Assembly (NCBI RefSeq): GCF_024498195.1
Contig: NZ_CP101824.1
Span: forward strand, 1 to 64,000
Direction of reading: 5' to 3'
DNA length: 64,000 bases
Source: Halovivax cerinus
GTDB lineage: Archaea > Halobacteriota > Halobacteria > Halobacteriales > Natrialbaceae
The position numbers and the translations under genes are program-made. Positions 1 through 64,000 of this stretch are shown here, in pieces (the stretch's first letter is position 1; each line of letters begins with the position of its first letter). The notes beneath the pieces are model-generated. The model was not told the DNA's origin, did no database searches, and saw only the letters and a program-made list of their open reading frames with translations.

Positions 1-166
1 ACGCTCTATGCGTCCGTCTCGGTCGTTTCGGGGGACCGTCGAAGTGAGCTGTGGCGAGAAAATTTGTATCGTCGTATCTGATATACCATATAAATAGACC
101 ACGAGCACGCGGCCGTCGAAGGCAGGGACACCCCCGGAATCGGAAAATCGGAACACGGTCACCGAG

Positions 167-174
167 GCTTAAGA
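167..174 (+). promoter_or_regulatory. TATA-like box of orc1
   Basis: The sequence GCTTAAGA is centred about 28 bases before the GTG at 198, the spacing expected for a haloarchaeal leaderless transcript. A second AT-rich box (CATATAAATAG, 87-97) lies further upstream and could give a longer transcript. Confidence 0.45.
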
Positions 175-197
175 TTCCGGCTCACCTATCGGAATCC

Positions 198-1223
198 GTG
201 ATCGTCGACGAACGGGTCCTGTCCGAGGCGTTCGTCCCGAGCGAAGTGGTTCACCGTCACGAGGAGATCTCGCTCCTCTCGGAGGCCGTGGAGCCGCTGG
301 TCTCCGGCGGACGAGCCGATCCGGCCTTCTGCTTCGGGCCGACCGGCGTCGGCAAGACCTGCATCGCCCGCTACACCATGGATCGGCTCACGGAGAAGCG
401 CCCGGCGATCAGAGTGGCCTACGTCAACTGCTGGCAAGCGTACACCCGCTATCGCGTCCTCTACAGCCTCCTCGAAACGGTCGATCGGGCGTACGACGTC
501 CACCGTTCGACCGCGAAGGACGAGCTGTTCGGGCGACTCCGGTCGGCGGACGACGCACCGATCGTGGCCATCCTCGACGAGGTCGATCAACTCGAAGAGA
601 GCGCCGTACTGTACGACATTCACCGCCTTCCCCACGTGTCGGTCGTCCTCGTGGCCAACCGCGAGGAAGAGCTCTTCGCCCGCTTCGACGACCGGGTCCG
701 ATCGCGATTTCGCGCGGGCACGCGCGTCTCGTTCGACCGGTACGGCGCCGACGAGCTCGTCGCCATCCTCGCCGAACGGGCACGCCAGGGACTCGAACCC
801 GATTCCGTGAGCGACCGCCAGCTCCGACGGATCGCCGACGCTGCAGCGGGCGACGCCCGTGTCGCGATCGGTATCCTCCGATCGGCCGCCACTCGCGCGT
901 CGGGCCGCGGAGCCGACCACCTCACCGACGAACTCCTAGACGCCGCGATTCCCGACGCACGGCGAGCGATCCGACGGAAGACGCTGGAGAACCTGCCCGA
1001 TCACCAGCGGATACTCTACGACGTCATCGACGAACACGGTGAGATCGATCCCGGCGGGCTCTACGAAGCCTACGAAAACCGGGTCGAGACACCGAAGACG
1101 CGCCGAACGGTTCGTAACTACCTGACGAAGATGGCTCACTACGACCTCGTCGAAGCCGTCGGGGAAAACCGCGGGCGAACGTACCAGGTGATCGAGCCGA
1201 ACGCCCGCGAGAGAACGCATTGA
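198..1223 (+). CDS. orc1: Orc1/Cdc6 family replication initiator (small form)
   Basis: This is an AAA+ ATPase of the archaeal Orc1/Cdc6 family, which binds origins and helps load MCM helicase. From the chosen start it is 341 aa. Walker A is GPTGVGKT near residue 46, Walker B is VAILDEVDQ near residue 120, and a sensor-1 Asn lies in LVANREE. A C-terminal winged helix (about residues 270-340) ends the protein. An upstream GTG at 51 would add 49 basic residues unlike the family. The GTG at 198 gives VIVDERVLSEAFVPSEVVHR, which matches the usual N-terminus, and it has a correctly spaced TATA box. No origin repeats are recognisable nearby, so it may be one of the accessory orc paralogues common in haloarchaea. 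Family certain, start likely. Confidence 0.9.
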   Translation: MIVDERVLSEAFVPSEVVHRHEEISLLSEAVEPLVSGGRADPAFCFGPTGVGKTCIARYTMDRLTEKRPAIRVAYVNCWQAYTRYRVLYSLLETVDRAYDVHRSTAKDELFGRLRSADDAPIVAILDEVDQLEESAVLYDIHRLPHVSVVLVANREEELFARFDDRVRSRFRAGTRVSFDRYGADELVAILAERARQGLEPDSVSDRQLRRIADAAAGDARVAIGILRSAATRASGRGADHLTDELLDAAIPDARRAIRRKTLENLPDHQRILYDVIDEHGEIDPGGLYEAYENRVETPKTRRTVRNYLTKMAHYDLVEAVGENRGRTYQVIEPNARERTH

Positions 1224-1526
1224 TGGCACCGTACGGGAACTCTGGAACACGAACACGACACAGCGCCCGGACGCTGCGCGAGGTGCCCCCGACCGCACCG
1301 GACGAACGATCGTCGTCCGGCCGACGATTCACGGCATCGAACGACACAACGGACGAACCGTCCGATGTCATCCACTGATCGAACCGATAGGTCCGAACGG
1401 ATTCGTCCCGAAGTGTGGCGGTCGTTCGATAGTGGCCGGCACGCGGGATCGGCGCCGACCGTACGCACATAAGACGGTGGAACCTGCATCCCCGAGGGTT
1501 TTCGTGGCAGAGAGTGACAGACCAGT
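1224..1526. other. Intergenic region after orc1
   Basis: No gene is seen. It holds an inverted repeat, CCGGACGA and TCGTCCGG around a 7-base loop (1298-1320), possibly the orc1 terminator or a protein site. A T-rich box (GGGTTTTCG, about 1496-1504) lies 27 bases before the next start. Confidence 0.4.
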
Positions 1527-1961
1527 ATGGGCGCACCTGGCGGGGGCGACGAGTCGGTAGCGAGAAGCGTCGCGCACGACTCGCCGGCGCGCGTGTGCGA
1601 ATTGCTCGCGAACGAGGGAAGTCGGCAGTTGTTGACGACGCTGTACGAACGGGGCGGAACGGTCCCGGTCGACGAGCTCGGGGAGACCGTCGCCGCGCGC
1701 GAGCGGGTCGAGACGGACGCCGACGTGCCAGCATCCAGACACGCTCGCAAGCGCCTGCGCCACGCCATCCTGCCGAGACTCGCCGATACCGACCTCGTTA
1801 CGTACGACGCCGAGACGGACGCGGTGACGCTCGCCGATCGCGGCGAGCGACTCGAACCGTATCTCGCGTGCGCGTCTGCGGCCGATGTCGACAGTCGGGC
1901 CTGGTTCCACGACCGGACCGCGATCGACCGCGAGGAGACGGAATCCGACGCGCGTCGATGA
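1527..1961 (+). CDS. DUF7344-type winged-helix protein
   Basis: This 144 aa acidic protein looks like the haloarchaeal DUF7344 domain. An N-terminal helix (CELLANEGSRQLLTTLYERG) is followed by VPVDELGETVAARE and a second helix pair ending ILPRLADTDLVTYD, then a beta wing. The layout is that of a winged helix-turn-helix, so DNA binding is likely, but target and signal are unknown. The ATG is preceded by a T-rich box at the leaderless distance. It stands alone, with no operon partner. Assignment rests on remembered family pattern. Confidence 0.7.
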   Translation: MGAPGGGDESVARSVAHDSPARVCELLANEGSRQLLTTLYERGGTVPVDELGETVAARERVETDADVPASRHARKRLRHAILPRLADTDLVTYDAETDAVTLADRGERLEPYLACASAADVDSRAWFHDRTAIDREETESDARR

Positions 1962-2446
1962 CGCGGCGGTCGGCTTACCAGGCCGGTATCGGAACCGACC
2001 GGCAACGGTATTCTGACCCCCGTCGCCCTGAGCAGTGACGTTCCGGTACGTACCTCGTCGAGGGAGACACCGATCCGACGCGCTCCAGGGTGGCGTCCCG
2101 GTCGACAGTGGTCCCAGAGCCGATCTCGAGGCGGTACGACGGTGTCGGACGTCCGGTTCGTGAATCGATACACTACATTACGCGATACGAAACGGGAGTC
2201 GGCGACTGAGCCGGTGCTATCGGTCGATTCTCGAGTTTCGGGCGTCCGCGAGGGCGATCCCACCGCCCCGAAGGGTCGAAAGGTGATCGACAGGTTCGAC
2301 GCGCTCAGCGGCTTACCCCGGAAACACTGGCCGTTCGAGACTGATACCCCAGTAGCAACGAAGGTGTACAGTGCGTAGACTATTATAATTTAATAGTCCT
2401 TCAATCGTAATCTATATCTCTGGGCGTGAGATAAATAGGGGTGACC
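1962..2446. other. Intergenic region before halolysin
   Basis: About 480 bases without a convincing gene. A GTG frame at 2142-2378 (78 codons) is open, but it is not acidic, has no promoter and resembles nothing known. The last 70 bases are AT-rich and hold a palindrome and the halolysin promoter. Confidence 0.4.
2378..2398. promoter_or_regulatory. AT-rich palindrome upstream of halolysin
   Basis: GACTATTA and TAATAGTC form a perfect 8-base inverted repeat around a 5-base AT centre. It lies 48 bases before the halolysin ATG and just upstream of its TATA-like TCTATATCTC (2411-2420), a position that suits an operator. It would also be a weak hairpin. Confidence 0.45.
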
Positions 2447-4003
2447 ATGCGAGAAAATAGCGACCACCGGTTCGACCGACGAACGATCCTGAAAGCAGCG
2501 GGTGCCGCAGGCGCGACGCTCGGGCTCGGCAGCGTCGTTTCGGCGACGCCGGGACGTGAACCAGGTCCGAAAGAAGACGAAGTACTCGTCGGGACCGAAG
2601 ACGACGTCTCGATTGCGACCGTACGATCGACCGTCGAGTCGACGATTCCGGACGACGCGGCGATCGTCCACGAGAACGACGTCCTCGAATACGTGGCGGT
2701 GAAGCTGTCCGACGACAGCCCGAGTACGATGGAGCCGGTCATCGAGCGACTGGAGCGCCAGCCCGGCGTCGCCTACGCCGAGCGCAACGAGACCTGGTAC
2801 GCGTTCTCCCAGCCGAACGATCCGCGTTTCGGCGACCAGTACGCGCCACAGCTCGTCAACGCGCCGGACGCCTGGGAAACGACGATGGGCTCTATGGACG
2901 TCACCATCGCCGTCGTCGACACGGGCGCCCAGTACGACCACGAGGACCTGGCCGCCCGATATCGTGACGATCCCGGATACGATTTCGCCGACGACGATAG
3001 CGACCCGTACCCACCGAATCCGAGCAACGAACAGCACGGCACCCACGTCTCCGGGTGCGCGGCGGCGACGATCGACAACGGCACCGGGACGGCCGGTATC
3101 AACAACTGTACGCTCATCAACGCCCGCGTCCTAAGCGGCAATAGCGGTTCCTTGTCCGACATCGCAGACGGCATCCAGTGGGCGGCGGACGAGGGCGCTG
3201 ACATCATCAACCTCTCACTGGGTGGCGGTGGCGCCAACGAGACGGGTCGTCAGGCGATCAACTACGCGTACGACAGCGACACGCTGCCGATCGCGGCGGC
3301 GGGTAACGATGGTGGTCCGGTCTCGTATCCGGCGGCCTACGAAAACTGTATGGCGGTCTCGGCGATCGACGAGAACGAGAACCTCGCGAGCTTCTCGAAC
3401 CGCGGCCCGGAGATCAACGTCGCCTCGCCGGGGGTGGACGTGCTCGCGCCGGTTCCGACCGACGACTACGCCGAATTCTCCGGTACGTCGATGGCGTCGC
3501 CGGTCGCCGCCGGCGTGGCCGCCCTCGGCAAAGCGGCACACCCCGACCTCTCGACCCAGGAACTCTGGGACAAACTAGAGGAGACGGCCGTCGACATCGG
3601 CCTGCCGGGGGACCACCAGGGATCCGGACGCGTCGACGCCGCCACCATCGTCGAGGGCGGGAGCGGCGGCTGCAGTGGCGAGACCCAGACGACCACCGAG
3701 TCGGGTTACCTCGCCTGGTGGAACGACCGTGAGGACTACACCTACGCCACGACCACCGCCAGCCCCTGTGGCATCGACCTCGAACTCGAGGGGCCCGGCG
3801 ACTTCGCCAACTACGACCTCTACGTGACCTACGACGGGCGCACGCCGACGCCCGACGATTACGACGATCGCTCGGCCGGTTCCGGTCCAAACGAGGCACT
3901 CTCAGGAAGCCTCTCCGGCGCCACCGACGTCGGCGTCCTCGTCCACGCCGAAAGCGGCTGGGGCAGCTACGACCTCACCATCACCGAACAGGGTCAGAAC
4001 TGA
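2447..4003 (+). CDS. Halolysin-type secreted subtilisin (S8 serine protease)
   Basis: This is an extracellular subtilase of the halolysin type. The N-terminus carries a Tat signal (DRRTILKAAGAAG, about residues 11-23) followed by a propeptide (about 45-115). The catalytic triad is visible: Asp158 in AVVDTGAQ, His197 in HGTHVSG and Ser348 in GTSMASP. The oxyanion Asn lies in AAAGNDGG. A C-terminal beta domain of PPC (prepeptidase C-terminal) type fills about residues 415-518. Secretion in folded form by Tat is usual for this family. A GTG six bases upstream is also in frame; ATG 2447 is preferred because GGGGTG precedes it. Length (518 aa) is normal for halolysins. Confidence 0.93.
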   Translation: MRENSDHRFDRRTILKAAGAAGATLGLGSVVSATPGREPGPKEDEVLVGTEDDVSIATVRSTVESTIPDDAAIVHENDVLEYVAVKLSDDSPSTMEPVIERLERQPGVAYAERNETWYAFSQPNDPRFGDQYAPQLVNAPDAWETTMGSMDVTIAVVDTGAQYDHEDLAARYRDDPGYDFADDDSDPYPPNPSNEQHGTHVSGCAAATIDNGTGTAGINNCTLINARVLSGNSGSLSDIADGIQWAADEGADIINLSLGGGGANETGRQAINYAYDSDTLPIAAAGNDGGPVSYPAAYENCMAVSAIDENENLASFSNRGPEINVASPGVDVLAPVPTDDYAEFSGTSMASPVAAGVAALGKAAHPDLSTQELWDKLEETAVDIGLPGDHQGSGRVDAATIVEGGSGGCSGETQTTTESGYLAWWNDREDYTYATTTASPCGIDLELEGPGDFANYDLYVTYDGRTPTPDDYDDRSAGSGPNEALSGSLSGATDVGVLVHAESGWGSYDLTITEQGQN

Positions 4004-4167
4004 GACGCTCGGGCTGCCGGCTGACTGCTCGCAGCCGCCTCGATCGTGCCGATGAATCCACACCGGCGGGATCGAGTACCGGCTGAGCGCTCGTATCCAC
4101 CGTTTCAGTACCGTCGTATCGAGGGCCGACGGACGAGCGCTCGCTCGCGACGTCCTACCGAACGACC

Positions 4168-5319
4168 CTAGTCACCGACGTCCGCGTCCAGCCGCCCGGT
4201 CTCGTGGCCGGTCCAGTCGAACCAGCGCTGAAAGCGGATGGCGACGTGGACCAGCGCGAGCAGGACGGGGACCTCGATCAGCGGACCGACGACGGTCGCG
4301 AAGGCGACGCCGGAGCTGACGGTGAAGATGGCGACCGCGACGGCGATCGCGAGTTCGAAGTTGTTCGACGCCGCGGTGAAGCCGATCGCGGTCGTCGTCG
4401 AGTAGTCCGCGCCGATCGCGTGACCCATCCCGAAGCTGACGAGGAACATGACGACGAAGTAGATCGTCAGCGGGACGGCGATCCACAGGACGTCTGTCGG
4501 CTGGGCGACGATCCGATCGCCCTGCGTGGCGAACATCACGACGATGGTGAACAGGAGCGCGACGAGCGTGAGGGGGCTGATCGACGGCGCGAACGTCTCG
4601 TCGTACCAGTGCTCGCCCTTCGTGCGAGTCCCGACGTACCGCGAGCCGATTCCCGCAGCGAAGGGCACCCCGAGGAAGACGGCGATCGCCTCGAAGACGT
4701 CCCGCGGACCGATGTCGAACGTCTCGATGCCGGCGGCCATCGCGTCGAGGCCGAGCTGGCCCGGCAGGACGAGCGCGAAGAACCAGACGTAGACGCCGTA
4801 GGTGAGGATCTGGAAGACGCTGTTGAACGCGACGAGGCCGGCGGCGTACTCGCTCGAGCCGTCGGCGAGGTCGTTCCAGACGAGCACCATCGCGATACAC
4901 CGCGCCATCCCGATGAAGAGCAAGCCGAGGAAGTACTCGGGACGGGCGGGGAACCAGGGGACGACGCCGCTGAAGAAGACCACGGCGAGGGCGAACATCA
5001 GCGTTGGCCCGATGAGCCAGTTCTGCACGAGGGAAAGCGAGAGGATTCGCCACTGGCTGAACACGCGCGGAAGGCGCGCGTAGTCGACCTTCGCGAGCGG
5101 CGGGTACATCATCGCGATCAACCCGATCTCGACGAGGTGGAGGTCCTGGATGGGGTCGACGACGCCTGGGGCGATGGAGCCGAGTCCCACGCCGATCACC
5201 ATCGCGGCGACGATCCAGACGGAGAGGTACTTATCGAGAAAATCCATGGTCCGGGGGTCGCCGCAGTCCGGACAGGAACAGTCGGGCCCGTGCTCGTGCG
5301 CCGTCGCCGGCTCAGTCAT
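4168..5319 (-). CDS. acr3: ACR3-family arsenite efflux permease
   Basis: This membrane transporter expels As(III) from the cell. About ten hydrophobic segments fill residues 25-370, and the conserved ACR3 cysteine is present in GMARCIAMVLVW. Unusually, the N-terminus ahead of the first helix carries a His/Cys cluster, AHEHGPDCSCPDCGDPR, which could hold a metal or metalloid. The ATG at 5319 is chosen because it overlaps the arsC stop by 8 bases and removes a basic, non-haloarchaeal extension. It is the last gene of arsR-arsC-acr3. Family confident; the role of the cysteine cluster is inference. Confidence 0.93.
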   Translation of the reverse strand: MTEPATAHEHGPDCSCPDCGDPRTMDFLDKYLSVWIVAAMVIGVGLGSIAPGVVDPIQDLHLVEIGLIAMMYPPLAKVDYARLPRVFSQWRILSLSLVQNWLIGPTLMFALAVVFFSGVVPWFPARPEYFLGLLFIGMARCIAMVLVWNDLADGSSEYAAGLVAFNSVFQILTYGVYVWFFALVLPGQLGLDAMAAGIETFDIGPRDVFEAIAVFLGVPFAAGIGSRYVGTRTKGEHWYDETFAPSISPLTLVALLFTIVVMFATQGDRIVAQPTDVLWIAVPLTIYFVVMFLVSFGMGHAIGADYSTTTAIGFTAASNNFELAIAVAVAIFTVSSGVAFATVVGPLIEVPVLLALVHVAIRFQRWFDWTGHETGRLDADVGD

Positions 5320-5833
5320 CCGTCTCACCTTCCGGTTCGGCCGTCGGCTGCTGATCGCGCGGGTCGTCGCGACGCATCCGCTCGATATCGTCGAACAGGT
5401 CACGGACTCGCCGCTCGATGTCGCCGCGGATCTCGCGGACACGATCGACGGGTTGGTCGTGCGGATCGGCGAGATCCCAGTCCCGAGCGTCGCCGCGCCA
5501 GATGGCCGGACAGATGCCGTCGGCCGAACAGCCCATGGTGCAGACGACGTCGCAAGCGGCGAGTTCGTCGGAGGAGATCGGTCGAGGATCGCGGTCGGCG
5601 GGGTCGAATCCCGCTTCGACCATCACCTCGCGAACGACCGGATGGATCTCGTCGGCCGGATCGGTGCCGCCGGTCACGATCGACAACACGTCCGCCAGTC
5701 CGCGCCGGTCGCGTTCGCGTTCGGCGAAGGCGGTCGCCAGCTGGCTCCGGCCGGCGTTTTGCACGCAGACGAACGCGATCGTCAGGGGTGTATCGGCGCC
5801 CGCAGCGGGTGCGTCGTCCTGCGCCTCGGTCAC
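5312..5833 (-). CDS. arsC: Arsenate reductase, low-molecular-weight phosphatase type
   Basis: ArsC reduces arsenate to arsenite for export by the neighbouring permease. The phosphatase loop CVQNAGRSQ (C-x5-R) lies near residue 23, and further conserved cysteines occur in TMGCSADGICPAIW, as in thioredoxin-linked ArsC enzymes. The length of 173 aa is slightly above the family norm because of acidic tails at both ends. The start is GTG, overlapping the TGA of arsR (GTGA), so translation is probably coupled. Classification is firm; the electron donor cannot be seen. Confidence 0.92.
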   Translation of the reverse strand: MTEAQDDAPAAGADTPLTIAFVCVQNAGRSQLATAFAERERDRRGLADVLSIVTGGTDPADEIHPVVREVMVEAGFDPADRDPRPISSDELAACDVVCTMGCSADGICPAIWRGDARDWDLADPHDQPVDRVREIRGDIERRVRDLFDDIERMRRDDPRDQQPTAEPEGETDD

Positions 5834-6225
5834 GCCTGGTCACCTCGCGTCTCCGCCAGGGCCGCGAGAAGCCGTTCGGTGCGTTCGGTCGGCCGGTAGT
5901 ACCGCCACGTGCCGTCCTTTCGTCGAGAGACGAGCCCGGCGTCGGCCAGATCCGAAAGTGCGTGGCTGATCGCACTGTCGCTCACGTCGACCAGCGGCGA
6001 CAGTTCACAGACGCACAGTTCCTCGTCGGCTTCGACGAGCAGCGAGGCGATTCTGTACCGGGTCTCGTTTCCGAGCGTCGAGAGCGCCGCGAGATCGGCC
6101 GACGGGTCGGTCGGAACCGCCTCGTCGAGCGACTCGAGTTCGCGCACGCGGTCGTCGACGTCAGCGTCACAGCACTCGTCGAGTTGGGTTTCGAGCAATC
6201 GACGGAGCGAAGATGACTGGGGCAT
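5830..6225 (-). CDS. arsR: ArsR-type arsenite-responsive repressor
   Basis: This is a winged-helix repressor of the ArsR/SmtB family. It contains the metalloid-sensing motif ELCVCEL followed by the recognition helix DVSDSAISHALSDL, and the wing KDGTWRYYR. An extra CC pair sits in the N-terminal part (LDECCDAD), possibly another ligand. The ATG at 6225 (131 aa) is preferred over 6255 because a TATA box lies 28-35 bases before it and an inverted repeat brackets that box. It heads the arsR-arsC-acr3 operon and probably represses it until As(III) or Sb(III) binds. Confidence 0.92.
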   Translation of the reverse strand: MPQSSSLRRLLETQLDECCDADVDDRVRELESLDEAVPTDPSADLAALSTLGNETRYRIASLLVEADEELCVCELSPLVDVSDSAISHALSDLADAGLVSRRKDGTWRYYRPTERTERLLAALAETRGDQA

Positions 6226-6228
6226 CAG

Positions 6229-6270
6229 TATCTGAATATCTGAACAGGTACTCATATAGATGTTCGGATC
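6229..6270 (-). promoter_or_regulatory. arsR promoter and operator
   Basis: Read on the plus strand, TATCTGAACA (6237-6246) and TGTTCGGATC (6261-6270) form an 8/10 inverted repeat. The repeat encloses the minus-strand TATA box (CATCTATATGAG, about 6254-6263). A further half-site copy, TATCTGAA, lies at 6229-6236. Binding here would block TFB/TBP or RNA polymerase, fitting ArsR autorepression. Confidence 0.6.
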
Positions 6271-6309
6271 GCAGTGAAGCGGTGACGTGCAGATCCAGTT
6301 GGGAATCGC

Positions 6310-6528
6310 TCACCGGCACTCGTCGAGGGGCAGAAACACCTCGTCGTCCGCGGAGAGCCACGCCGTCAGGCGCGCCCACTCGTGGCACTGACGCGGGTAC
6401 ACGGTGCGTCGATCCGGGGCGGCGTCGTTCCGGACGACCGTCGAGACGAGGTCGACCGGGGCGTGGGTTGGGCCATCGTCCACCATCTGGTCGGTCGGGT
6501 TTCCCCGCGTGTGGCTGTCGGCTGTCAT
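6310..6528 (-). CDS. Small haloarchaeal protein, DUF7511-like
   Basis: This 72 aa protein has a conserved core, VVRNDAAPDRRTVYPRQCHE followed by WARLTAWLSADDEVFLPLDECR, that fits the haloarchaeal DUF7511 pattern. No enzyme motif is seen. The ATG at 6528 leaves a TATA-like GCTTTTACC about 50 bases upstream and so a short leader. The function is unknown. Length and composition are normal for the family. It is transcribed towards arsR but separated from it by the ars promoter. Confidence 0.7.
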   Translation of the reverse strand: MTADSHTRGNPTDQMVDDGPTHAPVDLVSTVVRNDAAPDRRTVYPRQCHEWARLTAWLSADDEVFLPLDECR

Positions 6529-6814
6529 GGAACTCCGGAGCGTGCGATCGCTCCGGTTTCGGGTATCGGGAGCGGGGTAAAAGCTACTGCTAAGAGGACT
6601 ATTGAGTGATCCGGACCGATCAGAGCACGCAGCCGAACCGACTCGAGTGACACCGACGCGAATGCGGGATCGACGGTAACGTATCAGGCTGGCGGGCGTC
6701 GTCGAACCGGACGAACGGAAATGGAGCGGTCGACGGGGAGAAATCGGCGGCCGAACAGGTACCAGGGCGGACGGCCCACCGGAACGCGTGGGTGAGCGGC
6801 CGGGCGGGGACGTC

Positions 6815-7597
6815 TCAGGCACGGGCGAGGGGACGTTCGTCGCACTCGTAGCGCCGCTCGATTCGGAGGAGTATGTCGGCGACAGTCGCGAGCACCGGAT
6901 ATGTCGACTCGATATCGGCGTAGAGGTACTCCTGAACGTGGCTGGTGTCTACCCGCCAGCTACCGGTGAGCGCGTGCTCCTGGATCGCAACCTGTCGATC
7001 GGCCGCGACGGACTTGCAGCGTCGCTCCATTGTGACGAGCGTCGAACGAACCGCGTCGAGATTTTCGAACGGGCCACGTGACGAGGACGACGCGGCGAGC
7101 GATTCGAGACCCGTCGAGACCTGACGAAGCGTCCGTTCGGCCACCGCGAGAGACTGCCGTTCGTCCTCGAGCGTGGCCAGAAATTGGGTTCGACGGGCTC
7201 GCGCATCGCTCGCCGCCGCGCGGACCGCGCGTTTGCACAGGGCGGTGAAGGGGCCCGCGAGCAGCGCGGACGCCACGTCCGGACCAAACTCGGCCGCGAT
7301 GCTTTCGGAATACGTGTCGTCGTAGTCGTCTGCGTAGTGAGAGACACCCATGACGGTATCTGCGTACGCCCGTCTAACCGCCACGGCACCGGAGCGATCC
7401 GCGTCCGATCCACCGACGAAGTACTGCCCGCCACTGGTCGTCGACGATCTCGTGACCGGAACGTCGTCGACCGCGTCCAGGAACGCCTCGAACGCGCGGG
7501 CTTCCGCCAGAATACGGCGCCGCTCTCCCCTGAGCGCTCGTTTCGCCGCTACCATTCGGTCGAGGGAGTCCACCAGTGGGTAATTCGGATCGTTCAC
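6815..7597 (-). CDS. DUF7260-like alpha-helical haloarchaeal protein
   Basis: This 260 aa, mostly alpha-helical protein starts with an Ala/Arg-rich helix (RMVAAKRALRGERRRILAEA) and contains a second long helical stretch (about residues 135-215). The pattern is that of the haloarchaeal DUF7260 family. No signal peptide, membrane segment or catalytic motif is visible. The GTG start lies 9 bases after the expected transcription start of a TATA box (CTCATATAACGG on the minus strand, 7627-7638). Function unknown. Confidence 0.65.
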   Translation of the reverse strand: MNDPNYPLVDSLDRMVAAKRALRGERRRILAEARAFEAFLDAVDDVPVTRSSTTSGGQYFVGGSDADRSGAVAVRRAYADTVMGVSHYADDYDDTYSESIAAEFGPDVASALLAGPFTALCKRAVRAAASDARARRTQFLATLEDERQSLAVAERTLRQVSTGLESLAASSSSRGPFENLDAVRSTLVTMERRCKSVAADRQVAIQEHALTGSWRVDTSHVQEYLYADIESTYPVLATVADILLRIERRYECDERPLARA

Positions 7598-7799
7598 GAC
7601 TGTCCCGGCTCACTGGGACGTGGTAAGCCGTTATATGAGCCGTACGGGGAACTATGGAGGGATACGTTCGCCGGGGTGATCGGTCCGCGAGAATCCGGCG
7701 CTGACACCTCGGTCTACCGTGGCACCAGGACACGTGGTCGGGAATCCCGATCGGTGTCGACGGTCATCGACCACCTGTCGCACCGACTCATCGAGTGTC

Positions 7800-8783
7800 C
7801 TAACAACAACCACCATCGGCCTCGGCGATCGCCTCGGAAGCCGAACGAGCCGCGTCAATGATTCTGCGGAGGGAGTCGGCGACGAGTTCGTAGCAAACCG
7901 CGTCCGACGCGCGTGCTGCTTCCGACAGCGCTGTCACCTCGGTCGTGGCGCGGGCGTACCGATCAATGACGGGGTCGGGCCGGCCGGCGAGCGCCGGGTC
8001 GAGGACGGATCGAACCGCTTCGTCGGCCGACTCGAAGGCCGTCCTGATCGGCGGTTTCGGTGAACTCGACTGGCGAGCGGCGGCGGTCGCGATCCGTTCG
8101 ACCTCGGAGACGAGCCGGGAGAGTGATCGAGCCGTTCGGTAGTGCGCGAAGGCGGCGGTCCGGTCGGCGCCGAGTCGGTCGAGCTCCGTCACGTCGGCCA
8201 GGCCGCGGCGGAAGCCCCGGCGAACGAACGCGACCTGTCGCCTCGGCGCCTCGATCCGATCGAGCGCGCGAGCCGCCCGATCGTCGTCGCCAGGGACGAC
8301 GGCCTCGATCGCCAGTTCGTACGTCGATCGCGTCCTGTGACAGAGCTGGGAGACCGTCTGAGCGAGCGAGATGTCCGCCGCGTCGAGGAGATCGACCGCG
8401 ACGAGTTCGGTCTCGGACTCGTGGTCGATCTCCAACCCGATCAACCCGCCGATCAGATCCGACAGATCGCGACGGAGCGCCCTGTCGATGCCAGTCGCGT
8501 CGACGACCGTGATCCGATCGCACCCGCCGGCGTAGGCAGCTCGGACGCGGGACGGCACCTGCGTCGGGTCCGTCGACGCGGCGTCTATTCGCGTCGACCG
8601 GGCCGACGGCTCGATCGACTTCGCCGAGAGGACCAGCCGATCGTCGTTCGGGTAGAGCTGGATCGCGCTCCCGCGATCGATTCCCTGTTCGAGCGCCCAC
8701 TCCTTCGGCAGTGAGACGACGAACGTCGAGTTACCAGCCAGTTGCACCGTCCGCTCGACGGCGTCGGGTGGATCGACGCTCAT
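7800..8783 (-). CDS. AbrB-domain/PhoU fusion, phosphate regulator
   Basis: Residues about 10-55 form a SpoVT/AbrB swapped-hairpin DNA-binding domain (TVQLAGNSTFVVSLPKEW). The rest (about 95-325) is two PhoU-like helical bundles. This suggests a DNA-binding regulator that senses or relays phosphate status. The gene starts 12 bases after phoU and closes the pst operon, so it is made together with the transporter. Its composition is acidic and typical. The fold assignment is good; that it regulates the pst promoter is inference from context. Confidence 0.85.
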   Translation of the reverse strand: MSVDPPDAVERTVQLAGNSTFVVSLPKEWALEQGIDRGSAIQLYPNDDRLVLSAKSIEPSARSTRIDAASTDPTQVPSRVRAAYAGGCDRITVVDATGIDRALRRDLSDLIGGLIGLEIDHESETELVAVDLLDAADISLAQTVSQLCHRTRSTYELAIEAVVPGDDDRAARALDRIEAPRRQVAFVRRGFRRGLADVTELDRLGADRTAAFAHYRTARSLSRLVSEVERIATAAARQSSSPKPPIRTAFESADEAVRSVLDPALAGRPDPVIDRYARATTEVTALSEAARASDAVCYELVADSLRRIIDAARSASEAIAEADGGCC

Positions 8784-8795
8784 GGGTTCGAACTG

Positions 8796-9482
8796 TCAGT
8801 ACAGCAATTCATCATCGGTTTCCACCATGTACAGGGTCCGGGCGGCGATGTTGACGGCGTGGTCGCCGACGCGTTCGAGGTCGCGGATCGTCAGCAGGAT
8901 GCGCGAGACGTCCGCGAGAACGGGTTCGACGGAATTGGGGGTGTCGACGGTGGCGCCGGCGAAGAGCAGATTGCGCACGACGACGTCGCTCGCCTCGCGG
9001 CATCGCTCGTCGATCGCTTCGTCCCGGGCCGCGACCTCGCGGGCCGCGACGGTGTCTCCCTCCGCGTACGCCCTGGTCGCGTTCTCGACCATCTCGACCG
9101 TCGCCTCACCGATTCGGACGGCGTCGATATCCGGGTACCGCTCGCGGTCCGCGTCGAGCGTGTACTGGCCCAGATTAGTGGCCAGATCGCCGACCCGCTC
9201 GAGATCGGTGATGATCTTGAACGAGGCCGCGACGAACCGCAGGTCGCCAGCCACCGGCTGCTGGAGCGCCAACAGGTCGATGCACTCACTCTCGAGATCG
9301 AGGTAGCGCTCGTTGATCTCGTGATCGCCCGTGACGACGCGCTCGGCGAGGTCGACGTCGTGATCGGCGTACGCGTCGAGCGCGAGCCCCAGTCGGTCGC
9401 AGACGAGATCGCTCATCGCGAGGACGGCCGACCGCAGCCGATCGAGGTCGTCCTGGTAGGAATCTCGGACCACGGCGATCAC
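8796..9482 (-). CDS. phoU: PhoU phosphate signalling protein
   Basis: PhoU restrains Pst transport and signals Pi sufficiency. This 228 aa protein has the two three-helix bundles, each with the metal-binding signature: [13 protein letters not shown] and [13 protein letters not shown]. The start is GTG, overlapping the TGA of pstB by 4 bases (GTGA); a second GTG nine bases on (VRDSYQDDL) also fits the family N-terminus. It lies between pstB and an AbrB/PhoU fusion gene. Confidence 0.93.
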
Positions 9483-10384
9483 CCGAACTTCCCGGTGATG
9501 TAATCCTCGACGCGCTGGTGTGCTGGGTTCTCGAAGATCTCGTTGGTGTCGTCGAACTCGACGAGTTCACCGCCGGTGAGGAAGACGGCGGTCTTGTCGG
9601 AGATGCGGGCGGCCTGTTGCATGTTGTGGGTGACGATGACGACGGTGTACTCTTCGGCCAGGTCCTCGATGAGATCCTCGATCTTCGAGGTGGCGACGGG
9701 GTCGAGCGCAGACGCCGGTTCGTCCATCAACACGATATCAGGGTCGACCGCGATGGCACGGGCGATGCAGAGGCGCTGTTGCTGGCCGCCCGAGAGGTCG
9801 AGCGCGCTGTGGTGGAGTTTGTGCTTCACTTCGTCCCAGAGCGCAGCTCGCTTCAACGCCCGCTCGATGATCTCGTCCGTGACCGCCTCGTTCTGGACAC
9901 GGAGGCCGAACGCGACGTTGTCGTAGATGCTCTTGGGGAACGGGTTCGGGTGCTGGAAGACCATACCGATTCGGCGACGCAACACGACGGGATCGACGTC
10001 GTCGCCGTAGAGGTTCGTTCCCTCGAGCAGAACGTTACCCTCGATACGAGCGGCCTCGACGAGGTCGTTCATGCGGTTGAGACAGCGCAAGAACGTCGAC
10101 TTCCCGCACCCCGACGGGCCGATCATCGCAGTCACCTGGTGGCGCGGTATCGCCATCTCGACGTCCTGAAGTGCCTGCTCGTCGCCGTAGTGGACGTTCA
10201 GGTCTCGGACCTCGAGGACCGATGGAGTCTCCTCACTCTCGCGATACGAGACGTTCGTATCGAACAGTGGTTCTTCGCCACCGGAGATCGGTCGGCTCTC
10301 CGCTGACGAAAGCGTCCCGTCATCCACCTGTCCGCCGTTGTGGGCTGGCTGTGCTGTCGCGTCGTCGATGTCGTTACGACTCAT
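9479..10384 (-). CDS. pstB: Phosphate ABC transporter ATPase PstB
   Basis: The ATP-binding subunit drives Pi import through PstC/PstA. It shows Walker [10 protein letters not shown] (about 89-97), the signature [10 protein letters not shown], Walker [13 protein letters not shown] and the switch His in IVTHNM. At 301 aa it carries an extra acidic N-terminal stretch of about 55 residues that bacterial PstB lacks. ATG overlaps the pstA TGA by 4 bases, and its own stop overlaps phoU. Confidence 0.96.
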
Positions 10385-12009
10385 GAGTTGTCACGGGTCT
10401 GGTATCGGTTTCTGATCAGGATCGCCGCCGCGTTCATCAGCAACATCAGCGCGAGCAACACGATCGCAGTTGCGGCGACGACGCCCGTCCGGTACTCGGG
10501 CATATTGTTGCCCTTCGCGGCGAATATCTGGAGTGGCAGCGCGGTCGCACCGGAGAAGAGGCCGTCCGGGGGTGAGAAGCGCGTAGTCGCGATGGCGAGC
10601 ATCACGAGCGGCGCCGTCTCCCCGATCGCGCGTCCAAGCGCGAGAATCGTCCCGGTTAAAATGCCGGGAACCGCCCGGGGAAGGACGACGTTGCGCACCG
10701 TCTGCCAGCGGCTCGCACCGAGACCGTACGACGCGGTTCGGTACTCGTCCGGGACCGAGCGCAACGCTTCCTGTGCGGCGACGATGACGATCGGCAAGAT
10801 CAGGAGACCGAGCGTCACCGCACCGGCGATGAGGATGCCCGGCGTCAGGCCGAAACCCTGGCGGAACAGCGCGAGGCCGAGGAGGCCGTAGACGACCGAC
10901 GGGACGCCGGCGAGGTTCGAGATATTGACGTCCAGCACGCTCGCGAGTCGGCCGCGCCACCCGGTGGACGCGGCGTACTCCTCGAGGTAGATCGCCGCGC
11001 CGACGCCGACGGGGAAAGCAAGCACCGCCATCAATCCCACCAGCATAATGGAGCCGATCAACTGCGGGTAGATGCCGGCCTGTTCGGGCCGAAAGTCCGA
11101 CCAGCTTTCGAGCAGTAGCGTCGGCGTCACCCACGTCTCGATGGCAGTGACGTCGAAGTTACCCACGAGCCAGGTCCCTGCGAGCGCGCCACCGACAAGG
11201 AGGTAGGGGCCGAGCAGCCCGACTGCACCGTCGCGGTTGTGAGAAAGCGTGTCGACGGTGAAAAAGGCCACCGGAGCGACGAACCCGCCAACGAGAACGA
11301 GCCACAGCGACGGGTTGACGCCGCGGTCCAGCGAGACTGCGATTGTGAGTGCGACAGCCCCGAGCGCGGCTACTACGGTCGCGACGGCCGCTCGCCGTGA
11401 CCGGCGCCGCCGAGCGATCTCGCCGAGTAGCAACGCGACAGGGATCGGAACGAACAGCGCGTACAGCACCCAGTCTTTGGCCATCGCGGCGATCGGTGCG
11501 GTAAGATCGTAGCAGAGAAAGCCCGCGAGCAGGCCGAGCAGCGTCGACAGCGGGATCGCGGGCCCCGTATACTGGCTCTCGCCGACGAGACGCGCGTAGG
11601 CGACGACGAGGGCGGGCGGCCCGAGTGTAAAGACCGTGTGAATGCCAACGTCGCGGGGGCCGAGCGCGTCCGGGACGGCGAAGGCGACCAGGCTGAACGC
11701 GAGACAACCGAAAACGACGGCGTACGATCGAGCGTGTACCTCCGCCGTCGCCGGTCGTCGCCGGACGTACAGCGTGTACGCGCTAATCGGTCCGACCAAC
11801 GTCGCAACGTAGACGAGATACCACGCCGGCGCTGCCGCGGAGAGGCCGAACGCGTCGGCGCCGATGAGGACGAACATCGCGACGAGGGCGACCAGACCGA
11901 ACAGCGTCGCGAGGACGAGCGATCCCTCGAAGAACCGGCCCTTGAGGCGACGCCACCACAGCTCCCTGTCGGTACCGAAGGTCGTCGCGGAATCGGTTTC
12001 GGCCGCCAT
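10381..12009 (-). CDS. pstA: Phosphate ABC permease PstA (long form)
   Basis: The C-terminal 290 residues are a standard PstA permease with six membrane helices and the EAA loop [20 protein letters not shown] that contacts PstB. The N-terminal 250 residues are an additional membrane domain with about seven hydrophobic segments. The whole is 542 aa, nearly twice a bacterial PstA. The frame is uninterrupted and starts one base into the pstC stop, so this is not an artefact. The extra domain's role is unknown. Confidence 0.93.
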
Positions 12010-12992
12010 CAGTCGTACACCTCCCTGTATCGTCGCCGCACATATTCGGCGAAGAGATTCATGACGAGTGTCAGTACGAACAGCGTCAATCCGAGCGCGA
12101 ACATCGACTCGAACAGAACACCGCCGTGATTCTCGGCGCCCGCGATATTGACCATCGCCGCCGTGATCGGCTGGCCGCCCTGTGCGAGGTTCTCGAAGAG
12201 ATTCGGGAACGACGGCATGCGCGGACTCGTCCCCATGGCGATGGTGACCGCCATCGTCTCGCCGATCGCTCGCGAGAGCGCGAGCACGTACGAGGAGATG
12301 ATTCCGGAGGTGGCGGCCGGAACGACAACCTTCGTCGAGACGTCGAACTTCGTCGATCCCAGGCCGTAGGCGGCGTTCCGGAGGCTATCGGGGACCGCGC
12401 TCAGCGCGTCCTCGCTGATCGACGAGACCATCGGGATTATCATGATCCCGACCACGATGGACGCCGAGAGTGCGTTGAAGGTCCCGAGCGACGGCAATGT
12501 CACTGCAAACTCGGGCAGCGCGGGTACCCACGATGGGACGATCGGTACCGTAAGCTCGTCCAGAATCGGCGTCAGATACGCGAGCGCGAAGTAGCCGTAG
12601 ATGACGGTCGGAATCCCGGCCAGGATCTCGAGCGCCGGCTTCAACACCGATCTGACGCGCTGACTAGCGTACTCGCTGAGATAGATGGCGATGGCCAGGC
12701 CGATCGGCAGTGCGATCATCGCGGAGACGATCGTCACGGTGAGCGTGCCGCTGATCAGCGGCAACACCCCATACGACGGCTCCCCGATCATGGGACTCCA
12801 GTCAGTGCCGGTGAGATAGTCGATGAGCGATACTTCTGTGAAGAACGTGATCGTCTCGAACAACAGCGAGAGGATAATACTAACCGTCACCCCCAACGTC
12901 AAGAGCGCACACCCGGTCAGCAGGTAACGATAGAGGCGTTCCTTCTGGACCGCGATCCCCTCTCGCTGAAGTGTGTGTATTTCGTTATTCAT
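12009..12992 (-). CDS. pstC: Phosphate ABC permease PstC
   Basis: This inner-membrane subunit forms the Pi channel with PstA. The 327 aa protein has six main membrane helices and an EAA loop ([20 protein letters not shown]) followed by [11 protein letters not shown]. It begins 62 bases after pstS, without a gene between, and its TGA abuts the pstA ATG. Length is typical. Confidence 0.95.
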
Positions 12993-13054
12993 GTGTTAGT
13001 CCGGCAATCGATCGTCGGTCAGATCGGAAATCGCGATCCCGTGGACCGAATTCG

Positions 13055-14047
13055 TCAGATGTACTCTTCGAGTGTCGCGAGGTTCTCCTCTGCGCGTTCC
13101 TCAGAGGACTGGACGTACCCGATTTGTTCCGCCATCAGTTTCTTGTCCGTCGTCTTGTCGATGTAGAATCGGATGAACTCCTGGAGGTGCTCCTTCTCGG
13201 CGACCATCTCGCTGTTGGCGTAGAAGAACAACGGTCGGGCGAGCGCGTACTCGCCGGTCGACGCCGCATCGAGGCTCGGCTCGACGGGGTCCTCGCTCTC
13301 GGTGGCGGCCAGCGGCACGGCGGCCGTCTCGTCGGGATTGTTCATGTAGTAGGCGAACGGCAGATAGCCCAGTGCGAACTCGTTGCCCTGGACGCCCTCA
13401 GCGATCTGGTCGTCCTCCTCGGTGCCGGTAAAGTCGGCACGAATCCGGCCGGCTTCGCCGAGAATCGTCTCGGTGAAGTAATCGAACGTCCCCGACGTCG
13501 ATGCCGGGCCGAACAGTTTGATCTCCTCGTCGGGCCAGTCGGCGTTGACGTCGGCCCACGTCTCGGGTGTGTCGTCGGGCGTCCAAATGGCCTCGAGTTC
13601 GTCGTAGGTCAGCGAGTCGATGAACTCGTTGTCGTTGTTGACGACGACGGTCAGGGCGTCCTTGGCGACTTCGAACTCGACGGGTTCGAAACCGTTGTCC
13701 TGACACGCCTCAATCTCTTCCTCTTTGATGGCTCGACTCGCATTGTTTATGTCCGCGTCGCCGGGGATGAACACGTTCTCGAAGCCGCCGGAACTCCCGT
13801 CCTTGCTGAGGTCAATCGTGACGGCCGGGTGCTCTTCTTCTTTGAACAGTTCGCCAACTGCCGTCGCCACGGGATAGACCGTACTGCTTCCGGAGATTCG
13901 GATGTTGCCGGAAAGGTCGCCCTCGCCTTCGTCCCCCTCGGTTTCCGAACAGCCTGCAACCGACACGGCGCCGACCGCACCTGCTGCCGCGATGAAGTTC
14001 CGCCGCGATACACCACCAGTGAACCGCCCGAATCTGTCGTCGGACAT
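13055..14047 (-). CDS. pstS: Phosphate-binding lipoprotein PstS
   Basis: PstS captures Pi outside the membrane and hands it to PstC/PstA. The N-terminus has a Tat signal (SRRNFIAAAG) and a lipobox (VSVAGC), so it is a Tat lipoprotein anchored through the Cys near residue 33. Ligand motifs ISGSSTVYPVA and FGPASTSGTFDYF are the phosphate loops. Length 330 aa. A GTG just before the ATG is a possible start. It heads the pst operon behind two promoter boxes. Confidence 0.95.
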   Translation of the reverse strand: MSDDRFGRFTGGVSRRNFIAAAGAVGAVSVAGCSETEGDEGEGDLSGNIRISGSSTVYPVATAVGELFKEEEHPAVTIDLSKDGSSGGFENVFIPGDADINNASRAIKEEEIEACQDNGFEPVEFEVAKDALTVVVNNDNEFIDSLTYDELEAIWTPDDTPETWADVNADWPDEEIKLFGPASTSGTFDYFTETILGEAGRIRADFTGTEEDDQIAEGVQGNEFALGYLPFAYYMNNPDETAAVPLAATESEDPVEPSLDAASTGEYALARPLFFYANSEMVAEKEHLQEFIRFYIDKTTDKKLMAEQIGYVQSSEERAEENLATLEEYI

Positions 14048-14086
14048 CACCTGTGCGTCTCCCGGGATGGGTTAAGTAGAATGCTA

Positions 14087-14097
14087 ATATCTATATA
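14087..14097 (-). promoter_or_regulatory. Proximal pst promoter box
   Basis: On the minus strand TATATAGATAT lies within GGATATATAGATATTAGC, giving a TATA box about 48 bases before pstS ATG and a leader of about 20 bases. An identical 11-base box occurs at 14293-14303. Confidence 0.55.
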
Positions 14098-14292
14098 TCC
14101 AAATCCGAAGTGCTATAGAGCCGTCCGTAGCAGTCAGTACAACGGGGGAGATCGGACCGATACCCGGCCCACAGGCCCAGTATCCAGCCCAGAACGCCTC
14201 CTGGAGAACTGAACGCCAATATGCGGTGATCGAGGGTAGGAGAAATCCCAGGGATACATCAAAAGCGAAGTGAGAGAACTGGTGAGTAACGT

Positions 14293-14303
14293 ATATCTAT
14301 ATA
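14293..14303 (-). promoter_or_regulatory. Distal pst promoter box
   Basis: The same 11 bases as the proximal box (minus strand TATATAGATAT), 206 bases further upstream and in the same orientation, inside the gap between arcS and pstS. It could be a second TATA box giving a leader of about 220 bases. Confidence 0.45.
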
Positions 14304-14342
14304 GACGTCACGAGAGAGCGCAGCGACCAGCAACAACGGCAT

Positions 14343-16112
14343 TTACAACTCCTCGACGTGACGGACCGCCACGGCTTCGCCGCGCGTACTCTCGGCCATC
14401 TCGCGGCCGAACATCTCCGCGCGACCGATGGCGAACGCCTTCGGCCCTTCGACGATCACCTCGTCACCGACGCGAATGTCCTCGTCGGCGTCGACGATGC
14501 CCGGCGCGAGGACGCTGCCGTGCGGAACGAAGCCGTCGATCTCGACCCGCTTCGTGGGTGCGTCGCTGTCGGCCCACAGGTGAGCACCGTCGAGTGTGAA
14601 CGAGAGCGTGCCGTACTGGGGAACCATCGTCGCGAGTTGCGTCTCCGCGCCGTCGCGCACCTGGATCTTGGGGTAGCGGCTCGTCGTCTGCAGGTCCACG
14701 TCGGCGAAGAGGTCGTCGCCGGCCCCGTCGCCGAGCAGGTAGTCGGCGATGGCGCGAACGGTGTTGTGCTCGCGCTCGCGTTTCGAGTACTTGAGTTCGC
14801 CGTCGAGCGCATCGGCGAGGTTCGAAAGCGAGTCGTCGTCAGTCGGATGCCCGCCCTCGGGGACGGTGTAGGTGACGCGATCGCCGAGGTCGAGTTCGGC
14901 CTCGACGCGCTCGACGACGTCGCGATAGCCCTCGTCGGGGACGTGGGCGACGATCTTCGAGTACTCGTTGCGTTCCAGATAGCGACGGAGGATGCTGGCG
15001 ACGAAGTCGACCTCCTCGGCGCTCCAGCGGCCGGTGACGACCGTGTCGTAGTGCTGGGCCGGATAGGTCGTCTCGAGTTCCTGCGGGACGACGCCGATCG
15101 GGCTCGTCATCGAGACGAGGTGGGCGCGCCACTGGATAACGTCGTGAAACTGGCCGTGGCTCTGCGATTCGCTGTAGGGCTTTCTGGCCGAGCAGGGGAC
15201 GAGGACGAGCGGATTCTTGAACCGATTTCGATATCGGCTCGTCACCCGGTCGGCGTAGCGCTGGATCTCGGGCCGTCGGATCGTGTCACTCGTCGTCGCC
15301 GCGATCTCGGCCTCGCGGAGGATCGGCGCGCGCTCCTCGACGTAGGCCCACCGGTCGTCGAGTTCGCGCATCGCGGCAGTGAGCCACTGGTCGTGGCGGG
15401 CCTGCCCCTCGACGTAATCGCGGAGTCGGCCCGACCGGATTCGCCCGCGTACTCGCGCGAGTTCGGCACGGAGCGCGTTGCGATTGTGCTCGACGCAGTC
15501 GGCCCGGGTGAACGCCTCGCGCGGGACCTGACAGGCCGAGCACGCGCAGGGCAACTCTTCCAGCGCGTCGAGGTGGTGAAAGCCGTCGGTCGTCAGGTAG
15601 TGACCACGCGTCCCCGCGGCGGTCGCGCGCGCCGCGTCGACCCCATCCACGCCAGCGTAGGCGAGCAGGGAGACGTTTCGCGGCGTGGCGACGCCGGGGA
15701 GGATCAGCGCGGTGTCGGCCGGCACCGCGTCGCGAATGGCGACGATCGCCTCGACGAACGCGGCGCCGTGGCCCCGGACCGACTGGGCGTCCGAGACGAT
15801 CACGGCGTCGGTCCCGTAGTCGAGGGGCGACTCACTCGATATCACGGCCGCACTCGGGAAGTCGACGTCGGGATACTCGGGCGCGAACGAGTCTCGCACT
15901 TCCGGCGCGGTACCGCCCGGAAAGGCCCTGTGAGGGAACACGGTGAGCGAGGACGGATCGCCCGCCGGCGAGGGCCGATCGGCGACCCACTCCGACCCCG
16001 CGTCGTCGAGCAGATCGCCCACGAGCGCGGGCGTCCGGCACGGCTCCGTGAGGCGAAGTTCACCGAGGCGCGCCGCGCCGTCGCGCGCGTGAATCTCGAA
16101 GTACTCGGTCAT
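14343..16112 (-). CDS. arcS: Archaeosine synthase ArcS
   Basis: ArcS works on preQ0 inserted at tRNA position 15 by TgtA, on the way to archaeosine. The protein (589 aa) has a TGT-like N-terminal half with a zinc cluster (CACSACQ near residue 190), the ArcS core motif PCSARKPYSESQSHGQF (about 308-324), and a C-terminal PUA RNA-binding domain (about 505-589). A T-rich box lies 26 bases before the ATG, indicating its own promoter. tgtA lies 1.4 kb upstream on the same strand, so the pathway is clustered. Confidence 0.94.
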   Translation of the reverse strand: MTEYFEIHARDGAARLGELRLTEPCRTPALVGDLLDDAGSEWVADRPSPAGDPSSLTVFPHRAFPGGTAPEVRDSFAPEYPDVDFPSAAVISSESPLDYGTDAVIVSDAQSVRGHGAAFVEAIVAIRDAVPADTALILPGVATPRNVSLLAYAGVDGVDAARATAAGTRGHYLTTDGFHHLDALEELPCACSACQVPREAFTRADCVEHNRNALRAELARVRGRIRSGRLRDYVEGQARHDQWLTAAMRELDDRWAYVEERAPILREAEIAATTSDTIRRPEIQRYADRVTSRYRNRFKNPLVLVPCSARKPYSESQSHGQFHDVIQWRAHLVSMTSPIGVVPQELETTYPAQHYDTVVTGRWSAEEVDFVASILRRYLERNEYSKIVAHVPDEGYRDVVERVEAELDLGDRVTYTVPEGGHPTDDDSLSNLADALDGELKYSKREREHNTVRAIADYLLGDGAGDDLFADVDLQTTSRYPKIQVRDGAETQLATMVPQYGTLSFTLDGAHLWADSDAPTKRVEIDGFVPHGSVLAPGIVDADEDIRVGDEVIVEGPKAFAIGRAEMFGREMAESTRGEAVAVRHVEEL

Positions 16113-16211
16113 ACCGCCACTGTGTCGGGAAGGCGAAAGAGGGTATCGAATTGGGGAGGGGATCGGTCGGGTGCGTCTAGGCGCGTCCGCCGCTGGAACG
16201 CCCGCGAGGGC

Positions 16212-16670
16212 TCACTCCAGGTCGACCGTGACCCGGCCGTCGAAGCCGAGGATGACCGACTGGGCCACGTTGCCGAAGAGTGCCTTGCCGGTCGGCGAGC
16301 GCTTCTGACCGACGACGAAGATGTGATCGCACTCTAGATCGTCCGCGACCTGCAGGATCTCGTCGGCCAGCGAGCCGTCGCCGACGACGCGCGGGGCGAT
16401 CCGGTAGTCGACGTCCATGTCGACGATCGTCTCGTTGGCGATCTTCTGTGCGGCTCGCTCCAGGCGCTCCTCGGTCGCGTCGATTCCGTACGTCGCACCC
16501 TCGATCTCCTCTAAGGTCTTCAGGGCGTCGCGGTCGGCTTCGTACTCTGTCTCCGTGAGCGTCGAGAGCAATACCAGTTCGGCGTCCGCACCGCGGGCGA
16601 ATTCGCCGGCCGTTTCGAGCAGCGCCACGTGGCGATCCGAATTGGCGACGACGACTAATCCTCGGTTCAT
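16212..16670 (-). CDS. Universal stress protein (UspA domain)
   Basis: A single UspA fold of 152 aa. The N-terminal strand NRGLVVVANSDRHV and the C-terminal ATP-loop region IFVVGQKRSPTGKALFGNVA (G-x2-x9-G type) are seen, though the loop is a variant form. The ATG at 16670 sits 27 bases after TAATTTTTG, a leaderless promoter. A GTG-initiated extension upstream is less likely. Its partner and signal are unknown. Confidence 0.85.
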   Translation of the reverse strand: MNRGLVVVANSDRHVALLETAGEFARGADAELVLLSTLTETEYEADRDALKTLEEIEGATYGIDATEERLERAAQKIANETIVDMDVDYRIAPRVVGDGSLADEILQVADDLECDHIFVVGQKRSPTGKALFGNVAQSVILGFDGRVTVDLE

Positions 16671-16763
16671 GACCGCACCAACCAACCGGACAGTCAAAAA
16701 TTACTGGGTTTCGTCGTCGGAACCGAGTCGGGGCAGTCCCCAGCGAAACCGGGCCGGGAAGGC

Positions 16764-16850
16764 ACCGCCTGAACCAGGTCGAGCCAACCCCACCGAGTCG
16801 GGGCAAGTACCGCCTGAACCGGGTCGAGCCAACCCCACCGAGTCGGGTCA
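16764..16850. repeat. 45-bp tandem repeat, about two copies
   Basis: Two nearly identical 45-base units (from 16764 and 16809) with a degenerate partial copy at 16713-16728. The distal copy runs into the stop codon of the TRAM-protein gene (16848). The core reads CGAGCCAACCCCACCGAGTC. It lies between that gene and the uspA promoter. Confidence 0.8.
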
Positions 16851-17288
16851 GGCCCGGCCGAGGAACGTCGCCGTCGCCGACGTCTTGCCGCGGTTGAACG
16901 AGAGGACCGAGATGCGGATCGTCTCGGCCGTCTCGAGCGAGGCGGGTACGTCTCTGACGAAGACGACGAACCCCTCCACCTTCGCGACCGCGTGTCGCTC
17001 GCCGGAGTGGTGGTGGGAGAACTCCTGGACGCCGACGGTGTACTCGTCGCCGATCGAGACCGGTGGCGCCCGATCCCGTGCACGATCGTGACCCGACTGC
17101 GACTGTCGAACGTCCCGCCTGACCCGCCACCAGCGTCGGACGCGACGGATCGCCACGACGGCGACGACGAGACCGACGACGCCGGCGAGTGCGATCGCTG
17201 TCAGGTCTGGATTCGCCAGTACCCACCCGACGACAGCGTCGACGAGTGTCCCGGCGACGCGTCGGGCCGATTCGACCTGCGCGATCAT
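16848..17288 (-). CDS. Membrane-anchored TRAM-domain protein
   Basis: Residues about 20-50 form one membrane helix (AIALAGVVGLVVAVVAI), followed by a basic stretch and a C-terminal TRAM domain (about 85-146, VSIGDEYTVGVQEFS to ISVLSFNRGKTSATATFLG). TRAM is a small RNA-binding beta barrel found in tRNA-modifying enzymes. The domain here is alone and tethered to the membrane. The ATG at 17288 is chosen because upstream sequence is basic and unlike coding DNA. It lies between tgtA and arcS. RNA binding is likely from the fold; the target is unknown. Confidence 0.8.
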   Translation of the reverse strand: MIAQVESARRVAGTLVDAVVGWVLANPDLTAIALAGVVGLVVAVVAIRRVRRWWRVRRDVRQSQSGHDRARDRAPPVSIGDEYTVGVQEFSHHHSGERHAVAKVEGFVVFVRDVPASLETAETIRISVLSFNRGKTSATATFLGRA

Positions 17289-17442
17289 CGGTCCGAGATG
17301 GCGAGCGCTCCCTCTTCGGTGTTTCCACTTCGGTCGGCGACCGATTTCGACCGTCGTCCGTCGACAGCGAGCGTCAGCCGTGATCACAACCGGTCGATGG
17401 GAAGTCACGGCCGGCCGATAGGAGCGGTGGCAGGCGTGCGTG

Positions 17443-17496
17443 TGTCAGCCGACGAGGGTATGTCAGCCGACAAGGGTATGTCGGCCGACGAGGGTG
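17443..17496. repeat. 18-bp tandem repeat, three copies
   Basis: Three consecutive 18-base units (TGTCAGCCGACGAGGGTA and variants) starting at 17443, 17461 and 17479, ending 5 bases before the tgtA stop codon on the minus strand. They lie in the gap between tgtA and the TRAM gene. Confidence 0.8.
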
Positions 17497-17501
17497 TTCG
17501 C

Positions 17502-18989
17502 TCACCGAGTCCGGCCGCGGTCGTCTCCGTCGATCAGTTCGACGTCGTCCGGGAGCGTCGCGAGGACGTCGGCCGGCCAGCCACGATGACCGAGGCCGAC
17601 CCTGGCGTCCGGGTGGCGGGCGACGAGGCGGGAGACGCCGTCGGCCGCCGCCTCGATCGCCGGTCGATCCGGTCGTGTCGGGACCTCGGCCGTGAGCGGG
17701 TAGGTGCGTGAGAGGTCGCTCGGGACCGGGCCGAACGGCGGGACGACGCGCCAGGTCTCCTCGTAGTCGTCCGTCGGCGGGTCGGGTCCCTCCGTCAGGA
17801 AGAGCGAATCGGGGACGGAAAGCCGATCGAGCCGGTCGTGGTGGCGCGCCACTTCCGGACGGCGGGCGCTCTCCGCTGACGTGTAGAAGAACGTGCCCTT
17901 CGAGGCCGGGTCGTCGCGCTCTAGCTGGTCGGCGTGGTCGAGCAGCGCACGGTAGCCGTCGAGCATGGCCGGGTGGCTGCGAGCGCGTTCGTCGACGAGT
18001 TCGAGCAGCGACCCCTCGCGGATCGCCGCCTTGATGCGTCTGATCTCGGCGAAGCTGACGTGGAGGTTGTGCGCCGCGAGCGCCGTCTCGCGACGGTCGT
18101 CGGGCAGGTCTCGCAGCCCCGCGGCGCCGTGGTCGACGCAGATCGGACAGGAACAGGGCAGGTGATCGAGCTCGTCGAGATGGCGGGTGCCGCGGACGGT
18201 GAGGTAGCGGTCGTCGCGCGCGTAGATGGCGTAGGCCGCCGAATCGAACAGGTCACACCCCAGTGCCGCGGCCAGCGCGAACATCATGGGATGGCCGGCG
18301 CCGAAGAGGTGGACCGGCGCGGCGGGACCGAGCCCGCGTTTCGCCGCCGCGACGACGTCGACCACGTCGGCGTAGCGGTACTCGTTCAACAGCGGGACGA
18401 CCGCGCCGACCGGAAAGACGTCGAGTCCGGTCGACGCGGCCCGCGTCCCCGCCGCTTCCCGGAGGTCCGGGTACGTCGATCCCTGGACCGGCGCGGTGAC
18501 GAGCATGTCGCCCGCTTCGAACGAGTCGGCGACGGCCAGTCGCTCCTCGGTGGTCGCGAGCTCCGCCTCTGCCCGCTCGCGTGAGACGTCGGGCGGGGTC
18601 GGGATGTCGACCGGCGTCGCGACGTCCGAGCCGATGTCCCGCTGGAACTGGAGGATCTCCTCGGTGGTGACGTCGATCTCGCCGTACTCTGCCAGCTGGA
18701 ACGATCCGGAGTCGGTCACGATCGCCCCCGGGAAGTCGAGGAGGTCGTGCAACCCCTCCGCGAGCGCTCGCTCCCGGTAGTCCTCGGAACCGTGGAAGAT
18801 GTAGGCGTTCGTGATCAGCGCTTCGGCGCCGAACTCGTCGGCGAGGCGACGCGGCGCGATGGTATCCAGGTGCGGGTTGATCACCGGCAGTAGCGTCGGC
18901 GTCTCGATCGTGACGCCGGCACGAGGCACCGTGAGTTCGCCGATTCGGCCGGCAGCGTCCGCGGCCTGGAGTTCGAAGACCTGACCCAT
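17502..18989 (-). CDS. tgtA: tRNA-guanine(15) transglycosylase
   Basis: TgtA exchanges G15 of archaeal tRNA for preQ0, the first committed step of archaeosine formation. The TIM-barrel domain (about 1-330) has the catalytic Asp93 in VTDSGSFQL, and the zinc site CSCPIC...H near residue 280. The total of 495 aa agrees with the haloarchaeal short form, in which the PUA part is on ArcS. A T-rich box (AACGTTTACC) precedes the ATG by about 29 bases. Confidence 0.95.
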
Positions 18990-19081
18990 CGAGTTGGGCT
19001 TCGTGGCCGCGTCGGTAAACGTTGCGTTCCGGCGGCTGGAGACGGGCGCCGGCGGCGAGAGCGTACCGGCGCCGACGGGCG

Positions 19082-19636
19082 TCAGTCCGCCACTCCCGCC
19101 AGTTCGTAGTAGGAGACGGCGAGAACCGGACGTCCGTCGCGGATCTCGCCGTCGAGGACGGCCCGTTTGAGGGCCTCGTACGGCCGTTCGCGGACACGAA
19201 TCGTCTCGTCACGGTCGAGTCGCTGGTCGCCGGCCGGTCGACACCCGCGCGCGACGAACAGGTGCAGGAGGCTGTCGGCGAGGCCGTTGGCCGGTTCGAC
19301 CGTCCGGAGGTGCTCGACCGTCTCGGCCTCGTAGCCGGTCTCTTCGGCGAGTTCGCGACGAGCGGCCACCGACAGATCGGTGTCGGCCGGTTCGACCCCG
19401 CCGACGGGGATCCCACGGACCCACCGCTCGACGGCCTGGCGCCACTCCTCGGTCGTGACGACGGCGTCGTCCGGTGTGAACGGGAGGACCGCAACGCTCG
19501 GCGGTTCCGAGAGGTAATCGAAGTCGGTTTCGGTGCCGTCCGGCAGACGAACGGACTGCGTAATCACGTCGAAACCCGGACAGGAGTACGCTACCGTCTC
19601 CTCGCGGGTTTCCCACCGACCGGGCGTCTCTGCCAT
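19082..19636 (-). CDS. Nudix hydrolase, ADP-sugar pyrophosphatase-like
   Basis: The Nudix box is complete: [13 protein letters not shown] followed by [11 protein letters not shown], near residues 80-103. The surrounding layout (N-terminal strand [14 protein letters not shown], a proline-rich PPSVAVLPF) resembles ADP-ribose pyrophosphatases. The likely reaction is hydrolysis of a nucleoside diphosphate linked to a sugar or other group; the substrate is not shown by sequence. ATG lies 28 bases after CCCTTTTGTG. Length 184 aa is usual. Confidence 0.85.
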
Positions 19637-19841
19637 GGAATGGGCTACGATAGGGGCTCACAAAAGGGCCCCGTCCTGGAGTGCTCGGGCGGGCGTCGCC
19701 TGCCCACGGAGACGGGCGTCACGAAACCCGACGCGAAATCGGACGAAATCAACGGACTGCGGCGATTTGGAGCCGTTATCGCGGCGTACCAATCACATAA
19801 CAAAGCCACAGATTCCGATACAGTCACTCTCAGAGGGAACC

Positions 19842-20117
19842 ATGGATCAGCTCACCGGCTTCCAGCGAGACCTCCTGTACGTCATTACGGGAATGAACCG
19901 ACCGTCCGGACAGGACATCCTGGACGACATCAACGAGTACGTCGAACAGCCAGTCACTCACGGCCGACTCTACCCGAACCTGGACGCGCTGGTCGAGGAG
20001 GGCCTGGTCGAGAAGGGACAGCTCGACCGGCGGACGAACTACTACGCGTTGACACCGAAGGGAAAACGTGCACTCGAGAATCGACAGGAGTGGGTGGAAC
20101 GATACGTCGAACACTGA
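19842..20117 (+). CDS. PadR family transcriptional regulator
   Basis: A 91 aa winged-helix protein of the compact PadR type: FQRDLLYVITGMNRPSGQDI, then the recognition part VTHGRLYPNLDALVEEGLVEKG and wing RRTNYYALTPKGKRAL. It probably represses genes in response to a small molecule. It is divergent from the Nudix gene, with 205 bases between them. GAGGGA precedes ATG by about 5 bases. The target is unknown; the divergent promoter is the first candidate. Confidence 0.88.
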   Translation: MDQLTGFQRDLLYVITGMNRPSGQDILDDINEYVEQPVTHGRLYPNLDALVEEGLVEKGQLDRRTNYYALTPKGKRALENRQEWVERYVEH

Positions 20118-22132
<2,015 letters not shown>

Positions 22133-22133
<1 letters not shown>

Positions 22134-23050
22134 TGGTGGACGTCGACTCCTTCGTTCCGGAGGCGATCGACGAGATCGAAGACGAGATCGGCGACGCGAA
22201 CGCCGTCATCGCGCTGTCAGGCGGCGTGGACTCCTCGGTCGCCGCCGCGCTCGCCTACGAGGCCGTCGGCGAGCAACTCACGCCCGTCTACGTCGACACC
22301 GGACTGATGCGCAAGGGCGAGACCGACCAGATCCGCGAGACCTTCGACTACATGGAGTCCCTTCGGATCGTCGACGCCAAAGATCGGTTCCTCGACGCGC
22401 TCTCCGGCGTCACCGACCCGGAAGCGAAGCGCCACGTCATCGGCGAGGGGTTCATCCGCGAGTTCGAGCGCGAGGCGAAATCGGCCGACGCGGACTACCT
22501 CGTCCAGGGGACGATCTACCCCGACCGCATCGAGAGCGAGGGCGGGATCAAGTCCCACCACAACGTCGGCGGCCTCCCGGACGTGGTCGACTTCGATGGC
22601 ATCGTCGAACCGGTACGCGACCTCTACAAGGACGAGGTGCGCGAGGTGGCTCGCCACCTCGATCTCGACGAACTCGTCGCCGAGCGGATGCCGTTCCCCG
22701 GGCCCGGACTCGCCGTCCGGGTGATCGGCGAGGTCACCGAGGAGAAACTCGACGTGGCCCGCGAGGCCTGTCACGTCGTCGAGGACGAACTCGAGGAGTA
22801 CGACCCCTGGCAGGCCCTGGCCGCCGTCATCGGCAAGGCAACGGGCGTGAAGGGAGACAACCGCGTCCACGGCTGGGTCGTCTCGGTTCGGTCGGTCGAG
22901 TCTCGCGACGGCATGACCGCCCGCGCTCAGGAGATCGACTGGGAGACCCTCCAGCGCATCCAGTCGCGAATCACCGGCGCGAACGAGAACGTCGCCCGCG
23001 TCGTCTACGACGTCACCCACAAACCGCCGGCGACGATCGAGTACGAATAA
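22133..23050 (+). CDS. guaA: GMP synthase ATP-pyrophosphatase subunit (GuaAb)
   Basis: This is the synthase half of archaeal two-subunit GMP synthase; it adenylates XMP and aminates it with ammonia from a separate glutaminase. The PP-loop SGGVDSS is at about 29-35, and the dimerisation domain ends with [10 protein letters not shown] as in the family. It is 305 aa, without a glutaminase domain. A perfect Shine-Dalgarno GGAGGTGA (22118-22125) lies inside the end of pyrG, and its ATG overlaps the pyrG TGA, so the two are translationally coupled. Confidence 0.96.
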
Positions 23051-23099
23051 CTGCCCGAGCCCGTCGAACCGGACGCCGAATTCTGCTGCGTGGCTGCTC

Positions 23100-23696
23100 C
23101 TAGATCGGTACGAGTTGCCAGAACGAGCACGACAGAACACCCAGTGGGAGTGCCAGAAACACGATCACGACTCGCCAGTCGAAAGTGGTCGCGAGATGTC
23201 GACCCAGTCCACCCGCAGCGATCGCCGTCACGAACGAAGAGAGAGCGGTCGACGACGGGTCCAGCGTCTCACCACCGCCGATGAATATGCCACCCTCTAA
23301 TTCGAGCGTCGCCGCCGCGAGCAGTGCGGTCGCCGAGTATCCGGCCCCGAGCGCGACGGTGGCGAGAACGGGACGGGAGCGACCACCGGGTCCGATCACG
23401 GCGTGGACGGCACCGCCGACGAGACACACGAACGAAACCGCCGAGATCGAAACCAACGCGCGAGGGACGCGAGGCACGCTCGGTCGGGACGCGACCAGGT
23501 GAGCGTCGCCGCCTACCGGCTGGACGAACGGGTGCAGGTAGCCGTAGCCGATCACCGCGTTGGACGCGGGAACCGATGTCCGAGCGAGAGACACCACTGT
23601 GTACGTGAGACCGGCGCCCAGAAAGAAGATGGCCACGCCACAGAGCGCTGCAGTCGCGACGAGCCACCGGTTGGTACCGACTCGCTCAGCGAGCAT
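23100..23696 (-). CDS. Haloarchaeal membrane protein, unknown function
   Basis: I do not recognise this family. It is 198 aa with four or five hydrophobic segments (near residues 12-35, 85-105, 115-135, 155-170 and 178-195). There is a Gly-rich loop (EGGIFIGGGETLDPSS) and a hydrophilic outer loop. The ATG at 23696 is preferred to 23705 because the TATA box GGTATAC (23721-23727) is exactly 27 bases upstream of the former. It converges with guaA. Confidence 0.65.
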   Translation of the reverse strand: MLAERVGTNRWLVATAALCGVAIFFLGAGLTYTVVSLARTSVPASNAVIGYGYLHPFVQPVGGDAHLVASRPSVPRVPRALVSISAVSFVCLVGGAVHAVIGPGGRSRPVLATVALGAGYSATALLAAATLELEGGIFIGGGETLDPSSTALSSFVTAIAAGGLGRHLATTFDWRVVIVFLALPLGVLSCSFWQLVPI

Positions 23697-23812
23697 ACGC
23701 CACATCGTGGTACCGTACTAGTATACCTTCCGACCGCCTCTACCGACGGTCGCTCGATCCAGGACGGGACCGAAACGTAGCGCACAAACCCCCGGGGCGC
23801 ATCGGGGCGGAC

Positions 23813-24142
23813 ATGAACGCAGTCATCGCCGGTCCGGACGAAGACGACCTCGCGGGTGCCCTCGAAACCGAAGGGTTCGACGTGACCCGAATCGACGACG
23901 TTCCGACGCGACCGGCACTCGAGACGGCCGGGATTACGGACGCCGAGCTGTTCGTCCTGACCGACAGCACTCACGCGACTGCAGTCCCGATCGCGCGTGA
24001 CATCGCCGACGACCTCGAGATCGTCTACTACACCACCGACTCACTCCCGGAGTTCGTCAGCGGCCAGCTCGACTTCGCCGTGGATCCGCGGCTCGTGTCG
24101 GCGACCGTCGTCGCAGAGGAACTCGCGAACGGACTCGAGTGA
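23813..24142 (+). CDS. DUF7126-like NAD-fold haloarchaeal protein
   Basis: A 109 aa protein beginning MNAVIAGPDEDDLAGALETE, with the pattern of a small Rossmann-like fold: a strand with GP, then RPALETAGITDAELFVLTD and IVYYTTDSLPEFV. This resembles the haloarchaeal DUF7126 family, a TrkA-N-like half domain. It may bind a nucleotide, but the usual GxGxxG is absent. No operon partner. Confidence 0.7.
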   Translation: MNAVIAGPDEDDLAGALETEGFDVTRIDDVPTRPALETAGITDAELFVLTDSTHATAVPIARDIADDLEIVYYTTDSLPEFVSGQLDFAVDPRLVSATVVAEELANGLE

Positions 24143-24552
24143 GCGGTCGAACCGGTCCCTGTCACCGGCGAAACCGTTTCGTAGAAAGACGACCCTCGGC
24201 CCAGTGAGACGCACGATTTAGCCGAATTAAACGCGGTTCAATCCTGGTTGAGTATCTGGAATCGAGCTGGACGGTCGTCGGGGTTGAAGGACGGTCCTCC
24301 CCTCTAAAGAATCGGAGGCAGCGGGGTACGACACCGACACCACAGAACCGTTCCCGTGGCTTCCAGCATCCACCACCACAGCACCATTCAGCAGTGCCAC
24401 GTTGGCCGAGCCGGGCTAGCACCTCCCGGACTCGTCCGATCTTTATCGCACGATCAGTACGCACACGTCTCTCCATCGACGCAGAGCGCCCCGGTACGGA
24501 TACCGAGATAGCAGACGAACCGTCGCGACCACAGACCGGGCGCCGACATCCC
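24143..24552. other. 410-base region with no recognisable gene
   Basis: No acidic reading frame is seen. AT-rich spots occur at 24216-24231 (ATTTAGCCGAATTAAA) and 24438-24446 (GATCTTTAT), and GC-rich stretches lie between. I looked for RNase P and SRP RNA landmarks on both strands and found none. A structured RNA not known to me is possible. Confidence 0.35.
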
Positions 24553-25296
24553 TTACGATTTTCGACGCGAGAGAACGGGCATCGCCTCGACGCGTTCGTC
24601 GGAGAGTCGTTCCCAGTCGAGCCCGGTCGGGCGCGAGACGGCTGCCGGTCGGACGACACGTTCGGCGGTGACGATCACGGAGAGTCCGACGTCGTGATCG
24701 TCCGACGAAAGCCCGTCGACGACCTGTCGTTCGTGGACCGTGGTCGCGACGGGCGTCGTTTCGTCGACGAGTCCGTCTTCCGCCAGGATCGCGTATTCGA
24801 GGTCGCTGTAACCCGCTCCCTTGCCGGCCCGGTTGCCGGACTCGTCGACGGCGACGCTACCCGAGACGATCAGATCCAGTTCGGGCAGCTCGTCGACCGT
24901 GACCGGAGTGCCGTACTCGGCGATCCCTGAGACGGTCGTCGCGGCGTCGTAATCGTCGATTTCCGTCGGGTCGAGCGCGAGAAACGGTTCGTCCGCCCGG
25001 AGCCGGGGAGCGGCGACGTAGAGGCGTTTTCCGTCACGTAGGGCCCGCCTACGGACCGGTAATTGCGGGGCGTCGGGGTTCGCCTTGACTGTCTCCGCGT
25101 CCTGCCACTCGGGCTGTGTCGCGAGACGCGCCGCCGCGTCCGACGCGCCGGCCACGTTCGGAATCCGTCCGTGGGGTGGAAACGGAAAGCGGGCGACGCC
25201 CGACTCCTCGAGGTCGTCCCAGACGCGTTCCCGGGCGATCTCCTTCGGAAGCGCAACGTCCCCGTCGGCCGCATCGTCGGTCGAGTCGGCTGGCAT
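24553..25296 (-). CDS. 5-formyltetrahydrofolate cyclo-ligase family protein
   Basis: The family converts 5-formyl-THF to methenyl-THF with ATP. Family features are KEIARERVWDDLEESGVARF at the N-terminus and the nucleotide loop SGSVAVDESGNRAGKGAGYSD near residue 160. The haloarchaeal members are more divergent than true MTHFS, so the substrate is uncertain. ATG 25296 gives 247 aa. It follows the MoaB-like gene by 26 bases, suggesting one transcript. Confidence 0.8.
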   Translation of the reverse strand: MPADSTDDAADGDVALPKEIARERVWDDLEESGVARFPFPPHGRIPNVAGASDAAARLATQPEWQDAETVKANPDAPQLPVRRRALRDGKRLYVAAPRLRADEPFLALDPTEIDDYDAATTVSGIAEYGTPVTVDELPELDLIVSGSVAVDESGNRAGKGAGYSDLEYAILAEDGLVDETTPVATTVHERQVVDGLSSDDHDVGLSVIVTAERVVRPAAVSRPTGLDWERLSDERVEAMPVLSRRKS

Positions 25297-25322
25297 CGGC
25301 TCGAATACGCGGCCGGTGACGA

Positions 25323-25946
25323 TTAGGTGTTGGCCTCGGGCTCGGCTTCGGTCGAGTCCGACGGCCGTGCGAGGTCGACGACGCGCGCCAGCTGTGGACA
25401 GATCACGTCCGTCAGTACCAGGTCGACCAGTTCCGCATCGGCGGGCACGCAGAACACCGGTACGCAATCGATGACGCCGGCGAGCGGGCGGATCGTGAGA
25501 ACGGCCTCGCCGATCTCCGCCGCCGCACGGGTGGTAACGAGTGTCTCGAACGCGACCATCTCGGTATCGAGTAGCTGGCGAACCGCGCGGACGGTGGCGT
25601 CGTCGGGACCGATGCCGACGCCGCCGACGGCGAAGACGGCGTCGACGTCGTCGCGATCCGCGAGCCGCGACACCGTGGCCTGGACGGTGTCGAAATCGCC
25701 TGCGATCCGTTCTCTGATGATGATTTCGTTCCCTGTTGCGTTCACGGTCTCGACCAGTGTGGCCTCCGGGGCGTCGGCGTCCGCCGAGTCTCCTTCCACG
25801 ATGGAAACCACCCCGATACCGATCGACCGACCGTCGTCCGCGTGACCCTCCCGCCGATTTACCCCGGATGCGTCCCGCTCGGCGTCGGCGAGTACATCCT
25901 CCGCTTCGGTATCGGCGGCCAGTTCGTCCGTCTCATCTCCGTCCAT
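25323..25946 (-). CDS. moaB: MoaB/MogA-like molybdopterin-binding protein
   Basis: The core (about 40-185) has the MoCF-binding fold, with VGGVGIGPDDATVRAVRQLL in place of the usual GGTG loop and SIGIGVVSIVEGDS at the first strand. In the pathway MoaB/MogA adenylates molybdopterin before molybdate insertion. An acidic N-terminal stretch of 40 residues is extra. The GGVGIG variant departs from the canonical GGTG, so activity is less certain than the fold. It lies ahead of the cyclo-ligase gene. Confidence 0.75.
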   Translation of the reverse strand: MDGDETDELAADTEAEDVLADAERDASGVNRREGHADDGRSIGIGVVSIVEGDSADADAPEATLVETVNATGNEIIIRERIAGDFDTVQATVSRLADRDDVDAVFAVGGVGIGPDDATVRAVRQLLDTEMVAFETLVTTRAAAEIGEAVLTIRPLAGVIDCVPVFCVPADAELVDLVLTDVICPQLARVVDLARPSDSTEAEPEANT

Positions 25947-26090
25947 ACGTTCGATTGGCGACCCGGCGGCTTAGGCAGTGGTGATCGGAACCCGTTGTCT
26001 ACAGGCGGAGCAGGCCGAGTGCCCTGGGGTCGGTCGGAAGATCGAGATCGTCCGTGATCGTCACCGGCGCGTGCCAGCACGTTTGGATCT

Positions 26091-26134
26091 CGCCGAGCTG
26101 CACTCGGCGCAGTGACGAGAGACGAAGTCTCTCG
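26091..26134 (-). terminator. Two adjacent hairpins after the ABC-exporter operon
   Basis: CGCCGAG and CTCGGCG pair around 5 bases (26091-26109), and CGAGAGAC and GTCTCTCG pair around GAA (26116-26134). They follow the last gene of the minus-strand operon by 55 bases. No long T run is seen, so a terminator role is inferred from position. Confidence 0.4.
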
Positions 26135-26178
26135 AACCGCGTGACTCCGAGCGGTTCACAGAACCACACGGCGGACGA

Positions 26179-26208
26179 CCACGGCGTCAGCCGTGGGAGG
26201 AATCCGAC
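26179..26208 (-). mobile_element. Solo IS200/IS605-like end hairpin
   Basis: On the minus strand GGATTCCTCCCACGGCTGA runs into CGCCGTGG, forming CCACGGC/GCCGTGG around a 4-base loop. This is the kind of terminal hairpin found at ends of haloarchaeal IS200/IS605 (IS1341-type) elements. No transposase or TnpB gene is next to it. It overlaps the last codons and stop of the winged-helix gene at 26187. Confidence 0.45.
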
Positions 26209-26516
26209 CCGTCGCCTCGGACCGAATCATCACCGTCGATACTGTCGATCAGCGATTCGAGCGCGGCGACGTGATCTTCGAACAGGCGTTCGCCACGATC
26301 GGTGAGTTCGTAGGTCGTCTGCGGTTTTCGATCGACGAACTGCTTTTCGACCCGCACGCAGTCTGCGTCCTCCATCCGGTCGATGTGACTGGCGAGATTG
26401 CCCTCGGTGAGATCGAGCGCGTCCACGAGGGTCGGAAACGTCGTCTCGCCGTTCGCGTAGAGGTAGGTGAATAGTTGCAGGCGGGTCGGCTGGTGGACGA
26501 GGGTGTCGAGGTCCAT
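26187..26516 (-). CDS. Winged-helix regulator of the ABC exporter operon
   Basis: A 109 aa regulator: HQPTRLQLFTYLYANGETTF, then FPTLVDALDLTEGNLASHID (helix-turn-helix) and the wing KPQTTYELTDRGERLFEDH. This pattern is typical of small archaeal ArsR/HTH_27-like regulators. It is the last gene of a four-gene operon and starts 2 bases after the membrane gene. Its last codons run through the IS605-like hairpin, so the C-terminus may have been altered by an insertion. A palindromic operator lies in front of the operon. Confidence 0.82.
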   Translation of the reverse strand: MDLDTLVHQPTRLQLFTYLYANGETTFPTLVDALDLTEGNLASHIDRMEDADCVRVEKQFVDRKPQTTYELTDRGERLFEDHVAALESLIDSIDGDDSVRGDGSDSSHG

Positions 26517-26518
26517 CG

Positions 26519-27192
26519 TTACCGTCGTGCGAGGGCGATGTACGCGAGGACACAGTACAGGCCGTAGGCGAGGCCGAGCGTGGCGAAGGCCCACTCCTCG
26601 ATGGTCGGAAGCCAGGGCAGGGCCGCGGAGACGGCGAGGAGCCAGACACCACCGACGTAGAACGCGTTTCGATCCGCGCTTCGGATGCCGTACGCGCCGA
26701 GTAACTGGCCCATATAAACGAACGCGACGCCCATGACGATGCCGGCCCCGACCCAGATGAGCGGCGTCGCAGAGAGGCCCGCGACGCTCTCGGAGACGGG
26801 CCAGTAGGCGACGATCCAGGCGCCGAGACCGGCGTAGACGCCGACGTGCCAGGTCCCCCAGTCGGGGACGCCGGTCGCCGGTTCGTCGTAGGCCCGCTGA
26901 ATCCGGTAGAGAACGTACTGATGGCCGCCGAAGACTGCCACCAGCCCGACGAGTATCGGCCAGGAAAAGCCGTACACGAAGCCGACGTTTAACAGCGGGA
27001 AGAGGAGGGCGACGCCGAGGCCCTCGACGAGCCACCAGCGCCACCAGTAGGGGGCGGACTCGTGGAGACCGACGGCCCGCTTGATCTGGCCGAGTTCGGA
27101 ACGCAGGGCTTCGGGGTCGGGGTCGGCTCCCTGCGAAGGCAGCGTCCCGCGGGTCGATTCGTCGGACCGTCCGTCGCCGCGAGTCGCGTCGG

Positions 27193-27196
<4 letters not shown>
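26519..27196 (-). CDS. Six-helix membrane protein of the ABC operon
   Basis: The 225 aa protein has an acidic N-terminus (about 1-45) and six hydrophobic segments, starting with WWLVEGLGVALLFPLLNVGF. The family is not one I can name. GTG start overlaps the ATPase stop (GTGA), so it is coupled to the exporter genes and may be an accessory or immunity-type membrane partner; that role is inference. Confidence 0.75.
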
Positions 27197-28067
<871 letters not shown>

Positions 28068-28071
<4 letters not shown>

Positions 28072-29024
28072 CGCCACACACCCCGGTCGTAGAGGAGGCG
28101 GTTCGTCACGACGGTCCCGACGACGAGCGCGACGACGGCGTACGCGACGAGCAGGACGAGGAATTCCGGGCCAGCAGGCGGCCCCGGCGGGCCGAGTCCG
28201 GCCTCGGCCCAGTCGCTCGTCGGCACGAGGTGATAGATCAGCAGCCGGGTCGAGAGCGTGTTCGGCAGGTAGTTCAGCCACTCGCCCGAGAGTGGTGAGA
28301 GGGCGACGTTCGCGCCGTTGAAGCCGGTGACCATGTAGCCCAGCACGGCGATCATCGGCACGCCGTACTCCGCGAGCCGCTCGTTCGCCGCCGTCGCGAT
28401 GACCGGCAGCGCGACGAGCATCCAGAAGATGCAGGTGACGGCGAACGCGAGGACGACGATCGGGATCGACACGACGCTGCGCAGGGCGAACGACCCGCCG
28501 GTGACGACGCCGGCGACCAGCGTGAGCGAGAAGGCGGCAGTCGCGAGGAGGCCCCCGGCGAGCATCCGCCCGGCCAGATCCGCCGAGGCGGCGATGGGCA
28601 TGGATCGGTAGGCCTCGTACCGACGAGCTTCGAGATCGCCGGCCAACAGGTAGCCGAAGGCGTACAGGCAGACGTAGATCGCCCCGAACGTGGCCGTACC
28701 GATGGCCGCGCTGGCGATCATCGACGCGGCCATCCCCTCCCAGAGGACGCCGAAGAACAGCTGCATCCCGGCGGCGGTGCCGACGAGGCTCGCGAGCATG
28801 ATTCGACTCGTCGTGAGCTCGCGCAGACAGCGTTCGGCGAACGCGCGAGCCTGGTTCGCCCAGACGACGGTTCCGCTGGCCGCCGTCCGACCCGTCATCT
28901 CGGCGCCCGTCTCGGCGGCGCTCACGCCGCCGTCGGTCCTGGCGGACGTCCGGCGAACGCCGTCCTCTCCCGGTGACGACCGGCCCGGATCGGCAGGTCG
29001 GTCGTCGAAATCAGTGCGTTCCAT
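28068..29024 (-). CDS. ABC-2 type permease
   Basis: The membrane subunit for the downstream ATPase, 318 aa. An acidic 55-residue N-terminal tail is followed by six hydrophobic segments and a short motif GDLEARRYEAYRSMPIAA, which resembles the coupling helix of ABC-2 permeases. It is the first gene of the operon. ATG lies about 34 bases after the TATA-like TATTTTG, giving a very short leader. Confidence 0.88.
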
Positions 29025-29050
29025 CGTTCCTACCGAGGGTATCGCCTCGC

Positions 29051-29095
29051 GGTTACAAAATACTTTCCAAAGGATTGTACTTTGTACTCCAAAGT
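29051..29095 (-). promoter_or_regulatory. Promoter and palindromic operator of the ABC operon
   Basis: Just upstream of the minus-strand TATA box (TATTTTGTAACC, 29051-29062) are two symmetric sites. ACTTTG and CAAAGT pair around TACTC (29079-29095, perfect 6-base arms). ACTTTCCAAAGG (29062-29073) is a related shorter palindrome. This is the place for a regulator such as the winged-helix protein encoded at the end of the operon. Confidence 0.6.
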
Positions 29096-29256
29096 TATCA
29101 GTCATATCCTCAACTGGTCTGATCGAGGAGAATCGATGCACAGCGAACGGCGGGTTCGGCCGAACGGACAAACCGCTGCCGGCAATCGTACGGGGCGCAC
29201 CCGTTCCGTCACCGAAAGTGAGAATCGTTATCCCGGTCGTCGCCGACCGGCCACGT

Positions 29257-30297
29257 ATGGACGCAGTCACCTTCACCGGACACGGCGGCCGCGACGTCAT
29301 CGAGTACGGCGAGTACCCGGACCCGACGGTCGGCGACGACGAGGTGCTCGTCGACGTCGAAGCGGGGGCGCTCAACCACCTCGACGTGTGGACCCGCGGC
29401 GGGCTCCCGACGATCGATCTGGAGATGCCCCACGTACCCGGCAGCGACGGGGCAGGCGTCGTCGAGGAAGTCGGCGACGACGTCACACGGTTCGACGTCG
29501 GCGACCGGGTGGCGGTCACGGCGGGCGTCAGTTGCGGCGAGTGCGAGTTCTGTCGCGACGGCGATCCGACGCGCTGTGTCTCCTATCACATCCTCGGCGA
29601 GCACGCCCCCGGCGTCCACGCGGAGAAGGCGGCGGTCCCCGAGGACAACCTGATCCCCGTCCCCGACGGCGTCGACTGGACCGTCGCCGGGTCGACGAGC
29701 CTCGTCTTCCAGACGGCCTGGCGCATGCTCGTCGATCGGGCCGACCTCCGACCCGGCGAATCGATCCTCGTCCTCGGCGCCAGCGGCGGCGTCGGCCACG
29801 CTGCGGTCCAGATCGCCGACTACGTCGGTGCCGAGGTCTACGCCACCGGCTCGACCGAAGCGAAACTCAAGGCCGCCCGGGAGTACGGCGCCGACCACGT
29901 CTGTAACTACGAGGAATCGAACTTCGCCGAGTGGATCCGCGCGGAGACGGGCAAGCGCGGCGTGGACGTCGTCGTCGACCACGTCGGCGCGGCCACGTGG
30001 CGCGACTCGATCAAGAGCCTGGCGAAGGGCGGGCGACTGGTCACCTGCGGCGGAACGACGGGCCCGAACCCCGAGACGGACATCCCGCGGATCTTCTGGA
30101 ACCAGCTCCAGATAATCGGTTCGACCATGGCTACGCCGGGGCAGGTCGACGACGTCATGGAACTCGTCTGGGACGGGACGTTCGAACCCGCGATCCGCGA
30201 GGTGCTCCCGATGAGCGAGACCGCCCGCGCGCACGAGCTCCTGGAAGAGCGCGAAGGCTTCGGGAAAGTCGTCGTCGTACCGGACAGCGAGTACTGA
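29257..30297 (+). CDS. Medium-chain dehydrogenase/reductase, no catalytic zinc
   Basis: A 346 aa MDR-family oxidoreductase with the NAD(P)-binding loop GASGGVGHAAVQIA (about 170-183) and the structural zinc loop CGECEFCRDGDPTRC. The catalytic zinc ligands are missing: Asn replaces the first Cys (GALNHLDVW), and GSDGAG replaces GHEGAG. It should therefore act like a quinone- or enoyl-reductase, not a classical alcohol dehydrogenase. The ATG is preceded by CGTTATCC. Substrate unknown. Confidence 0.9.
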   Translation: MDAVTFTGHGGRDVIEYGEYPDPTVGDDEVLVDVEAGALNHLDVWTRGGLPTIDLEMPHVPGSDGAGVVEEVGDDVTRFDVGDRVAVTAGVSCGECEFCRDGDPTRCVSYHILGEHAPGVHAEKAAVPEDNLIPVPDGVDWTVAGSTSLVFQTAWRMLVDRADLRPGESILVLGASGGVGHAAVQIADYVGAEVYATGSTEAKLKAAREYGADHVCNYEESNFAEWIRAETGKRGVDVVVDHVGAATWRDSIKSLAKGGRLVTCGGTTGPNPETDIPRIFWNQLQIIGSTMATPGQVDDVMELVWDGTFEPAIREVLPMSETARAHELLEEREGFGKVVVVPDSEY

Positions 30298-30369
30298 CCG
30301 GATCGGCGAGTACCCCTCGACCAGGGCGAAAACGGAGTGCACTTATCAGACGGGCGAAAACGACGGACC

Positions 30370-30708
30370 GTGAGCGAGGATCAGGGATACGTCCACGACC
30401 CGGCCGCGTTCGACGAGGACGGCGAGCGACGCGAGTCTCACTCGAACGACGAACCCGGTCCGAATGGCGACGGCACCGGGACAGACGGCTCGCTGACCGG
30501 CGTTCACCCGACCGCGACCGACCGAACCTTCGGCTGGCGCGGCTGGGCGCTCGTCGGGATCATCGTCCTCGCCTTTATCGTCGCCCCGGCGGCCATCTAC
30601 CTGCTCCCGCCCGGCGCGGAGGGATACCGGTTCGCCCTCATCCTCCTGCCGCTCTTCCCGGCGCTGGTGCTGGCAGTCGGTGCCGTCTGGGCGACGACGC
30701 GGCCGTAG
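30370..30708 (+). CDS. Small haloarchaeal two-helix membrane protein
   Basis: A 112 aa protein with a disordered, acidic N-terminal half (about 1-58) and two membrane helices (about 60-80 and 90-108) connected by YLLPPGAEGYR. The start is GTG at 30370, 27 bases after CTTATCA, consistent with a leaderless transcript. I do not recognise the family. It follows the MDR gene by 72 bases with its own promoter. Confidence 0.7.
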   Translation: MSEDQGYVHDPAAFDEDGERRESHSNDEPGPNGDGTGTDGSLTGVHPTATDRTFGWRGWALVGIIVLAFIVAPAAIYLLPPGAEGYRFALILLPLFPALVLAVGAVWATTRP

Positions 30709-30757
30709 CTGATTTCGAAATCCGGCGGTGCGAACGCGCGAAACGAGTTCGCTCCGA

Positions 30758-31060
30758 TCAGGGCTCGATCGCCGACAGATCCTCGAGCGCAGCCGTCGCG
30801 ACGTCTTCGTCCGCCTGCGGTGTCTCGCCGTCGGTTACGTAGTCCGAAAGGTCCGCCCGGAGTTCGGTCGCCTGCCGGACGGTGATCGTAGACGAACCGG
30901 CTTCGAGTCGCTCGAAGAGGTCGACGAGCCACGCCGGCGGCTGGGTCCCCGCGGCGAGGGCTTCGTCCGCCAGTGTGACGACCCGATGATGGACGATCCA
31001 CCGCTGCTCTCTGGTGAAATCCACGTCGAAGGTTTCGGTTTCTTTCGGACTCGAACTCAT
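30758..31060 (-). CDS. Small conserved haloarchaeal protein
   Basis: A 100 aa acidic protein with VDFTREQRWIVHHRVVTLAD followed by two predicted helices and ELRADLSDYVTDGETP. It resembles a haloarchaeal-only family (possibly DUF7853) without known function. The ATG at 31060 is chosen because upstream residues are basic. No membrane or signal segment. It is downstream of the 26-bp repeat array. Confidence 0.65.
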   Translation of the reverse strand: MSSSPKETETFDVDFTREQRWIVHHRVVTLADEALAAGTQPPAWLVDLFERLEAGSSTITVRQATELRADLSDYVTDGETPQADEDVATAALEDLSAIEP

Positions 31061-31253
31061 GTGGTGACGGAGCCGTGGACACCGGCTCACGATTCGAGCT
31101 ACGAAGGTCGCCCTCATAAGCCTTGTTGCTTGTTAGCATGGAACTATAGCAGGGCGGTCCTGTACGAGGTGGTTACGGCCGGACTGTCTAGTTCCCCGAC
31201 CGGTACTCGCCAGTCCGCGGCCTCGGTCTACCCCGAATCGTCGACCCGCTGCC

Positions 31254-31460
31254 GGGACGTCGATCGGCACGAACACGCCGGGACGTCGATCGGCACGAAC
31301 ACGCCGGGACGTCGATCGGCACGAACACGCCGGGACGTCGATCGGCACGAACACGCCGGGACGTCGATCGGCACGAACACGCCGGGACGTCGATCGGCAC
31401 GAACACGCCGGGACGTCGATCGGCACGAACACGCCGGGACGTCGATCGATACGAACCTGG
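31254..31460. repeat. 26-bp tandem array, seven perfect copies and one degenerate
   Basis: Seven identical 26-base units start at 31254, 31280, 31306, 31332, 31358, 31384 and 31410, with an eighth, degenerate one at 31436. Each contains overlapping palindromes GACGTC and CGATCG followed by GGCACGAACACGCC. There are no spacers, so this is not CRISPR. The period is not a multiple of 3, so it is unlikely to be coding. It lies between idi and a small gene, both transcribed leftward. Confidence 0.95.
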
Positions 31461-31505
31461 TGAGTCGAGCCGAGAAGAGCGAGAATCGGCACCTTGTGGT
31501 GGACG

Positions 31506-32069
31506 CTAGTCCCGATCCCGGCGCATCGCGATCTCGAACCAGGGACACAGCCGAAGTTGTCGGTACCACTCGGGATGCTCGCGGAGTCGGTCGTAGGGAA
31601 CCCACATGACTCCGGCGACCTCCGACTCGTCGGGGTCGAGGCTCCGGTCGTCGAGCGTGAGCTGGAGGACGGCGCAGACCTCGTGTTCGACGCCCGCGTT
31701 TTCGAAGTAGCGCTTGTACTCGAAGCGATCCGTGAGTTCGACGTCGTCGTACTGGTCGGGGGTGACGCCGAGTTCCTCCTCGAGGCGCTGTCGGGTGGCC
31801 GCCTCCTGACTCTGGCCCTCGACCGGATGTGACGCCACGGTGCCGTCCCAGTAGGTGCCCCAGAGGCGCTTGTCGGGCGCGCGCTGTGCGAGCAAGATGT
31901 TTCCCTCGCCGTCGAAGACCAGCGACGTGAACGCACGGTGGCGGATGCCGTCGCCAGTGTGGGCGTCGAGTCGATTGACGGATTCCAGTTCGGTGTCGTC
32001 TGCGTCGACGGCGACGACGTCCTGGCCCGCGTTCGGGTGGACGTCCGCGTCGTCGGACTCCGTGCTCAT
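31506..32069 (-). CDS. idi: Isopentenyl-diphosphate isomerase, type 1 (Nudix fold)
   Basis: Idi interconverts IPP and DMAPP for isoprenoid lipids. The Nudix core shows LLAQRAPDKRLWGTYWDGT, HPVEGQSQEAATRQRLEEEL and the catalytic Glu region GVEHEVCAVL. The usual active-site Cys (VCGHP or CCSHP) is replaced by Ala (VASHP). This variant may be common in haloarchaea, but it lacks the residue essential in bacterial Idi. ATG at 32069 gives 187 aa. Substrate inference is from overall similarity. Confidence 0.82.
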   Translation of the reverse strand: MSTESDDADVHPNAGQDVVAVDADDTELESVNRLDAHTGDGIRHRAFTSLVFDGEGNILLAQRAPDKRLWGTYWDGTVASHPVEGQSQEAATRQRLEEELGVTPDQYDDVELTDRFEYKRYFENAGVEHEVCAVLQLTLDDRSLDPDESEVAGVMWVPYDRLREHPEWYRQLRLCPWFEIAMRRDRD

Positions 32070-32201
32070 ACACACACCGTCGGGCAGGGCTCTCAAACCA
32101 GTATCGACTCGGGATGGGTCCCTCCTCCGTCTCGGATCGTCGTCACGTCGGCACGGACCGACTCAGGCCAGTCGACGGAACGGTGACCGAGTGGCCATCG
32201 G

Positions 32202-33125
32202 TCAGGTATCGTCCGGGTCGGGGTCGTAGGGGTCGCCGACGATCGTCGAGAGTGACGTCGGTCCCACGTCGAGTTCGAGCCGTTCGGTCTCCAGCATCTC
32301 GCCGTCCAGACTGTACCCGACCGACCGATCCTCGCAGGCGATGCGAACCGACGGGGTTCGACGCCGAACGATGGCGTCGTCGTCGCGGCCGAACAGGCGC
32401 TCGAGCGCGGCGTCACCCACCAGCGACGACGGCGGCTCCCGCCCGATAACGATCACCTCGAAACGGCCGTCCTCGACGTTCGCCTGCGCGGTCCGCGTTC
32501 CCGAGAACCGTCTGGCGTTACCGACGAAGACGAACAGTGCCTCACCCTGCCAGTCGATGCCGTCGTCCGCGGATCCGCCACCGATGTCGACCGAGAGCGG
32601 TGGCGCGTCGTACGACGCGAGCTGCTCGAACGTGTTTCGGACGTACGCCAGGACGCCGAGCGACGCCTTCTCGTCCGGTGACGTCGCCGCGCTCGCCTCG
32701 GCGGTGATCCCACCGACGCACGAGTTGACGAAAGCGCGGTCGTTCGCGAGTCCCAGGTCGAGCATCCGTCGTCGATCCCGATCGATCGCGTCGAACGCCG
32801 CCTCGACACTCCCGACGCCGATATTCGTCGCGAAGTTGTTCCCGGTCCCCGCCGGAAGGACACCGAGCGTCGTCGAGTCGAGCGCCGTCGCCTCGACGAT
32901 CCCGTTCGCGACCTCGTTGACCGTCCCGTCGCCGCCGGCCGCGATCACGAGGTCCACGTCGGGAGCTACCTCGCGAGCGATTCGCCTCGCATCCCCCGAA
33001 CGCTCGGTCGGTCGCGGTTCGAGCCCGCGATCTGCGGCCCACTCCACGACGGTGTCGACGTGATCCCCGCTGCCACTCACGGGGTTCACCACGACCACAC
33101 CACGCGTCGACCGACTCGATGTCAT
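32202..33125 (-). CDS. Diacylglycerol kinase-like (YegS/LCB5) lipid kinase
   Basis: The DAGK catalytic domain has VVVNPVSGSG at the N-terminus and the nucleotide loop AAGGDGTVNEV (about 62-72), followed by LPAGTGNNFATN. The 307 aa protein ends with a beta domain in which LDGEML is conserved. It probably phosphorylates a lipid or polyprenol-type alcohol; the substrate is unknown. A T-rich box 27 bases upstream gives a leaderless start. The ATG lies head to head with a possible start of the divergent PHP gene (CATG). Confidence 0.88.
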   Translation of the reverse strand: MTSSRSTRGVVVVNPVSGSGDHVDTVVEWAADRGLEPRPTERSGDARRIAREVAPDVDLVIAAGGDGTVNEVANGIVEATALDSTTLGVLPAGTGNNFATNIGVGSVEAAFDAIDRDRRRMLDLGLANDRAFVNSCVGGITAEASAATSPDEKASLGVLAYVRNTFEQLASYDAPPLSVDIGGGSADDGIDWQGEALFVFVGNARRFSGTRTAQANVEDGRFEVIVIGREPPSSLVGDAALERLFGRDDDAIVRRRTPSVRIACEDRSVGYSLDGEMLETERLELDVGPTSLSTIVGDPYDPDPDDT

Positions 33126-33147
33126 GCCCACAACGCACACCGAGGAA

Positions 33148-33157
33148 GGGCAAAAGA
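33148..33157. promoter_or_regulatory. Shared divergent TATA-like box
   Basis: GCAAAAGAGT serves as a T/A-rich box at leaderless distance for both the kinase start (33125, minus) and the PHP start (33181, plus). The two promoters appear to overlap completely. Confidence 0.45.
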
Positions 33158-33180
33158 GTCTGGCCGGCGTACGGACAGGT

Positions 33181-33933
33181 GTGTACGACGTCGACCTCCA
33201 CACCCACACGCGGTTCTTTCACGGTCGTCGTGACGTGGGCGATCGCTTCGATCCGGTCGGATACCGGGTGCTCGCCCTGGTCGCCAACAGCCGCGGGCTC
33301 GACGGGATCGCCACGACCAACCACGACTACTACACCCGATTTCGACCGGGTGCCGTCGCGACGATCCCTGGCATCGAGGTTACGACCGACCGCGGCCACG
33401 TCCTCGTCGTCGGACCTGACCCGCCGAGGGAGACGGATCCAGGGTCGCTCACACCGGGCGAAGCGGTCGACCTGGCCCACGACCGTGGTTGCGCCGCCAT
33501 CGTCGCTCACCCGTTTCGCAACAGCACGGTCCGCGAGGTCGACGACGTCCCCTTCGACGCGATCGAGGTCAACGGCAAGCACCCCCGGTCGCTGCCGCTC
33601 GTCGAGAAGCTGGCCGAAGCGCGTGGGCTACCGCTGGTCGGAGGCAGCGACGCGCACTACCCCATCGAAGTCGGACGCGCGTACACCCGCCTGGACGTCG
33701 ACGAACTCACGCCCCGATCGGTGGTGGACGCGATTCGGGCCGGCGACGTCCAGTACACGATCGAACGCAGCAGCGCAGATCGAATCGTCCGACAGCTGTA
33801 TCGGCGCATCCACCACCGGAAGGGTGTGACAGACGCGTTCGGCGACCTCGCCCCCACACCCGGCGTCGGCACGCCGCCAGCCGAGGAGACCCACACCACG
33901 GACCAGCGACCGGACGGTGACGGGAACCCCTGA
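33181..33933 (+). CDS. PHP-domain phosphoesterase
   Basis: PHP proteins are metal-dependent phosphoesterases. Ligand motifs are DLHTHT at the N-terminus, IATTNHD, VAHPFR and GGSDAHYP near residue 160. The start is set to GTG 33181, which gives VYDVDLHTHTRFFHG, the usual N-terminus; it lies 27 bases after CAAAAGAG. An ATG at 33124 would add 19 residues. Length 250 aa. The substrate is unknown. Divergent from the lipid kinase. Confidence 0.85.
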   Translation: MYDVDLHTHTRFFHGRRDVGDRFDPVGYRVLALVANSRGLDGIATTNHDYYTRFRPGAVATIPGIEVTTDRGHVLVVGPDPPRETDPGSLTPGEAVDLAHDRGCAAIVAHPFRNSTVREVDDVPFDAIEVNGKHPRSLPLVEKLAEARGLPLVGGSDAHYPIEVGRAYTRLDVDELTPRSVVDAIRAGDVQYTIERSSADRIVRQLYRRIHHRKGVTDAFGDLAPTPGVGTPPAEETHTTDQRPDGDGNP

Positions 33934-34027
33934 ATTGACGTCGTAACTGAGAACCCGCTACCCAGCGGGACCGTCCACGTGCCGGTCGGCGGACGCCGAT
34001 ACGTCACGCCGTTCGTCGGGCATCACA

Positions 34028-34142
34028 CGCGCTGTTCGTCCAAAGTCGCTCGCGCTGTTCGTCGAATATCTGTCGCGCTGTTCGTCCAAAATCGCTCGCG
34101 CCGTTCGTCGAATATCAGCCGCGCTGTTCGTCGAGGATCAGC
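34028..34142. repeat. 23-bp tandem repeat, five copies
   Basis: CGCGCTGTTCGTC occurs five times at exactly 23-base spacing (34028, 34051, 34074, 34097, 34120; one has C for T). The last copy is the 3' end of the Lrp gene (codons for DEQRG and stop), and the others follow the stop, so the gene's end has been copied outward. Confidence 0.92.
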
Positions 34143-34528
34143 CGCGTCTTCGTATCGACGACCTCGTCCTGTTCGCGGGCGCGCGTGATGAGTTCGTTGA
34201 TGCCGCGGGTGTCCGCAGCGTCGACCACGAGGACGATGTCGTCCTCGCCGGAGACCTGCCAGGCGTAGTCGACTTCGTCCCACTCGGCCATGCGATCGGC
34301 CGTCTCGCGGGTGTCGACGTCGACGGCGACGCCGATCTCGAGCATCGCCTTTACGTTCCCGGTACGCGTGGTCACGGTGAAGCGTTCGATGACGTCGGAT
34401 TCGACCATCCGGTCGACGCGATTGCGAACCGTTCCCTCGCTCGTCCCGACCTGCTCGGCGATCTCGGTGTAGGGCGTTCGCGCGTCCCGCCGGAGGATAG
34501 CCAGAATGTCGCGGTCGAGGTCGTCCAT
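34115..34528 (-). CDS. lrp: Lrp/AsnC family regulator
   Basis: A 137 aa Lrp protein: helix-turn-helix in ILRRDARTPYTEIAEQVGTS followed by EGTVRNRVDRM, and a C-terminal RAM ligand domain (about 65-137). Such regulators bind DNA as octamers and sense amino acids. It is divergent from carA, with a palindrome TACGA-AAA-TCGTA between them. Its stop codon lies inside a tandem array. The ATG is the natural family start, DDLDRDILAIL. Confidence 0.92.
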   Translation of the reverse strand: MDDLDRDILAILRRDARTPYTEIAEQVGTSEGTVRNRVDRMVESDVIERFTVTTRTGNVKAMLEIGVAVDVDTRETADRMAEWDEVDYAWQVSGEDDIVLVVDAADTRGINELITRAREQDEVVDTKTRLILDEQRG

Positions 34529-34565
34529 AGAGGGTCGGCGATACGACCGGACCCCACTTGATGAT

Positions 34566-34578
34566 TACGAAAATCGTA
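34566..34578. promoter_or_regulatory. Palindrome between lrp and carA
   Basis: TACGA and TCGTA form perfect 5-base arms around AAA, 38 bases upstream of lrp and 53 upstream of carA. It is in the position of an operator for the adjacent Lrp-type regulator. Confidence 0.5.
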
Positions 34579-34596
34579 GCAGCGCTTCGAAGACAA

Positions 34597-34604
34597 CATT
34601 TATA
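34597..34604 (+). promoter_or_regulatory. carA TATA box
   Basis: CATTTATA is centred about 29 bases before the carA ATG at 34631, giving a leaderless or nearly leaderless transcript. This supports ATG 34631 over the upstream GTG at 34619. Confidence 0.6.
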
Positions 34605-34630
34605 GCCCGGGCGCGAGTGTGTTTCTCGTA

Positions 34631-35707
34631 ATGCCACCGGCCTACGTCGCACTGGAGGGCGGCCACGTGATCGAGGGGCGTGGTCGTTCGCCGGGAACGG
34701 CCCGTGGGGAACTGGTTTTCACGACCGCCTACACGGGATACGAAGAGAGTCTGACAGACCCATCGTACGAAGAACAGATCCTGACGTTCTCGTACCCGCT
34801 CATCGGGAACTACGGGGTACGAGAGGAGCGATTCGAGTCCGACCGCGTCCACCCACGGGCGGTCCTCGCACGGGAACTGACCGACGACGTCGCCGACTGG
34901 CTCGCCGACGAGGGCGTGCCGGCCGTCGACCACATAGACACCCGCGAGGTCGTCACCGACGTTCGCGACGGCGGTGCCATGAAGTGCGGCATCGCAGTCG
35001 GCGAGACCGCCACGCCGGAGGACGCACTCGCCGAACTCGATCGCTGCGTCGCGATGAGCGATCACACCGAGATCGGCGCGCAGGTCAGCGTCCCCGACGC
35101 CGAGGTTTACGGCGCCGAGAACGACGGCGAGACACTCGCACTCGTCGACTGCGGCGTCAAGTTCTCGATGATCGAGTCGTTCGTCGCCCGCGGCGCGACG
35201 GTCCACGTCCTGCCCCACGACGCGACGCCGGCCGACGTCCGATCGATCGACCCCGACGTCCTCTTCATCTCGAACGGACCGGGTGACCCCGAAAACTACG
35301 GTGCGGCCGTCTCGCTCGTCGAGGAACTCGTCGACGAGTACCCCGTCGCCGGCATCTGTCTCGGGCAACAAATCGTCTCGCTCGCCCTCGGCGGCACGAC
35401 CGAGAAGATGGCCTTCGGCCACCGCGGCGTCAACCAGCCCGTCATGGACCTCGAATCGGGCCGCGTCGTCATGACCACGCAGAATCACGGCTACACCGTC
35501 GAAGACCCCGGCCCGCGCCTCGACGTCGCCCAGCGCAACGTCAACGACGACACGCCGGAGGGCCTCACCGGCGTCGACTGCGACGTCCTCACCCGCCAGT
35601 ACCACCCCGAGGCCAACCCCGGTCCGGAGGACACCCTCGACTTCTTCGACGACGTCCTCACGATGGCCGATGCGCCCGCCTCGCGCGCGATCACCTGCGA
35701 CGACTGA
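34631..35707 (+). CDS. carA: Carbamoyl-phosphate synthase small subunit
   Basis: CarA hydrolyses glutamine and passes ammonia to CarB for carbamoyl phosphate, used for pyrimidines and arginine. The CPSase N-terminal domain (about 1-145) is followed by a glutaminase with Cys243 in GICLGQQ and the His/Glu pair in RQYHPEANPGP. Length 358 aa. carB is not in this window. Divergent from an Lrp gene. Confidence 0.96.
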   Translation: MPPAYVALEGGHVIEGRGRSPGTARGELVFTTAYTGYEESLTDPSYEEQILTFSYPLIGNYGVREERFESDRVHPRAVLARELTDDVADWLADEGVPAVDHIDTREVVTDVRDGGAMKCGIAVGETATPEDALAELDRCVAMSDHTEIGAQVSVPDAEVYGAENDGETLALVDCGVKFSMIESFVARGATVHVLPHDATPADVRSIDPDVLFISNGPGDPENYGAAVSLVEELVDEYPVAGICLGQQIVSLALGGTTEKMAFGHRGVNQPVMDLESGRVVMTTQNHGYTVEDPGPRLDVAQRNVNDDTPEGLTGVDCDVLTRQYHPEANPGPEDTLDFFDDVLTMADAPASRAITCDD

Positions 35708-35802
35708 ACGAACTACTCGCAGCGCACCACTCGCAGCAATGTTTCTTCTTTGCTGGTCGTATCGAAGTACCTTCGAGCGCTCCAGCCAAGCGAGCGTCGT
35801 GA

Positions 35803-36375
35803 CTACCGAACATCCGGTGCCGTGACCCGTCGCGTCTCGTCGCCGTCGACGAGGACGGCGACCGGGAGGACGAACGCGTCGCGCAACTGCACCGCCATCG
35901 TCGTCGGCTCGGTGTCGGCCGGGCAACGACACACGACCTGTTCGGCGGGGCCTTCGACGGGACTGATCGCCGCCACCTCGATGTCGAGCGCGGTCGCGAT
36001 GGCCTCGCGAGCCGTCGGGCCAGGGGGATCGGGGACGATCAGCGACTCACCCGCCAGTTCCCACGCCACCCTGGCGCTGTCCAGCGTCGCGCGATGGGAA
36101 ACCAGGTCCCGTGCGTCCGCCGACGACGACGGCAAGTGCTCGGTCAACACGCTCGGCGTCGACGCGAGCAGGTAGCGGATCGCCGCGTCGACCGACGACG
36201 TTTCGACGTCGAAGTACCGGTGCCCGCGCTCCAGCGTGTAGAATCGAACGGAATCGCCCTCGTCGACGAGAAAGACGCCGTCTCCGGAACCCGGAGTGGT
36301 CGAGACCCAGGACAAACACTCGGGAGAATCGATAGTACTGGCCGCCGCGTCGACGAAATCTCGGAGCGTCTTCAT
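35803..36375 (-). CDS. Uncharacterised haloarchaeal protein
   Basis: I do not recognise this 190 aa protein. It is soluble and acidic, starts MKTLRDFVDAAASTI, and has alternating beta strands (DGVFLVDEGDSVRFYTLERG) and an alpha segment (VDAAIRYLLAS). Two Cys residues lie in VVCRCPAD. A TATA-like GTCCTTATCC is 30 bases before ATG. No operon partner; it is convergent with carA. Confidence 0.6.
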   Translation of the reverse strand: MKTLRDFVDAAASTIDSPECLSWVSTTPGSGDGVFLVDEGDSVRFYTLERGHRYFDVETSSVDAAIRYLLASTPSVLTEHLPSSSADARDLVSHRATLDSARVAWELAGESLIVPDPPGPTAREAIATALDIEVAAISPVEGPAEQVVCRCPADTEPTTMAVQLRDAFVLPVAVLVDGDETRRVTAPDVR

Positions 36376-36518
36376 CGGGTTTCACCGCACAGTACACACT
36401 CCCGGATAAGGACGTTTTCGCGTCGTCCCAGAACGGTTGCACAGCACGCAACACCACTACCATCACCGACGCGATACCGAGCCAAACGCTTACGTACCGG
36501 TCCGTGGCAGGTGAGACG

Positions 36519-37385
36519 ATGAGCCCGGACCGCCTGCTCGTGCCCGTCGCCAATCCCGAGACGGCCGACCGGCTCCTCGAAACGGCCGTCGACGTCGCGC
36601 GGGATCGCGGCCTCGAACTACTCATCGTGCACGTGATCGACGTCCCGTCGCAGACGAGTCTCGAACAGGCACGCGCGTCGATGGACAGGGAACCAGGCGA
36701 GTCCGTCGTCTCGGGGACCGTCGAGCGTGCCCGCGCCACTGGCGTCGAGGCGACGGGGTTGGTCCGATACGGCCACGACATCGCGGGAAGCCTGGTCGAC
36801 CTCGCGAGTGCCGACGATGTCGAGGCGATACTGCTGGGGTGGCACGGCCGGCCACGTCGACGCGACGTCGTTCTCGGGAGCTACATCGACACGGTGCTCC
36901 GCGACGCCGATTGCGACGTCCTCGTCGAACGAGTCGACCGCGATCGAGGGCCGATCGAATCGGTATTCGTCCCCGTCGCCGGCGGCCCGCACACCACCTA
37001 CGCCGCCGAAATCGCGGGTTCGATCGCCCGCGAACGCGACGCGAACGTCGAACTCGCCACCGTCGTTGCACCCGACGCTGACGAGTCGACCGTCGAAGAT
37101 GCCCGGACCCTCCTCGCCGACACGTCGTCCGCACTCGGCGCCGTCGACACGGTAACGACGACCGTGCGTCGGAGCAACGAGGTGGCGGTCGGAATCGTCG
37201 ATCGCACCGCGGACCACGACGTCACCGTCCTCGGCGCCGGCGGCAGCGGATTTCTTCACCGGATCGTCGCCGACGACGTCGCCGAGTCTGTCGCCCGGCG
37301 GGCCGACAGCGACGTCGTGCTGTGTCGGCGGCGACAGAGCCACCGACAGACAGTGCTACGCCGACTTATCGAACGCGTACGGTAA
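36519..37385 (+). CDS. Two-domain universal stress protein
   Basis: Two UspA domains in tandem. The first (about 1-145) has LLVPVANPETADRLLETAVD and LGWHGRPRRRDVVLGSYIDT, and the second (about 150-275) has VFVPVAGGPHTTYAAEIAGS and GAGGSGFLHRIV. Such proteins occur beside transporters but none is here. 288 aa; ATG is preferred over a GTG five codons earlier. It is separated from purH by a long repeat tract. Confidence 0.85.
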   Translation: MSPDRLLVPVANPETADRLLETAVDVARDRGLELLIVHVIDVPSQTSLEQARASMDREPGESVVSGTVERARATGVEATGLVRYGHDIAGSLVDLASADDVEAILLGWHGRPRRRDVVLGSYIDTVLRDADCDVLVERVDRDRGPIESVFVPVAGGPHTTYAAEIAGSIARERDANVELATVVAPDADESTVEDARTLLADTSSALGAVDTVTTTVRRSNEVAVGIVDRTADHDVTVLGAGGSGFLHRIVADDVAESVARRADSDVVLCRRRQSHRQTVLRRLIERVR

Positions 37386-37456
37386 CGGGTCGGTCGTCAC
37401 TCCAACGTTCCGTCAGATGTACTCCCCCCCATCCGTTGCAACTCACAGCGCTCGAT

Positions 37457-37790
37457 CACTTCGTTCGGCCTCGCATGTTCCGAACCGCGCTGCTCTCAGC
37501 TCACGTTCGTTCGCCGCTCCCAATTACGCGGTTCTCACTCGCTTCGCTCGCTTACGGGTCACGTGCGTTCCCCGTTCGCACCCCGAGGCCTCACTTCGTT
37601 CGGCCTCGCATGTTCCGAACCGCGCTGCTCTCAGCTCACGTTCGTTCGCCGCTCCCAATTACGCGGTTCTCACTCGCTTCGTCGCTCGCTTACGGGTCAC
37701 GTGCGTTCCCCGTTCGCACCCCGAGGCCTCACTTCGTTCGGCCTCGCATGTTCCGAACCGCGCTGCTCTCAGCTCACGTTCGTTCGCCGC
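37457..37790. repeat. 135/138-bp direct repeat, about 2.4 copies
   Basis: Units begin at 37457, 37592 and 37730 with CACTTCGTTCGGCCTCGCAT and are nearly identical; the second is 3 bases longer owing to an extra CGT-type triplet. The units are rich in short GTTCG and GCTCG motifs that can fold on themselves. They lie between convergent uspA and the purN/H gene. Confidence 0.9.
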
Positions 37791-37868
37791 TCGCCGTTCC
37801 GAGATTCTCGTGCCTCCGGCGCTCCGAATCTCGCTGCTCGCGGGTCGCTCCGCTCCCCGCTCGCTTCT

Positions 37869-37900
37869 CGAGGGTCTCGGCCTTCGGCCTTCGACCCTCG
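37869..37900 (-). terminator. Hairpin directly after the purN/H stop
   Basis: CGAGGGTC and GACCCTCG pair around 16 bases (itself containing TTCGG motifs) immediately downstream of the TAG at 37901-37903 on the minus strand. A terminator role is inferred from position; there is no T run. Confidence 0.45.
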
Positions 37901-39571
37901 CTAATCGTGCTTGAACGACCGCTGACCCGTAAACGCCATCGCCATTCCGTGCTCGTCGGCGGCTTCGATCACGTCCTCGTCGTTGACCGAGCCGCCGGGT
38001 TGAACGACGGCCTCGATGCCCGCCTTCGCGGCCTCCTCGATCCCGTCCGGGAACGGGAAGAAGGCGTCCGAGGCCATCACGGCACCTTCGGCGTCCTTGC
38101 CTTCGGCGTGTTCGTCGGCCTTCATCGCCGCGAGGCGGACCGCGTCGACGCGAGAGACCTGTCCCATCCCGACGCCGACGGTCTCGGTGCCGTCGGCGAA
38201 GAGGATGCCGTTGGACTTGACGTGCTTCAGGGTCTGCCAGGCGAAGACCATCGTCTCGAGTTCCTCGTCGGTCGGTTCGCATTCGGTGACGACCTCGAGG
38301 TCGTCGACGGTGACCGACTGGAGGTCGCGCTCCTGGACGAGGCGGCCGCCGACGAGGGATTTTTCGGTGAAGCGCTCCGACGGTTCGTCCCCGAACTCGC
38401 CGACATCGAGGACGCGCAGGTTGTCCTTCTCGAAGAGCACGTCGAGCGCGTCGTCGGTGTAGCCCGGCGCGACGACGACTTCCTTGAAGGAGTCGACGAT
38501 CTGTTCGGCGGTGGCGGCGTCGCACTCGCGGTTGAGCGCGACGATCCCGCCGAAGGCACTCATCGGGTCCGTGGAGAGGGCGTTCTCGTAGGCGTCTGCG
38601 AGGGTGTCGGCCGTGGCGCAGCCGGCCGGGTTGGTGTGCTTGATGACCGCCGCGGCGGGCTCGTCGAACTCCTTGATCAGGTTCAGCGCGCCATCGGCGT
38701 CGTTGTAGTTGTTGTACGACAGCGCCTTCGCGCCCTCGTTCAACTGGTCGGCGTGGACGACGCTCGCCTCGTCGCAGGTCCGATCGGCGTAGACGGCTGC
38801 ATCCTGGTGGGGATTCTCGCCGTACCGCAGGGTATCGAGCCGGTCGTTCGAGACGAGGCGGCGAGTGGGCAGGCCGTCGTGTCCGTCGCCGGCGGAATCG
38901 GCTGCACCGTCCGCGTCGTCTGTGACCGTGGCGACGTCGGCGTCGACCGTCACCTCGCCACGTTCGAAATCAACGGTGACAGCGCCTTCGGCGAACCACT
39001 CGACGGCGCGCGGGTACGCGCGGAACTCGCCCTCGTAGAGGACGCGCTCTTTGAGTGTCGCCTCGTCGTCGCCCTCGTAGATCGGCACCGGCTCCTGCGT
39101 GACGATCGGGCCGGCGTCGACTTCTTCCTCGATCACCGCACCGTCGTCGTCCGTCGCGTCGGTGACGACGTGGACGGTACAGCCGGTCACCGAGACGCCG
39201 GCGTCGAGCGCGTCGCCCCAGGCGTCCATGCCGGGGAACGCCGGCAGCAGCGAGGGGTGAACGTTCAGCGTCGTCGGCATCGCGTCGAGGAAGGTCGCAG
39301 AGAGGATGCGCATGTAGCCGTCGAGACAGACCAGGTCGACGTCGTAGTCCGCGAGCGCGTCGAGGACCGCTTCCTCGTGTGCCTGGCGGTCCATTCCGTC
39401 CGCCTGCGGGACGACCTCGGTCGGGATGCCGCGGTCGGCCGCCGCATCCAGCACCGGCGCGTCCTCGGCGTTCGTGAGGACAACCGCGACCTCGGCGCCG
39501 CCCGGTTGCCGATCTGCGATGTTCAACAGGTTCCGCCCCCGGTTGCCCGCCATGCCGGCGATGCGCGTCAT
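37901..39571 (-). CDS. purH: PurN-AICAR transformylase fusion
   Basis: Two folate-dependent purine steps in one chain. Residues about 1-190 are a GAR transformylase (PurN): AGMAGNRGRNLLNIA, the catalytic region NVHPSLLPAFPGMDAWGDAL and Asp in VDAGPI. After an acidic linker, residues about 215-556 are AICAR transformylase with RYGENPHQDAAVY, IKHTNPAGCATA and GGSVNDEDV. The IMP cyclohydrolase part of bacterial PurH is missing, so another enzyme (PurO-type) must close the ring. Start ATG 39571 fits PurN and is 27 bases after CTTTGAT. Confidence 0.93.
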   Translation of the reverse strand: MTRIAGMAGNRGRNLLNIADRQPGGAEVAVVLTNAEDAPVLDAAADRGIPTEVVPQADGMDRQAHEEAVLDALADYDVDLVCLDGYMRILSATFLDAMPTTLNVHPSLLPAFPGMDAWGDALDAGVSVTGCTVHVVTDATDDDGAVIEEEVDAGPIVTQEPVPIYEGDDEATLKERVLYEGEFRAYPRAVEWFAEGAVTVDFERGEVTVDADVATVTDDADGAADSAGDGHDGLPTRRLVSNDRLDTLRYGENPHQDAAVYADRTCDEASVVHADQLNEGAKALSYNNYNDADGALNLIKEFDEPAAAVIKHTNPAGCATADTLADAYENALSTDPMSAFGGIVALNRECDAATAEQIVDSFKEVVVAPGYTDDALDVLFEKDNLRVLDVGEFGDEPSERFTEKSLVGGRLVQERDLQSVTVDDLEVVTECEPTDEELETMVFAWQTLKHVKSNGILFADGTETVGVGMGQVSRVDAVRLAAMKADEHAEGKDAEGAVMASDAFFPFPDGIEEAAKAGIEAVVQPGGSVNDEDVIEAADEHGMAMAFTGQRSFKHD

Positions 39572-39747
39572 AGGTAATATACCGGCCACCCGAATCAAAG
39601 GGGTTCTGATTCGGCGGATGGACTGACACGAGTCACCACTGGGCGCCTGCCCATCACCGACTGCGCTCCGATCGGGAGCAGCTGCCAGTCGGCCCGATTG
39701 GTCGCCCAAACGATACGCTTTTTCGGGTTCGCGGGCGAGTCGCGGGT

Positions 39748-41136
39748 ATGACAACTGTGGATTCGCTGTACGCCGTCTCGCCGCTCGACGGACGGTACGC
39801 CGGGCGAACCGAGCCCCTCCGGCCCTACGCGAGCGAGGCGGGCCTGATGCAGGCACGCGTTCGCGTGGAGGTCGAGTACCTCGTCGCGCTCGCCGACCTC
39901 GAGGCGACGCCGCTCTCTATAGACGAGGAGACACGCGCCACGCTCCGGGCGGCGTACGAGGACTTCGACGCCGCAGACGCCGAGATCGTCAAAGAAATCG
40001 AGACGACCGGACACGGCCCGTTCGAGGCGACCAACCACGACGTCAAGGCCGTCGAGTACTTCCTCCGGCTCCAGCTCCCCGACGACCACGACGCCGTTCC
40101 GTGGATCCACTTCGGCCTGACCAGCGAGGACGTCAACAATCTCGCTCACCGGCTGAACGTCCGTGACGCCGTGCGCGAGGTCCTGCTGCCCGCCCTCGAC
40201 GACGTTCGTGAAGCCCTCGCCGACCAAGCCCGCGAGTACCGCGATCGCCCGATGCTCGCGCGGACCCACGGTCAGCCCGCCACGCCGACCACGTTCGGCA
40301 AGGAGATGGCCGTCTACGCGAGCCGGCTCGACACGGCGATCGACCGGGTTTCGGACGCGACCGATCGCCTGCGCGGAAAACTCGGCGGGGCGTCGGGCAC
40401 CTACGCCGCCCACCACGCCGCCTACCCAGACGTCGACTGGCCGGCCTTCGCCGAAGATTTCGTCACGGATCTCGGGCTCGACTTCGAACCCCTCACGACG
40501 CAAGTAAACCCCTGCGACGACCTCGCCGCCCTGTTCGACGCGTTCCGGGGTGCGAACCAGATCGTCCTCGACCTCGATCTCGACGACTGGCTCTACGTCT
40601 CCGATCGCTACCTGGGCCAGGACGCCGCCGCGGGCGAGACGGGCTCCTCGACGATGCCGCACAAGGTGAACCCGATCGACTTCGAGAACTCCGAGGGCAA
40701 CCTCTCGAAGGCCAACTCCGACCTCCAGTTCCTCGGCGAGTACGTCACCACCTCCCGCCTCCAGCGCGACCTCTCCGACTCGACGGTCAAACGCAACATC
40801 GGGGCCGCCTTCGCCCACTGCCTCATCGGCTACACCAAAGTTCAGGACGGCCTGTCGAAAGTCACGCCCACCGAGCAGGTGATGGACGACGAACTCGCGT
40901 CCACCCCGGAAGTGATCGGCGAGGCCGTCCAGACCATCCTCCGGCGTGAGGGTCGCGACGACGCCTACGAACAGGTCAAGGCGCTCACCCGCGGCAAGCG
41001 CGTCACCATCGAGGACTTCCGCGACCTCTTCGCCGACCTGGACGTCGACGAGGACGTCCGCGACGAACTACGTGCACTGACACCGGCCGGCTACACCGGC
41101 GTCGCGGCGGAACTGGTCGACGAACTCGACGAGTGA
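39748..41136 (+). CDS. purB: Adenylosuccinate lyase
   Basis: PurB cleaves SAICAR and adenylosuccinate to release fumarate. The signature SSTMPHKVNPIDFEN (about 305-319) contains the catalytic Ser loop, and THGQPATPTTFGKE carries the catalytic His. Length 462 aa. A T-rich box (CGCTTTTTCG) is 28 bases before ATG. Divergent from the purN/H fusion, so two purine genes share one intergenic region of 176 bases. Confidence 0.97.
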   Translation: MTTVDSLYAVSPLDGRYAGRTEPLRPYASEAGLMQARVRVEVEYLVALADLEATPLSIDEETRATLRAAYEDFDAADAEIVKEIETTGHGPFEATNHDVKAVEYFLRLQLPDDHDAVPWIHFGLTSEDVNNLAHRLNVRDAVREVLLPALDDVREALADQAREYRDRPMLARTHGQPATPTTFGKEMAVYASRLDTAIDRVSDATDRLRGKLGGASGTYAAHHAAYPDVDWPAFAEDFVTDLGLDFEPLTTQVNPCDDLAALFDAFRGANQIVLDLDLDDWLYVSDRYLGQDAAAGETGSSTMPHKVNPIDFENSEGNLSKANSDLQFLGEYVTTSRLQRDLSDSTVKRNIGAAFAHCLIGYTKVQDGLSKVTPTEQVMDDELASTPEVIGEAVQTILRREGRDDAYEQVKALTRGKRVTIEDFRDLFADLDVDEDVRDELRALTPAGYTGVAAELVDELDE

Positions 41137-41204
41137 GGGTCCGTCCGGATCGACCGCGTCCCGAATCAGCAGGACTTTGCCACACCGACGCGAACTCGCC
41201 GACG

Positions 41205-41348
41205 ATGATCGACGACGGTTCCGTTCACTCGATCGCGACGCCCGCACTGATCGAGCAACTCTACCCGGAAGTCGCGACGCTCATCGTCTTCGTCGTCGTG
41301 ATACTCTGTCTGATCGCACTGCTGTACATCTCGATGAACTGGGACTGA
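41205..41348 (+). CDS. Single-helix small membrane protein
   Basis: A 47 aa protein with an acidic head (MIDDGSVHSIATPALIEQLY) and one membrane helix (VATLIVFVVVILCLIALLYI). ATG lies about 28 bases after AGGACTTTG, so it is probably a leaderless gene of its own. Function unknown. Upstream in-frame GTG would add a basic, unlikely extension. Confidence 0.6.
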   Translation: MIDDGSVHSIATPALIEQLYPEVATLIVFVVVILCLIALLYISMNWD

Positions 41349-41390
41349 CGGGACGCTCGCTCGAAGCGAATACGGCGGTCGGCGCCGGCC

Positions 41391-41858
41391 TCACTGTGCT
41401 CGTTCCGCGAGCGTTTCTGCCGTTTCGTCGGCCAGATTCCGCGCGAGTAACGGAATGTCCGCCTCGTAGAGCCAGCGCGAGACGAGTGAGTAGTGCACTC
41501 CGCACTCGACCGCGATCCACCACAGGGTCCGCTCCTCCTCGTGGAACAGGTCGCGGAGCTGCTCGTCGTCGGGTCTCCGATCGAGCAGTGAACCTCCGAA
41601 CGCGTCGGTCTCGTCTAAGCGGATCACGCCGCGGTGTTCGAGCAGGTACGCGATCAGGTACGCCGCTCCCTGGTCGTCGAGGGTCCGATCCTCGCCCAGC
41701 GTCCCTTTCCAGTCGTCGTAGACCGTTTTCACCGCGTCGGCCGGGGCCAGGCCGTCTACGTCCGGTACGTCACGCTGGATGAAGGGCTGGAGTTCCTCGC
41801 CGGGTACGCCGCGAACGGCGATCACGTCCTCCCAGGGGACCGGTTCCGTGGAGTCCAT
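41391..41858 (-). CDS. Conserved haloarchaeal protein with possible HTH
   Basis: I cannot name this 155 aa family. The N-terminal half is acidic; the C-terminal part reads WWIAVECGVHYSLVSRWLYE, which looks like a helix-turn-helix. ATG lies 28 bases after AACTTTACC. It might be a DNA-binding protein; this is inference from a short pattern. Confidence 0.6.
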   Translation of the reverse strand: MDSTEPVPWEDVIAVRGVPGEELQPFIQRDVPDVDGLAPADAVKTVYDDWKGTLGEDRTLDDQGAAYLIAYLLEHRGVIRLDETDAFGGSLLDRRPDDEQLRDLFHEEERTLWWIAVECGVHYSLVSRWLYEADIPLLARNLADETAETLAERAQ

Positions 41859-41975
41859 ACCCCAGATACGGGCCGAAACTGGTAAAGTTGTTAGGGTGTT
41901 TACGGCGAGTCGATCGCCAGCCGCGAGCCTGTTGCGACGGAAACGAGCGAGTGAGGGCGGTGCCAGAAGAACCGG

Positions 41976-43304
41976 TCAGGGGTCGTACGGCCAATCGCCG
42001 ATTATCTTCATCCCTTCGGCGAGGTTCGCCTCTTCCAGGTCGTCGGCGATGGCCTCGGGGTCGCGGTGGGCCACCTCGAACTCGTCGTCGGCCATCTCGA
42101 CCGCCAGTTCGGCGAGGACGATGGCCTGCTCGCGGTGGTTTCGCCGATCGAGTTTCTCGAACGTGTCGGCGAACGTGTGGCCCCAGCCGCGGCCGCTGTC
42201 ACCCGTTTCGCTCATCATCATGTAGCCGGGGACGCCCCACTGGACGTACGGCCAGTGGTCGCTGTGAGGCTGGGGCGTGGGATCGACCGAAGCCGGGTGG
42301 GCAACGCGCTCGCAGACGGCCTCGGCCAGGTCGGCCAGTTCGTCGAACCCGTTCGAATAGACCACGAGGTTCCGGCCCCTGGTGACGCCGTCGCTATTGA
42401 GTATCGCCTTCACCGTGTCGTGATCGCGGCGCTCGGCGTCGACCGACGACCCGACGAGACCGATCTCCTCGGAGCCGAACGCGACGAACTCCACCCGGGT
42501 GTCGAGTTCGTCCTCGCGCGTCGCGAGGGCCGTCGCGATCTCGACGACCATCGCCGTGCCGGCGGCGTTGTCCATCGCCCCCTCGGCGATGTCGTGGGCG
42601 TCCACGTGACTCGTCACGAGGACCCGCTCGTCCGTGTCGGGGCCGAGTTCCGCGTGGACGTTCTGACTCGTCGCGTCGTGAATGTCGGCCTCGACGGCGA
42701 CGGTGACGGCCTCGCCCGCATCGCCCGTCTCACCGGCGAATCGGCGAGCGAGCCGCGCGCCGACCTCCGAACTGATCCCGAGCGCCGGAATGTCACCGAT
42801 CGGATCGTCGGGCGTGCCGACGCTCCCCGTCGGCGGCAGACAGCCCTCGACGTGGTTCCGGTAGAGGAAGGCCGCGGCACCCGCCTCGACGGCGTGGTAG
42901 TACTTCTCCCGACGATGGATGTACCGGTCGAAGGAGTCTGGAACGTCGCTTCGCGCCATCGCCACCTTCCCCTCCAGTTCGGCGGCTTCGAAGTCTTCGG
43001 GCCGGCCGTAGCCGACGTCGACGAGTTCGGCCGTCACCGAGCCGGACGGGCTCCGCGGGAGGGCGATGCAATCCTGTTCGGTGCCGCCCGCCGTCAGGGT
43101 GCTCGTGCCGCGCGTCCAGCCCTGGATGTCGTACTCCTCGAGGCGGGCGTCGCGCGCGCCGACGTCGGCGAGCGCGTCCTGCGTCAGCTCGGCTCCCTCG
43201 CGCTCACCCTCGCTTCCCGCCATCCGGTTGCCCACGTCGACCAGGTCCTCCAGAAGCGACCAGCCGGCGTCGCTCGTGTACGTCTCCGCGATCCACTCTG
43301 TCAT
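41976..43304 (-). CDS. M28-family zinc peptidase with PA insert
   Basis: A cytoplasmic aminopeptidase-like enzyme, 442 aa. Zinc ligands are in VTSHVDAHD, the bridging Asp in GAMDNAAGTA, Glu pair in FGSEEIGLVG, and His in the last motif KLDRRNHREQA. A PA-type insert (about 90-210) contains VDVGYGRPEDFEAAELEGKV. No signal peptide is seen. ATG 43304 lies 28 bases after ACCCTTACG. The exact substrate cannot be inferred. Confidence 0.88.
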   Translation of the reverse strand: MTEWIAETYTSDAGWSLLEDLVDVGNRMAGSEGEREGAELTQDALADVGARDARLEEYDIQGWTRGTSTLTAGGTEQDCIALPRSPSGSVTAELVDVGYGRPEDFEAAELEGKVAMARSDVPDSFDRYIHRREKYYHAVEAGAAAFLYRNHVEGCLPPTGSVGTPDDPIGDIPALGISSEVGARLARRFAGETGDAGEAVTVAVEADIHDATSQNVHAELGPDTDERVLVTSHVDAHDIAEGAMDNAAGTAMVVEIATALATREDELDTRVEFVAFGSEEIGLVGSSVDAERRDHDTVKAILNSDGVTRGRNLVVYSNGFDELADLAEAVCERVAHPASVDPTPQPHSDHWPYVQWGVPGYMMMSETGDSGRGWGHTFADTFEKLDRRNHREQAIVLAELAVEMADDEFEVAHRDPEAIADDLEEANLAEGMKIIGDWPYDP

Positions 43305-43403
43305 GCGAAAGAGTGTCGCGGGTGGCGGCGTAAGGGTTCTGGTACCGTCACGGACGATGGTGGTATCGAACACGTTACCTGCGAGGGGAGTCGAGTCGGT
43401 CGT

Positions 43404-44192
43404 ATGACGGATTCGGAGCCATCCGTGGCGGAACACTACGACGAGCTCGCCTCAGACTGGGAGCGGTTCGTCGACAGTCCCTGGAAACGCGACCTCCTCT
43501 GGCCGATCGTGTCGGCCCTCCTGCCCGACGTTGAGGGCCACCGCGTGCTGGACGTCGGTTGCGGCGACGGTGCGTACGCCGCGCGGCTCGCGGACGCGGG
43601 CGCCGACGTCGTGGGCGTCGATCTGAGCGAGGAGATGGTGCGAGTCGCGCGCGAACGCTACGGCGACCGCGCGACGTTCGAACGGGGCGACGTCACGTCG
43701 GGGCTCCCGTTCGTCGCCGACGGCGAGGTCGACGTCCTCCTCTGCCAGCACGTCCTCTCGCACGTCCCCGACCTGGACCCCGTCTACGCCGAGTTCGCCC
43801 GCGTTCTCGGCGCGGGCGGGACGGTCGTTCTCTCGACGCATCACCCGCTGTCCGACTACCTCGTCGTCCGCGACCGCGAGTATCCGGAGATCGGATCGGT
43901 CGACGGCGCTCCCGCGGACCCGGTCGTCGACCCCGACGCGGCCGCACCGGACTATCACGACACCGAACGGTTCCGGATCGGGTGGGGCGGCGATGGGAGC
44001 GAGAACCCCGGCACGTACTTCCGGCGACCGCTGGGAACGCTCGTCGGGGACCTGATCGACGCCGGCTTCGACCTGGACGAGTTCGTCGAGCCGAACCCGG
44101 CGGAGCACCTCCCCCAAGACGCGCTGGCCGAGTGTCCGGACCTCGCCGAGCGGCCCCCGCGGTCGATCTGTCTGCGGGCCGACCGTCGCTGA
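43404..44192 (+). CDS. SAM-dependent methyltransferase
   Basis: Class I methyltransferase of 262 aa with the SAM motif VLDVGCGDGAYAARLADAG (about 48-66), acidic motif II VDLSEEM and LLCQHVLSHV. The N-terminus VAEHYDELASDWERFVDSP is typical of the small-molecule (UbiE/Mehta-like) group. Target unknown. ATG is preceded by CACGTTACC. It is followed by a nucleotidase with a 65-base gap and its own promoter. Confidence 0.87.
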   Translation: MTDSEPSVAEHYDELASDWERFVDSPWKRDLLWPIVSALLPDVEGHRVLDVGCGDGAYAARLADAGADVVGVDLSEEMVRVARERYGDRATFERGDVTSGLPFVADGEVDVLLCQHVLSHVPDLDPVYAEFARVLGAGGTVVLSTHHPLSDYLVVRDREYPEIGSVDGAPADPVVDPDAAAPDYHDTERFRIGWGGDGSENPGTYFRRPLGTLVGDLIDAGFDLDEFVEPNPAEHLPQDALAECPDLAERPPRSICLRADRR

Positions 44193-44257
44193 ATCGCCCG
44201 TCGACACCCTCTCCCGCCTCGATACGTTTTTCATGTCCCTCACACGAATGCGGCCAA

Positions 44258-45586
44258 ATGACGACACCGAGACTCCTCCACCTCGCGGATCTCGAGACCA
44301 TCTACGACGATCCCGAACGGCTCGGCCGACTCACTGGCGCGATCGACCGGGCCCGGGACGACCGAACTATCGTCGTGGGATCCGGCGACACGAGCGCCCT
44401 CGGGGCGCTCGCGTTCGAGAGCGAGGACGGTCGCGCGATCGCCCGCCCGTTTTACGATCGTATCGCCCTCGACGCGGACACGCTCGGCAACCACGAGTTC
44501 GATCACGGGGCCAGCGAGGCAGCCGAGTGGGCTCGATCGACGGCAACGACGCACCTCGCCGCGAACGTCTCCGGCGTCACCGCCGGCGACGGCGGCCGGT
44601 GGCCGTACCTCGAACCGGGAACGCTCATAGAGCGCGCCGGTCATCAGATCGGCATGATCGGCGTCGTCCACCCCGGGACCGTCGAACTGAGCGGGCTCGA
44701 CCTCGACGTGCAGATCGTCGACCCAGTCGATCCCGTCCGGACCGAGGCCGCGCGACTCCGAGCCAGCGGCGCCGACTGGCTCGTCGTCTGCTCGCACGCG
44801 GGACCGATCGACGAACGGATCGCGGCCGAAACCGACGTGGACGCCGTCCTCGGCGGACACGATCACGACGCGGTCCGCGAGTGGGTCGACGGAACGCTCG
44901 TCAGTCGAACCGAGGGCGGCCAGGCCGGCGTCTATCAGCTCGTCGAACTCGGCGCGTCACCGACCGACGGCGCCGACGAGATCGAAGCCAGGACACACTC
45001 GATCGACGTCGCTCCCCGCGTCGAAGCGGTCGAATCGGCCTACCTCGATATGGCGGCCGAACGGGGGCTCACGACGGAACTCGGGTCGCTTCCGGAACCG
45101 CTCGGCCACCCCGAAGCGGCCCACCTCGTCGCCGAGGCCTACCGGATCGGCGGCGACGTCGACGTCGGCCTCGTCGCGGCGGCGTCCGTCCGCGACGGGC
45201 TCCCGCGTCACCTCACGAGGGGCGACGTCGTCGGGATCGTTCCCTTCGGATCGACACTCGACGTCCACCGGCTCCCGGGCGAGCGACTTCGATCCATCGC
45301 CGAGCGATGCGCCGATCCGCTGGACGCGACCCACGGCGGCCTCGTGGCGGCGGGGCTCGAATTGGGCGACGACGATGAGGCGTCGGTCGGGGGCCGGCCG
45401 ATCGACCCGATCGAAACGTACCACCTCGGCTGTATGAGCTACCTCACCGTCGTCGACGCGGTCCCCGAACTCGACCCGGACACGCACGTCGACTCCCTCG
45501 GTCCACAACACGAACACGTCCTGGCGGCCGTCTCGAACCGGGTCCGGGAGGCCGCTCCCGGCGCTGGAACGGACGAAACGGCGTGA
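44258..45586 (+). CDS. 5'-nucleotidase/metallophosphatase family
   Basis: A calcineurin-type metallophosphatase domain (about 1-220) with LLHLADLET, VGSGDTSAL, TLGNHEFDHG and GGHDHDAV, followed by the 5'-nucleotidase C-terminal substrate domain (about 250-430, GDVVGIVPFGSTLDVHRLPG). It lacks a signal peptide, unlike secreted UshA/NadN enzymes, so it probably acts in the cytoplasm. The first motif has DLET in place of DxH, so a metal ligand is altered (Asp then Glu instead of His). 442 aa. ATG 44258 is 28 bases after ACGTTTTTC. Confidence 0.85.
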   Translation: MTTPRLLHLADLETIYDDPERLGRLTGAIDRARDDRTIVVGSGDTSALGALAFESEDGRAIARPFYDRIALDADTLGNHEFDHGASEAAEWARSTATTHLAANVSGVTAGDGGRWPYLEPGTLIERAGHQIGMIGVVHPGTVELSGLDLDVQIVDPVDPVRTEAARLRASGADWLVVCSHAGPIDERIAAETDVDAVLGGHDHDAVREWVDGTLVSRTEGGQAGVYQLVELGASPTDGADEIEARTHSIDVAPRVEAVESAYLDMAAERGLTTELGSLPEPLGHPEAAHLVAEAYRIGGDVDVGLVAAASVRDGLPRHLTRGDVVGIVPFGSTLDVHRLPGERLRSIAERCADPLDATHGGLVAAGLELGDDDEASVGGRPIDPIETYHLGCMSYLTVVDAVPELDPDTHVDSLGPQHEHVLAAVSNRVREAAPGAGTDETA

Positions 45587-45651
45587 ACCGACGGGAGAAG
45601 CGGTCGATAGGAGTGCACCACGACGGCCCACACCGAGTCCCGACGGCGTCG

Positions 45652-46821
45652 CTACTGACGGTCGCGGAAGAACGCTTCCACGGTCCGCGACAACGCGCTC
45701 ACAGCGGATCGGACCTCCTGGACGGGAACGTACTCGCGGTCGGCGTGTGCGACCGGTCCCTCGTCGTCGGCGAGCGAACCGGGGCCGAAGACGACCGTCG
45801 GCGCGTGCGGCGCGAAGTACGACGCCTCGGTCGCCGCGCCGAACGGCCGGACGTCGCCACCGCTCGCGTCGGCGAGACTCTCGACGATCGGGTCGGACGG
45901 ATCGGTCGCCCACGACTCGAAGAACGGCGTCGGCCGATCGGTTGGCGAGAACGAAACCTCGACCGACGGGGGAACGGTCGCGTCGAGGTGGTCGAGTAGC
46001 GCTGCCTCGAACGAGTCGAGCGATTCCGGCGGCACCGGCCGTCGATCCACGGTCAGACGGGCGTCGGCTGGGACCTGATTCGTCGTCTCGCCGCCCCGGA
46101 CCACCGTCGGCGTGAGCGTCGGATCGCCGAGTTGCGGGTGTCCGCCGGGAACGTCGTCGCGGTCGTCGAAGGAGCGGATGGCGACCAGGGCCTCGGCCAG
46201 CGCGTCGACCGCGTTGCACCCCGCATCGGGCTGCGCCGCGTGGGCGTGCTCACCGGCGAGTTCGATCGTCCCCTCGAACCGACCGGGGGCGGCGGTACAG
46301 ACGTCGAGCCCGGTGGGCTCGCCGACGATCACCGCGTCTGCATCGTCCAGCGGTGACTCGGATCGCTCGACGAGGGCGTGCGCGCCGGTCGAGTACACCT
46401 CCTCGTCGGGCGTCAGGGCAAGCGTCAGTCGGCCGGTAGCGGGTTCGGTCGCGAGGAACGCTGCGAGCATCGCGGCGAGTGACCCGCCCGCGTCGCAGGC
46501 GCCCCGCCCACAGAGCCGGTCGCCGTCGGGACCCCACTCCGGTGGGACGTGCGGGGACACGGTATCAACGTGCGTGTTGAAGACGACGTGCGGTGCGTCG
46601 CGGTCAGTCTGGCCGGCCGTCGACTCGGCGTCGGGGCCGCGGGTCGCGACGAGGTTCCCAGCGGCGTCGGTTCGGACGTCGACACCGCGTGCGTCGAGCG
46701 TCGTACGGACGAGGTCGCGGAGCTCGTCGACGCGCTCGTCCGTCTCGATCCGGACGGCTCGCTCGAGGAATTCGATCGGGTCGACGTCGGTGCGGTCGGC
46801 TCGCGGCGACTCGCGACTCAT
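45652..46821 (-). CDS. dapE: Succinyl-diaminopimelate desuccinylase (M20)
   Basis: DapE releases succinate to give LL-diaminopimelate. M20 ligands: His/Asp in NTHVDTVSPH, Asp in CGRGACDAGGSLAAM, Glu pair in TPDEEVYSTGA and Glu in VGEPTGLD. 389 aa. It is the last gene of the lysine operon; its ATG overlaps the dapF TGA by 4 bases. Operon context separates it from other M20 peptidases. Confidence 0.92.
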   Translation of the reverse strand: MSRESPRADRTDVDPIEFLERAVRIETDERVDELRDLVRTTLDARGVDVRTDAAGNLVATRGPDAESTAGQTDRDAPHVVFNTHVDTVSPHVPPEWGPDGDRLCGRGACDAGGSLAAMLAAFLATEPATGRLTLALTPDEEVYSTGAHALVERSESPLDDADAVIVGEPTGLDVCTAAPGRFEGTIELAGEHAHAAQPDAGCNAVDALAEALVAIRSFDDRDDVPGGHPQLGDPTLTPTVVRGGETTNQVPADARLTVDRRPVPPESLDSFEAALLDHLDATVPPSVEVSFSPTDRPTPFFESWATDPSDPIVESLADASGGDVRPFGAATEASYFAPHAPTVVFGPGSLADDEGPVAHADREYVPVQEVRSAVSALSRTVEAFFRDRQ

Positions 46822-47825
46822 CGGCACCCGTATTCGCTCGCCGGTAGGTCGAGATCGGCCTCGTGGACGACCGGTCCTTCGAGGACGGCCCGTCGCTGGT
46901 CGTCGAACCGGACCAGCAACGTCCCGCCCGGCGGCCGGAGCGTCCACACGTCAGACGACGGACCGCGATCGAGCAGGGACGCGGCAGCGGCGATCGCGAC
47001 CGCGCCGGTGCCACACGCGTCGGTCTCGTCCTCGACGCCGCGTTCGTACGTCCGCTGGTCGAAGACGGGCGGATCGGACGCACCGTTCTCGGTGGCCGAC
47101 GCCGGACTGGCGAGCGTCACGTTCGCCCCGCGCGGGAACGCCCCCGCGTGCCGGATGATCGGACCGAGCCGGTCCAGGTCGACCGCGTCGACGTCCTCGA
47201 CGAAGGCGACGGCGTGGGGGACGCCAGTGTCGACGGCCGTGATCCGGAGGGAGTCGGTACTGACGACGACGTCGAGGACGTCCGCTTCGATCGAGGCGTC
47301 GGGCGCACGCTCGTCGTTCGACGGGTCGAGCGCGCGCTCGTCGAGCGATGGGACGAGTTCGTCGGCCGGCCGATCGACGACCGCTTCGTCGGCGCGGACG
47401 GGAACCGAATCCGGGTCGGCCGTCGGTCGGTCCAGTTCGACGGCGATCCGATCGGGCTCTTCGGCACCGGTGGGGACGCGCTCCGCCCGTCGCGACCCCG
47501 CCTGCGTGTCGATCATGACGGCGTCGGCCCCGGTTCGCTCCATCGTCCACGCGGCCGCACAGCGGGCACCGTTTCCGCACATCGGGGCGACGCTCCCGTC
47601 CGGTTGCACCAGCGTCATCACGACGCGCGGCGGCGCGAAGTCGGGTTCGAGTGCCAGGAAGAGAACGCCGTCGACGCCGAACCCGTCGTCCGGGTCACAG
47701 ACACGTCGGGCGAACGAGCGACGCTTCGAGACGGGTTCGTCGGCGTCCACTAGCAGGAAGTCGTTACCGGTCCCGTGATAGCGCGACGCCTCGATCGACT
47801 CGTGATCGGTCGCCATCGTGCTCAT
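46818..47825 (-). CDS. dapF: Diaminopimelate epimerase
   Basis: DapF converts LL- to meso-diaminopimelate with two Cys. Both catalytic loops are present: PMCGNGARC (about 82-90) and DACGTGAVA (about 270-278). It is 335 aa, longer than the bacterial 275, because of an acidic insert of about 50 residues (about 140-185). ATG overlaps the lysA TGA; TGA overlaps dapE. Confidence 0.95.
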   Translation of the reverse strand: MSTMATDHESIEASRYHGTGNDFLLVDADEPVSKRRSFARRVCDPDDGFGVDGVLFLALEPDFAPPRVVMTLVQPDGSVAPMCGNGARCAAAWTMERTGADAVMIDTQAGSRRAERVPTGAEEPDRIAVELDRPTADPDSVPVRADEAVVDRPADELVPSLDERALDPSNDERAPDASIEADVLDVVVSTDSLRITAVDTGVPHAVAFVEDVDAVDLDRLGPIIRHAGAFPRGANVTLASPASATENGASDPPVFDQRTYERGVEDETDACGTGAVAIAAAASLLDRGPSSDVWTLRPPGGTLLVRFDDQRRAVLEGPVVHEADLDLPASEYGCR

Positions 47826-49216
47826 TCGGCCACCCCCTCCCGGGCGGCCGCCTCCAGTCGCGTCAGGTCAGAGAGGGACTCGCGACGGCGGACGAGGCGC
47901 GAATCGGAGCCGTCGATCACGACCGTCGGCGGTCGCGGCCGGGAGTTGTACGTATTCGCCATTTCGGCGCCGTAGGCGCCAGCGTTGCCCACGGCGATGA
48001 CGTCGCCGCGCTCGAACCGAGGCGTCGGTCTGTCCACGCAGAGGACGTCCGAACTCTCACAGACCGGACCGGCCACCGTCTGTGGGACAGGTTCGCGGTC
48101 GGACGCGTCCGGGTCGAGCGAACGGAGCGCATGGTAGGCGTCGTACAGCGCGGGGCGGAGGAGAGTCGTCATGCCCGCGTCGATTCCGACGACGCGCGTC
48201 GCCGACGTCTCCTTGACCGTATTCACTTCGGTCAGGAGGACCCCGGCGTCGGCGACCAGGTACCGTCCCGGTTCGATGGAGAGGCACACGTCGAGGTCGG
48301 CGAACGCGTCGTGCGTCGTCTCGGCAACCGGATCGAGCGCGAGCGGCGGCTCGTCTTCGCGATACGGAACGCCGAAGCCGCCGCCGACGGAGACGAACTC
48401 GAGGGAGCCGACCGACTCGACGACCTCGGTCGCGAGGTCGGCGACGCGCGCGACGAATCTGCGGTGGGCCTCGCGCTGGTCGGCGTCGAGGACGCCAGAT
48501 CCGACGTGGGCGTGGAGACCGACCAGGTCGAAGCCCCGCTCCACGGCGTCGTGGGCCGTCTCCACGAGTCGCTCCGCCGGGATTCCGAACGTCGCGTCGC
48601 CGCCGGTTCGGACATTTTCGTGGTGGCCCGCGCCCACGCCGGGGTTGACGCGCAGGCAGAGACGGCCGTCGTACTCCAGGGCCGCGAGGCGCTCGACGGT
48701 GTCCCGAGCCCCGGCCGTGACCGTGAGTGTCGGGTCGTCTTTCCAGGCGTCGACGACGTACTCGAGGTCGCGTTCCGGTGGGTTCACCGCGGTGTAGCGG
48801 ATCCGATCCCCCGGGATGCCCGCCTCGCGGGCGCGATACACCTCGCCGGCCGACGCGCACTCGATAGTGGCACCGTTCGCGCAGACGATCCTGAGGAGAT
48901 CGACCAGCGCGTTCGCCTTCGCCGCGTAGGCGATCTCCGCGTCGGGAAACGCGCCCGCGAGGCGGCGGTAGTTCGCCTGGACGCGGTCGACGTCGAGAAC
49001 GTACAGCGGCGTTCCGTACTCGTCGGCGAGCGAGCGGAGTCGGTCCGCGTTCCAGTCGTCGAGCCGGCGAACGGGCGGGGAGTCGGTCGATCGGCGGCCG
49101 TGTGGTGAGTCGGCGGATCCGTGTACGGGTTGCGTGTCGGCCGACCGGCCAGCGGCTGCGGCGTCGTCGCCGAGAGACGCCGTCGGGTCGCCGTCATCGT
49201 CTCGCGAAGAAGTCAC
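47822..49216 (-). CDS. lysA: Diaminopimelate decarboxylase
   Basis: LysA produces lysine from meso-diaminopimelate with pyridoxal phosphate. The PLP lysine is in AYAAKANALVDLL, phosphate binding in GGGFGVPY and IEPGRYLVAD, and the substrate Cys in GPVCESSDVL. 464 aa with an acidic N-terminal tail of about 50 residues. The GTG start overlaps the dapD TGA (GTGA). Confidence 0.96.
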   Translation of the reverse strand: MTSSRDDDGDPTASLGDDAAAAGRSADTQPVHGSADSPHGRRSTDSPPVRRLDDWNADRLRSLADEYGTPLYVLDVDRVQANYRRLAGAFPDAEIAYAAKANALVDLLRIVCANGATIECASAGEVYRAREAGIPGDRIRYTAVNPPERDLEYVVDAWKDDPTLTVTAGARDTVERLAALEYDGRLCLRVNPGVGAGHHENVRTGGDATFGIPAERLVETAHDAVERGFDLVGLHAHVGSGVLDADQREAHRRFVARVADLATEVVESVGSLEFVSVGGGFGVPYREDEPPLALDPVAETTHDAFADLDVCLSIEPGRYLVADAGVLLTEVNTVKETSATRVVGIDAGMTTLLRPALYDAYHALRSLDPDASDREPVPQTVAGPVCESSDVLCVDRPTPRFERGDVIAVGNAGAYGAEMANTYNSRPRPPTVVIDGSDSRLVRRRESLSDLTRLEAAAREGVAE

Positions 49217-50052
49217 GACCGGAGCACCTCCTCGCGCTCCGTGGCCGCTATCGTCCGGTCTTCGAGGGCCGTCGCGACGACGGCCGGTTTGTACGCCCCG
49301 CCGTCGAAGAGGTCGTGGTCGCCCACCGAGGACGCCACGAATCGGGTGAACGCCCGGCGTTCCGGCGGCAACCGACCGTAGACGATCTCGTCCTCGACGA
49401 GGTCGTAGACCGGGATCCGGGGCGTGAGCAGCGTGTTCTCGCCGACGACGGAATCGGCGCCGACGACGAACCCGGAGGTCACGCGACAGCCGGCGCCGAG
49501 CGAGACGCCGTCCTCGATCACGACCGGCGCGTCCTCGACCGGTTCGAGGACGCCGCCGATCAACGCGTTCGCGCCGAGCTTGACGTCGCGGCCGATCTGG
49601 GCGCAGGAGCCGACGGTGTCACAGGAGTCGACGAGGGTGCCGTCGCCGACGTGCGCGCCCACGTTGACGAACGAGGGGCTCATCAGGATGCAATCCGCGC
49701 CGACGTGCGCGCCGCGGCGGACGACGGTCCCGTCCGGCGTGTTTCGGGTGCCGCGAGCGCCGTACTCGGCCGTCTCCGCCAGTTCCAGTACGTCGTTGTA
49801 CGTGACGTCGCCGTACTGGCGCGCCCTCGTCTCGCGGAGGGCGAAGGTCAGCAGGATGCCCCGCTTGACCCACTCGTTCGCCGCCCAGTCGCCGTCGCGT
49901 CGCTCCGCGGCGCGCACCACGCCGGTCTCCAGTGCATCGAGGAATTCGTCCAGGATGGCGAGGTCGCCCTCAGCCACCGTCCCGGCGTCGAGGTCGCCAG
50001 CGTCGTGGCGCCCCCAGAGCGATTCGACGTCGGATTCGAGCGTCGCGCTCAC
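49213..50052 (-). CDS. dapD: Tetrahydrodipicolinate N-succinyltransferase
   Basis: DapD transfers succinyl from succinyl-CoA, committing the pathway to the succinylase branch. The left-handed beta-helix part (about 100-230) shows hexapeptides such as GAHVGADCILMS, NVGAHVGDGTLVDSC, GRDVKLGANALIGG. The N-terminal helical domain has NEWVKRGILLTF. 279 aa. GTG start overlaps the dapB TGA. Operon position supports the assignment. Confidence 0.95.
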   Translation of the reverse strand: MSATLESDVESLWGRHDAGDLDAGTVAEGDLAILDEFLDALETGVVRAAERRDGDWAANEWVKRGILLTFALRETRARQYGDVTYNDVLELAETAEYGARGTRNTPDGTVVRRGAHVGADCILMSPSFVNVGAHVGDGTLVDSCDTVGSCAQIGRDVKLGANALIGGVLEPVEDAPVVIEDGVSLGAGCRVTSGFVVGADSVVGENTLLTPRIPVYDLVEDEIVYGRLPPERRAFTRFVASSVGDHDLFDGGAYKPAVVATALEDRTIAATEREEVLRS

Positions 50053-50858
50053 GCTTCGATCACCTCGGCGAAGTCGTACCAGCCCGGATCGCGGCCGGCG
50101 AGCCAGGCCGCGGCGTCGAGCGCACCCGCGGCGAAGATGCGCCGGTCGCCGGCGCGGTGGGTCAGTGTCACGTCCTCGCCGTCGCCAGCCAGCAGGAGTT
50201 CGTGTTCGCCGGCGATCGAGCCCGCCCGGACCGAGTGGACGCCGATCTCGTCGGGTTCTCGGGGTGCGTCGCCAGCCCTGCCGTGGACCCGTTCGGGTGC
50301 GCCGTCTCCCGTCGAGCGGGTGGTTTCGATCGTCTCGACGAGTCGGTTCGCCGTCCCGCTCGGGGCGTCGCGCTTGCCGTTGTGGTGGGTTTCGACGAGT
50401 TCGACGTCGTACCCGGGGAGGCGGCGGACCGCCTCGGCCACGAGGTGGTCGAGGACGGCGACGCCGCGCGAGAAGTTCGCGGCGTGTAAGAGCGGGGTCG
50501 ACTCGCTCGCTGCGCGGAGGGCCTCCCGCTGCGACGCGTCGAACCCCGTCGTCCCGGTGACGAACGGAACACCCGCATCGGCGCACGCCGCGGCGTAGCG
50601 GGTCGCCGGATTCGGGGCGGTGAAGTCCACGACCGCGTGGGGTTCGCGTTCGACCGCGAGCGCGTCGAGATCCGCGTCGGGATCGACGTCGGTCTCCGCG
50701 ACGCGCTCGTCGGGCGAGCGAGCGACGGCGAAGACGACCTCGACGGCGGGCCGTTCGGCCGCGGCGGCGAGCACCTCCCGACCCATGCGACCGGTCGCAC
50801 CGGTGACGCCGAGTCGGAGGACGCCAGGCACCCCGTCGTCGGACGCGGTCGCCGTCAC
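50049..50858 (-). CDS. dapB: 4-hydroxy-tetrahydrodipicolinate reductase
   Basis: DapB reduces the DapA product with NAD(P)H. The coenzyme loop is GVTGATGRMGREV, the active site is ETHHNGKRDAPSGTA with catalytic His and Lys, and GTTGFD follows. 269 aa. The start is GTG, 7 bases after a perfect Shine-Dalgarno GGAGGTGA (50865-50872). The stop of a 26-codon mini-ORF overlaps the GTG. Confidence 0.95.
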   Translation of the reverse strand: MTATASDDGVPGVLRLGVTGATGRMGREVLAAAAERPAVEVVFAVARSPDERVAETDVDPDADLDALAVEREPHAVVDFTAPNPATRYAAACADAGVPFVTGTTGFDASQREALRAASESTPLLHAANFSRGVAVLDHLVAEAVRRLPGYDVELVETHHNGKRDAPSGTANRLVETIETTRSTGDGAPERVHGRAGDAPREPDEIGVHSVRAGSIAGEHELLLAGDGEDVTLTHRAGDRRIFAAGALDAAAWLAGRDPGWYDFAEVIEA

Positions 50859-50935
50859 GACAGGTCACCTCCGCGGTCGGAGGAATCGGCCGGTGCGGGG
50901 CGAACGCCGTCGCCGCCGGCTACATCGGCCGTCAC
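50855..50935 (-). CDS. Mini-ORF linking dapA and dapB
   Basis: A 26-codon GTG frame starts in the dapA stop (GTGA at 50932-50935) and ends in the dapB start (TCGTGACG). It is preceded by its own GGAGGTGA (50943-50950), a copy of the dapB ribosome-binding region 78 bases away. The peptide would read VTADVAGGDGVRPAPADSSD and then RGGDLS. It may serve coupling more than product. Expression is not shown by sequence. Confidence 0.4.
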   Translation of the reverse strand: MTADVAGGDGVRPAPADSSDRGGDLS

Positions 50936-51852
50936 GGAGCGTTCACCTCCGCGGTCGTCGCGTCCGCACCGTCGTACGCGTCGAGCACCGATTCCAGGCG
51001 GTCACGATTCTCCGGGGCGAGCCGGGTGAGCGGTGCACGCAGGTGCGGTGGGTAGTCCTCGCGTATCGCGAGTGCCTCGGTGACCGGAATCGGATTCGTC
51101 TCGCAGAACAGGGCGCGAAAGAGCGGTCCGAGATCGTGGTGACGCGTTCGAGCGCGCTCTACGTCGCCGTCGAGCGCGGCGTCGACCATCGCGACGGTGC
51201 GTTCGGGTTCGACGTTCGCGGCGACGCTGATCGCGCCGGCGCCGCCGACCGCACAGATCGGGAGCGTGAGCGCGTCGTCACCGGAGAGGACGGCGAACGC
51301 CTCGTCTCGAGTTCGCTCGACGATCTCGCCGATCGCGTTCAGGTCGCCCTCGGCGGCCTTGTAGCCCGCGACGTTCGGGTGAGACGCGAGGTCGACGACG
51401 GTGTCGGGCTCGATCGTCTGGCCAGTTCGGGAGGGAACGTTGTAGACGATCTGTGGCAGGTCGACCGCATCGGCGATCGTCAGGTAGTGTTCGCGGAGGC
51501 CGCCTTGTTCGGGCCTGTTGTAGTACGGCGAGATGAGCAGGAGGGCATCGGCGCCGGCCGCCGCGGCGCGTTCGGAGAGAGCGAGCGCCTCGCGCGTGCT
51601 GTTCGAGCCACTGCCGGCGATCACGGGGACGTCGTCGACGGCGTCGACGACAGCCTCCACGACCCGGACGTGTTCGTCGTGGGTGAGCGTCGCGGACTCG
51701 CCCGTCGACCCGACGGGCACGAGACCGGCGACGCCGGCCGCTTCGAGGCGGCGGGCGTCGGCGCGGAGCGTTTCGAAGTCGATGCGGTCGTCGGCGTCGA
51801 ACGGCGTACACATCGCCGGGAAGACGCCGGTGAGGTCGAAGTCGTGTGTCAT
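50932..51852 (-). CDS. dapA: 4-hydroxy-tetrahydrodipicolinate synthase
   Basis: DapA condenses pyruvate and aspartate semialdehyde, the first lysine-specific step. TIM-barrel features: TPFDADDRIDFETL, the GSTGESATLTHDEH loop, the conserved Tyr in SPYYNRPEQGGL and the Schiff-base Lys in VAGYKAAEGDL (about residue 165). 306 aa. It heads dapA-dapB-dapD-lysA-dapF-dapE. A long structured leader with a short Lys/Phe-rich ORF precedes it. Confidence 0.96.
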   Translation of the reverse strand: MTHDFDLTGVFPAMCTPFDADDRIDFETLRADARRLEAAGVAGLVPVGSTGESATLTHDEHVRVVEAVVDAVDDVPVIAGSGSNSTREALALSERAAAAGADALLLISPYYNRPEQGGLREHYLTIADAVDLPQIVYNVPSRTGQTIEPDTVVDLASHPNVAGYKAAEGDLNAIGEIVERTRDEAFAVLSGDDALTLPICAVGGAGAISVAANVEPERTVAMVDAALDGDVERARTRHHDLGPLFRALFCETNPIPVTEALAIREDYPPHLRAPLTRLAPENRDRLESVLDAYDGADATTAEVNAP

Positions 51853-51867
51853 CTGGGTGGTGGCTTG

Positions 51868-51883
51868 CGGGACCGAAGTCCCG
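51868..51883 (-). promoter_or_regulatory. UUCG hairpin in the dapA leader
   Basis: On the minus strand CGGGAC-TTCG-GTCCCG forms a 6-bp stem closed by a UUCG tetraloop, ending 15 bases before the dapA ATG. It would be very stable in RNA and near the ribosome entry site. Confidence 0.55.
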
Positions 51884-51910
51884 GGTTCGCGAGAGCGTGT
51901 CCCGCGGTCA

Positions 51911-52012
51911 CCGGATCGGGTGCCGAGAGAGGCCACCGATCCGACGAGTACAGTTCGAAGAACCCGCACCGCGCGGGTCCGGTCGGTTCGAATCCGATCC
52001 GGGTGCACCCGG
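51911..52012 (-). promoter_or_regulatory. Alternative stems in the dapA leader
   Basis: In RNA order: palindrome CCGGGTGCACCCGG (51999-52012), segment A CCGGATCGG (51994-52002), a small hairpin (51963-51977), segment B CGGATCGG (51936-51943) and segment C CCGATCCGG (51911-51919). C can pair with A (9 bp) or B (8 bp) but not both, as in attenuators. CGATCG-type words are common in this genome, so chance must be considered. Confidence 0.4.
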
Positions 52013-52041
52013 GACGGGGACGCCACGCCCGCCCAGAGCGC

Positions 52042-52131
52042 TCAGGAGAAGAATTTTTTGCCGAATTTGGCAAACGTACCGCCGATTGTGCCGCGATGGC
52101 GGTCGACGAAGACGTCACTCACGACCGGCAT
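52042..52131 (-). CDS. Candidate Lys/Phe-rich leader peptide of the lysine operon
   Basis: A 29-codon ATG frame upstream of dapA reads MPVVSDVFVDRHRG and ends TFAKFGKKFFS, with three Lys codons (all AAA) and four Phe codons in the last ten. Haloarchaeal proteins are Lys-poor, so the cluster is striking. It stops 189 bases before dapA, followed by the alternative stems. A TATA-like CTCATATGG lies 56 bases upstream. The AT-rich part can also be read as the operon's own promoter, so coding is not certain. Confidence 0.35.
   Translation of the reverse strand: MPVVSDVFVDRHRGTIGGTFAKFGKKFFS
52051..52074 (-). promoter_or_regulatory. AT-rich palindrome in the dapA upstream region
   Basis: TTTGCC and GGCAAA are perfect 6-base arms around GAATTT (52057-52074), next to AAAAAATTC on the minus strand. 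This could be an operator over a dapA TATA box, or simply the AAA/TTC codons of the candidate leader peptide. Confidence 0.35.
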
Positions 52132-52500
52132 CGAACGGGTGTGAGCGACGCGTTGCACGGTGCGTACATTTCGTCCCACCCATATGAGTATTGTGCTGGT
52201 CACCGTTTTTGCACCCGCCGGGCCGGCGACCGATCGTGACACCGGTCGGCTGGTCGACATCCTCCCACGGCTGAAGCTGTGAGCGGGCTCCTCGTATCGC
52301 TGTACACACTCGACGACGGTCCGACCGGTCGACGGTACCGGCGGATCAGCGGCAGTGCCGTCGCGCCGAGCCGGTCGATACCGTCCCGTCCGTCACGACT
52401 CCTCCGGACCAGCGGCGACCAGCCGCTCGTCGAGAGTGGATGCGATCGGTTCACACGCCGCACCGCCGAACTTATGGCTCTCGCTTACCTATTCCCGTCC
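52132..52500. other. Intergenic region between the lysine leader and htpX
   Basis: No acidic frame is seen. It holds the IS605-like hairpin remnant (52259-52281) and, at its right end, the htpX promoter (CGAACTTATGG, centred 29 bases before ATG). Confidence 0.4.
52259..52281 (+). mobile_element. Second solo IS200/IS605-like end hairpin
   Basis: ATCCTCCCACGGCTGAAGCT continues into GTG; CACGGC and GCTGTG pair (one G-T) around TGAA. The motif TCCTCCCACGGCTGA is shared with the copy at 26.19 kb (minus strand). No transposase gene is nearby. Confidence 0.45.
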
Positions 52501-53325
52501 ATGACAGACGTCGGATTGAAAGTGCGGATGGTCGTCGTCGGCGCCATCCTGTTCGGGTTCTACCTGGCCACTGCGACGGTCGTCGCAGCGGCGACCGGGT
52601 TCAACCTGTTTATCGTCCTCGCCGCCGGTCTCCTGGTCGTTCCCCCGATCCAGTACAAGATCGGCAAGTGGATGGCCCTGCGCGGCGCCGAAGACATGCC
52701 CGAGACCGGCCGCTACCAGCGCGTCCACCACATGACCGACTCGCTCGCCCGGGACATGGGCCTCTCGAACGTCCGCCTGATGAAACAGGGGATGGGCGTC
52801 CCGAACGCCTTCGCCGTCGGTCGGAAGGGCGCCGGCGTCGTGGTCGTCTCCGAGGAACTGATGGCGATCCTCGACGAGGACGAACTCGAGGGTGTCATCG
52901 CCCACGAGCTCGCCCACATCAAGAACCGCGACGTGATCACGATGGTCGTCGGCCAGTCAATCGGCATGATCGTCGGGTACGCCGCGTACTTCGCCGTCCT
53001 CTTCGGCGGCGAGCGAAACATCGGTTCGTGGATCCTGGCGATGGTCGCCTCCCAGCTCGCGAACCTGCTCGTGATGGTCTTCGTGATGGCCATCTCCCGG
53101 TACCGCGAGTACGCCGCCGACGAAGACGCGAAGGAAGCCATCGGAAGCGGCGAACCCCTCGCACGCGCGCTCCAGAAGATCTCCGCGGGCGCCGAGGGAC
53201 GCGAGCAACAGACCAACGACACCGTCGCCGCCCTCTGTATCTTCAACGCCGACCGCAGCCTGCTCCAGCGAATCCTCTCGACACACCCGCCGACCGAAAA
53301 GCGGATCGCGAAGCTACGGAACTGA
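52501..53325 (+). CDS. htpX: HtpX-like membrane zinc metalloprotease (M48)
   Basis: An integral membrane protease for quality control of membrane proteins. Two hydrophobic segments at the N-terminus (about 5-50), zinc motif HELAHIKNRD (about 137-146), two further helices (about 150-205), and the third ligand Glu in REYAADEDAKEAI. 274 aa. The ATG is leaderless, 29 bases after CTTATGG. Length and layout are typical of archaeal HtpX. Confidence 0.95.
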   Translation: MTDVGLKVRMVVVGAILFGFYLATATVVAAATGFNLFIVLAAGLLVVPPIQYKIGKWMALRGAEDMPETGRYQRVHHMTDSLARDMGLSNVRLMKQGMGVPNAFAVGRKGAGVVVVSEELMAILDEDELEGVIAHELAHIKNRDVITMVVGQSIGMIVGYAAYFAVLFGGERNIGSWILAMVASQLANLLVMVFVMAISRYREYAADEDAKEAIGSGEPLARALQKISAGAEGREQQTNDTVAALCIFNADRSLLQRILSTHPPTEKRIAKLRN

Positions 53326-53479
53326 GTTCGTTCGGAAGCACCCGTCGTGGGTGGCGACGCCGACCGAACGCTCTCTGACGCGAGTGCTGAACGACCGCGT
53401 GATTTCTCACGTCGCACTTCGAGCGGCCGCGAATGGGACACGTTTAGTACAGCACAGACACGATCGCGAAGCAACCATC

Positions 53480-54838
53480 GTGGATCGCGGAACGAAACCG
53501 AGTCGACGGACGGTACTCGCCGGCGCGAGCGCGATGCTCGTCGCCGGCTGCTTCGACGTCGACGCGACCCCCGAAGCGACCGGGGCAGACTGGCGGATGT
53601 ACGGCAGGGGCCCTGGCCGAACTCGCCACGTTCCCGACGCTCGGCTGTCGCGAGACGGCGTCGACGTCGCCTGGGAGCGACAGGTCAGTGCCTCGAGCTG
53701 GTTGCCGCCGGTCGTGGCGAACGGCGTCGGCTACTGCCAGTACGCGAACGGTCTCTTCGTCCTCGACCCGGCGACGGGTGAGGGGCCGAACGTCGGCACG
53801 TACGGCGGCTTCGGCCGCGGCGGTCCGATGGCATTCGGTTCGACGGCCGCCTACGACGACGGCGTGCTGGTCGTTCCCTACGGCGATACCGTGGGCGGAT
53901 ACGCGGCCGATCCCGAACGCTGGCCAGACGAGGTCTCCGGCCTCGGGGAGCGTCGCGCTCGCTGGTGGACCGACGGGGACGAAACCGGTACCCGGCCCGT
54001 CGGTGGAGTGGCCACCGACGTCAGATGGGGAGCCACGCCGGTCGTCTCCGGTGGCAGCGTGGTCGGGGTCAACGGGTTCTCGAACACGGCCTGGGCTGTC
54101 GACACGGACGACGGCAGTGTCCACTGGCGGTACGACCTCCGAGACGCGGTCGAGAACGTCTCCGAACCCCTCGGTCTGGTGGTCGACGAGTCGACCGGGA
54201 CGGTCGTGGTCGGGGTTCGCGACGTCTCCGATCCGGGGCTCGTCGCCATCGACGTCCGGGACGGGACCTCGAAGTGGACGGACGAGAGCGGCGATGGGGG
54301 CGATCTCGGCCCGGCGGATCGAAACGCACTCGCGGCGGGCGACGGACGCGTCTACGTCGTCGACGGAGCCGACAGCGATGAGACGGTTCGGCTCCGCGAA
54401 CTCGACGCCAAGACGGGCGACACCAGCTGGACGCGTTCGTTCGAGCGACACCGCCACAACGGCGTCGCCGTCGGCGGGGAAGCCATCTACCACCTCGGAA
54501 CGGTCGGCGATCGTTCGAGTGCGGACGAGTTCGCCGTCGCAGCCGTCGACCGCGCCGACGGCGAGGTGCACTGGGAGGAACGACTCGCGGACGAACCGGG
54601 ATTCGACTTCGGCGTGACCGTCCAGCCGCCGACGATCGCCGGCGACTGTCTCCTGGTTCCCGGCGGGGACGGACTCCACGCGCTGGATCGAACGAACGGC
54701 GAGCACCTGTGGACGTTCACCGAGCTGGTCGGAACGGCCGGCGGCAGTGAGACCGAACGGGTCGCCTCGACGCCGGCGGTCGTCACCGACGATCGCATCG
54801 TCCTCGGGATGACGATCGGGCTGTACGGCCTCGAGTGA
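53480..54838 (+). CDS. Tat lipoprotein with PQQ-type beta-propeller repeats
   Basis: The N-terminus KPSRRTVLAGASAMLVAGCF is a Tat signal with lipobox, so it is a membrane-anchored extracellular protein. The rest (452 aa total) is a beta propeller with repeats such as FVLDPATGE, AVDTDDGSVHWRYDL, ELDAKTGDTSWTRSF and ALDRTNGEHLWTF, typical of PQQ-like/BamB propellers. No quinone ligands are certain, so it may be structural or binding. GTG start. The next gene follows by 12 bases. Confidence 0.88.
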   Translation: MDRGTKPSRRTVLAGASAMLVAGCFDVDATPEATGADWRMYGRGPGRTRHVPDARLSRDGVDVAWERQVSASSWLPPVVANGVGYCQYANGLFVLDPATGEGPNVGTYGGFGRGGPMAFGSTAAYDDGVLVVPYGDTVGGYAADPERWPDEVSGLGERRARWWTDGDETGTRPVGGVATDVRWGATPVVSGGSVVGVNGFSNTAWAVDTDDGSVHWRYDLRDAVENVSEPLGLVVDESTGTVVVGVRDVSDPGLVAIDVRDGTSKWTDESGDGGDLGPADRNALAAGDGRVYVVDGADSDETVRLRELDAKTGDTSWTRSFERHRHNGVAVGGEAIYHLGTVGDRSSADEFAVAAVDRADGEVHWEERLADEPGFDFGVTVQPPTIAGDCLLVPGGDGLHALDRTNGEHLWTFTELVGTAGGSETERVASTPAVVTDDRIVLGMTIGLYGLE

Positions 54839-54850
54839 TCGAACACGACT

Positions 54851-55765
54851 ATGTCCCCGAACGATGTAATCGACGACGACAGCAGGTCGACGAACGGGCC
54901 CGGTAGCGGCGGAAATTCGACAGTTTCGAGAGGATCGGCCGGGTCCCTCGGAGGAGCGACCGGGCGGCGGGTGAACGCGGTGGTCGACGCGTCGGTCCTC
55001 CGGGCTACCCTCGTCGTGCTGCGTGACCGACCACGCGTGTTCGTCCCGTTTCTGGCGCTCGGGCTCCTCGGCGGTGGAACCACGCTCGCCAGGCTCGCGA
55101 GTCCGATCGCGCTCGCCCCAGCCCGATTTCCCGAGCGTGGATACGTCCACCTCCCCGTCTCGTTCGTTCCGGACGGCCAGGCCGGGCTCGAGTACGGACC
55201 CGGTGCAATTTCGGGGCTGAAACCGCAGTTTCTCGCGTTCCTCGTCGGCCTCGACCTGGCGGTCGTCCTGGCGACGACGGTCGCGTTCGCGATCGGGCTC
55301 TGGACGGTCGCCGACGGGACGAGCGGGCACGTCCCACCCGTGGGCCGGGTGTGCTGGCTCGTGAGCTACGTCCTCGTCGTCGAGGGGGCGCTGCTCGTGG
55401 CGACGTACGCGTCCTGGGCCGGCGTCGGCGGTACCGGAACGGCACTGGTCGTGTTGCTCGTTGGGTGGCCGATTTCCGTCGGCCTGTTCCCGGCGCCCGC
55501 GTACGTCGTGCTGGATGGAGACGGGCCGATTGGGGCTGTACGCGAGAGCGTCGCACTCGTGACCGACCGGTTCGCGGCGATCGTCGCCGTCGTCGTCCTC
55601 CTCGGATACGCCGGTTACGTCATGACCGGCGTGGCGGTCGTCGCACCGGACCCGACCGTCGGCGCCGCGCTGGGAACGGTCTTCAGTACGACGGTCGTCG
55701 GAACGGTCCACGCCGTCGTGGTGTTCGTCGTGTACCATCAGCGGGCCGAATCGTCGCCAGGATAG
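54851..55765 (+). CDS. Haloarchaeal membrane protein, unknown function
   Basis: 304 aa with an acidic disordered head (about 1-50) and about six hydrophobic segments. The pattern (a pairing of long helices, VLRDRPRVFVPFLALGLLGG, and PAYVVLDGDGPIGAVRESVALVTDRFAAI) resembles membrane proteins of the DUF7847 or glycerophosphoryl-type family, but I cannot assign it. Lying 12 bases after the PQQ lipoprotein, it probably shares its transcript and might act with it at the membrane. Confidence 0.65.
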   Translation: MSPNDVIDDDSRSTNGPGSGGNSTVSRGSAGSLGGATGRRVNAVVDASVLRATLVVLRDRPRVFVPFLALGLLGGGTTLARLASPIALAPARFPERGYVHLPVSFVPDGQAGLEYGPGAISGLKPQFLAFLVGLDLAVVLATTVAFAIGLWTVADGTSGHVPPVGRVCWLVSYVLVVEGALLVATYASWAGVGGTGTALVVLLVGWPISVGLFPAPAYVVLDGDGPIGAVRESVALVTDRFAAIVAVVVLLGYAGYVMTGVAVVAPDPTVGAALGTVFSTTVVGTVHAVVVFVVYHQRAESSPG

Positions 55766-55839
55766 GTCGGAGACGGCGTCGGTCGAACGGCCCAGAACGC
55801 GTCGCAAGCCATTTGACCGCCAACCGTTATCCTTCGAGT

Positions 55840-56337
55840 ATGACTGACGTTCACCCCGGCCAGCGGGTGGCGGTACTCGTCGACGCGCAGAACCTCTATC
55901 ACTCCGCGCAGAGTCTCCACAGTCGTAACATCGACTACTCCGAGTTGCTCGAGGCGGCCGTCGGCGATCGACAGCTCACCCGGGCGATCTCCTACGTCAT
56001 CCGTGCCGACGCCCCCGACGAAGAGAGTTTCTTCGAGGCACTCGTCGACATCGGCTTCGAGACCAAGATCAAGGACATCAAACGGTTTCCCGACGGGTCG
56101 AAGAAGGCCGACTGGGACGTCGGGATGAGCCTCGACGCCGTCACACTCGCCAATCACGTCGACACGATCGTCCTGTGTACCGGCGACGGCGACTTCTCGC
56201 GGCTGTGTTCGCACCTCAGACACGAAGGCGTTCGCCCGGAGGTAATGGCGTTCGAGTCCTCCACCGCCGAGGAACTGATCGAGGCGACCGACTCGTTCGT
56301 CGACCTCGACGGCGACGCCGACCGATTCCTCCTCTGA
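55840..56337 (+). CDS. NYN-domain protein (LabA/DUF88-like)
   Basis: A PIN-like nuclease fold of 165 aa. Conserved acidic residues are in VLVDAQNLYHSA, KKADWDVGMSLDAV and CTGDGDFSRLC, with the last Asp-region intact, so metal-dependent RNase activity is plausible. ATG lies 27 bases after CATTTGACC. It could act in RNA processing; no partner is seen. Confidence 0.9.
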   Translation: MTDVHPGQRVAVLVDAQNLYHSAQSLHSRNIDYSELLEAAVGDRQLTRAISYVIRADAPDEESFFEALVDIGFETKIKDIKRFPDGSKKADWDVGMSLDAVTLANHVDTIVLCTGDGDFSRLCSHLRHEGVRPEVMAFESSTAEELIEATDSFVDLDGDADRFLL

Positions 56338-56523
56338 GACGGTCGAAACTGACCCACACCGATCCACAGCCGATGGCGACCGCGTCCGGTTCGGTCGCTC
56401 CCACGTCCGTCGGTCTCGACCTCGCGGGCCGCTCTCAGCGCTCGGACAGCTGCCGGGTCCGACTCCTGGCTCGTCGATGTCGAAACGGAGCGACGCTCGT
56501 CGCAGAAACCGAACCCGGGGCAC

Positions 56524-56706
56524 TCAGGCGGATCTCGACTGGAAACTCCTGATCCCGCCGACGATACCCGCCCAGAGCGCGAGGCAGACGCCGAGAATCG
56601 CGATCGCGTACAGCCCCAGCGTCTGCCCGACCACCGACTGCCCGACGGTGATGAGCCCGGCTGAGACGAGGAGGAGCGTGCCGAGCGCGATCTGTGTCCC
56701 GTCCAT
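56524..56706 (-). CDS. Small two-helix membrane protein
   Basis: A 60 aa protein with two hydrophobic helices (TQIALGTLLLVSAGLITVG and YAIAILGVCLALWAGIV) and a short tail. ATG is exactly 28 bases after CATTTTAC, so the gene is probably real and leaderless. Function unknown. Confidence 0.65.
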   Translation of the reverse strand: MDGTQIALGTLLLVSAGLITVGQSVVGQTLGLYAIAILGVCLALWAGIVGGIRSFQSRSA

Positions 56707-56879
56707 TCGTGGTGGAAATAGCGGACATACGTAGTAAAATGCTATCGGTTCGAGCGCCAACAGTATAGATTGTTGTCTGATTCGATCAGAAAGGTACGGT
56801 CGGACGTCGTCTCCCCGTCGACGAAGACGCTGTCGATCGGTTCGATACCCTTTCGACGGTCCAACCGCAAGTGACGCCG

Positions 56880-57356
56880 ATGACTGACGCGGTCGATCGG
56901 TCGACGCTGCGGCGGATCGCCGAGTACCAGTTCGGATCGGGCGCCGGCGACGCCCTGTTCCCGGCGGACGAATCACCCACGATCACCCGAACGAGTGGCG
57001 GTCGCCCCCAGCAGATCCACGTCGACGAGGAGAGACTCGCCTCGTTCGGAACGGACGGACGATTCACGCTCGGACTGGCGGGCGGGCGGCGACTCGCCGA
57101 CGCGCTCGACGCGCCGGCGAGTCGCGTCGTAGTCGACGACGAGAGCGAGCCCTTCGTCCGCGACGGCAAGAACGTCTTCGCGAAGTTCGTCCGCGCCGTC
57201 GGAGACGAGGTCCGTCCCGGCGACGAGGTCGTCGTCTGCCACGAACGGGGCGACGTGCTGGCGGTCGGGCGCGCTGAGCTATCGGCGGACGGAATGGAAG
57301 ACTTCGAGACGGGGATGGCGGTGAAGGTCCGTGAGGGTGCCCCTGACGCGGAGTGA
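56880..57356 (+). CDS. PUA-domain RNA-binding protein
   Basis: 158 aa. The C-terminal half (about 75-150) is a PUA domain (ASRVVVDDESEPFVRDGKNV, FAKFVRA, GDEVVVCHERGDVLAVGRAEL). The N-terminal half is a small pre-PUA domain (TLRRIAEYQFGSGAGDALFP). It is probably a tRNA- or rRNA-binding protein. It resembles the C-terminal part of archaeal TGT/ArcS proteins. The ATG is 27 bases after TACCCTTTCG. It is upstream of nac and trmI. Confidence 0.88.
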   Translation: MTDAVDRSTLRRIAEYQFGSGAGDALFPADESPTITRTSGGRPQQIHVDEERLASFGTDGRFTLGLAGGRRLADALDAPASRVVVDDESEPFVRDGKNVFAKFVRAVGDEVRPGDEVVVCHERGDVLAVGRAELSADGMEDFETGMAVKVREGAPDAE

Positions 57357-57376
57357 CGTAGGACGGGACGGAGACG

Positions 57377-57410
<34 letters not shown>

Positions 57411-57536
57411 GAGCCGGGACGAACCGGCAGACCGCGGTACGGGACGAACGACCCACGCGACGCGTCGTCGGCCCGTTCGTCGCGTCGACCGTCGGCGGTC
57501 GTCAGCCTTTTGCCCGCGCGTGGCAACCGACAGAGT

Positions 57537-57908
57537 ATGTTCGGGGGAGGCGGCGGACTCGACCCGCGGAAGATGGAACAGATGATGAACCAGATGGGCA
57601 TCGACATGGACGAGCTCGACGCCGAAGAGGTGATCATCCGGACGGCCGATCACGACCTCGTCTTCGAGTCGCCCGACGTCACCAAGATGGACGCCCGTGG
57701 CCAGGAGACCTTCCAGATCATCGGCACCCCGTCGGAGCGCGACCGCAGCGAGGGGAGTGCTGACGGATCCAGTTCGGACGGCGCCAGCTTCGACGCCGAG
57801 GACGTCGACCTCGTCGCGACGCGAACGGGAGCGAGCGAGGAGGACGCGCGAGCGGCGCTCGAGGCGAACGACGGCGACCTGGCGGCGGCCGTCGCCGAGC
57901 TGGAGTGA
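57537..57908 (+). CDS. nac: Nascent polypeptide-associated complex protein
   Basis: Archaeal NAC homodimer binds nascent chains at the ribosome exit. The NAC domain (about 20-70) reads [20 protein letters not shown] and TFQIIG, and a C-terminal UBA domain (about 82-123) has [19 protein letters not shown]. 123 aa is typical. ATG 57537 is 28 bases after CAGCCTTTTG. trmI starts 7 bases after the stop. Confidence 0.96.
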
Positions 57909-57915
57909 GCCAGTC

Positions 57916-58647
57916 GTGACGGTCCTCGTCGTCTGCGAGGACCGCGAGTACCTCGTCGATCCGGGCGAGGAGTTCGGCACCGACCTCGGCGTGCTCGACG
58001 TTCCCGCAGACGTCGAACCGGGACAGACGATCGAGACGCACCTGGGCACCGAGTTTCGCGTCCGCCGCTTGCGCGGCCCCGACCTCTTTCATCACTTCGA
58101 CCGGACGGGCGCACCCATGGTGCCGCGCGACATTGGCCTGATAATCGGCGAGACCGGCGTCTGCGCCGGCGATCGCGTGCTCGACGCGGGGACGGGGACG
58201 GGCGTCCTCTCCGCCTCCGTGGCCAGAGCCGGTGCGTCGGTCGTCACCTACGAACACGACGCCGACTTCGCCGACGTCGCCCGCGAGAACATGGCGCTTG
58301 CGAACGTCGCCGAGTCGGTCGACGTCCGGACGGGTGACCTGACCGAAGAACTCGACGACGTTGCCGACGCCGAGGCGTTCGACGTGCTGACGCTCGACAC
58401 TGGTGACGCCCCTGACATCGTCGAACGCGCACCCGATATGCTGGTCGAGGGCGGCTTCGTCGCCGTCTACAGCCCCTTCGTCGAGGACTCTCGCGACGTG
58501 GTCGCGGCGGCCCACGACGCGGGCCTCGCGGACGTCCGTACCCGGGAGACTATCCAGCGGGAGATGGACTTCGACGACCGCGGCTCGCGGCCCTCGACCG
58601 CGCCCGTCGGACACACGGGCTATCTCACGATCGCCAGAAACGACTGA
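57916..58647 (+). CDS. trmI: tRNA (adenine-N1) methyltransferase TrmI
   Basis: TrmI forms m1A at tRNA positions 57/58 in archaea. The protein (243 aa) has the N-terminal beta part with GPDLFHHFDRTGAPMVPRDI and the SAM site VLDAGTGTGVLSASVARAG (about 95-113), and LDTGDAPDIVERAPD. The GTG start follows GGAGTGA by about 7 bases and lies 7 bases after nac, so both are on one transcript. Confidence 0.93.
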   Translation: MTVLVVCEDREYLVDPGEEFGTDLGVLDVPADVEPGQTIETHLGTEFRVRRLRGPDLFHHFDRTGAPMVPRDIGLIIGETGVCAGDRVLDAGTGTGVLSASVARAGASVVTYEHDADFADVARENMALANVAESVDVRTGDLTEELDDVADAEAFDVLTLDTGDAPDIVERAPDMLVEGGFVAVYSPFVEDSRDVVAAAHDAGLADVRTRETIQREMDFDDRGSRPSTAPVGHTGYLTIARND

Positions 58648-58696
58648 CGGTGGCGCTCACGCGCGATCGAGCGCGGGCCGGACCCGGGCGGCCGGG

Positions 58697-58927
58697 TCAC
58701 CGCCCGCGGTAGGTATCGACGCCAAGCAACCGGTTCAATACACAGACCTGTGTGGCGCCGGTGAACAGGAGTACCACGCCCACGAGGACCGCGAGCGCGC
58801 CCAGAACCGTTCCCAGCGTGCCGCCGAGGCCGATCCAGCCGCCGAGGATGGCGACGCCGACCAGCGCCAGGATCGGTCCGACGACGAGCCGTGCGGTGCG
58901 ATCGGTGCCGCCGACGTTCTTCTTCAT
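58697..58927 (-). CDS. DUF2892/YgaP-type small membrane protein
   Basis: 76 aa with MKKNVGGTDRTARLVVGPIL, two membrane helices and a C-terminal CVLNRLLGVDTYRGR, which is the DUF2892 pattern (YgaP membrane half). It has no rhodanese domain. Function unknown, but the family often follows sulfur or redox genes. It converges with trmI. Confidence 0.85.
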   Translation of the reverse strand: MKKNVGGTDRTARLVVGPILALVGVAILGGWIGLGGTLGTVLGALAVLVGVVLLFTGATQVCVLNRLLGVDTYRGR

Positions 58928-59373
58928 ACACGATCACCGTTAGCACCTAACACGGGAGAGGGAATAAGCGCACCGCTCGATTCAACGAACCTCGACACGC
59001 CGACGAAGCGTCGACAGCGCCGACCGGGTCGGACCGGAGACCGATACCGACTCAAGCCGGGACAGCCGATTGGTTCGGGGACCCGACGACGGCACCGGCG
59101 GACACGTGTGGCGCACGTCGTTTCACCGCGAGCGCGAACGCACTCGCGGCCCGATTCGTGGACGTGCTACGAGTCGAGTGGGACCGGACGGTTCGTTGCC
59201 CGTACGAATAGGCGGCGAGACGCGCCGCGACTGTCGAGGCGGTGACACTCCTCGCAGCGCCCGTATGCAGCGAACGAGTTCCAGGCCGAAGACTCACCTG
59301 TCTGCCGTGGCGGCGGTGGCACCACGCGGTTCGCGCTACGTACCAGCCCGACGTCACCCGATGGAACAGGTCG
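58928..59373. other. 446-base region without a recognisable gene
   Basis: Open frames here are basic on both strands and look non-coding. A possible promoter of the DUF2892 gene (GCGCTTATTCCC on the minus strand) lies at 58960-58971. Nothing else is recognised. Confidence 0.35.
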
Positions 59374-59682
59374 TCAGTGGTCGTCTTCGCGCCACTTGTG
59401 CTCGCACTCGGTGCAGATGAAAAAGCGGGTCTCCGATTCGTCCGCGGAACGGATCTGCTGGAGGTACCAGTAGGCGCGGTCGTTGCCGCACTCGGGACAC
59501 TGGGCATCGGTCTCGGGGAGCGACGACTCGTCGGAGGACTCGATGACCTCGCCCGCCTCCTGGTCGTCCGTGACGACGAACTCGTCCGCGTCGCCCCTCG
59601 GCTTCTCGAAGCCGCAACTGGCACAGACCCAGGTGCCGTCGTCGGCTTTCATCATCGAACCGCACTCGTCGCAGAACTCCAT
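59374..59682 (-). CDS. tfs: Transcription factor S (RNA polymerase M/TFIIS-like)
   Basis: TFS induces RNA cleavage by stalled archaeal RNA polymerase. An N-terminal zinc ribbon (CDECGSMMKADDGTWVCASC) is followed by the C-terminal ribbon (CPECGNDRAYWY) with the catalytic DE in RSADESETRFFICTECEHKW. 102 aa, normal. CGCTTAAGG lies about 30 bases before ATG. Confidence 0.97.
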   Translation of the reverse strand: MEFCDECGSMMKADDGTWVCASCGFEKPRGDADEFVVTDDQEAGEVIESSDESSLPETDAQCPECGNDRAYWYLQQIRSADESETRFFICTECEHKWREDDH

Positions 59683-59734
59683 TGGTGTGCTATCGTGGCG
59701 GGTCGACGACCTTAAGCGGCGTGTTTGGTCCCTA

Positions 59735-59830
59735 CCCGTTCCCCCGCGGTGTGACGACGGTCAGGACCCGTTTCTGCGTGGTGTAACGACGTTCAGGACC
59801 CGTTTCCGCGTGGTGTAACGACGGTCGGAC
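59735..59830. repeat. 32-bp tandem repeat, three copies
   Basis: Three units of 32 bases (from 59735, 59767 and 59799) with core CGTGGTGTAACGACG and CCCGTTTC. They run from 50 bases upstream of tfs into the end of the gene at 59793. The unit is not a multiple of 3. Confidence 0.88.
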
Positions 59831-60218
59831 GGCCCACGCGTCCGGACGGTCGACGGACGACGGACAGAACCGTCGAGAACGGTGGGGACCGGACGGTGGT
59901 GAGTAGCTGTCGTCGTCCGATCGATACGGCTCGCCGACGGCGTTTCGCGCGAATACCGAGTACGCGTTCGGATTCGAGTTCGGTCTCGCCGTCGGCGAGT
60001 CGGAGCGTCGTATCGCCGGGTTCGCACTCGACGGTGGTCTTCGAGACCAGATACGAAATCCTGCCGAGGTGATCGGTGAGTTCAGTGAGCGAGAGAGCGT
60101 CCACACGGAACGATTCGGCGAGGGGAGTACAGAATGGTCGTCGTAGTGGCGCAGAGAGTCTCCGCGGTGGACAGGCGACGAACGTCGATCCGATATCATT
60201 TCGGTTCGAAATCGTCAT
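59793..60218 (-). pseudogene. Uncharacterised gene, probably frameshifted
   Basis: The first part reads acidic and protein-like: ESFRVDALSLTELTDHLGRI, SYLVSKTTVECEPGDTTLRL, ADGETE. From about 59990 this frame turns basic (RVLGIRAKRRRRAV). The neighbouring frame instead continues acidic and natural with NAYSVFARNAVGEPYRSDDD. A one-base indel near 59960-60000 would explain this. The gene then runs into the 32-bp array. The family is not recognised; it may be a real frameshift or a sequencing error. The gene start (ATG 60218) is divergent from the MFS gene, 15 bases away. Confidence 0.5.
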
Positions 60219-60233
60219 GGGCCCCGCCTCCGA

Positions 60234-61544
60234 ATGGAGACACGAATGCTACGGTCGGGTCTCCGGTCGGTCCGCGGCGCGTTCGCCGTGGACCGTCGGG
60301 TCTTCGCGCTCGCGTTCGCCCGGCTCGCTGACGGCATCGGCAACTCGTTCCTGATCATCGTGATCCCGCCGTACGTCGCGAGCAGCGTGGTCGGCGGGCC
60401 GACGTTTGGCCTCACCGAGGCGATGATCATCGGAGTCATTCTCTCGCTGTACGGCCTGCTCAACAGCCTCTTTCAGCCGTTTACGGGACGACTGTCCGAC
60501 AGCAGGGGCGCACGGAAGCGATTCATCCTGGTGGGACTGGCAGGACTGGCGACCACCAACTTCCTCTACCTGTTCGCCGGGTCGTACCTCTCGCTGGTCG
60601 TCCTTCGGGCGTTGCAGGGGGTGAGTATCGCGTTCATCGTGCCCACGTCGGTCGCGCTGGTCAACGAACTGGCGACGGCCGGCGACCGCGGCGGGAACAT
60701 GGGCGTCTACAACACGTTCAGGCTCGTCGGCTTCGGCGCGGGCCCGGTCGCCGCAGGCGCCGTCGTCGCCGGCGGGCCGTACGCACTTTCGGTCGGCGAC
60801 TCGGCGGTGACGATCAGCGGCTTCGAGGCGACGTTCCTGATCGCGACGGTGACGGCGCTGATCAGTCTCGCGATGGTCGCCACGCTGATCACCGATCCGT
60901 CGGACATCGAGCGGCGAGCGGGCGGCGCGCCGTCTCTCTCCCTCGGCGATCCACGCGGGCAGAACGTGCTCAATCCTGTGATCACGCTCGGCCTCGCCAC
61001 GCTGTTCATGATGATCGGTATCTCGATCTTCGCGACGCTTCAGAACACCGTCAACGCGCGACTCGATCAGGCGTCGACCTGGTTCGGCCTGCAGTTCTCG
61101 GCGTTCGTCATCGCCCAGATCGTCCTCCAGACGCCGATCGGTCGCGCGAGCGATCGGTTCGGCCGACGGCCGTTCATCCTCGCCGGAATGATCGTCCTGG
61201 TTCCGACGACGCTGGTCCAGGGGTTCGTCGGGACGTCGCTCGCGATGTTCGTCGCCAGAATCGGACAGGGGGTCGCCGGTGCGATGGTGTTCGCGCCGGC
61301 GCTGGCGCTCGCCGGCGATCTGGCCCCCGAGGGGGAGTCCGGGACGACGCTGTCGGTCCTGACGATGGCGTTCGGGTTCGGCATCGCCATCGGGCCGCTC
61401 ATCTCGGGCTTCCTGGTCGGGATCGACTTCGCCGTCCCGTTCGTCTTCGCCGCCGGACTGGCCGCGATCGGCGCCGTCCTCGTCGCGACGCAGGTCGACG
61501 AGACCCTGGATCGAGAGGGTGCCCCAACGGCCGCCGCCGAGTGA
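60234..61544 (+). CDS. Major facilitator superfamily transporter
   Basis: A 436 aa transporter with 12 membrane helices in two bundles. Signature loops are PFTGRLSDSRGARKRF (between helices 2 and 3) and TPIGRASDRFGRRPFILAG (between 8 and 9). It probably exports drugs or metabolites by proton exchange; the substrate is unknown. ATG is chosen by family N-terminus (RVFALAFARLADGIGNSFL). It is alone. Confidence 0.9.
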   Translation: METRMLRSGLRSVRGAFAVDRRVFALAFARLADGIGNSFLIIVIPPYVASSVVGGPTFGLTEAMIIGVILSLYGLLNSLFQPFTGRLSDSRGARKRFILVGLAGLATTNFLYLFAGSYLSLVVLRALQGVSIAFIVPTSVALVNELATAGDRGGNMGVYNTFRLVGFGAGPVAAGAVVAGGPYALSVGDSAVTISGFEATFLIATVTALISLAMVATLITDPSDIERRAGGAPSLSLGDPRGQNVLNPVITLGLATLFMMIGISIFATLQNTVNARLDQASTWFGLQFSAFVIAQIVLQTPIGRASDRFGRRPFILAGMIVLVPTTLVQGFVGTSLAMFVARIGQGVAGAMVFAPALALAGDLAPEGESGTTLSVLTMAFGFGIAIGPLISGFLVGIDFAVPFVFAAGLAAIGAVLVATQVDETLDREGAPTAAAE

Positions 61545-61726
61545 CGGCGACCGTGATGGGGTGTGAGCGCACACCGTGCGGGCGGAGCGAGCGGAACGGA
61601 CGAACGAGCGGGACGGACGAACGAGCGGAACGGCGTCGCGACGCCGTCGAGACGAACCACTCGCTCGCCGCGGCCGACGGGTGGCGGTCGCAATGCAAAA
61701 GTACCGATTGACCGTAGCCTCGCGTG

Positions 61727-62230
61727 ATGAGTCTCTCCGAGGAGGCGCGCGATCGCCTCGCCGACGTGGTGCAGCTCCAGCCGACGAAGAACAGCGAACT
61801 CCAGGATCGGTGGGACCTGGAGAGCGGCAGCGACGTCCACCAGTTCCTGGAATCGGAGCTCTCGGAGTACTACTTCCGCGACGACAACAGCCTCATCCGG
61901 GCGACGCCGGAGGCAGCCGACCTCGTCGACGTCGAACCTGGCATCGAAAGCGATCCGGACGACGGGGTTCCATCGAGAGTGAGCGTGACGCCCTTCCAGG
62001 AGACGATCCTCTCCGTCGTCCCCGGCCCGTCGGACCGCTCGGCGAGCGTCGTCGCCGTCCTCCAGGCCGTCCGCGAGACCGGAGCGGTGGACGACCCCGA
62101 CGTCGACGACGTACGGTCGGGGCTGCAACGGCTCAAGCGCCTCGGCATCGTCGAGGTGGAGTACCGGACGGTACCGACGTACCGGCTGGCGGTCGACCGC
62201 GACGAGTTCGACGTATCAGTGAGTGAGTGA
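61727..62230 (+). CDS. DUF5797 family haloarchaeal regulator-like protein
   Basis: 167 aa. The pattern LSEEARDRLADVVQLQPTKN, SELQDRWDLESGSDVHQFLE and YYFRDDNSLIRATPEA matches the haloarchaeal DUF5797 family, which has a winged-helix-like N-terminus and a second helical domain (about 85-150). ATG 61727 is 28 bases after GCAAAAGTACC. Function unknown; DNA binding is inferred. Confidence 0.78.
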   Translation: MSLSEEARDRLADVVQLQPTKNSELQDRWDLESGSDVHQFLESELSEYYFRDDNSLIRATPEAADLVDVEPGIESDPDDGVPSRVSVTPFQETILSVVPGPSDRSASVVAVLQAVRETGAVDDPDVDDVRSGLQRLKRLGIVEVEYRTVPTYRLAVDRDEFDVSVSE

Positions 62231-62362
62231 TACCGGCGCGACGGTCGCAGTCGACGAGTGACGTGACTGGTGTTCGTGACGGAGCGTGCGTCGACGATCG
62301 CGTCGGGCCGTCGGCGGGCGTGTCGACGCACGGTGTACCGAGGGCTCGATCGACGAGCACCG

Positions 62363-62457
62363 GCGACGGCGGGTGGGAGAGCGTGCCTGCGATGGCGGGT
62401 GGGAGAGCGTGCCTGCGACGGCGGGTGGCGAGAGCGTGCCCGCGACGGCGGGTGACG
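62363..62457. repeat. 26/27-bp tandem repeat, 3.5 copies
   Basis: Units (GCGACGGCGGGTGGGAGAGC and GTGCCT) begin at 62363, 62389, 62415 (27 bases) and 62442 (partial). They lie in the 289-base gap between two convergent genes. The reverse strand would encode PAVAGTLS repeats in one frame, without a start. Confidence 0.88.
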
Positions 62458-62519
62458 ATTTCACACCCGCAGCGGATCAGGCGTATCGACGAGAAGGCGC
62501 AGGCGACGTGACGACGGGG

Positions 62520-63749
62520 TTAGAAGACGTACTCGTCCGCCATCTGGGCCGGCGAGATGAGCGACAGGTCGTCCGCATCCCGGTGGTCGCTCACGGACGA
62601 GGCGATCGCCTCCAGCGATGCGACCACGTCGTCGTCGACGTGTGAGAACGCGATGGACGTGATACCGCCGACCTCGGCCGTCCAGTCGACCAGGTTCGCT
62701 GCCGTCTCGGGGTCCGGGTTCGCGACGCGCGTACAGAGGTGCGGGTTCGCGGCGTGACCCTGGGCGGGGAACCGACCGGCGAACGCGAGGTCGTACTGGT
62801 CAGTCGCGGCCTCGTAGGAGGCCTCGTCGAATCGACCGCCGGGGAACGCGAAGAAGCGTGCGTCGTAGCCGTTGTCCTCGAGCCAGGCGGCAGATTCGCG
62901 AACCTCGCTCTCGCGGTCACCCTCGTCGAGGTCCGGGAGGCGCAGGCCACGCGACGCGTAACTGCCGACGGTCCAGCCGGCGCCAGCGAGTTCGTCGAGT
63001 TGTTCGGTCGTCAACCGGTCGCCCTCGGCGTTTCGGGACTCGCGGACGCGCTGGGTCGCGACGAACGTCGTCGCCGGGAGGTCGTGTTCGTCCAGGACCG
63101 GGTAGGCCAGCTCGTACTCGGACTCGTAGCCGCCGTGGAACTGCACCATCACCTGGCCGTTCTGGCTCCGCGGCGAGAAGAAGAGGTCGTCCACCCACAG
63201 ATCGCCCTCGCCGTCGTCGCCCAGCCAGTGGACGATGTGGATCTCTCCGATGCGCGAGAGGTCCACCTCGCCGCCCATCTTCGAGAGGCCGAAGTTCCGT
63301 CGAACGAACGGGTTCTCCGGGTCGGTCTGCTGTCGATACTGCGCCTTGTGTCCGTTCTCGTCCCACAGCTGGATCGCCGGCGCGTTGCTCGACTCCGAGG
63401 CCATGGCGAGACCGGGAACCACCTCTGAACAGTCGAGCGGGGCCGACAGCGACTTGACGATACGCCCGCGAGCGTCGGAGTCGGCCGAGATGCGAACGGA
63501 CTGTGATCCAGTGACCGAGCGGCCGGTGTCGGCCTCCATCGATCCCTTCGTCGCCGTCCAGTCGGCGAGTGACTCGAAGTCGTCCCACGTGCCGGCGAGT
63601 TCGTCGGGCGTCTCCGAGGGATCGTCGTCGTCGAAGTCGCCGATGTCGTCGTCGGACTCGTTGGCGGGGTCGTCGTCACCGCTCGTACACCCCGCGATCG
63701 CGACCGCCGTCGTCGCCGTTGCCGTCGTCAGGTACGTACGTCGCTTCAT
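62520..63749 (-). CDS. Polysaccharide deacetylase-like lipoprotein, probably inactive
   Basis: The N-terminus KRRTYLTTATATTAVAIAGC is a Tat-type lipoprotein signal. An acidic linker follows, then a jelly-roll-like domain (about 60-200, DWTATKGSMEADTGRSVTGS) and a NodB-fold domain (about 205-400). The NodB metal and catalytic motifs are degenerate: FDDG is FHGG (VQFHGGYES) and the H-x3-H part is SYASRG. It is therefore predicted not to deacetylate but perhaps to bind glycan. 409 aa. Confidence 0.82.
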   Translation of the reverse strand: MKRRTYLTTATATTAVAIAGCTSGDDDPANESDDDIGDFDDDDPSETPDELAGTWDDFESLADWTATKGSMEADTGRSVTGSQSVRISADSDARGRIVKSLSAPLDCSEVVPGLAMASESSNAPAIQLWDENGHKAQYRQQTDPENPFVRRNFGLSKMGGEVDLSRIGEIHIVHWLGDDGEGDLWVDDLFFSPRSQNGQVMVQFHGGYESEYELAYPVLDEHDLPATTFVATQRVRESRNAEGDRLTTEQLDELAGAGWTVGSYASRGLRLPDLDEGDRESEVRESAAWLEDNGYDARFFAFPGGRFDEASYEAATDQYDLAFAGRFPAQGHAANPHLCTRVANPDPETAANLVDWTAEVGGITSIAFSHVDDDVVASLEAIASSVSDHRDADDLSLISPAQMADEYVF

Positions 63750-64000
63750 GTGTGACCGTACCGGAGCCTCTCGGTAGCGAGCGGTTTGTTATGCAGGTAC
63801 TGGCACCCCGGTGGGACCCCGTACAGTTCCGACAACGAGAGGGTACAGCGACTCGCCGGGGGGACAGCCGTCCCGGACACGGCGGTGAGACACCTCGCCC
63901 GCTCAGGCTGACGTCGCCGTGGCACCGAAAGAGCGCAGCAGCGGGGAGCGACGCGAGTACTCTTCGGCTACAGCCCGCGTTCCGACGACGAAGCGGGCAG
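63750..64000. other. Right end of the window
   Basis: No complete gene is seen. CATAACAAACC on the minus strand (about 63785-63795) may be the promoter of the lipoprotein gene. A short minus-strand frame from the window end to a TAG at 63968-63970 (11 codons) could be the tail of a gene outside. Confidence 0.3.

Follow-up and report, generated by a model that had tools for sequence, protein, structure and literature searches.

The lysine operon and the leader in front of it

The window, by which we mean the whole stretch of 64,000 nucleotides of Halovivax cerinus DNA that was analysed, carries on its minus strand the operon dapA-dapB-dapD-lysA. The identities of the genes come from curated equivalog models: dapA (50935-51852), which encodes 4-hydroxy-tetrahydrodipicolinate synthase, matches TIGR00674 with 317 bits (cut-off 206), dapB (50049-50858) matches TIGR00036 with 217 bits (cut-off 122), dapD (49213-50061, with an approximate 5' end) matches NF008808 with 268 bits (cut-off 204), and lysA (47822-49216), which encodes diaminopimelate decarboxylase, matches TIGR01048 with 359 bits (cut-off 298). 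A similar dap cluster forms the predicted lysine pathway of Natrinema gari J7-2, a related haloarchaeon (PMC10433800).

The region upstream of dapA had originally been described as an attenuator-like leader, beginning with a 29-codon ORF that ends in TFAKFGKKFFS and contains three AAA codons, in a genome whose proteins are poor in lysine. The ORF is present on the minus strand and ends at 52042, and lysine accounts for 0.9% of the codons in a set of 41 window genes picked by a simple acidic-protein heuristic. The three AAA codons (52068-52066, 52059-52057 and 52056-52054) belong to the cluster AAA TTC GGC AAA AAA at 52054-52068. The length of the ORF needs revision, because homologous ORFs in other genomes start further upstream and a TATA-like box is located about 27 nt before that position; comparison suggests that the start is probably the GTG at 52158 and not the ATG at 52131. 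The leader ORF would then occupy 52042-52158 and encode 38 amino acids (M(V)QRVAHTRSMPVVSDVFVDRHRGTIGGTFAKFGKKFFS), with the lysine cluster at codons 31 to 35. No Pfam match to the ORF was found.

The GTG is preceded by a BRE/TATA-like promoter element (AGCACAATACTCATATGG, 52180-52197, minus strand). In a profile of 155 loci aligned on the start codon, in which homologous ORFs have the same position with respect to the promoter, this element extends from -37 to -24, with a C at -37, AA at -34/-33 and an ATAAGT-like box at -29 to -24. A box at this distance leads one to expect the haloarchaeal transcript to start on or beside the start codon, which suggests that the leader ORF is probably leaderless and begins at the expected transcription start. 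Leaderless transcripts make up about 70% of the total in two model halophiles (PMC8303175). The position that the promoter defines is occupied by a start codon in 158 of 161 loci, a count that is mildly circular because the profile was trained on those same starts, and in 145 of these 158 the codon is in frame with the lysine cluster. A transcription start downstream of 52042, closer to dapA, is unsupported, as no promoter is conserved just before the gene: the profile of the spacer in 160 loci contains no conserved A+T-rich box.

Just upstream of the leader promoter, about 45 bp (52256-52300, CTCCCACGGCTGAAGC...) match six other places in the same genome with 82-91% identity; the repeat resembles what we take to be the end of an IS200/IS605-type element. 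Elsewhere in the window, at 60673-60767 on the plus strand, ARAGORN reports a tRNA-Cys with the anticodon aca, the usual anticodon for Cys being gca; this is probably a false or unusual call.

Conservation of the leader ORF and its lysine codons

We compared the dapA upstream regions of 162 loci from nine haloarchaeal families, 108 from the Natrialbaceae, to which the window belongs, and 54 spread over eight further families of the class. In 151 of the 162 loci there is a short ORF that has two or more lysine codons near its end (145 plus six in which the frame runs on into the hairpin described below), and at least two lysines fall within the last eight codons in 145 of 161. Lysine in these leaders is confined almost entirely to positions -3 to -6 from the stop, and the same endings recur throughout the class (PRFPKRKRV, FLKKRV, LLKKRA and SKKRAY, each followed by the stop codon). 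Given the lysine frequency in the window, such a cluster is expected by chance in 0.2% of ORFs. A few dapA loci have only one lysine in the leader, and no element is visible in front of the dapA of Haloquadratum.

The lysine codons of the leaders are also unusual in their composition. The ratio of AAA to AAG is 293:28 in the leaders, compared to 33:89 in the window genes, selected with the same heuristic, and 4:133 in the dapA genes (Fisher p = 2e-40 and 6e-81, respectively, p values that ignore shared ancestry). Programmed frameshifting at AAAAAA was considered and rejected, because many leaders read AAA CGN AAA, so that a slippery site is not conserved.

Conservation across the class together with the basic C-terminus (KRKRV or KKRA) could indicate that the ORF encodes a functional small protein that acts in trans. 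However, the N-terminal two thirds of the peptide vary without the constraint expected of a coding sequence: in 57 family leaders of equal length variation is greatest at the second codon positions and conservation is confined to the end, a pattern that speaks against a working small protein. Nor would the function of a protein demand the strong preference for AAA. With the spacing of the lysine codons, which in the stop-shifted lineages described below is kept relative to the hairpin and not to the C-terminus, these observations make a trans-acting peptide very unlikely.

The first part of the leader ORF contains an inverted repeat at the level of the family, which could form a stem between CGTCGCTCAC (52150-52141) and GTGAGTGACG (52122-52113; feature 52113-52150, minus strand). 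Across the 12 pairs of this stem in 103 family loci we counted 88 cells in which both partners had changed, compared to 28.4 +/- 4.4 in shuffled alignments (maximum 39). One could assume that this palindrome (GTCGCTCAC/GTGAGCGAC) is a DNA operator that binds a repressor, and that the remainder of the element is incidental. In the window's family the repeat lies near the site where transcription is predicted to start, which fits such a role, and operator-like palindromes do occur in haloarchaeal trpC upstream regions: when trpC (IGPS) was examined for a comparable leader rich in Trp codons, just two sporadic W-rich ORFs turned up among 25 loci and the idea was rejected, while four trpC/IGPS upstream regions (L287, L292, L297 and L304) contain a GTAC...GTAC palindrome just before the start codon and no Trp leader. 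However, the stem in the dapA leader tolerates many U-G pairs and has changed on both sides, and therefore it is more likely to act as RNA than as a DNA operator. Outside the family the folding of the ORF is weak (mean z -0.8), and an operator would leave the lysine codons, the AAA bias and the hairpin after the stop codon unexplained. We consider a repressor site improbable to about the same degree as the small protein.

The hairpin after the ORF and its distance from the lysine codons

Directly after the stop codon of the leader ORF begins a hairpin (52005-52041, minus strand) with a predicted folding energy of -23.9 kcal/mol. It consists of the stems P1 (52041-52036/52010-52005) and P2 (52032-52028/52018-52014) and an apical loop with a URGC motif. 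We found the hairpin in 161 of the 162 loci, six of the 161 having been missed by the profile and placed by hand, and it also stands before dapA in three more families, which were represented by draft genomes; one of the 17 f3 loci is without it. The consensus is GUGCUCG/CGGGCGC for P1, a 2x2 internal loop, GCGRG/CYCGU for P2, and the URGC loop. In an alignment of 56 diverse sequences 92.9% of the cells are paired, compared to 39-52% in controls with a slid register, and 73 cells are changed on both sides, whereas shuffled alignments gave 22.8 +/- 3.9 and never reached this number (0 of 500). All six pairs of P1 and all five of P2 are kept in the window and in three congeners (4 of 4 sequences). 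An alternative pairing, in which the CUCG and CGGG segments form two small hairpins, was rejected, as it is not kept where P1 becomes CUGC/GCAG.

The original prediction turned on whether relatives conserve the ORF, its lysine codons and a covarying RNA stem; all three are kept across the class, and the covarying stem is this hairpin, which that prediction had left unremarked. Searched with a covariance model, the window's own genome yields a single strong copy (E 6.3e-8; the next match has E 0.17), and 61 relatives yield about one strong match per genome, located at dapA, with none in the congener that is without a close dapA homologue. The weak additional matches that we inspected as possible copies before other operons resemble coding sequence, and none follows a lysine-rich leader ORF. 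A search of 197 genomes from the phylum gave nothing at E <= 0.001 outside the order. Judged by these searches, the hairpin is single-copy and limited to dapA. The congener without a close dapA homologue, G004, is also without the hairpin; the DAP pathway to lysine may be missing or replaced in this organism.

The conserved loop (98 copies with UGGC and 55 with UAGC) might suggest a small riboswitch or a tRNA sensor comparable to the lysine riboswitch or the T-box, in which UGGC would face the GCCA end of a tRNA. However, a structure of 37 nt and 12 pairs leaves little room for a ligand pocket, the UAGC found in a third of the copies would mispair with CCA, and no Rfam lysine riboswitch or T-box matched up to E 5 in 51000-53000, nor was any other Rfam family significant at the locus. 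We regard direct sensing by the hairpin as highly improbable. The bacterial lysine riboswitch (L box) likewise controls lysine biosynthesis genes in cis, but the element described here has no Rfam match and would sense lysine through lysine codons and a small hairpin, not through a ligand-binding RNA.

The last lysine codon stands at a set distance from the hairpin: its first base lies 14-15 nt from the base of P1 in 119 of 145 loci, as it does in the window, where 15 nt separate 52056 from 52041. In five loci from two groups of Natrinema and Natronococcus (L073, L079, L080, L094 and L103) the ORF has lost its usual stop codon and extends to a UAG within the hairpin loop, but the lysine codon still stands 14 nt from P1; in L192, which has a similar stop-shifted leader, the distance is 23 nt. 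Retention of the 14-nt spacing despite the loss of the stop links the lysine codons with the hairpin; it also indicates that a ribosome that is not starved opens the hairpin. In bacterial toeprints the front edge of the ribosome lies about 12-13 nt from the A-site codon. With a footprint of this size, the ribosome would halt just before P1 while it waits for Lys-tRNA, whereas once it had reached the stop codon the 5' arm of P1 would lie beneath it.

Between the hairpin and dapA extends a spacer (51853-52004, minus strand in the window; 40-211 nt from hairpin to dapA start across loci) that is species-specific and G-poor, and C/A-rich near dapA (160 loci). It has no promoter of its own and no Shine-Dalgarno sequence; the latter is absent before dapA in 157 of 160 loci, with motifs resembling it in the other 3. 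At least four T within about 40 nt after the hairpin, as expected of a U-run terminator, occur in only 10 of 160 copies. The top covarying columns include no conserved alternative pairing, and no conserved pairing between the hairpin and the start of dapA was found.

The structures to which regulation had originally been attributed all reside in this spacer. Segment C (51911-51919) is indeed complementary to A over 9 bp and to B over 8 bp, but complementarity of this kind is at the level of chance: in shuffles of the 190-nt region that preserve dinucleotides, a perfect inverted repeat of 8 bp turns up at least once in 49% of cases and one of 9 bp in 20%, so that in a GC-rich region A:C and B:C are weak evidence. 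The three congeners keep 7, 5 and 3 of the 9 A:C pairs and 4, 4 and 2 of the 8 B:C pairs. Similarly, the UUCG hairpin (GGGAC-UUCG-GUCCC, 51869-51882) is present 16 nt before the ATG of dapA, but the congeners keep 2, 0 and 0 of its 5 pairs. The overall arrangement proposed for attenuation therefore survives in part: a leader peptide with clustered lysine codons precedes dapA-dapB-dapD-lysA, while the competing stems and the UUCG hairpin are peculiar to the species. A classical bacterial-type attenuator, with competition among A, B and C and a terminator hairpin in front of dapA, could form in the window sequence; however, it is contradicted by the comparison. In addition, the UUCG hairpin is not followed by a U-run, and intrinsic termination in Archaea is described as driven by poly-U and independent of hairpins (PMC7289017). 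The terminator/antiterminator layout known from bacteria finds no counterpart here, and we think it scarcely plausible as an explanation of the locus. A scan for bacterial-type promoters and terminators gave a single terminator-like match, within the ORF and near chance level.

The spacer also contains, at 51983-51999 on the plus strand, a sequence resembling a tRNA T-arm (GTCGGTTCGAATCCGAT). It was considered as a remnant of a tRNA or an att site and rejected, since ARAGORN predicts no tRNA at the locus and a DNA search of the genome itself returned no second copy.

A putative lysine attenuator and its relation to known systems

Comparison established the ORF, its lysine codons, their spacing, the hairpin, the position of the promoter and the restriction to dapA; from these we infer translation of the leader, stalling on the lysine codons, the sign of the response (folded in starvation) and its output. 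We consider it quite probable that 52005-52158 on the minus strand is a ribosome-mediated attenuator that responds to lysine and controls dapA-dapB-dapD-lysA, whatever its output. Transcription would start at the first codon of the 38-codon leader ORF, which would be translated as it emerges. With sufficient charged Lys-tRNA, ribosomes would reach the stop codon, or in some species continue into the hairpin, and their footprint would cover and open the 5' arm of P1. When charged Lys-tRNA is short, a ribosome would wait on a lysine codon with its front edge just before P1, and the hairpin would stay folded. The folded hairpin would thus be the starvation signal that permits expression of the operon, a sign that follows from the bacterial footprint geometry and the assumption that lysine shortage induces the operon.

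Neither an alternative structure nor a U-run that would convert the state of the hairpin into expression is conserved. The hairpin itself is probably not a terminator, given that a U-run accompanies just 10 of 160 copies and that intrinsic termination in Archaea reportedly does not depend on hairpins (PMC7289017). This, the G-poor, C/A-rich composition of the spacer, and the exposure to FttA attributed to untranslated archaeal RNA (PMC12548453) lead us to think that the output is more probably regulation of transcription across the untranslated spacer, possibly through FttA-type termination, than control of translation or mRNA stability. In its complete form, a class-wide archaeal attenuator without a terminator hairpin, in which the position of the ribosome on the lysine codons sets the fold of the hairpin and so decides whether RNA polymerase passes the spacer, perhaps via FttA, a termination factor of Archaea, we propose this model only tentatively, as a little short of an even chance.

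The main rival on output retains the same leader and sensor hairpin but lets them act on translation or on the stability of the mRNA; it is a variant of ribosome-mediated sensing and does not exclude it. The frequent lack of a Shine-Dalgarno sequence at dapA, the G-poor spacer in front of the gene, and the absence of a conserved terminator would all be compatible with such an output. However, the hairpin is separated from the dapA start by a variable distance and has no conserved pairing to it, and in H. volcanii coupling by termination and reinitiation achieves little or nothing at spacings above 30 nt (PMC12548453). We consider an output of this kind possible but less probable than control of transcription in the spacer.

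Ribosome-mediated attenuation as proposed here resembles the bacterial trp, his, thr and ilv attenuators, in which a leader ORF with clustered codons for the amino acid product and an RNA fold that depends on the ribosome precede a biosynthetic operon. At the dapA loci the leader ORF is conserved directly upstream of the operon, its lysine codons exceed chance, and a covarying structure lies within reach of a stalled ribosome; mutually exclusive antiterminator and terminator structures are not conserved, and most copies lack a U-run intrinsic terminator before the first gene. In contrast to the bacterial systems, the ORF is archaeal and apparently leaderless, a single nested hairpin follows it without a conserved terminator/antiterminator pair or U-run, and the lysine codons come after the first stem in the ORF and not inside it. 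As far as its anatomy can be read from the sequence, the element works like an attenuator, on present evidence not of the classical terminator-based kind. It also recalls leader peptides that act through Rho or through arrest (tnaC-type and ermC-type), where the position of the ribosome decides the fate of the downstream RNA and an untranslated C-rich stretch follows. However, the peptide described here is conserved just in its terminal Lys/Arg stretch and would therefore not be a sequence-specific arrest peptide, and Archaea, to our knowledge, lack Rho.

Leader-peptide attenuation is a textbook mechanism of bacteria. Full-text literature searches found no characterised archaeal case, although absence from such searches is no proof of absence; one paper describing a tool mentions archaea in a general sentence (PMC10219788). 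If the proposed mechanism is correct, translation would govern early stages of gene expression in Archaea as well, in organisms that use leaderless mRNAs and lack Rho. Haloferax species, which are genetically tractable, carry the leader and hairpin, and the element could thus provide a natural lysine-switchable reporter for the coupling of translation and transcription in Archaea.
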